Below, in pieces: positions 1 through 21,936 of a DNA stretch of 21,936 nt; within the stretch, counting starts at the first letter, position 1, and each line of letters starts with the position of its first letter. The notes under the pieces were generated by a model. That model was not told the DNA's origin. It saw only the letters and a list, made by a program, of their open reading frames with translations, and made no database searches. The translations under genes and the position numbers were made by a program. Source of the stretch: a virus; IMG/VR virus record IMGVR_UViG_3300020442_000155, positions 1-21,936 of that record; one strand, given 5' to 3'.

Positions 1-326
1 TCAAGCAACTCATCGAATGCCCTTGGGCCGTACCGGAAAGAGATCATCATCTTCAAATCATAGCGATCCTGCTCTAACTTCTTTCGACCTTCAAAAGCTT
101 GAAGAGCTACCTCCTCTATAGACTTTCCCGATGTAATCTTTCTGAAAAGAGAAGGGTTCTTGGCCTCCTTTTCAAGAGCATCTACTTCAGCATAGGCATT
201 CATCCACTTCCCGATTTGACCGCTCATCTCTGAGATATCCTTGCCGTGATCGTACATTTTTTTTATCTGCGACATTGCAGAAGAGGCTACCCCAAGAGCG
301 GTCGTTATGGTAACCGGATCGAACAT
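1..326 (-). CDS. Conserved hypothetical phage protein (3' end beyond window)
   Basis: 108 complete codons are visible, starting MFDPVTITTALGVASSAMSQ and still open at the left edge, so the C-terminus is missing. The N-terminus is a short hydrophobic, Ala-rich stretch (residues 4-18). The rest is charged and helical, with EAKNPSLFRK near residues 52-61 and RYGPRAFDEL near 98-107. This layout resembles a family of unnamed proteins I associate with tail-end or lysis regions of marine phages; I know no proven function. The ATG follows the stop of the upstream 59-aa gene after only CCTCCT, in the same frame, and has no purine-rich Shine-Dalgarno sequence. Translation may therefore depend on reinitiation or stop-codon readthrough. 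A membrane-associated role near lysis is possible but is only inference. Confidence 0.72.
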   Translation of the reverse strand, partial: MFDPVTITTALGVASSAMSQIKKMYDHGKDISEMSGQIGKWMNAYAEVDALEKEAKNPSLFRKITSGKSIEEVALQAFEGRKKLEQDRYDLKMMISFRYGPRAFDELL

Positions 327-332
327 AGGAGG

Positions 333-512
333 TCACAACACTATCGTATTGAATATCACACCGAATGAACTGATCACATAGAATGCGGTTATTGATATTA
401 CTATTCTTTCTAGCCGGGAAACTCTGCGTTCCATATCCTGCCGAAAATGATACATATCATTCTTCAGAACACTCAGCTCCATCAGTATTGCATTTATGTC
501 CTGCTTAGTCAT
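333..512 (-). CDS. Small coiled-coil/membrane protein, possible holin or XhlA-like lysis accessory
   Basis: A 59-codon gene. The N-terminal ~37 residues are charged with heptad-like hydrophobic spacing (ILMELSVLKNDMYHFRQDM, then RRVSRLERI) and suggest a short coiled coil. Residues ~38-59 (IVISITAFYVISSFGVIF) form one transmembrane segment that runs to the C-terminus. Small coiled-coil proteins with one C-terminal membrane segment include XhlA-type hemolysin/holin partners, and the position just after the tail genes fits a lysis cassette. It begins one base after the TAA of the upstream tail-assembly gene (TAAGATG), so translation is probably coupled. The stop is TGA followed by C, a context known to be leaky in bacteria, and the next gene continues in the same frame. 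A minor virion membrane protein is an alternative. Confidence 0.7.
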   Translation of the reverse strand: MTKQDINAILMELSVLKNDMYHFRQDMERRVSRLERIVISITAFYVISSFGVIFNTIVL

Positions 513-513
513 C

Positions 514-927
514 TTAGCTCGGCTTTGTTGGGAAGGTAACAGAAGACATATCTAGCGACCCATCACTTGATAACTTTGGTGATGCACCAGCTGGTAAATC
601 TCTTAGCTGTTGTCTATACGTCTTCCAGTTATCCGCAAGAGTTACATCAGAGTTTGCCATCCAGTCTGTTTCAGCAAGCAATCTATTGCGTTCAACTCTC
701 AACAATCGCATTGGCTCTGCGTTCACTAGCTCTGTCTTTTTATCAGATACAGCTTTCCATGTTATGCCAAAGTCCTTTGGGTCTGCACTTTCGATTGCTA
801 AACCATTGCTATCTGCTCCAGTAACCTTACGAAACATCTGGTTAAACTCTTCTTCACTTGTAGGCTCTCCTCTAAGTACCCACTCATTAATCCCTAATTC
901 TGATAATGCTTTTGTTATTGTTGTCAT
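514..927 (-). CDS. Tail assembly chaperone-like / tail fibre accessory protein
   Basis: A 137-aa protein whose second half carries the pattern LRVERNRLLAETDWMANSD followed by WKTYRQQLRDLP (residues ~74-111). This matches the signature of phage tail-assembly-chaperone-like proteins (ERNxLLxxTDW ... YRQxLRDLP), which often follow tail fibre genes. In other phages such proteins assist fibre folding or attachment; that role is inferred here from family and position. The N-terminal half (LGINEWVLRGEPTSEEEFN) is acidic and unremarkable. The start overlaps the upstream tail gene by ATGA, and GGAG lies 9 bases before the ATG. The C-terminal ~25 residues are Ser/Pro-rich. Family assignment is fairly secure; partner and exact role are not. 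Confidence 0.8.
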   Translation of the reverse strand: MTTITKALSELGINEWVLRGEPTSEEEFNQMFRKVTGADSNGLAIESADPKDFGITWKAVSDKKTELVNAEPMRLLRVERNRLLAETDWMANSDVTLADNWKTYRQQLRDLPAGASPKLSSDGSLDMSSVTFPTKPS

Positions 928-1481
928 CCTGAAATCTCCATTAGTGTCATTGTTGCTACAGTTGAGGCATCATTTGTATAATCTCTATAGTTTTTATTTA
1001 TTTTACAAACTCCAGAAGTATTTTCTGACCAAAAATAAACCTGATATACAAGTGCATCTGTGGTACTAGGTGCGTGTAGTATTGCCATAGAAGGTTGGAA
1101 TATATCCCATGTTTGAACTTCTAAATTTATTTGAAAATGAGCTTTATGGGAAACAACATCATTTGACCCTACTTGCGAGCTTGGAAAGTCTGTTGCACTA
1201 CCCCCTCCTTGTGTAAACATTATTTTTCCATGACCTAAACCACTATCATTCCCACCATATTGTAAAGCTCCAAAATCAACACGAACAAGAATTTTACTTG
1301 TTGAAAACTTTGGAGTAATGCTCGTATTTAGTTGTGAATAATTAGTGGGCGTTTGACCAGTACTCAATGCAAGTTCAGTATTATCTGTTGTTGCAACTGT
1401 CTGTATCACCATACCAGCTGGCATAGCCACAGTTCCAGCTGTTGTTTTACCCTGTATTGTATCTACTTTAAGTGTGCTCAT
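924..1481 (-). CDS. Putative tail appendage protein, paralogue of the gene upstream
   Basis: A 185-aa protein starting MSTLKVDTIQGKTTAGTVAM, followed by PAG. The opening 'SxLKVDxIxG...GTVxMPAG' is typical of small phage tail or fibre proteins in marine phages, where a short conserved head carries a beta-rich, probably trimeric, variable domain. Later parts include SITPKFSTSKILVRVDF and APSTTDALVYQVYFWSE. The same landmarks occur in the same order in the 172-aa protein encoded immediately upstream, so the two are full-length paralogues. The start overlaps the upstream stop by ATGA with GGAG 8 bases before it. No enzymatic motif is visible. A role in host surface contact is inferred from context. 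Confidence 0.75.
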   Translation of the reverse strand: MSTLKVDTIQGKTTAGTVAMPAGMVIQTVATTDNTELALSTGQTPTNYSQLNTSITPKFSTSKILVRVDFGALQYGGNDSGLGHGKIMFTQGGGSATDFPSSQVGSNDVVSHKAHFQINLEVQTWDIFQPSMAILHAPSTTDALVYQVYFWSENTSGVCKINKNYRDYTNDASTVATMTLMEISG

Positions 1482-1996
1482 TGGGCAATCTCCAAAGCTG
1501 TTAAATATACAAGGTTTGTACTCGCACTAGACGAGCTTGACCAACCAATATAAAAATCATTGTAGCCATCACTTTTTGCATATATTTTATAAGTTACTGC
1601 ACTTGTGGTACTTGGTGAATCTAAATGCTGTAGTTTCATATTAGTCCAACCACCATCAGATTCCACAACCATAACACCATATCCTTGAGTATCACCTATG
1701 TCTGTATTCGAACCGCCAACAGTCCTATAAATGGTTACATACCCATATTTATTAGAACCACCCATAATACAAGATAGATTTCCTAATAATAGTATTTTGC
1801 TTGATGAAAATTTCGGAGTAATCGTTAAGTCCCACGATGTATTAATAGCTGAATAACTTGATGATGTTGTTGCTACATGCGCTCCTCGACCAGTATTAGA
1901 TAATGATGCGACTTGCACTGTTGTACCAGCTGGCATCTGCACAGTACCGCTTGCGGTCACTCCTTCGATTTTGTCGGTTTTTAATATCGAGGTCAT
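1478..1996 (-). CDS. Putative tail appendage protein (tandem paralogue)
   Basis: A 172-aa protein with head MTSILKTDKIEGVTASGTVQ then MPAG, a central TITPKFSSSKILLLGNL, and a late SPSTTSAVTYKIYAKSD. It matches the next gene downstream at all three landmarks. The composition is rich in Ser, Thr, Gly and Tyr with almost no charged clusters, as expected of a beta-structured fibre tip or appendage. It starts one base after the TAA of the preceding gene and has only a weak Shine-Dalgarno (GGCAGAG), so coupled translation is likely. A receptor-contact role is inferred from neighbours; there is no catalytic motif. Confidence 0.75.
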   Translation of the reverse strand: MTSILKTDKIEGVTASGTVQMPAGTTVQVASLSNTGRGAHVATTSSSYSAINTSWDLTITPKFSSSKILLLGNLSCIMGGSNKYGYVTIYRTVGGSNTDIGDTQGYGVMVVESDGGWTNMKLQHLDSPSTTSAVTYKIYAKSDGYNDFYIGWSSSSSASTNLVYLTALEIAQ

Positions 1997-1997
1997 T

Positions 1998-2249
1998 TTA
2001 CTCTGCCTGTTTTGCTATGTGGTCAGCGTATGCTTTCTTAACTTCATCTGTGTGAAACTGTGCCACCATTGCTTTAACATCTGCACTCTCGTTTGTGCTG
2101 TCGCTGTTAGGTGCTACAACATGACGATGAAAAGACCTTGATATTTCTACACCATCTTCTTTTATCACCGTAGCTGTTCTTACTTGTATGTGCTTGAAGT
2201 CACCTACGACTTCTATTTTGTCTTGTATTGTTTCTTTTGTTATAGCCAT
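1998..2249 (-). CDS. Small conserved phage tail-region protein
   Basis: An 83-aa protein with the pattern IEVVGDFKHIQVRTATVIKE, then DGVEISRSFHRHVVAP, ending in a helical stretch (HTDEVKKAYADHIAKQ). I recognise this as a small protein type that recurs beside tail genes of marine phages ('VQVRTATVIKEDGKE...RSFHRHVV'), with no function known to me. The N-terminal two thirds look like a small beta domain. AAGGAG lies 7 bases before the ATG, one of the clearest Shine-Dalgarno sites in the window. It sits between two tail appendage genes, so a structural or assembly role in the fibre apparatus is plausible. Confidence 0.72.
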   Translation of the reverse strand: MAITKETIQDKIEVVGDFKHIQVRTATVIKEDGVEISRSFHRHVVAPNSDSTNESADVKAMVAQFHTDEVKKAYADHIAKQAE

Positions 2250-2260
2250 TAGTTTCTCCT

Positions 2261-2866
2261 TTATTGGCTTCTATATATAAATGTAATTCTACAATGTTCA
2301 TTTCCACCGAAATCACTTGGCACTATACCTGTATGAGTACCAGTTCCACCACTATTTCCTAATAAGTTAGCAACAGTTCCGTTGTTAGCCAATTGAACAG
2401 TTACTTGTTTTCTATCATTAGCCAGATTATCAAGCAAAACAGCGTGTGGACTAAACATAGAAGTTGCACTTGACGCAAAAGGCAATCCCCCAACTTCCGT
2501 GTTTCCACTTCCACCAGAAAAAGAATTAATTTCCATGTTTGCTGACGCTAAAACTAGCTGACCAACTTTTACATATACTCCATTTTGAACTGCATATCCA
2601 ACAGTAGGATTTGATACAGATGCTTGAATAAAAGGTGTCCATGTTCCCTCTTCATAATCCTCAAGCCGATTTGCCGATGTATCAGATGTTGCACCAAAAA
2701 CTATGCCTTGTGATGTTGATGCTGGAAATAAGTTGCCAGAAGAATTAAGCGTCCACTTACTAGCATTTGCTATCTTAAATCCAATTTGGTCATTTGTAGT
2801 TAAGTCAATACCACTATCATTATCACCAGACTGATTTACTATTTCATTTACTTCAATTTTGCTCAT
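2261..2866 (-). CDS. Putative tail fibre / receptor-binding protein with EDYEEGTWTP motif
   Basis: A 201-aa protein. Residues 1-60 form a short attachment-type region with a 'KWTLNSSGNLFPASTSQGIV' segment. The motif RLEDYEEGTWTPFIQ follows at ~67-81, then a beta-rich C-terminal domain (YVKVGQLVLASANMEI ... CRITFIYRSQ). '(L)(E/D)DYEEGTWTP' is a common linker in marine phage tail fibre and appendage proteins, marking the start of the exposed variable domain; that is recalled family knowledge. The start overlaps the upstream stop by ATGA. Gly/Ser-rich loops (FSGGSGNT, GNSGGTGTHTG) fit a surface-exposed beta structure. Host binding is the likely job but is not demonstrated by sequence alone. Confidence 0.76.
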   Translation of the reverse strand: MSKIEVNEIVNQSGDNDSGIDLTTNDQIGFKIANASKWTLNSSGNLFPASTSQGIVFGATSDTSANRLEDYEEGTWTPFIQASVSNPTVGYAVQNGVYVKVGQLVLASANMEINSFSGGSGNTEVGGLPFASSATSMFSPHAVLLDNLANDRKQVTVQLANNGTVANLLGNSGGTGTHTGIVPSDFGGNEHCRITFIYRSQ

Positions 2867-3048
2867 ACAACCACCAATATCCCTGACACAGTTACTGTTG
2901 CAGTACTGCCAATTGTTATCGGCCCAGCGACAACAGCATTATTCGTTGCGTCTATTGTAAATGAATTATTTATTGTGTTTTCTACTTGGCGAATAACTGG
3001 CTCATAGCTTGTGCCATCCGCTTGTTTTCCTATGCTATATTCTGACAT
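2863..3048 (-). CDS. Small tail-region protein (61 aa)
   Basis: MSEYSIGKQADGTSYEPVIR opens a short polar protein that ends in alternating hydrophobic strands (VVAGPITIGSTATVTVSGIL). No membrane segment or enzyme motif is visible. Such short proteins with a C-terminal beta repeat are common between fibre genes in marine phages and may be attachment or capping pieces of the tail appendage, which is inference. The start forms TAATG with the preceding stop, and GGAGAT lies just upstream. The stop overlaps the next start as ATGA, so the gene sits in a tightly coupled chain, which supports its being real despite its size. Confidence 0.68.
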   Translation of the reverse strand: MSEYSIGKQADGTSYEPVIRQVENTINNSFTIDATNNAVVAGPITIGSTATVTVSGILVVV

Positions 3049-3413
3049 TAGGTTATCTCCATTATAGACATTGTGACCGATACTTTGTCAGCAACTGAAC
3101 AATCAATCTGAATTTTATCGCCTTGTTCCAAAACGTGTTTGCCACCAACCAAGCATTGTTTGCTTTCACCTACAGCAATCGGTATATCTTTTTGCAGAAA
3201 GGTTGTTGTGTTTGTAGCTGATCGACCGCCTCCTGATGTCGTTGAAACGTGTTTCACACTGAATGTCACTTGTGCGGTATGCACATTTGCAACCATCAAT
3301 CCAATCACCACAGTTGTGGTAGCCGGGGAAGTGGGGCAAGTATATAAGTCTTCTGGCGAACCAGCACTTGCTGGCATGACATCATGACTTACAACCTTGA
3401 ATGTATTTGCCAT
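3048..3413 (-). CDS. Small tail appendage protein, beta-sandwich-like
   Basis: A 121-aa protein: MANTFKVVSHDVMPASAGSP, then DLYTCPTSPATTTVVIGLMV and repeated alternating hydrophobic strands (VTFSVKHVST, DKVSVTMSIMEIT). 'DLYTxP...TVVIGLxVAN' is a pattern I associate with small structural tail proteins of marine phages, probably beta-sandwich folds. The central loop SGGGRSATNTTTF is flexible. AAGGAG lies 7 bases before the ATG, within the 12-base gap after the tail fibre gene. A role as an accessory fibre or tail-tip protein is inferred from position and composition. Confidence 0.74.
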   Translation of the reverse strand: MANTFKVVSHDVMPASAGSPEDLYTCPTSPATTTVVIGLMVANVHTAQVTFSVKHVSTTSGGGRSATNTTTFLQKDIPIAVGESKQCLVGGKHVLEQGDKIQIDCSVADKVSVTMSIMEIT

Positions 3414-3425
3414 ATCTTTTCTCCT

Positions 3426-4946
3426 TTATCCTAACGCTATAGCAAGAGCTGTTGCCTCGTCTGTCGTTGTTGCACCAATATCACTTGCTAACTCTGATGC
3501 ACTCCGACCCTCAATAGATGTACCACTTACTCTTAAAAAATCATCATCAGCCACACCAGATGTAAAAGTAGCAACATTACCACTAGCTATACCGGAGCTT
3601 GGTACAGTTGGAATTTGTGATGTCAAGGCTAGTGTTCCGGTAGTTGCCGGCATCGTAAGAGTTATATTGCCACCAAAATCAGAGTGAGCTGGTGCTTGTA
3701 GTTGTGCGTAATGAGCATTTGAGCTTTCGCAGTAGAACCGAATGTAAGACTGTGTGCCACCATTCTTGAGATCAATAGCCCCGGTAGATATATCGACATT
3801 ACCGTCAAGCCTAACAACACCTGATCCATTCGGTGTCAGGGAAATATTTCTATTGCTTGAAGAGACAATACTATGCGTCAAAACATCTAAGTCACCTCCA
3901 AGCTCAGGAGTACCGTCTGCCGATAAGTTACCAAATGCACTGGCTACCTCCCAGCCTCCGGACTTATAGACTTTCAATGCGTTTGCAGTGGTATCAAATA
4001 GTAAGTCACCAACGTCAAGAGATGAGCTAGGCTCTGAGGATGCAACTCTATAGCGTTCAGCAAAGCTGTTTACACCAGAGACATTTGACGCAACGGTGTT
4101 TACGTTGGCTATGGCACTAGCAACAGTTCCAATATTAGAGTTGGCACTGGCAACCGTTGATATGTTTGAGTTCGCACTAGCCACTGTGTTTATGTTTGTC
4201 AAAGCACCAGCAACCGTATTTACGTTTGTTATAGCAGAGCTTACGGAATTGATACTTGATGCGTTAGAGTTGACTGTGCCTATAGCACTAGATAACCCTG
4301 CTACGGTTGTAACATTTGATGATATCCCAGCTACCGTTGTGACGTTTGCTTGTATCCCGGCTACGGTTTGTATGGCATTTGTAGCGTCTGTGCCATCCTC
4401 TATATCAGCAAGTGTTGCTATATCACCAGAGATCCCGGCAAGAGTGTTGCCGTCTGCAACTGTAAAGCTGGCCTCTGGATTTCCGGTAGATGAGTTGAAC
4501 CCAAGTAGTTTACCAAGCCGGGAGCTTTTGGCTGGCAGTGTAAAGTCAGCCCCCGAAATGGTATCATGCTCAGGCACTAATAAAGCTCTGTCCAGTCTCT
4601 GATCGTGCTGTTGATGGTGCATGAACTGATTATTGAACTCTGTCTCCAGAGCATCGGCAGTCAGGGTTCCCCCGGTGGTAAACTGTGATGTTCGTGAAAT
4701 GGCGATGTTAGACATGATCGTTATAGTCTGACTGCTTGTAGGATGATTGCCGGTTGTGAAACTTATCGACCCTGACCCATCAGAACTTAATGACACAGTG
4801 TAATGTGTAGTTATTGTTTTGACGGTTGTGTCTACATAGACTTTGATCTCTGAGGTTGCATTGACTTGGAAAGAAAAACTAAACGGCCCGGCAGTTCCGT
4901 TACCGGTATATTGTATCCTTCTGTCTTGTGCATTTATGTTTACCAT
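3426..4946 (-). CDS. Tail fibre protein with T7-type N-terminal attachment domain
   Basis: A 506-aa protein. Residues ~1-125 resemble the T7 gp17 N-terminal domain that fixes the fibre to the tail (RIQYTGNGTAGPFSFSFQV ... ADALETEFNNQFMHHQQHDQ). A shaft of ten consecutive 10-residue repeats follows at 191-290 (for example NVNTVAGALT, NINTVASANS). Then come LDVGDLLFDTTANALKVYKS at ~310 and a C-terminal region with YIRFYCESSNAHYAQLQAPA and LTMPATTGTLALTSQIP, modules seen in marine phage fibres. It ends with a short Ala-rich tail rather than a large receptor domain, so the separate appendage genes downstream may supply receptor contact. AAGGGG stands 8 bases before the ATG. The N-terminal assignment is solid; shaft and tip roles are inferred. 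Confidence 0.9.
   Translation of the reverse strand: MVNINAQDRRIQYTGNGTAGPFSFSFQVNATSEIKVYVDTTVKTITTHYTVSLSSDGSGSISFTTGNHPTSSQTITIMSNIAISRTSQFTTGGTLTADALETEFNNQFMHHQQHDQRLDRALLVPEHDTISGADFTLPAKSSRLGKLLGFNSSTGNPEASFTVADGNTLAGISGDIATLADIEDGTDATNAIQTVAGIQANVTTVAGISSNVTTVAGLSSAIGTVNSNASSINSVSSAITNVNTVAGALTNINTVASANSNISTVASANSNIGTVASAIANVNTVASNVSGVNSFAERYRVASSEPSSSLDVGDLLFDTTANALKVYKSGGWEVASAFGNLSADGTPELGGDLDVLTHSIVSSSNRNISLTPNGSGVVRLDGNVDISTGAIDLKNGGTQSYIRFYCESSNAHYAQLQAPAHSDFGGNITLTMPATTGTLALTSQIPTVPSSGIASGNVATFTSGVADDDFLRVSGTSIEGRSASELASDIGATTTDEATALAIALG
4077..4376 (-). repeat. Ten in-frame 30-bp units coding decapeptide repeats in the fibre shaft
   Basis: Fibre residues 191-290 read as ten successive 10-residue units with no insertion or deletion: AIQTVAGIQA, NVTTVAGISS, NVTTVAGLSS, AIGTVNSNAS, SINSVSSAIT, NVNTVAGALT, NINTVASANS, NISTVASANS, NIGTVASAIA, NVNTVASNVS. 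The consensus is N-(V/I)-x-T-V-A-x-x-x-(S/T). Degenerate relatives may begin earlier (NTLAGISGDIATLADI, from ~167). DNA identity between units is partial, so this is an old, diverged repeat and not a recent tandem expansion. Confidence 0.9.
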
Positions 4947-4973
4947 GCTTAGCCCCTTCCCGGTTTTATATCA

Positions 4974-7900
4974 CTATTGTGCCAATTTGTCAGCATTTTT
5001 AAGATTTATAAGCCTTTGATTAGATGACATGATGTGTTCCTTTGCTAAGGCTCTTTTGTTTTCTAATACATCTTGAAACAACTCATACTTTTCCTCATCG
5101 TCTTTTGCTAAAAAGTACGCTCTACTTTCATCCGTGTTTGGTTGTATGTATGCATTAAGTTTGTTTAGTAATGTTTGTTTGATGTTATAGCCAACATCTC
5201 CCGGCATATTACCGTTATCATCAATGTTATTGATGGTCTTTACATGGTTTATATACTCTTCATTGAGTAGCTGATATCCGCCAAGTTTTCTTCCGTGATA
5301 CGCAAAAGTACCAGCACCACTGATAGACAACCGTAAAAGCTCTCTATCTAGAGGGGTGTATTTACCAGTCTGTATTCTAAATGGATTGAATGCCATGCCA
5401 AGTTTACCTTTTTCTTTCAGCACATTGGGATCAAGTTGGTACAACTCTTCTCCCCAGAAATTTACATCTCCCGGTAAATCTTTTGAAAAGAAGGGGGATC
5501 GGGATCTTGATTGATTAAGACCCAAATAAAATGCTTTCCAGAAAGACCCAAGATCTTCTATTCTGTCACCAGTGATCTGATCTGGAGCAAGCAAGGTATT
5601 TGATTTTGTAGGATCGCCAAGCCTCTCAAGAGTTCCCATTAAGCTGTTAGACCCTATAAATGGATAGTCAACCCCAACCGCTCTCAAAGCTGATCCAGCT
5701 CCAAGAGAGGTAAATGTCTCAGCTTGACCTCCAACATTCATCACAACATTTGCTGTTCTAGAGCCTAGCCATGATAGCAGTTTGCTCTCTCTACTATCAG
5801 CACCCTCAAATCTATTAAATACAAGGTTTTGAAACTCAGCAACACCTTGTAAAAACGGAACCGCACTTGAATATTCAGTAACAGCCATCGTCAGTGTTTT
5901 TGCTAGTTTTTCTGTAAGTGGGCTATCTGGGTGATATTCTGCATAGTTTACATAATCGGCTACAGCAATCAGTAACATCGATAAAGGATCAAATCTGTTG
6001 AATGAATAAAACTTGTAGCTATCATCATCTTGCTTTATGCCAATACTTGTTGGAGGCACATTTGCCCCCTTATTAAGTATATCTCTTGCTCTACTATCTC
6101 CCGGCCCTGTTCCAGTAATAATAATATCATCACCATAGTATCCGCTTATAAAAGCTGTCATAGTAGTCATGACACCCCATCCAGTTACAAGTTTAGCAAA
6201 AGCCTCATCAAACTCCCTACCTTTACCCTCTCTCAAAGCTCTGGCCGTAGGAAACACATTGAGTGTTCTATCTCCTATCTCTTTAATTATGTTCGTAGGT
6301 GTTTTATAGAAGGGAACTCCAAGAAACTTAACGGCAGGGTTTCCAAAAATTCTAGCAAAGCCATCACCGGTAGGAGCTTGAAAAGTTTCTTTAAGAGCCG
6401 TTTCGGTCATTCTGTTTCTAACTTCTTTACTTGGGTTAGTAAGGACTTGCTTATAGATTGCCGTGCCATACTCTTGAGCTGACAGCTCCCCTTTGATTAG
6501 CTCACCTTGATCATTATAGACAGGCTTTTCCATATCTGGTGTCCTTCTAAGTGGCACCCCAGCTTGAACTCTTCTTTGAATTTCAATGGCTGATGCACGA
6601 AATGCCTCTTGATACTGCACTCGTCTTTTGATCATTACCTTAAAATATTCATCCTCCATCGCTAGAAATCTACCCGGTAAACGAGTGGCAACTCCAATAG
6701 TGTTAAGGAAAGCTCCACCTAGTTCGCCTCTTGATGCTTGCTCCATAATCTCCACAACATTATTTGTTGCTTGAACAGTGACATTTCCATCCTTATTAAA
6801 CTTTGTCTTAGGGCCAATGCCAATCCGCTCAAGATCAATCTTTCCAAACTTTGCCTGTATGTCTCCACTCTCTCCAGTAATCAGGGTTTTTGCCATGAGA
6901 GTAAAAGCATCTTTCTGAGCCATGAGTGAGCCATGTAGGTGAGCGTAAGCCTCTATAGCCATAGTCATATCTTCCGGGTCAACCCTCATTCCTAGACCTT
7001 TTCTAATAGCTTGCCGAGTATTTCCTATAACTCCTGCAACACCAGTCTCTAAGACCCTCATAACTTGAAAGACACCGTTGCCAGCTACATTTACTGAGTG
7101 TGTGACCGGTGAAGATAAAAGAGCATTAATATACATCTCCATAATAATATCTACGCTTTTTTTGATTGGAGAGTTTTGGACATAACTTTGTCTTTGCCTA
7201 AAATTTAACGCAGACAATGTCTGTAGTTCATAAGCAATTTTATTACGACCGTTTTGCCCTACTATATCATCAATTGTTGTTTGGGCTAGACCATCATATT
7301 TTTCATCTATCGTTCTAAAATCAACGTCCAGCACTTGCTCAATCTTTGAAACAACACTTAAAACTCTACCACCTTCGCTCACTCCTCCACCCAACTGAGC
7401 TGAAACTGTTTTTGACATCTCCATCAGTCTTTGTATTTTTGCATAATCCTCTAGCAGTTGTTTATCAGAAAATGCCTTGGGATCTATATCACCAGTTTGC
7501 GTGTCTCCAATTCTTCCCTTGAGTTTGTCTATGCCATACATAAGTTCTTGGTCTAGCTTTTGTAGAACAATCAACCCACCAAACACCTCAGCCGGGTTGA
7601 GCATTTGTCCGGGTTTTCTGAGCATAAGAGTTTCAGATATTTTATCAAAACCAATCTCGCCAGCTTGTTTAGCGATATCTTGCAAAGTCATAGTTCCTCT
7701 TCGGGCCTCCTCAAACAGTTCAGCATTCATTGCTTTGAGGTTTTGCAAGAGATCTCCCGGCTTACCAATAATGTTTACAAGCTGATCATCCAGAGCATCA
7801 AAATTTTTATCAAAGATTTCCCCGATCCTACCTAGTTTCATGCCTTTCTCTTTGCCCTTCTTCGGAGCAAAAAGATTGACGATTTCATCCATACTATCTT

Positions 7901-8030
7901 TGCTTTCGGGTACAACTATCTTGTTGCCCATGCGTTCTATTTTTTCGGGGAGATCACCCCCATATATTCTTGTTTCTGAAGGTTGACCGAACTTGTTTAG
8001 AATATCAAAGACAAACTCAAATTTACTCAT
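4974..8030 (-). CDS. Large internal virion (DNA-ejection) protein, about 1018 aa
   Basis: The last and largest of the internal virion proteins, in the position of T7 gp16. Only low-level features are visible. There is a helical charged N-terminal third. A segment MYINALLSSPVTHSVNVAGN lies near residue 300-320, of a type I associate with large phage virion or polyvalent proteins. RLPGRFLAMEDEYFKVMIKR lies at ~450-470 and VPFYKTPTNIIKEI at ~574-587. Hydrophobic stretches occur near 617-635 and 686-697. I see no lysozyme or transglycosylase motif. I chose the ATG at 8030 because AGGAGG lies five bases before it and it gives the 8-base ATGAGTAA overlap with the upstream gene; GTG at 8036 and ATG at 8033 are too close to that site. 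Ejection into the host envelope is inferred from order and size. Confidence 0.85.
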   Translation of the reverse strand: MSKFEFVFDILNKFGQPSETRIYGGDLPEKIERMGNKIVVPESKDSMDEIVNLFAPKKGKEKGMKLGRIGEIFDKNFDALDDQLVNIIGKPGDLLQNLKAMNAELFEEARRGTMTLQDIAKQAGEIGFDKISETLMLRKPGQMLNPAEVFGGLIVLQKLDQELMYGIDKLKGRIGDTQTGDIDPKAFSDKQLLEDYAKIQRLMEMSKTVSAQLGGGVSEGGRVLSVVSKIEQVLDVDFRTIDEKYDGLAQTTIDDIVGQNGRNKIAYELQTLSALNFRQRQSYVQNSPIKKSVDIIMEMYINALLSSPVTHSVNVAGNGVFQVMRVLETGVAGVIGNTRQAIRKGLGMRVDPEDMTMAIEAYAHLHGSLMAQKDAFTLMAKTLITGESGDIQAKFGKIDLERIGIGPKTKFNKDGNVTVQATNNVVEIMEQASRGELGGAFLNTIGVATRLPGRFLAMEDEYFKVMIKRRVQYQEAFRASAIEIQRRVQAGVPLRRTPDMEKPVYNDQGELIKGELSAQEYGTAIYKQVLTNPSKEVRNRMTETALKETFQAPTGDGFARIFGNPAVKFLGVPFYKTPTNIIKEIGDRTLNVFPTARALREGKGREFDEAFAKLVTGWGVMTTMTAFISGYYGDDIIITGTGPGDSRARDILNKGANVPPTSIGIKQDDDSYKFYSFNRFDPLSMLLIAVADYVNYAEYHPDSPLTEKLAKTLTMAVTEYSSAVPFLQGVAEFQNLVFNRFEGADSRESKLLSWLGSRTANVVMNVGGQAETFTSLGAGSALRAVGVDYPFIGSNSLMGTLERLGDPTKSNTLLAPDQITGDRIEDLGSFWKAFYLGLNQSRSRSPFFSKDLPGDVNFWGEELYQLDPNVLKEKGKLGMAFNPFRIQTGKYTPLDRELLRLSISGAGTFAYHGRKLGGYQLLNEEYINHVKTINNIDDNGNMPGDVGYNIKQTLLNKLNAYIQPNTDESRAYFLAKDDEEKYELFQDVLENKRALAKEHIMSSNQRLINLKNADKLAQ

Positions 8031-10743
8031 CATCACCTCCTACGCTTGAGGTGACTTCTCCACTTCCTTTTTTTGCTTTGGCTTTGTTGATTTCACTTGA
8101 GAAGAGTGCCTCAAGTTCTTGCCCATCAATATCGATGTCTGACCCTCTAGGGTCTTTCGCATCTGTTCCGGCTTTTCCACCAAAGTTAATTTTGTAACTG
8201 CCACCAGCTTTATCCTTAGTCCAATCGTTGCCCACAAACTCGGCAACACTCTCTAATATATCTGCCTCTACATCAAAATTCAAGTCATCTGTTATTTTTG
8301 ACAATTCATTGTTAACAAAATCCATAATGTACTCTTTTCCTGCTTTTTGAGATTTTATGACACCCTCTTTTTTTGCATCGATTAGAGTTTGTTTTGTGAT
8401 AACAATGTTGATACCAGCTCGGCCATCTTGCAAAGTGATCGGGTGATACCCTTGTGTAACTAAGCCAAGCTTGTCATCAGACAGCATTCTCCCCATCAAA
8501 TTATCAAGATTATTTTTATCAGAGAGTTCCCCACCTTTTGCAACAATCATAAGACCAAAATTTTGTGGATTTTCTGTTAGAGGTTTTGATTGATTAACAA
8601 GCACTTCAGTTTGATTAAGAAGGTAACCAAGTCGAGAGGCCACCCTCTTTGCCGTATCAAAAGTAACAAGTCCCTCCATCACCGATGAAGGATTAGTGTA
8701 TTGTTTCCAACCGCCTTGACCGTGAACTACTGTGTTGAGTACAGCACCTTCTGACTTGGCAACCATTTCAATTGCTTTTTGCGTTACGATATTGTTTATG
8801 GCTATACGATCAGTTTCATCTAATGCACCATAGTCAGCACCGTATTTATCTGCCCAAGGAGATCCAGCACCGGGATCAACCTCCATAGCTATGCGACTTG
8901 TGTTTCGTGCCATTGCCGTAGCGGTATTACCACCTCGACCACCTTCACCAGTCAGTTTATTTGAAAGAGCCATCCATCCCACTGCTTGCACTTCTTGTGG
9001 CCTCCAATCGTCTTTACCTTGCCACTTTATTGAGTTGAGATGATCGGTAAGCTCTCGCCCAAAGATAGCTCTATTTTCATACATCGGCCCCTTGATACCG
9101 CCCTCCCCAACATCAAGCACAACATTCTTTGGTACTTTATATCCTAATCTTGTGAGGTGATTTACGAGCTTTCTGTCAACAAGACCGGTATCTCTTGCGG
9201 TATGTATATCGACAACAAATGGCATCCCACCACCCGGATCGTCACCCATAATAGACCTTACTGGTTTGCTGTAGCCACTATCAATGAAATCTGAGATCTT
9301 TTGCCCAGCTCCTCCAGTTATTTCTTTACCGTATATTATTGATGAGGCAATCTTATTTGCCTCTGGTAGTCCTTTACCTTTAACGTCTTCAAAAGGTACA
9401 CCTCTTTTAAATTGCTCAAAGATACTCAAAACATTTGTTAAAGCAGTAGAAGGTGTTTCGTTCTGTTGGGCTGACAACCAAGCCTCCCCAAGCTTTCTAA
9501 GCATATCTGGTTCATCACCAGCAACTTTATCAAACTCTTTGAAGACATCATCATACCAGTCTTTTTCTGCCATGATTTCTTCGGGAGTTAGAAGTTTTTC
9601 TGTTCTAGCAATCCAATCATCAAAAGTAATTTTACCAACAACAAAATCCGGTAGGTTCTCATTTGGTGCTTTGATCACTGTCCTCTCGTTTTTTGGCCCT
9701 CCGGGATATGGCGTTCCCTCTGTGGCAAGCTTATCAAGTCTCATTTTGTGGAGGCGTAAATTGTTAGCAGTTTTTTCTTTCTGGAACGGTATGCCTTTTT
9801 GCATTGTCTGTTTTGGGTTTACCATCTCATCAAGAGCTTTGGTGCCTTCCGCGATTATCTTAGGTATATCTGTAGTTCCAAGCGTAGTGCCTCCACGATT
9901 TTTATCTAGAAACTCTCTAGCAGTATCGCCAAGACTTGATATACCGCCTTTGAGTTGTTGCTTGATGCTGTCTAGCTTTGGACTGTTCTTGATATATTTG
10001 TAGAGAGTGCCAACACCTCTTACAGCTTTGTCCAACTGCTCACCAACTACACCGCCAACAAAGAAGTTCTCCGGTGCCTTTTGTAGCTTTTGTATAAACA
10101 CCGATTGATCTTCATCAGACTTCAAGCTCTCTAGTATTGCGGTTGTGATTGGGCTGTCTGGTGACAAGTACTCTATACCCATACTAAGTAACCCTTGTTC
10201 TTCAACCGGAACTGCAATGACCTCTGCGGTGCCATAGCCAAGGACGTTTGCAAGAAATCTATTACCTATACCGGCTGTTTTTGCTACACCTGATATAGCC
10301 CCTCCAGTAACACCAAACTCTCCAAGTGGCTCTCCAATAAATCCACCGCCTATTTCTTGAGCTTTGTTTTTGTATTCAAAAATATCTTGCGTAAAATCGT
10401 TTAGTGATTTGAGGCCGGGAATATTCTCGTTTAGAAAAGGTACAACATTTTCTTCATACCCCGGAAGAAAGGTTTTGTTAAACTCTTTTGCAAAATTGCT
10501 CAGCCCGATAGGAACACCTTTGGCAACTCCTTTGACACCCTCAACCGTGGCACCAACCCCCTTGGCTATGGCACTGCCTACTCCTGATAGACTTACTCCC
10601 GGTGTCATACTTTGCCCAACATCTAGAGCAATCTCTAAGGATGGTTGGTTGATTTGAACCTCACCATTGTTCATGGTGTAAGAGTAGTCCTCATTCATTC
10701 TAAGTTCGTTTGATCTTAAAACTTCTTTTATAAGGTCAGTCAT
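8023..10743 (-). CDS. Large multidomain internal virion protein (906 aa)
   Basis: Three regions are visible. Residues ~45-235 are Gly/Ala/Val-rich and weakly hydrophobic (GVGSAIAKGVGATVEGVKGV; GGAISGVAKTAGIGNRFLAN), suggesting membrane-active helices. Residues ~411-595 form a compact domain with KLGEAWLSAQQNE, MPFVVDIHTARDTG (507-520) and WRPQEVQAVGWMAL (580-593). I recall this pattern from unnamed domains in phage virion proteins; its activity is unknown to me. Residues ~605-790 continue with ARNTSRIAMEVDPGAG, VVHGQGGWKQYTNPSSV and ASRLGYLLNQTEVLV. The C-terminus is acidic and low-complexity. It overlaps the upstream gene by ATGACTGA and follows a G-rich Shine-Dalgarno. By position it belongs with the T7 gp15/gp16-type core proteins, but it is not recognisably homologous to them by eye. 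Confidence 0.84.
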   Translation of the reverse strand: MTDLIKEVLRSNELRMNEDYSYTMNNGEVQINQPSLEIALDVGQSMTPGVSLSGVGSAIAKGVGATVEGVKGVAKGVPIGLSNFAKEFNKTFLPGYEENVVPFLNENIPGLKSLNDFTQDIFEYKNKAQEIGGGFIGEPLGEFGVTGGAISGVAKTAGIGNRFLANVLGYGTAEVIAVPVEEQGLLSMGIEYLSPDSPITTAILESLKSDEDQSVFIQKLQKAPENFFVGGVVGEQLDKAVRGVGTLYKYIKNSPKLDSIKQQLKGGISSLGDTAREFLDKNRGGTTLGTTDIPKIIAEGTKALDEMVNPKQTMQKGIPFQKEKTANNLRLHKMRLDKLATEGTPYPGGPKNERTVIKAPNENLPDFVVGKITFDDWIARTEKLLTPEEIMAEKDWYDDVFKEFDKVAGDEPDMLRKLGEAWLSAQQNETPSTALTNVLSIFEQFKRGVPFEDVKGKGLPEANKIASSIIYGKEITGGAGQKISDFIDSGYSKPVRSIMGDDPGGGMPFVVDIHTARDTGLVDRKLVNHLTRLGYKVPKNVVLDVGEGGIKGPMYENRAIFGRELTDHLNSIKWQGKDDWRPQEVQAVGWMALSNKLTGEGGRGGNTATAMARNTSRIAMEVDPGAGSPWADKYGADYGALDETDRIAINNIVTQKAIEMVAKSEGAVLNTVVHGQGGWKQYTNPSSVMEGLVTFDTAKRVASRLGYLLNQTEVLVNQSKPLTENPQNFGLMIVAKGGELSDKNNLDNLMGRMLSDDKLGLVTQGYHPITLQDGRAGINIVITKQTLIDAKKEGVIKSQKAGKEYIMDFVNNELSKITDDLNFDVEADILESVAEFVGNDWTKDKAGGSYKINFGGKAGTDAKDPRGSDIDIDGQELEALFSSEINKAKAKKGSGEVTSSVGGDDE
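8036..8041 (-). promoter_or_regulatory. Ribosome binding site AGGAGG deciding the start of the 1018-aa virion gene
   Basis: A full AGGAGG is followed by TG, ATG, ATG, AGT. The second ATG (8030) has five-base spacing; the first ATG and the overlapping GTG are too close to the site. Confidence 0.75.
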
Positions 10744-12565
10744 CAGTCAACCCCCCTAGTTGTTCTCTTGTATTCTGGATGACGGTATCTATTGTTTCTG
10801 TGTTGAAGTTTAAAAGTTTTAAGTTTCTATCGTTTGTCCTATTAGCCTCTAAGACTTGTATAAAAAAGTTTCCAAAATCCACTAAGTTATCAAGGTCTGG
10901 AATATTGTCTGGGTTTAGACCAAATAACTCTTGTGTTCTTTCGTTTTGTAGTTTGATAAAATAGCCTCTCATAACATTTTTAAACAGGGTGGTTTGCTCT
11001 GCTTTGAGAGCTGTCTTGAGGTTTTCATCTACGTTTTTAGTAAGTGTTTCTGCTAGTTGAACAAGGTTGACCGGTGTGTTTGTGTCGATTGCGTTGTTTC
11101 TTGCCTTTATAAGTTTATCTTTTACATCCAGAAACGCTTGCTCTTTGAGCTTTGTAGTTTTATCAAGAGCTTTGATCTTAATGTCCGTAGCATTGAATTT
11201 AAGATTTTTTGCAACTGTTGCCATCGCTGAGGTAAATTCAGTACTTGTTTTTGCGTCAGCTATTTTGTCTAGATCTCTAAATGTTGCAACACTTATTTTT
11301 TTTCTTGTCACAAGATCGTTTAATATCTCATAGGTCACGGTATCTGTGTCGGCAAGCACATCACGCATCACTTCATCTCCCAGATCATCATCAAGGCGAA
11401 CACCTCCCTGAGCTGAATTAAGTGTCTCTCTAAGTTTATTGCCCTCGTCAGTGTCTAAAGCAAGCATAGCTCTAATGGCACTTTCTGCCCCTTCGTAGTC
11501 TATAAGCCCATCATTAGCAAACATTGCTTTTGAAAAAAGGTTTTTTGTAGCCTCTATGCTTTTACTTCTTGTATTCTCTGTAAGCTGTTCATTGTACGTT
11601 GTTTCGGCTCGTTTTGATCTAAGTACCGCTAGCATATCATCAGATATTTTTTTTCTGACTTTACTGTCACTGACCCTCAACCTCAAAAGATTGTTTAAGT
11701 TTTCATCGGATGTCGTTGCATTTTGGATCTTCAGTATTTCTGAATAAGCATTACCGCCAGCATTATTAACTAACTCAAACGCTTTGTCTGTTATGAAAGA
11801 AACTAGCATCTCATCGAAAGAGGTTTCAAATTTTTTTCTCTGGTCTTTTTTCAAACCGTAGGTTGGCTCTGATATTTTGTTTATCCATTTTTCTCTTTGA
11901 GCATCAACACTAAATTGATTGACACTGTTGTTAACGACTAGGCCGTGTATTTTACCTTTTTCTAAATCTAACTGTGTAAGCAGAGCAACTATTGAACTAG
12001 CCTGTACATTCGATGCAGTAGACTTAGCATGAGCTGATCGATACTGATCAAAAACTCTTGCACCGCTAAGCTCTAACTGAGCAGATATTTTTTGGGCAAG
12101 AACCGGGGCTGATGGCGAAAGAGCGTTTACAAAACCAAGTATACTTGCATCTATCTGATTTCTTAGGACTGTTGGGTTAGTAAAGTTTGTCTCTGCTTGA
12201 AACACAAGATCGTTTATTGTTTTTGTAGCCTCTACTATCGTTTCATTTTCTAACACAGTTAGTGCCGACTGCCGTGCTGAGTTGCCAAAGACCGTGTTTC
12301 CAAAAGCAGGAATATCAAATATATCTCTGTTTTCTTTGTTGGCTTGCCGTAACTTTTCAAGAGACATATTCTCGATGCCAAACCTCTGACCTTCTATCTT
12401 TGCTTGTTCCTCAGCTCGTTTGATAAAAAAATTAGACATACGATCCAAAGACTGAGATAGAACAGTCATAGTTCTAGATGCCTCCTGAGCCTCTGCCCCC
12501 TGTGGTAAGTTGAGTTGGTTTAGCCCTTGGCCTACTGATTGATATGGTCGAAATGTTGGTGCCAT
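10736..12565 (-). CDS. Internal virion protein, gp15-like position (609 aa)
   Basis: An almost wholly helical, charged protein (for example KRAEEQAKIEGQRFGIENMS near residues 49-68). It begins MAPTFRPYQSVGQGLNQLNL, a Pro/Gln-rich head followed by long helices. No enzyme motif or membrane segment is visible. Length and position, after the gp14-like gene and before two larger ejection proteins, match the T7 gp15 slot, where the protein lies in the internal core and is ejected to build the periplasmic tube. That function is inferred from synteny. The start forms TAATG with the preceding stop; the Shine-Dalgarno is weak, which fits coupled translation. Confidence 0.8.
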   Translation of the reverse strand: MAPTFRPYQSVGQGLNQLNLPQGAEAQEASRTMTVLSQSLDRMSNFFIKRAEEQAKIEGQRFGIENMSLEKLRQANKENRDIFDIPAFGNTVFGNSARQSALTVLENETIVEATKTINDLVFQAETNFTNPTVLRNQIDASILGFVNALSPSAPVLAQKISAQLELSGARVFDQYRSAHAKSTASNVQASSIVALLTQLDLEKGKIHGLVVNNSVNQFSVDAQREKWINKISEPTYGLKKDQRKKFETSFDEMLVSFITDKAFELVNNAGGNAYSEILKIQNATTSDENLNNLLRLRVSDSKVRKKISDDMLAVLRSKRAETTYNEQLTENTRSKSIEATKNLFSKAMFANDGLIDYEGAESAIRAMLALDTDEGNKLRETLNSAQGGVRLDDDLGDEVMRDVLADTDTVTYEILNDLVTRKKISVATFRDLDKIADAKTSTEFTSAMATVAKNLKFNATDIKIKALDKTTKLKEQAFLDVKDKLIKARNNAIDTNTPVNLVQLAETLTKNVDENLKTALKAEQTTLFKNVMRGYFIKLQNERTQELFGLNPDNIPDLDNLVDFGNFFIQVLEANRTNDRNLKLLNFNTETIDTVIQNTREQLGGLTDD

Positions 12566-13089
12566 TAGTAAGGTACATTCCCTGCTTGTGAAAGACCCGG
12601 ACTTCCTATGCTCATTGCGTTAGTAAACGCTCCGGCTAAGGTGGAGAATGCCCCTATTTGACCTTGCAGTCTAGCTTGGTCTCCTGCTCCTCTAAGGTCA
12701 CTGGCTCTCATGTCGGCTGTCATCAAGGCCATCGATGCGTTAAAAGCAGTATCTGAAAAGTCTTCTGATGCTGGTCTTCTTACAAGAAATACTTCCCTGT
12801 CTCTTACTGTACCACTCCTTAATGTTAGTCCTTGTCTCCCGGCCCCAGCTATGATTGATGCCAGACTTGCATTGGTGCGTTTCAAGACTTCTACACCTTT
12901 TTTCTTTGCGTTGACCGCCTCAACTCTTCCCCTGAGTTGCTCGTTTCTAGCTCGTTGCTCATAAGCCTCTTTTGCTTTTTCTCCGGCTGAAAGCTGTGCC
13001 ATAGCCGACATTGCTGACAATGCCGTGGAGGCCACTGTCATTGCTGTTGATCCTCCTATTGCTGATAGTGCTGGTACTACAAATGCCAT
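12565..13089 (-). CDS. Internal virion protein, gp14-like (174 aa)
   Basis: Starts MAFVVPALSAIGGSTAMTVA with an Ala/Ser-rich hydrophobic N-terminal segment (residues ~3-33). A charged helix follows (GEKAKEAYEQRARNEQLRGR), then a small-residue region, GAGRQGLTLRSGTVRD. T7 gp14-type ejection proteins share the hydrophobic N-terminus, the helical middle containing 'ARNEQLRGR'-like stretches and the position directly after tail tubular protein B. They are thought to insert in the outer membrane during DNA entry. The start is two bases after the preceding stop, with GGAG embedded in the end of that gene. Length (174 aa) is close to T7 gp14 (196 aa). Confidence 0.82.
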   Translation of the reverse strand: MAFVVPALSAIGGSTAMTVASTALSAMSAMAQLSAGEKAKEAYEQRARNEQLRGRVEAVNAKKKGVEVLKRTNASLASIIAGAGRQGLTLRSGTVRDREVFLVRRPASEDFSDTAFNASMALMTADMRASDLRGAGDQARLQGQIGAFSTLAGAFTNAMSIGSPGLSQAGNVPY

Positions 13090-13091
13090 AA

Positions 13092-15125
13092 TTATGCTCC
13101 TGTCGAAAGTTTGTACTCTACTGCCAATACTGTAGCAAATAGAGGTTTGGTCATGGTAAAAGTAATCTGGGCCTCACTGGTGTAACCAAGTAAAGGAGAC
13201 ATTCGTTTTCTCCCGGTGAAGGTTGCGATTGCTGTATCTAGTGTGTGTGGAAATTCTCTGAACGGTATCTCATTCCCATTGATGGCGAGGTTCTGTGTCC
13301 TGTCTAATATTGGCGATACCTCTAGTATTCTTTTTTTTCGGCTGGTGACAACTCCGCTGGCTAGCCGTGGCTCTACCGGCATGGTCTTGACCTCGACATC
13401 GTAAGGTAGACCTACCTCAACATATGTCGTTGGAACAGCATCTAATGTTATTTGACCAGAGGAGACAGTCTTATTTGTAAGAACAAAGTCATCACGAATG
13501 ACGTTGACTTCCTTAGCCTCTAGATGGGAAAGGCTCCCGGCAGTGGTGTTGGTTGGCTTTGCTTGATCCGGGGCGGTTGCTCCAGAAAAATACTGAATGT
13601 TTGCATCAGTTGTACGGTCATCATCAAAGCACTCAAGATAATGCTTGGTGGCTGAGTTGACTGTCCGTTTGACTATGACGTATATATCTTCGATATCAAC
13701 AGCAACATCCTCAAATGTTCCGTCTGTAATAAACTCTGATGGGGCTATGACATTCTGTGGTTTGAGTATTGAGTAGACACACATAGATCCATCAGTACCG
13801 TTTGTAATCATAAGAAGGTCACCGTCATCAGTAGACGTTGCCACCCGGAGAGCCATCTTCTGTGGGTTCTTCAACAAATGGGAGGAAAGAAGAGATACAT
13901 TGTCTGAATTATAATTTAGGTCTGTATCGCTAAATATAAGCTCTCTGAGGGCTTTACCGGACTTTTGAATGTAAAGGGTGCCGGTTTCCGCTGACACAGG
14001 CTTGATGCCCTCTTTTGAGCCTCTCCGGGTAGCAACCTTAATTACGATGTTAGATGGTGTGATTGGATCGAGTGTTGACTGTGGTATAAAGAACTCAGCC
14101 GATGACGTAAAGATTTGTAAGTCTCGGCCAGAGCGGATAGCATTGATAGCATTCAGACTATCGCTGGATATCGTTACGAACAACGCATCATCATCCAAAG
14201 CCTCGTCTGTTTTAAAATTAAAGAAGTCAGCCACCTTTGATCCAAATAGTGTGTTAGGCATGGACTTTGACCCACCAAAGAACAATCGTCCTTCGTGAAA
14301 GGTACAAGTCCTAGGAAAGCCTCTTGTGCTGGAGAAGACAGCCTCGTACCCTGTCTCAAGTTCCCATGATCCAGATGCTATTGCAACCGATGCCTCAAAG
14401 AAGGGTATCTCTACAACTGTCTTAACAACGGTCGAACTTTCAAACTCTATAATCCTTGCACGACCAAAACCATTTAGGACATTGATATATTGATTGACGT
14501 TGCCAGAGGAGAATATACCGGAAGAGGCAGTTATCTTTACTGTACCATCAACAGCATCCGGTGTAATGGTTGCACTTGGGTTGGAGGTTGCAAGAGTAAA
14601 CGCATGGAAGGGAGAGGTCAGAGATATTGTACTCTCTGTCCAAGTTGAATTAGTGCCACCTCTTACAATCTTTCTTGGAGCTAGGTCTTCTTGTACGAGT
14701 ATCAATGTATCAGCCGATTGTGTAAATGATAGCTTAGAGAGGTCTATATCGCCAAGGTTGATAGCAAGATAGTCATTGCCTGAGCTATTGATATTTGAGA
14801 TCAAGACCTTGTTTGCATAAACAAACATTCTTGTCTCTGACGCTGACTGCTTGACAAAAACCAACATGAAACTCTGATCATTACTAAATTCAAACGGTAT
14901 TAGCCTCATGCCATTCTGAGCATTGAATGACCCACCAAGGTGACTACTGAGGTCTTGTAGAAAGGCTAGACCCGGTCTTCTCTCAAAGCCCCCCTGTGGC
15001 ATGACCGTTACATTCTTGGCTCTATCGAGAGCAGAAGGATACTGGTTGAGGTCTACCCGGCCTTTGACTAAAGGATCAAGCTCACCAACTGTGAAGTTTG
15101 ATTGATAGACTGTTACCCGGCTCAT
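13092..15125 (-). CDS. Tail tubular protein B (nozzle), T7 gp12-like
   Basis: A 677-aa protein beginning MSRVTVYQSNFTVGELDPLV followed by KGRVDLNQYPSALDRAKNVT and VMPQGGFERRPG. This 'NFTxGExxPxxxGRxDLxxY...NxxVxPQGGxxRRPG' start is the hallmark of podovirus tail tubular protein B, the nozzle that closes the tail. Beta-rich segments fill the rest, including RTCTFHEGRLFFGGSKSMPN near residues 270-290, a conserved stretch of the family. Length is in the normal range (T7 gp12 is 794 aa). It overlaps tail tubular A by ATGA, as is usual for this stoichiometrically linked pair. Identification is from family knowledge of the N-terminal signature plus synteny. Confidence 0.94.
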   Translation of the reverse strand: MSRVTVYQSNFTVGELDPLVKGRVDLNQYPSALDRAKNVTVMPQGGFERRPGLAFLQDLSSHLGGSFNAQNGMRLIPFEFSNDQSFMLVFVKQSASETRMFVYANKVLISNINSSGNDYLAINLGDIDLSKLSFTQSADTLILVQEDLAPRKIVRGGTNSTWTESTISLTSPFHAFTLATSNPSATITPDAVDGTVKITASSGIFSSGNVNQYINVLNGFGRARIIEFESSTVVKTVVEIPFFEASVAIASGSWELETGYEAVFSSTRGFPRTCTFHEGRLFFGGSKSMPNTLFGSKVADFFNFKTDEALDDDALFVTISSDSLNAINAIRSGRDLQIFTSSAEFFIPQSTLDPITPSNIVIKVATRRGSKEGIKPVSAETGTLYIQKSGKALRELIFSDTDLNYNSDNVSLLSSHLLKNPQKMALRVATSTDDGDLLMITNGTDGSMCVYSILKPQNVIAPSEFITDGTFEDVAVDIEDIYVIVKRTVNSATKHYLECFDDDRTTDANIQYFSGATAPDQAKPTNTTAGSLSHLEAKEVNVIRDDFVLTNKTVSSGQITLDAVPTTYVEVGLPYDVEVKTMPVEPRLASGVVTSRKKRILEVSPILDRTQNLAINGNEIPFREFPHTLDTAIATFTGRKRMSPLLGYTSEAQITFTMTKPLFATVLAVEYKLSTGA

Positions 15126-15736
15126 CTGACATCTACCAGCACATAATCAGCAAGAACTTGAGAAGACTGACCAGAACCATCAATTACGGTTGCCTGTCGA
15201 AAGTATCCGCCTCTCAAACTTTCAAGAGGAGTTCCAAGAGCAACATTCTTCCAATATTCTGACTTTGTTGTTTGATCGGTTACCGGCTCGGCTAGATGCC
15301 ATGCCATTTGATAGATAAGCAACTGCACAAAGTATGCCGGCATTGCTGGCTCATCAACATCTCTTTGATAGTCTATGTAGATAGTTTGCTCTTGAGAGAG
15401 CAGTTCAGCACCTTGGATCTCATAGTCTGTGAGGTTTGGTGCATTCGTATTGTTTGATGTAAATACTTTTCTAGGAACACCATTGACCATGTCAGACGGA
15501 AGAGCATACGCATACTTCCAAAAAGACAAAGGAGTGGACGCTGACTGAGCTAACTGTGTTTTAGTAAGAGAGAAGCTCCAAGGATACATCCCAAGAGTTT
15601 GAGCTTTGACCTTTGGATAAAGAACCCCGGCTATCGATGCCGGGGCAGTTCCATCGGAAAAGGAGGATATACTCGTTGATCCGAGCAGTAATAGGGCTTG
15701 AGAACAAATAGATACGTCTGTGTCTGTGCTTGCCAT
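15122..15736 (-). CDS. Tail tubular protein A (head-tail adaptor), T7 gp11-like
   Basis: A 204-aa protein with ICSQALLLLGSTSISSFSDG at the N-terminus, LYPKVKAQTLGMYPWSFSLT (residues ~38-57), WKYAYALPSDMVNGV and YQMAWHLAEPVTDQT. These are the classic blocks of gp11-type proteins: a helix pair, 'WxFA(Y)xLP', and a helical C-terminal part that docks on the portal. Length is as expected (T7 gp11 is 196 aa). The start is set by AAAAGGGG five bases before the ATG. That site lies in a small hairpin, with a stronger hairpin just upstream, so initiation or read-through may be tuned here. Its stop overlaps tail tubular B as ATGA. Confidence 0.93.
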   Translation of the reverse strand: MASTDTDVSICSQALLLLGSTSISSFSDGTAPASIAGVLYPKVKAQTLGMYPWSFSLTKTQLAQSASTPLSFWKYAYALPSDMVNGVPRKVFTSNNTNAPNLTDYEIQGAELLSQEQTIYIDYQRDVDEPAMPAYFVQLLIYQMAWHLAEPVTDQTTKSEYWKNVALGTPLESLRGGYFRQATVIDGSGQSSQVLADYVLVDVR

Positions 15737-15737
15737 T

Positions 15738-15755
15738 CAAACCCCTTTTGGTTTG
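15738..15755 (-). promoter_or_regulatory. Small hairpin over the ribosome binding site of tail tubular A
   Basis: On the minus strand CAAACC pairs with GGTTTG around a 6-base loop AAAAGG. The Shine-Dalgarno AAAAGGGG of the tail tubular A gene is partly in the loop and partly in the 3' arm. It could lower initiation until a ribosome or polymerase opens it. The stem is short (6 bp) and may be fortuitous. Confidence 0.4.
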
Positions 15756-15778
15756 GGAGGCAGTCGGAACTACCCCCC
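15755..15778 (-). terminator. Strong hairpin between head and tail genes (terminator/processing element)
   Basis: Minus strand: GGGGGGTAGT, loop TCCG, ACTGCCTCCC. The ten stem positions pair fully when G-U pairs are allowed, and the loop fits the UNCG class of very stable tetraloops. The wobble pairs are only valid on the minus-strand RNA, which argues that the structure acts in the sense transcript. There is no U-run after the stem, so it is not a textbook intrinsic terminator. In T7 the late terminator lies at the equivalent place, between the capsid and gp11 genes. It could attenuate, mark RNase III processing or protect the capsid mRNA. Confidence 0.55.
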
Positions 15779-15785
15779 AAGAATA

Positions 15786-16070
15786 TTAGTCACTGTCTGA
15801 TACAGCTCCGATTGTTGTTCCATCGGATACGTCCACAACACCTGATGCGTTGCTGACTACTATATGCATTGTGACTGTTCTTGTGCCACCGGTTGAACCG
15901 TGAACGATGATCATGTCACCTACGTTGAGAATGTCGGATAGATCGTTGAAGTATCCTGACGCATCAACTGCGGTGTGAGCCTCGGTTGTGGTATAGACAT
16001 ACATTGCTGGAGTAACTCCGGCTCTGGCCTGTCCACCGATGGTATTGAAATCATTTCTAACAAATGCCAT
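15786..16070 (-). CDS. Putative capsid decoration / head-associated protein (94 aa)
   Basis: MAFVRNDFNTIGGQARAGVT is followed by YVYTTTEAHTAVDASGYFND, LSDILNVGDMIIVHGS and VTMHIVVSNASGVVDVSDGT. The 'TVDASGYFNDxxxxLxVGDxI' block with a C-terminal beta segment recurs in small proteins encoded immediately after podovirus coat genes, which I interpret as head decoration or fibre-like proteins; direct proof is lacking. The start is one base after the coat gene's TAA, with GGGAG 9 bases before it, so its synthesis is likely tied to that of the coat. I found no slippery frameshift site at the coat 3' end that would fuse the two. Confidence 0.75.
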   Translation of the reverse strand: MAFVRNDFNTIGGQARAGVTPAMYVYTTTEAHTAVDASGYFNDLSDILNVGDMIIVHGSTGGTRTVTMHIVVSNASGVVDVSDGTTIGAVSDSD

Positions 16071-16071
16071 C

Positions 16072-16929
16072 TTAGCTCTCCCTACAAGTTACATCACATA
16101 TACCGTTGACATCGACCGCTATCGCTCCTGCCGAATACATGGCAGTCACAAGAAACGATGTTCTCTCTGGTATATAGTTGATTTCTGTTTTAGCTGGCAT
16201 ACCGATACCAAGACCTATTGCAGATTTGTGAAACGCTACACACGTTCTGTCATTTGATCCATCGATTGGAATACCGCCCTCATCTCTGTCACCAAACATA
16301 ATTATATTAAATCCAGCAAATTGAGATAACTCACCTCTGGCCAGAGCTTGAAGTTGTATAAAATCTGAGCTAACGGCTCTTTCATCTCCAAGTAAGGAGG
16401 CCATTGAGTTGGCATGGACTAAGAGGTATCTCTCGGTTGAGGGTACGTTTTTAGCGTTGAGTAATTTACCAGCCTCAATAATCTTTCCGACATTAAGGTC
16501 AGAGGCAGTCGCTGAACCAGAAGTAACCACAGTATTAGCAACGGTTGACCCGGCTGATGCGTTGATCAAGGCATCAATAACGACTTGGTCTTCTCGTCTG
16601 GCTATGGCTTTTCCTAGCATCTCAGCAAGCTCTGCTCTTTCGTCAAAGTTTACTTTGGCTTGGTTAAAAATGTCACTGTACTCTGATGCAGAATAGTCCA
16701 CCATTGTTGCGGAAACCGAACTGAAATCAGCCCCAACTGGGGTGACCTGAGTTCCGGGTGAACGAACAGAGGCTGTGCCTTTGGCTAAGATTGGGAACTT
16801 TACGGTTGAACCTTCTACGTTTGCTCTGGTTCTCACGGTTCCAGCAAGTTTAGCCTCAGACTGATAAGCCTGATGAACTTCGCTTTCAAAGATAGTGACG
16901 AATGCTGTACTGATATTGTTGTTCGACAT
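16072..16929 (-). CDS. Major capsid protein
   Basis: A 285-aa protein with SEVHQAYQSEAKLAGTVRTR, VEGSTVKFPILAKGTASVRS, DQVVIDALINAS, YLLVHANSMASLLGDERAVS and LSQFAGFNIIMFG in order. These are typical of podovirus coat proteins with the HK97 fold: an N-terminal arm, beta strands of the E-loop/P-domain region, and an A-domain stretch 'LLGDxxxxSxDF...G.l..FxGFNII'. Its place directly after the scaffold confirms it. Length is short but within the range of small coats without added domains. GGAG lies 8 bases before the ATG. It is preceded by the longest gap in the window, where promoter or attenuation signals might be expected. Confidence 0.93.
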   Translation of the reverse strand: MSNNNISTAFVTIFESEVHQAYQSEAKLAGTVRTRANVEGSTVKFPILAKGTASVRSPGTQVTPVGADFSSVSATMVDYSASEYSDIFNQAKVNFDERAELAEMLGKAIARREDQVVIDALINASAGSTVANTVVTSGSATASDLNVGKIIEAGKLLNAKNVPSTERYLLVHANSMASLLGDERAVSSDFIQLQALARGELSQFAGFNIIMFGDRDEGGIPIDGSNDRTCVAFHKSAIGLGIGMPAKTEINYIPERTSFLVTAMYSAGAIAVDVNGICDVTCRES

Positions 16930-17069
16930 CTATCGCTCCATAAAAAAATTAACATTAGTGTTTTCTTGGTTATGGAATAAATCCGCCAATCAAAGTGATT
17001 GAACGGCTACAGATGTAGTTATCGCTCAACCCACCAGTACCATATCTTGAAAATTGAGTAAAGATAAAA
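16930..17069 (-). other. Intergenic region between scaffold and capsid genes
   Basis: This 140-base gap is the longest gene-free stretch. It contains a hairpin (16983-17006), a smaller inverted repeat CTAC-ATCT-GTAG near 17008-17020, a T-run shortly before the capsid start and the capsid GGAG site. I could not find a convincing sigma-70 promoter. A phage-polymerase promoter would need comparison with the rest of the genome. It could be the leader that sets high capsid expression. Confidence 0.5.
16983..17006 (-). terminator. Hairpin before the capsid gene, weak terminator or processing site
   Basis: Minus strand: CCGTTCAATCA, loop CTT, TGATTGGCGG. Nine Watson-Crick pairs form, with one G-U pair and one bulged T. 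The sequence after it (ATTTATTCC) is U-rich but not a true U-run. Possible roles are attenuation, an RNA end or an RNase III site separating scaffold from capsid mRNA. Confidence 0.4.
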
Positions 17070-17855
17070 TTATGCGATGTTGTTGTAGAACTCTTGCTCT
17101 TTTTGCTTTCGCCAAACCGGATCGCTCTTCCAACGAGGATCAGCGACATACTGAGCCAACTCTTCTTTGGTCTTTCTCTCCCCGGTAAAAGAAGGAATCG
17201 GTAGCTCTTTGGGGCTGGATATGTTGCGTATCTTTCTGAGTAGCCGGGTACCGTCTGCCGTTCCACCCATTTGATCCAGCACATCAAACTCTGCCTGTGT
17301 AATCACACCCTTGCTGAGCAGACCATTAGCCCAGTCATAGTTTGACCGGACAAGCTCGACAGCATTATTACCCAGCATTCTCTTTTGCTCTTCGATAAAC
17401 TCTTGCTCACTCTGGGCCTCATCCTCTACAGCCCCAACAAACTGCATTGCAAGTTCTTGAAAGTCTTCTTGAGACATTCCATAGCGTTTTGCCTTGTCTA
17501 GATAGCTATTGAGCATCTCATCATCTTCCGGAACATTCTCACCAAGAAAGGATGTGTCATACTCTTTTGGAGCTTTGTGTTCACCTCGTGAGAACTTCTT
17601 CTCTAGCTCAGAATAGGCTTTTGATAGTTTCTCTACGTTCGTGCCGTTCTCCGGATCCCAGAACTTCTCCGGGAGGAACTCCGGTTTGACGAACTCAATC
17701 TCGTCCGGATCAACACCCTCCGGCTCAGCATCGGTCTGGAGGTGCGAATTTTCTTCTTCTGTCGGGGCATTGAGATCCTCTCCTGCTAGTTTCTGCATAT
17801 TGCTTTCAGCCTGTGGCTGTTGCTCTTCTTGTTGTTCTTGCTGTTCTTCAGACAT
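17070..17855 (-). CDS. Capsid assembly scaffolding protein
   Basis: A 261-aa acidic, helical protein. The N-terminus is an extreme Gln/Glu stretch (MSEEQQEQQEEQQPQAE). A family-like segment PEFLPEKFWDPENGTNVEKL (residues ~58-77) follows, then AYSELEKKFSRGEHKAP and YGMSQEDFQELAMQFVGAVE. 'PEKFWD...VEKLAKAYxELEKKF' is a recurring block of podovirus scaffolds. The C-terminal part (WKSDPVWRKQKEQEFYNNIA) is basic/aromatic and resembles the coat-binding helix found at scaffold C-termini. Scaffolds direct procapsid assembly and leave before packaging. It starts in an 8-base overlap (ATGTCTGA) with the upstream gene, with AGGAG eight bases before it. Confidence 0.91.
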   Translation of the reverse strand: MSEEQQEQQEEQQPQAESNMQKLAGEDLNAPTEEENSHLQTDAEPEGVDPDEIEFVKPEFLPEKFWDPENGTNVEKLSKAYSELEKKFSRGEHKAPKEYDTSFLGENVPEDDEMLNSYLDKAKRYGMSQEDFQELAMQFVGAVEDEAQSEQEFIEEQKRMLGNNAVELVRSNYDWANGLLSKGVITQAEFDVLDQMGGTADGTRLLRKIRNISSPKELPIPSFTGERKTKEELAQYVADPRWKSDPVWRKQKEQEFYNNIA

Positions 17856-18114
17856 TCTTTGCTCTCCTTATTCTACTGTTTATCTGTCTAACTAGAGAGT
17901 TTTGACCCTCCCTAAAGTACCCATGACTTGGATCGTTGCCGGGAAACCAGCACGGTTGGTCTGTTGTTGTACTCTCTAAATGTTTTAAAACCTTGAGGCC
18001 ATCCGGTGTATTGAATACAGTCGCATACAGCATATCCATTTGAGATGCTTGCGGATCCTCACCGACATCCGGCCAAAGATCCTCATCAAGCTGGTTGTTC
18101 TGGTTCTCCGCCAC
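17848..18114 (-). CDS. Bbp19-like small phage protein
   Basis: An 88-aa protein with VFNTPDGLKVLKHLESTTTD (residues ~33-52) and FREGQNSLVRQINSRI near the C-terminus. 'VFxTxxGxxVLxxL ... FREGxxxxVxxI' is the pattern of the Bbp19-type phage domain, a small head-region protein of unknown role found near portal genes. The acidic N-terminal 25 residues are not part of that pattern. The start given is a GTG lying within the end of the portal gene, with GGAAGG immediately before it, which is closer than ideal. ATG codons at residues 26 and 28 would give a shorter protein but have no Shine-Dalgarno. The stop overlaps the scaffold start by 8 bases. Confidence 0.72.
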   Translation of the reverse strand: MAENQNNQLDEDLWPDVGEDPQASQMDMLYATVFNTPDGLKVLKHLESTTTDQPCWFPGNDPSHGYFREGQNSLVRQINSRIRRAKNV

Positions 18115-19645
18115 CTTCCATCATTCCTTGTTGTTGAGCCATTTGCTGGGCTTGTTGCATTAGCATTTGCTGTATCTGTTGTCGTTCTTCCGCTGTGAGC
18201 CTAACTTCAGCCGGGATGGCTAATTGATCGGCAATGTATTCAAGCAATACCTCCTGCTTGACGGCAAGCTGTCCTGCCGGCCCCATACTCTGAGCTATCT
18301 GCATATATTGAAGTATCTCGTTCACCTTAGCCATATTCTGTGACATAGCAATCGGAGCCACTGGCTGTACCTTTACTTGTAGGCCATTTACCCTAAGAGG
18401 TAGCTCTATCATACCCAGCTCATCCATCACCTCAAGTGTTCGTCTAACGACCGGGTACATTGTTTCCTGTATAAGTCTACCAAAGCTACTACCTAAATTT
18501 TCAGATAGTATCTGCATCTTCGCTGATATCTCGGTAGCGGATCGGGCTGACGATGTATCGGGAGGCAACATATCATCCATGAGTATTTGCTTGATAGACA
18601 TCACGAGGTCTTGTTGTGACATTTGCGATAGTTGAGGATCTCCTGATCTGGGCAAGGGCTTGAGGCTTTCCCCTTGGTTACCACCGTTACGAGCCACCGG
18701 GATGATTGCTCCCGGCACTAGTCGCACCGCATTTGGGTTGAGAACACCATCATCCATTGCTGTATATACACCGGCTATAGAAAGAGAGGCATTCTTTAGG
18801 TGATACTCTTTGAGCTTATTCAACGTCTTTATATCGTGTAGTGCCGTCAGCACCGGGCCTCTTCCATACTTCTCGCCACTGGCTTTCATATATCGTGATA
18901 CTATCCAAGGGAAAGAGTTCATACGTCTATAGACTAACTCATCATCACCCTCTGCGGTTATGACATGATAGTGGTAGATACCCTCGTCCTTGTCATAACA
19001 AGTAATCTCATAGAGGTCTATCTTTTCATCTGGTCTGCCATCATACTTTTGTTTGAGCTGTTCCGGGATGTTGGCATCCGTAAACTCTTGGTCTAGGGCT
19101 ACAAAGGGTATCCTGTGGTTTCTGTATACCTTATCGACTGTGCCAAACGGCCCCTCATCATAGGCTATCAAAAAAGACGGAACGGCTGTATAACGAATGG
19201 GCTGTAACTCGTCACCCGGTTGGATGATCATGACAGCCGTTCCGATAGCTAGCTCTAGCAGGAACTCGCCCATCGCCATGTCAAAATTAGATTGACGCAT
19301 AACATCGAACATCTTATCAGCATATCCATCCAGCACACGCTGTATCTCTATGTGTCTCTCTGGTGGGATCTCCTCACCGGGAACTAGCCGGCACCAGTGT
19401 CTCTGTGTTGGGAACACCCCGGACTGTAGTCGATTTGCAAATCGCTGGGTTGAGTGTATTGCTGTACTGTCATAAACCCGGTTCATCTTATCATTTTTTG
19501 GAGAGGTCGTTTCGTAGTTGCCATCATAGAGGTTTCTATTAGGCAGGACATACCGGTAGGCATCTTCATAGATAGACCGCCACTCATCCTTGTGAGCCAT
19601 AGCCTTTTTGAAACGGCTTTTTAATGTAGTGACATCAAGTCTCAT
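18086..19645 (-). CDS. Portal (head-tail connector) protein
   Basis: A 519-aa protein matching podovirus head-to-tail connecting proteins (T7 gp8 type). It has LKSRFKKAMAHKDEWRSIYE at the N-terminus, MNRVYDSTAIHSTQRFANRL with QSGVFPTQRHWCRL (residues ~54-87), an LLELAIGTAVMIIQPGDE stretch at ~129-146, KASGEKYGRGPVLTALHDIK at ~256-275, and the long-helix region VMSIKQILMDDMLPPD around 345-362. The dodecameric portal is the DNA channel and docks terminase and tail tubular A. Length is close to T7 gp8 (536 aa). The C-terminal ~40 residues are Gln/Met-rich and probably disordered. Its ATG overlaps the stop of the 45-aa upstream gene (ATGA). Confidence 0.94.
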   Translation of the reverse strand: MRLDVTTLKSRFKKAMAHKDEWRSIYEDAYRYVLPNRNLYDGNYETTSPKNDKMNRVYDSTAIHSTQRFANRLQSGVFPTQRHWCRLVPGEEIPPERHIEIQRVLDGYADKMFDVMRQSNFDMAMGEFLLELAIGTAVMIIQPGDELQPIRYTAVPSFLIAYDEGPFGTVDKVYRNHRIPFVALDQEFTDANIPEQLKQKYDGRPDEKIDLYEITCYDKDEGIYHYHVITAEGDDELVYRRMNSFPWIVSRYMKASGEKYGRGPVLTALHDIKTLNKLKEYHLKNASLSIAGVYTAMDDGVLNPNAVRLVPGAIIPVARNGGNQGESLKPLPRSGDPQLSQMSQQDLVMSIKQILMDDMLPPDTSSARSATEISAKMQILSENLGSSFGRLIQETMYPVVRRTLEVMDELGMIELPLRVNGLQVKVQPVAPIAMSQNMAKVNEILQYMQIAQSMGPAGQLAVKQEVLLEYIADQLAIPAEVRLTAEERQQIQQMLMQQAQQMAQQQGMMEGGGEPEQPA

Positions 19646-19779
19646 GCGTAGCTTTTATTGACCTTTATCTTCCCCCCGGTCTGTTTCGCCATCTTTTTGG
19701 CCTCCGCTACTCCCTTCTTGCTGTACTTGAACTTCTTCTTCTTCGTTCCCTCTTTGCTCTTGTAACTTACCATAGGCAT
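19642..19779 (-). CDS. Small lysine-rich basic protein (45 aa)
   Basis: Reading MPMVSYKSKEGTKKKKFKYS, then KKGVAEAKKMAKQTGGKIKV and NKSYA, this short gene has about one third Lys and no acidic cluster. AAGGAG lies exactly seven bases before the ATG, and the TGA overlaps the portal start as ATGA, so translation is well supported despite the small size. Small 'MPMV...K-rich' proteins beside portal genes occur in other podoviruses and may bind nucleic acid or capsid; the function is unknown. A second, acidic reading frame starting at 19786 overlaps it but has no spacer from the same Shine-Dalgarno site. Confidence 0.75.
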   Translation of the reverse strand: MPMVSYKSKEGTKKKKFKYSKKGVAEAKKMAKQTGGKIKVNKSYA

Positions 19780-19786
19780 CGCTCAT

Positions 19787-19792
19787 CTCCTT
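19787..19792 (-). promoter_or_regulatory. Ribosome binding site AAGGAG deciding the start of the 45-aa gene
   Basis: AAGGAG is followed by ATGAGCG and then ATG. The seven-base spacing fits the ATG at 19779. The ATG at 19786 abuts the site with no spacer, which favours the basic 45-aa frame. Confidence 0.75.
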
Positions 19793-19821
19793 CTTTCTTG
19801 GGTTGCGTAAATATTTTCTCA

Positions 19822-20079
19822 TTATCGTGGGTTTCTATCTGGGCCAAGTGTTCTTGATACTTGTATTGGGTTACCTTGTGTAGGCTCTTCTCTATCGCCC
19901 AGCAACTGGCTCATTCCCCCAGTTTTCATCTTTCGCATACGTTCATTGATCTTTCTGCGTTCGCTTATCTCAGCTTTTTGTGTACGTTCCTCTTGTTGCT
20001 GGACTTGCTGGTCACGTTTTTGCCGACTTGCTTTTTGCTCTGGGCTTTCACTTGGCCCACTAGGAAATAAAAAACCCAT
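19822..20079 (-). CDS. Small charged hypothetical protein between terminase and portal (85 aa)
   Basis: MGFLFPSGPSESPEQKASRQ opens a very polar helical protein with QVQQQEERTQKAEISERRK and a C-terminal GGMSQLLGDREEPT. Short hydrophobic/Gly-Pro starts followed by a Lys/Arg/Gln-rich helix ('MGxLFxxxxPxxP...QxxxxxRR...GxxxLL') are common for small podovirus proteins upstream of the portal. I know no function. The start forms TGATG with the preceding stop, and a 42-base gap follows before the next gene. A head-assembly or portal-associated role is guesswork from position. Confidence 0.7.
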   Translation of the reverse strand: MGFLFPSGPSESPEQKASRQKRDQQVQQQEERTQKAEISERRKINERMRKMKTGGMSQLLGDREEPTQGNPIQVSRTLGPDRNPR

Positions 20080-20561
20080 CAGAAATACCTCGCATATAAA
20101 AAATGATCTTCTTGGTTAGGGCCAAAGTTCTTCATTAGCCCTTCTTTTTTGAATACCATCATTTCTATCCAGCGAACAGCCCGAACATTCTCCGAAAATA
20201 CATAACATTGGTACCGCTTTGCTCTCAATACCTTGGCTGTATACTCAAAAAAACGTATTGAAGTACGGTGCATCTTCATCGTGTGGGTATCAAGATCATC
20301 GGCTGGAATAAGCCAGCATTCATAGCATCCCTGCCAGAAGGGAACGAGGCCAAACATAGCGAATACTTGATCGTCTACAACACCGGTGAAGGATAATCCT
20401 TTTGGTAACCGGTGGGCTATTGTCTCTTGATTGGCCTTGATGAAGGGAGCGTCTAGCGATCTATAGCTGACCGCATTGAGGTGATCCGGTTCAAAATCTA
20501 TGATCTTGGCATGAACACCGTCCAGCTTGGATACTTCTGTGATTTCTTCAGGCGAAAACAT
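20079..20561 (-). CDS. gp13-like / GNAT-fold phage protein
   Basis: About 160 aa, starting MFSPEEITEVSKLDGVHAKI. A central GVVDDQVFAMFGLVPFWQGC and CWLIPADDLDT are followed by HRTSIRFFEYTAKVLRAKRY, then YVFSENVRAVRWIEMMVFKK and EDHFLYARYF. The order 'own-activity strand, W/C-rich strand, helix, N..AVRWIExMGF, FLYARxF' matches the acetyltransferase-like fold of T7 gp13-type proteins (internal virion protein A, DUF2833-like). Whether any enzyme activity survives cannot be told. ATG at 20561 is preferred: GGGGTGA lies five bases upstream and the overlap with terminase is 14 bases. A GTG at 20636 would add 25 residues but has no good Shine-Dalgarno. In T7, gp13 is needed for assembly though encoded beside gp14. 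Confidence 0.78.
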   Translation of the reverse strand: MFSPEEITEVSKLDGVHAKIIDFEPDHLNAVSYRSLDAPFIKANQETIAHRLPKGLSFTGVVDDQVFAMFGLVPFWQGCYECWLIPADDLDTHTMKMHRTSIRFFEYTAKVLRAKRYQCYVFSENVRAVRWIEMMVFKKEGLMKNFGPNQEDHFLYARYF

Positions 20562-21936
20562 CAAAGTCACCCCAAGCATTGGCCGTCTTGTAGAAGTGAG
20601 GTGATTTACCTCTAACCATGTTTCTATGTTCGCCACCGCCCAGCAAAAGATATCCTAGACTATCCGCAACGTGGGAGTTGTGGTCTTTGTTCGGAACATC
20701 CTTGAACCGCTCATGTCCAGAACCCATCGCCACTCTTTTGAAGTGATAGCCACCAGCTAGAGCTTTTCTGAGCCGGAGACACTCTCTATGCACCATAAAG
20801 CCGGGTTTGCCGTCTATGAGCCGGGTCATCGGGATTGCCCCTGCCTCTCTTCGGGTTTTGAACTCGTTTGTTGCGGTAGGCCGGGCTATGAGGCCATGTG
20901 TCTTGAGGTGATCAAAGGCTGTTTGCTCATAGATCATATCTCTTGCCGATCCTGCCGGGTCACCCCAGATCATGCACTCAAACTTTGGGAACCAAGTCTC
21001 CAGCTCTGATTTTAGAAGGTGAGCAAATCTTTCTAGCCCCATATCAAAGGTAACGATCTCCCGGAGTATGTGCCATCTACCATTCGGCATTTTCTGACCA
21101 AACACCGCAGACGGTGTCAATCCAAAGTCAAGACCCACTTGCACCGGTATACCTTCTTTGATTACAAGATCATCAGACATAGAGTGGTCATCATACTCAG
21201 GCCATACTGGTCGGCCCTCTTGAACATAGGAATACTTTCCCTCTGCATAGCATCGTATCCAATCCAAGGTCTTGCCGGGAACAAGCTGTTCGTAATATCC
21301 AACTGGTAGATTGTCTAGGTTCTCAGCCTTTGGGTTTGTCTGCCACCACTTTCCTGCTTGATACATAAATCCCTGAGCCTCTGGCATATCGGCCGGCACC
21401 TCATCGGCATGAACTTCTTTTACACCGCCCGGTTGTTTGTAGAAACCCCATCGAAATTTTCCTGTAGGTTTTTCTTTCTCTGCCATGTTGTAGAGCCAGT
21501 GATCATCATCACAAGGGTTACTATCCATGATAATCCCTCTCCATGTCGGGCCACCGTCTGATTTTGTAGGATACCGGCCAACACGATGCGAGAGGCCATC
21601 AATCACGGCTTTCGGTAGCTCTTTACTCTCATTGACAAATGCCCCGGTAAGTTCTAGAGACAACAGCTTTCGTACATCTTTCGGTTGATCCAGAGCTAGA
21701 AACAAGACCTCCATATCAATCCCGGATGCTCCTTCCTTTGAGGGTAGGCGAATATGATGCTTGATTGGCGGAGCATGATGGACATTACCCCAGATATCCT
21801 CCGGGAATAGTTCCAGCCATGTCTTGAGAGTTGTAGTCTTGAGCATAGGGTAGGAGTTTCGTACAACCGCAAAACGTGTGTATTTTATCCCATCTCTCGG
21901 GCTAGGTTTCTGCATAACGGCTCTCCGAAACAACTC
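20548..21936 (-). CDS. terL: Terminase large subunit (5' end beyond window)
   Basis: About 462 C-terminal residues of the packaging motor are visible; the reading frame stays open through the right edge, so the Walker A region is off-window. Counting from the first visible Met, the ATPase part shows FAVVRNSYPMLKTTTLKTWL (21-40), LSLELTGAFVNESKEL (91-106), fitting the Walker B strand and its following Glu, and the coupling motif IIMDSNP (134-140). The nuclease domain shows its acidic motifs: VGLDFG (266-271), MIWGDPAGS (321-329) and HNSHVADSLGYLL (418-430). TerL cuts concatemeric DNA and pumps it through the portal. The frame ends with a short tail ending FDVF-A and overlaps the gp13-like gene. 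No small terminase is visible; it would be to the right. Confidence 0.95.
   Translation of the reverse strand, partial: ELFRRAVMQKPSPRDGIKYTRFAVVRNSYPMLKTTTLKTWLELFPEDIWGNVHHAPPIKHHIRLPSKEGASGIDMEVLFLALDQPKDVRKLLSLELTGAFVNESKELPKAVIDGLSHRVGRYPTKSDGGPTWRGIIMDSNPCDDDHWLYNMAEKEKPTGKFRWGFYKQPGGVKEVHADEVPADMPEAQGFMYQAGKWWQTNPKAENLDNLPVGYYEQLVPGKTLDWIRCYAEGKYSYVQEGRPVWPEYDDHSMSDDLVIKEGIPVQVGLDFGLTPSAVFGQKMPNGRWHILREIVTFDMGLERFAHLLKSELETWFPKFECMIWGDPAGSARDMIYEQTAFDHLKTHGLIARPTATNEFKTRREAGAIPMTRLIDGKPGFMVHRECLRLRKALAGGYHFKRVAMGSGHERFKDVPNKDHNSHVADSLGYLLLGGGEHRNMVRGKSPHFYKTANAWGDFDVFA
20567..20573 (-). promoter_or_regulatory. Ribosome binding site GGGGTGA for the gp13-like gene
   Basis: GGGGTGA, containing the GGTGA core of the 16S-complementary sequence, is spaced five bases from the ATG at 20561. 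It is the reason for choosing that start over the GTG further upstream. Confidence 0.6.

Follow-up and report, generated by a model that had tools for sequence, protein, structure and literature searches.

A conserved sense-strand hairpin between the head and tail genes of podoviruses as a possible 3′ boundary of the head-gene message

How a phage that seemingly lacks an RNA polymerase of its own obtains high capsid relative to tail output from one late operon has been little studied. This question is raised by a hairpin found between the head and tail genes of a marine virus of bacteria. The stretch of DNA that we analyzed (the window) is the complete 21,936-base record, itself a fragment, and its late genes are on the minus strand. 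The features discussed here are:

18086-19645, minus strand: portal (Pfam Head-tail_con)
16930-17069, minus strand: structured capsid leader, a putative companion element of the hairpin
16997-17031, minus strand: leader stem-loop 1, AUAA opposite C, 9+5 pairs
16966-16989, minus strand: leader stem-loop 2, C opposite AUAA, 4+3 pairs
16072-16929, minus strand: major capsid gene (Pfam Phage_capsid_2, 7.2e-63)
15786-16070, minus strand: 94-aa gene, which closes the head block (phrog_18004, a family with no function attached)
15737-15785, minus strand: gap of 49 bases separating the 94-aa gene from gp11
15753-15780, minus strand: hairpin 1, 12-bp stem with loop TCCG at 15765-15768
15740-15753, minus strand: hairpin 2, a weak fold of 4 pairs that touches the Shine-Dalgarno of gp11, unsupported as functional
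15122-15736, minus strand: tail tubular protein A (gp11-like; phrog_394 tail protein)
13092-15125, minus strand: nozzle / tail tubular protein B

Hairpin 1 exceeds chance. On the minus strand, bases 15780-15769 pair with 15764-15753 to form 12 pairs at -19.4 kcal/mol; the antisense of the 49-base gap folds to -12.0. Placed in 86 bases of context, the hairpin has a z of -2.18, with 5 of 200 shuffles folding equally well. The most stable 40-base fold of the window, both strands included, sits on it (-20.5, scan step 3), compared to a minus-strand mean of -5.1 (sd 3.0) and a plus-strand best of -17.7. An earlier sequence-only reading had located this structure correctly, together with the 49-base gap (15737-15785) and the loop TCCG. 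The stem that it described is real but consists of 12 pairs instead of ten, and the loop matches UNCG as proposed, yet is closed by a U-A pair.

Next, we looked at homologous junctions. The junction DNA found no match among named phages, and relatives were therefore collected by protein searches; when the portal protein was searched against genome contigs, no host genome came up. Among named phages, Methylophilales phage MEP301 is the closest, at 52.9% identity for the capsid and 52.5% for tail protein A; according to an excerpt of its published description, it is reported to have neither an RNA nor a DNA polymerase gene (PMC8024684). Together with the named phages, five viral-contig scans yielded 398 sequences, of which the window is one. 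The whole genomes L082 and L084 were excluded from this set and handled separately. The remaining set contains 369 sequences with a gp11 start, 366 with 100 bases before gp11 and 205 distinct 80-base upstream stretches.

Hairpin 1 is conserved in most of the relatives examined. A strong fold (reaching -15) is found at 176 of the 205 distinct junctions, a count of folds rather than of individually inspected structures. The best 40-base fold at the junctions has a mean of -19.5 kcal/mol compared to -9.6 in 8,200 control windows drawn from these loci, and 164 of 205 junctions beat all 40 of their own controls, these controls being mostly coding DNA. On the late-gene strand of MEP301 and of HTVC010P, the best-folding 40-mer (scan step 2) is the one at the junction; the other strand of HTVC010P has a better one at another place. 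In L096 (BcepC6B), the counted fold is in the coding sequence before gp11 and the head-end hairpin lies elsewhere. A hairpin follows the head genes in 14 of the 15 named phages inspected, all but ZCVPP1. Stems and loops vary widely among the 176 strong junctions, which comprise 118 distinct hairpin sequences.

Compensatory changes in homologous gaps, which the sequence-only reading had named as a check, are present in one set of relatives, hardly seen in another and absent from the window's own clade (these covariation counts omit alignments A2, A5 and A6). In the MEP301-like set (alignment A1; 19 junctions, 18 distinct rows), 162 of 162 cells are paired and double compensatory changes affect 6 of 9 pairs compared to 4.3 in shuffles (11 of 500 as high). 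The same alignment has 29 double-changed cells compared to 9.4 in shuffles (0 of 500 as high); pair types, at 11 versus 12.1 in shuffles, are not raised. In the window clade, with 20 sequences of which 17 are distinct, pairing at the 12 positions is kept in 99.5% of the cells with four one-sided changes and zero double changes, a pattern consistent with selection on pairing without proving it. Alignment A3 has one double-changed pair, a value reached by 49 of 500 shuffles, and gives scores just as good when the partners are slid. In wide-clade alignments covariation is weak or unusable because the hairpins fail to line up.

Strand preference gives a second type of evidence. The 118 distinct hairpins contain 243 G-U pairs and 13 A-C oppositions, compared to 595 and 90 in control stems. 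This is an approximately threefold excess, measured against controls because the stem caller by itself favours G-U, and it indicates that the sense RNA is the form that is kept. The argument that the G-U pairs fit only the sense transcript, originally made for the window, thereby extends to the relatives. Furthermore, 79 of 119 four-base loops are GNRA (37) or UNCG (42) compared to 9 of 52 in the control, and C(UUCG)G is present in 12 relatives. Because the sequences are related, the covariation, pairing and loop counts do not represent independent events. On sequence grounds, the hairpin is thus conserved as a sense-strand RNA structure. The strand-specific wobble pairs, the compensatory changes and the fold controls all speak against a DNA inverted repeat or a chance structure with no role as RNA. 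Inverted repeats do also serve as DNA sites, and we nevertheless regard this explanation as extremely improbable.

The position of the hairpin is informative as to its role. The late terminator of T7, which has a U run, stands between gene 10 and gene 11, and hairpin 1 is indeed, as the sequence-only reading noted, in the corresponding position between the head block and tail tubular protein A. Across relatives the stem has a median length of 11 pairs. Its median distance is 8 nt from the stop upstream (167 of 178 measured) and 20 nt from gp11 downstream. When other genes intervene, the hairpin stays at the head side. In L348 it immediately follows the 94-aa gene, and additional sequence separates it from gp11. 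An extra 200-aa frame separates the 94-aa gene from gp11 in L295 (3643-4245) and L324 (2931-3533), as do two extra frames in L322 (1565-2826); strong hairpins start about 8, 8 and 47 nt past the 94-aa stop, respectively, within the first codons of the extra frames. Similarly, a small gene lies between hairpin and gp11 in Skadi-4, HTVC034P, Greip, Lederberg and HTVC204P. The hairpin tracks the head block and not the gp11 start site, and this is our main reason for preferring a 3′-end role over a translational one.

The 29 of 205 junctions without a strong fold at the site comprise 19 members of one group, L351-L354 and L092, which lack the hairpin, and five in which it is displaced. In the two hairpin-less groups (23 of 205) the gap is about 18 bases. 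A presence/absence tree (FastTree, 188 rows) requires six changes, for which gain and loss are indistinguishable; its 25 rows scored as having none include three with a displaced hairpin (L348, L324 and L322). We also observed that in L028-type loci (e.g. L123, L126 and L167) and in L351-L354 the gap resembles that of hairpin-bearing relatives with the hairpin excised. In HTVC010P (KC465898, locus L084; 7275-7299), the annotated gene at 7275 begins with a GTG that lies within the hairpin's 5′ arm, and an in-frame ATG at 7299, just past the hairpin, better fits the homologous start of HTVC034P.

Could the element act on translation, with two hairpins governing access to the gp11 start site? The sequence-only reading had described a second hairpin that covers the Shine-Dalgarno and has one base in common with the first. 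The common base is there. Hairpin 2 as a functional part did not hold up: alone it has 4 pairs at -2.6 kcal/mol, its three non-shared pairs have no covariation within the window clade, and its fold is near chance. It does touch the Shine-Dalgarno, and in 130 bases of context this site pairs instead with early gp11 codons. Weak folds near the gp11 start are also found in the L053 and L078 groups and not in the window clade alone. Based on 196 gp11 starts, accessibility is slightly below synonymous shuffles in two of eight groups, L078 (0.41 versus 0.45) and the four-member L022, but equal to or above them in the other six. The stretch from hairpin 1 to gp11 folds at -1.56 compared to -1.20 in shuffles, a median of 43% of which fold as well (170 junctions). 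A conserved pairing that hides the Shine-Dalgarno, as in a switch that sequesters the ribosome-binding site, was not found in these groups, two of the eight giving slight signs of it. Accordingly, with accessibility mostly at or above shuffles and spacer folds near chance, we see no convincing sign of selected sequestration and dropped it as a candidate. Since, in addition, intervening genes can part the hairpin from the gp11 start, control of gp11 translation appears improbable.

Inside the gp11 coding sequence of the window there is also a terminator-like hairpin (15624-15646, minus strand), followed by TTCTTTATCC. Between +60 and +138 of gp11, 14 of 20 sequences of the window group have a fold of -12 or more stable. 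By position, the mean over 196 loci is -9.3 at +78 versus -5.5, and the mean z against synonymous shuffles is only -0.7 (99 loci).

The bases that follow the stem bear on termination. In the window they read ACCAAAAG, with no T in 8 bases, confirming the missing U-tract that the sequence-only reading had pointed out and setting the hairpin apart from the T7 late terminator; the 20 clade members have a mean of 0.35 T in 8. Over all 176 junctions the mean is 2.98, with at least 5 T in 23 and at least 6 T in 3. The frequency of T is 0.48 at +1 and 0.42 at +2 compared to a background of 0.26 (185 stems), a mild T-richness that lies outside the window's clade. In HTVC010P, HTVC034P, Vibrio phage 1.257, YeP5 and L348 the hairpin is followed by a T run. 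Thus the site spans from textbook terminator to bare hairpin among relatives. Compared to an intrinsic (Rho-independent) terminator, the window has the G+C-rich hairpin and lacks the U-tract, and a terminator scan of the window does not list the site. The window does have the stable intercistronic hairpin that characterizes exonuclease-blocking structures of the galE and puf kind, for which a U-tract is not needed. Searches with Rfam 15 families at the gathering threshold gave no match in the window or in 14 related loci, with weak sub-threshold matches only.

We therefore propose, with moderate confidence, that the intercistronic hairpin is the 3′ boundary of the head-gene message, where it would block exonucleases. 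Host RNA polymerase would transcribe the late genes as one long transcript, the tail part of which would end early or be cut. Exonucleases degrading from 3′ to 5′ would then halt at the hairpin, and the capsid message would outlive the tail message, leading to an excess of head over tail protein. The hairpin may additionally pause the polymerase and permit some termination. This proposal is based on the frequency of strong folds, the double changes in the MEP301-like set, the G-U bias, the GNRA and UNCG loops, the short distance to the upstream stop, the association with the head block, the rarity of U-tracts and the galE precedent. Against it are the zero double changes in the window clade, the single pair in A3, the unraised pair types in A1, the 23 of 205 junctions and L092 in which the hairpin is missing, the T-rich bases past the stem and the T runs in some relatives.

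The last two observations are instead those expected from a leaky terminator or a hairpin-stabilized pause, at which some host RNA polymerases would stop and others enter the tail genes. The location is that of the late terminator of T7 and of the post-capsid terminator of LUZ100, and T runs in some relatives together with the mild T-richness favour a putative terminator ancestry. With the next start about 20 nt away, read-through would be the simplest route to the tail genes. The T-less tail of the window, the low mean of its clade, the three junctions of 176 with at least 6 T and the absence of the site from the terminator scan argue the other way, and we consider this explanation possible but somewhat doubtful. 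Exonuclease blocking at a message boundary and leaky termination or pausing could act together. A processing site, with RNase III cleaving the late transcript to separate a head from a tail message, is very unlikely: RNase III does cut the late mRNAs of T7 and the stem is stable and located between cistrons, but a median of 11 pairs is short, RNase III substrates being usually longer, and stem lengths and loops vary.

The gap before the capsid gene is structured too, and covers 140 bases in the window (16930-17069, minus strand). In the L170-L249 group it holds a leader RNA of about 105 nt (e.g. L233:2355-2459) with several covarying helices: double changes are found in 11 of 29 model pairs, with 48 double-changed cells compared to 12.6 in shuffles, and one helix is poorly aligned (69.7% paired). 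Model R1, built from 31 sequences of this group (21 is the number of L170-L249 rows), matches 79 of 80 L170-L249 loci, partly by construction, and 0 of 16 other loci. With an E limit of 10, R1 had 14 matches in a set of 50 sources; for ten of these, E was no higher than 1.6e-7. The matches with a listed capsid start lie immediately before that start. The leader RNA has no Rfam match in the window and 14 related loci. It is a candidate new RNA family, and as such would be a more novel item than the hairpin.

R1 gives no match to the window, whose leader we consequently do not claim as a member. The window leader has two stem-loops in which an AUAA strand is opposite a single C (17031-16997 and 16989-16966). 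Descriptors of this AUAA/C motif were written after inspecting these leaders, which makes the following rates optimistic: type 1 is found in 18 of 23 window-group leaders compared to 0 of 106 control windows, and in three other groups in 46 of 56 (control 11 of 257), 15 of 15 (0 of 69) and 9 of 19 (2 of 86). It is not enriched in L053-D (0 of 19; control 0 of 85) or the MEP301-like group (2 of 70; control 8 of 321). Type 2 is found in 23 of 23 window-group leaders (control 6 of 106), 44 of 56 (13 of 257) and 10 of 19 (3 of 86), and in the remaining groups in 0 of 15, 1 of 19 and 4 of 70. By descriptor search, the window leader and its relatives thus have a motif in common, and the window leader may be the relatives' structure reduced to two AUAA/C stem-loops. 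Visual inspection had suggested that the capsid leader contains an anti-Shine-Dalgarno, but this was rejected as a general rule, the longest match being 5.57 compared to 5.23 in shuffles (198 sequences).

Tentatively, and with less confidence than for the boundary role of the hairpin, the head genes could form a bracketed mRNA cassette, with a leader RNA of a new family in front and a U-less hairpin after the 94-aa gene; the leader perhaps binds a protein that tunes the capsid. These podoviruses appear to rely on host RNA polymerase. If the cassette is real, host polymerase and nucleases would do the job that the promoter and terminator around gene 10 do in T7.

We found no description of the hairpin's place, spread and missing U-tract in these phages in the open-licence literature, which is weak evidence of novelty. 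Conserved hairpins that lack a U-tract easily escape terminator predictors. For Skadi-1, the excerpted paper states that no terminator was found (PMC10504331), whereas the hairpin is present in Skadi-4, a relative of that phage.

The device itself is of a known kind. Extra-stable, UUCG-capped CUUCGG hairpins stand between T4 genes, and 12 relatives share this C(UUCG)G; unlike them, the window has U(UCCG)A and 37 of the 119 relatives with four-base loops have GNRA. The puf operon, a bacterial photosynthesis operon unlike the phage late operon, also has an intercistronic stem-loop. By the title given in the reference list of PMC9239205 (Cell 1988), it is an mRNA decay terminator between unequally expressed cistrons. 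In LUZ100 a strong terminator directly follows the capsid gene, according to an excerpt of its description (PMC10134795). The LUZ100 and T7 terminators occupy the same place as the hairpin, after the head block and before tail tubular protein A, in phages that both have their own polymerases. The E-hairpin of galE in the E. coli gal operon, as described in an excerpt of PMC9239205, is like hairpin 1 intercistronic, with 7 G-C pairs, 1 G-U pair and a 4-base loop; it lies about 100 nt past the galE stop in a bacterial operon, whereas the phage stem lies a median of 8 nt past the stop in late operons. According to the same source, the galE hairpin blocks 3′-5′ exonuclease after Rho-dependent termination and, as proposed there, may stabilize pausing.
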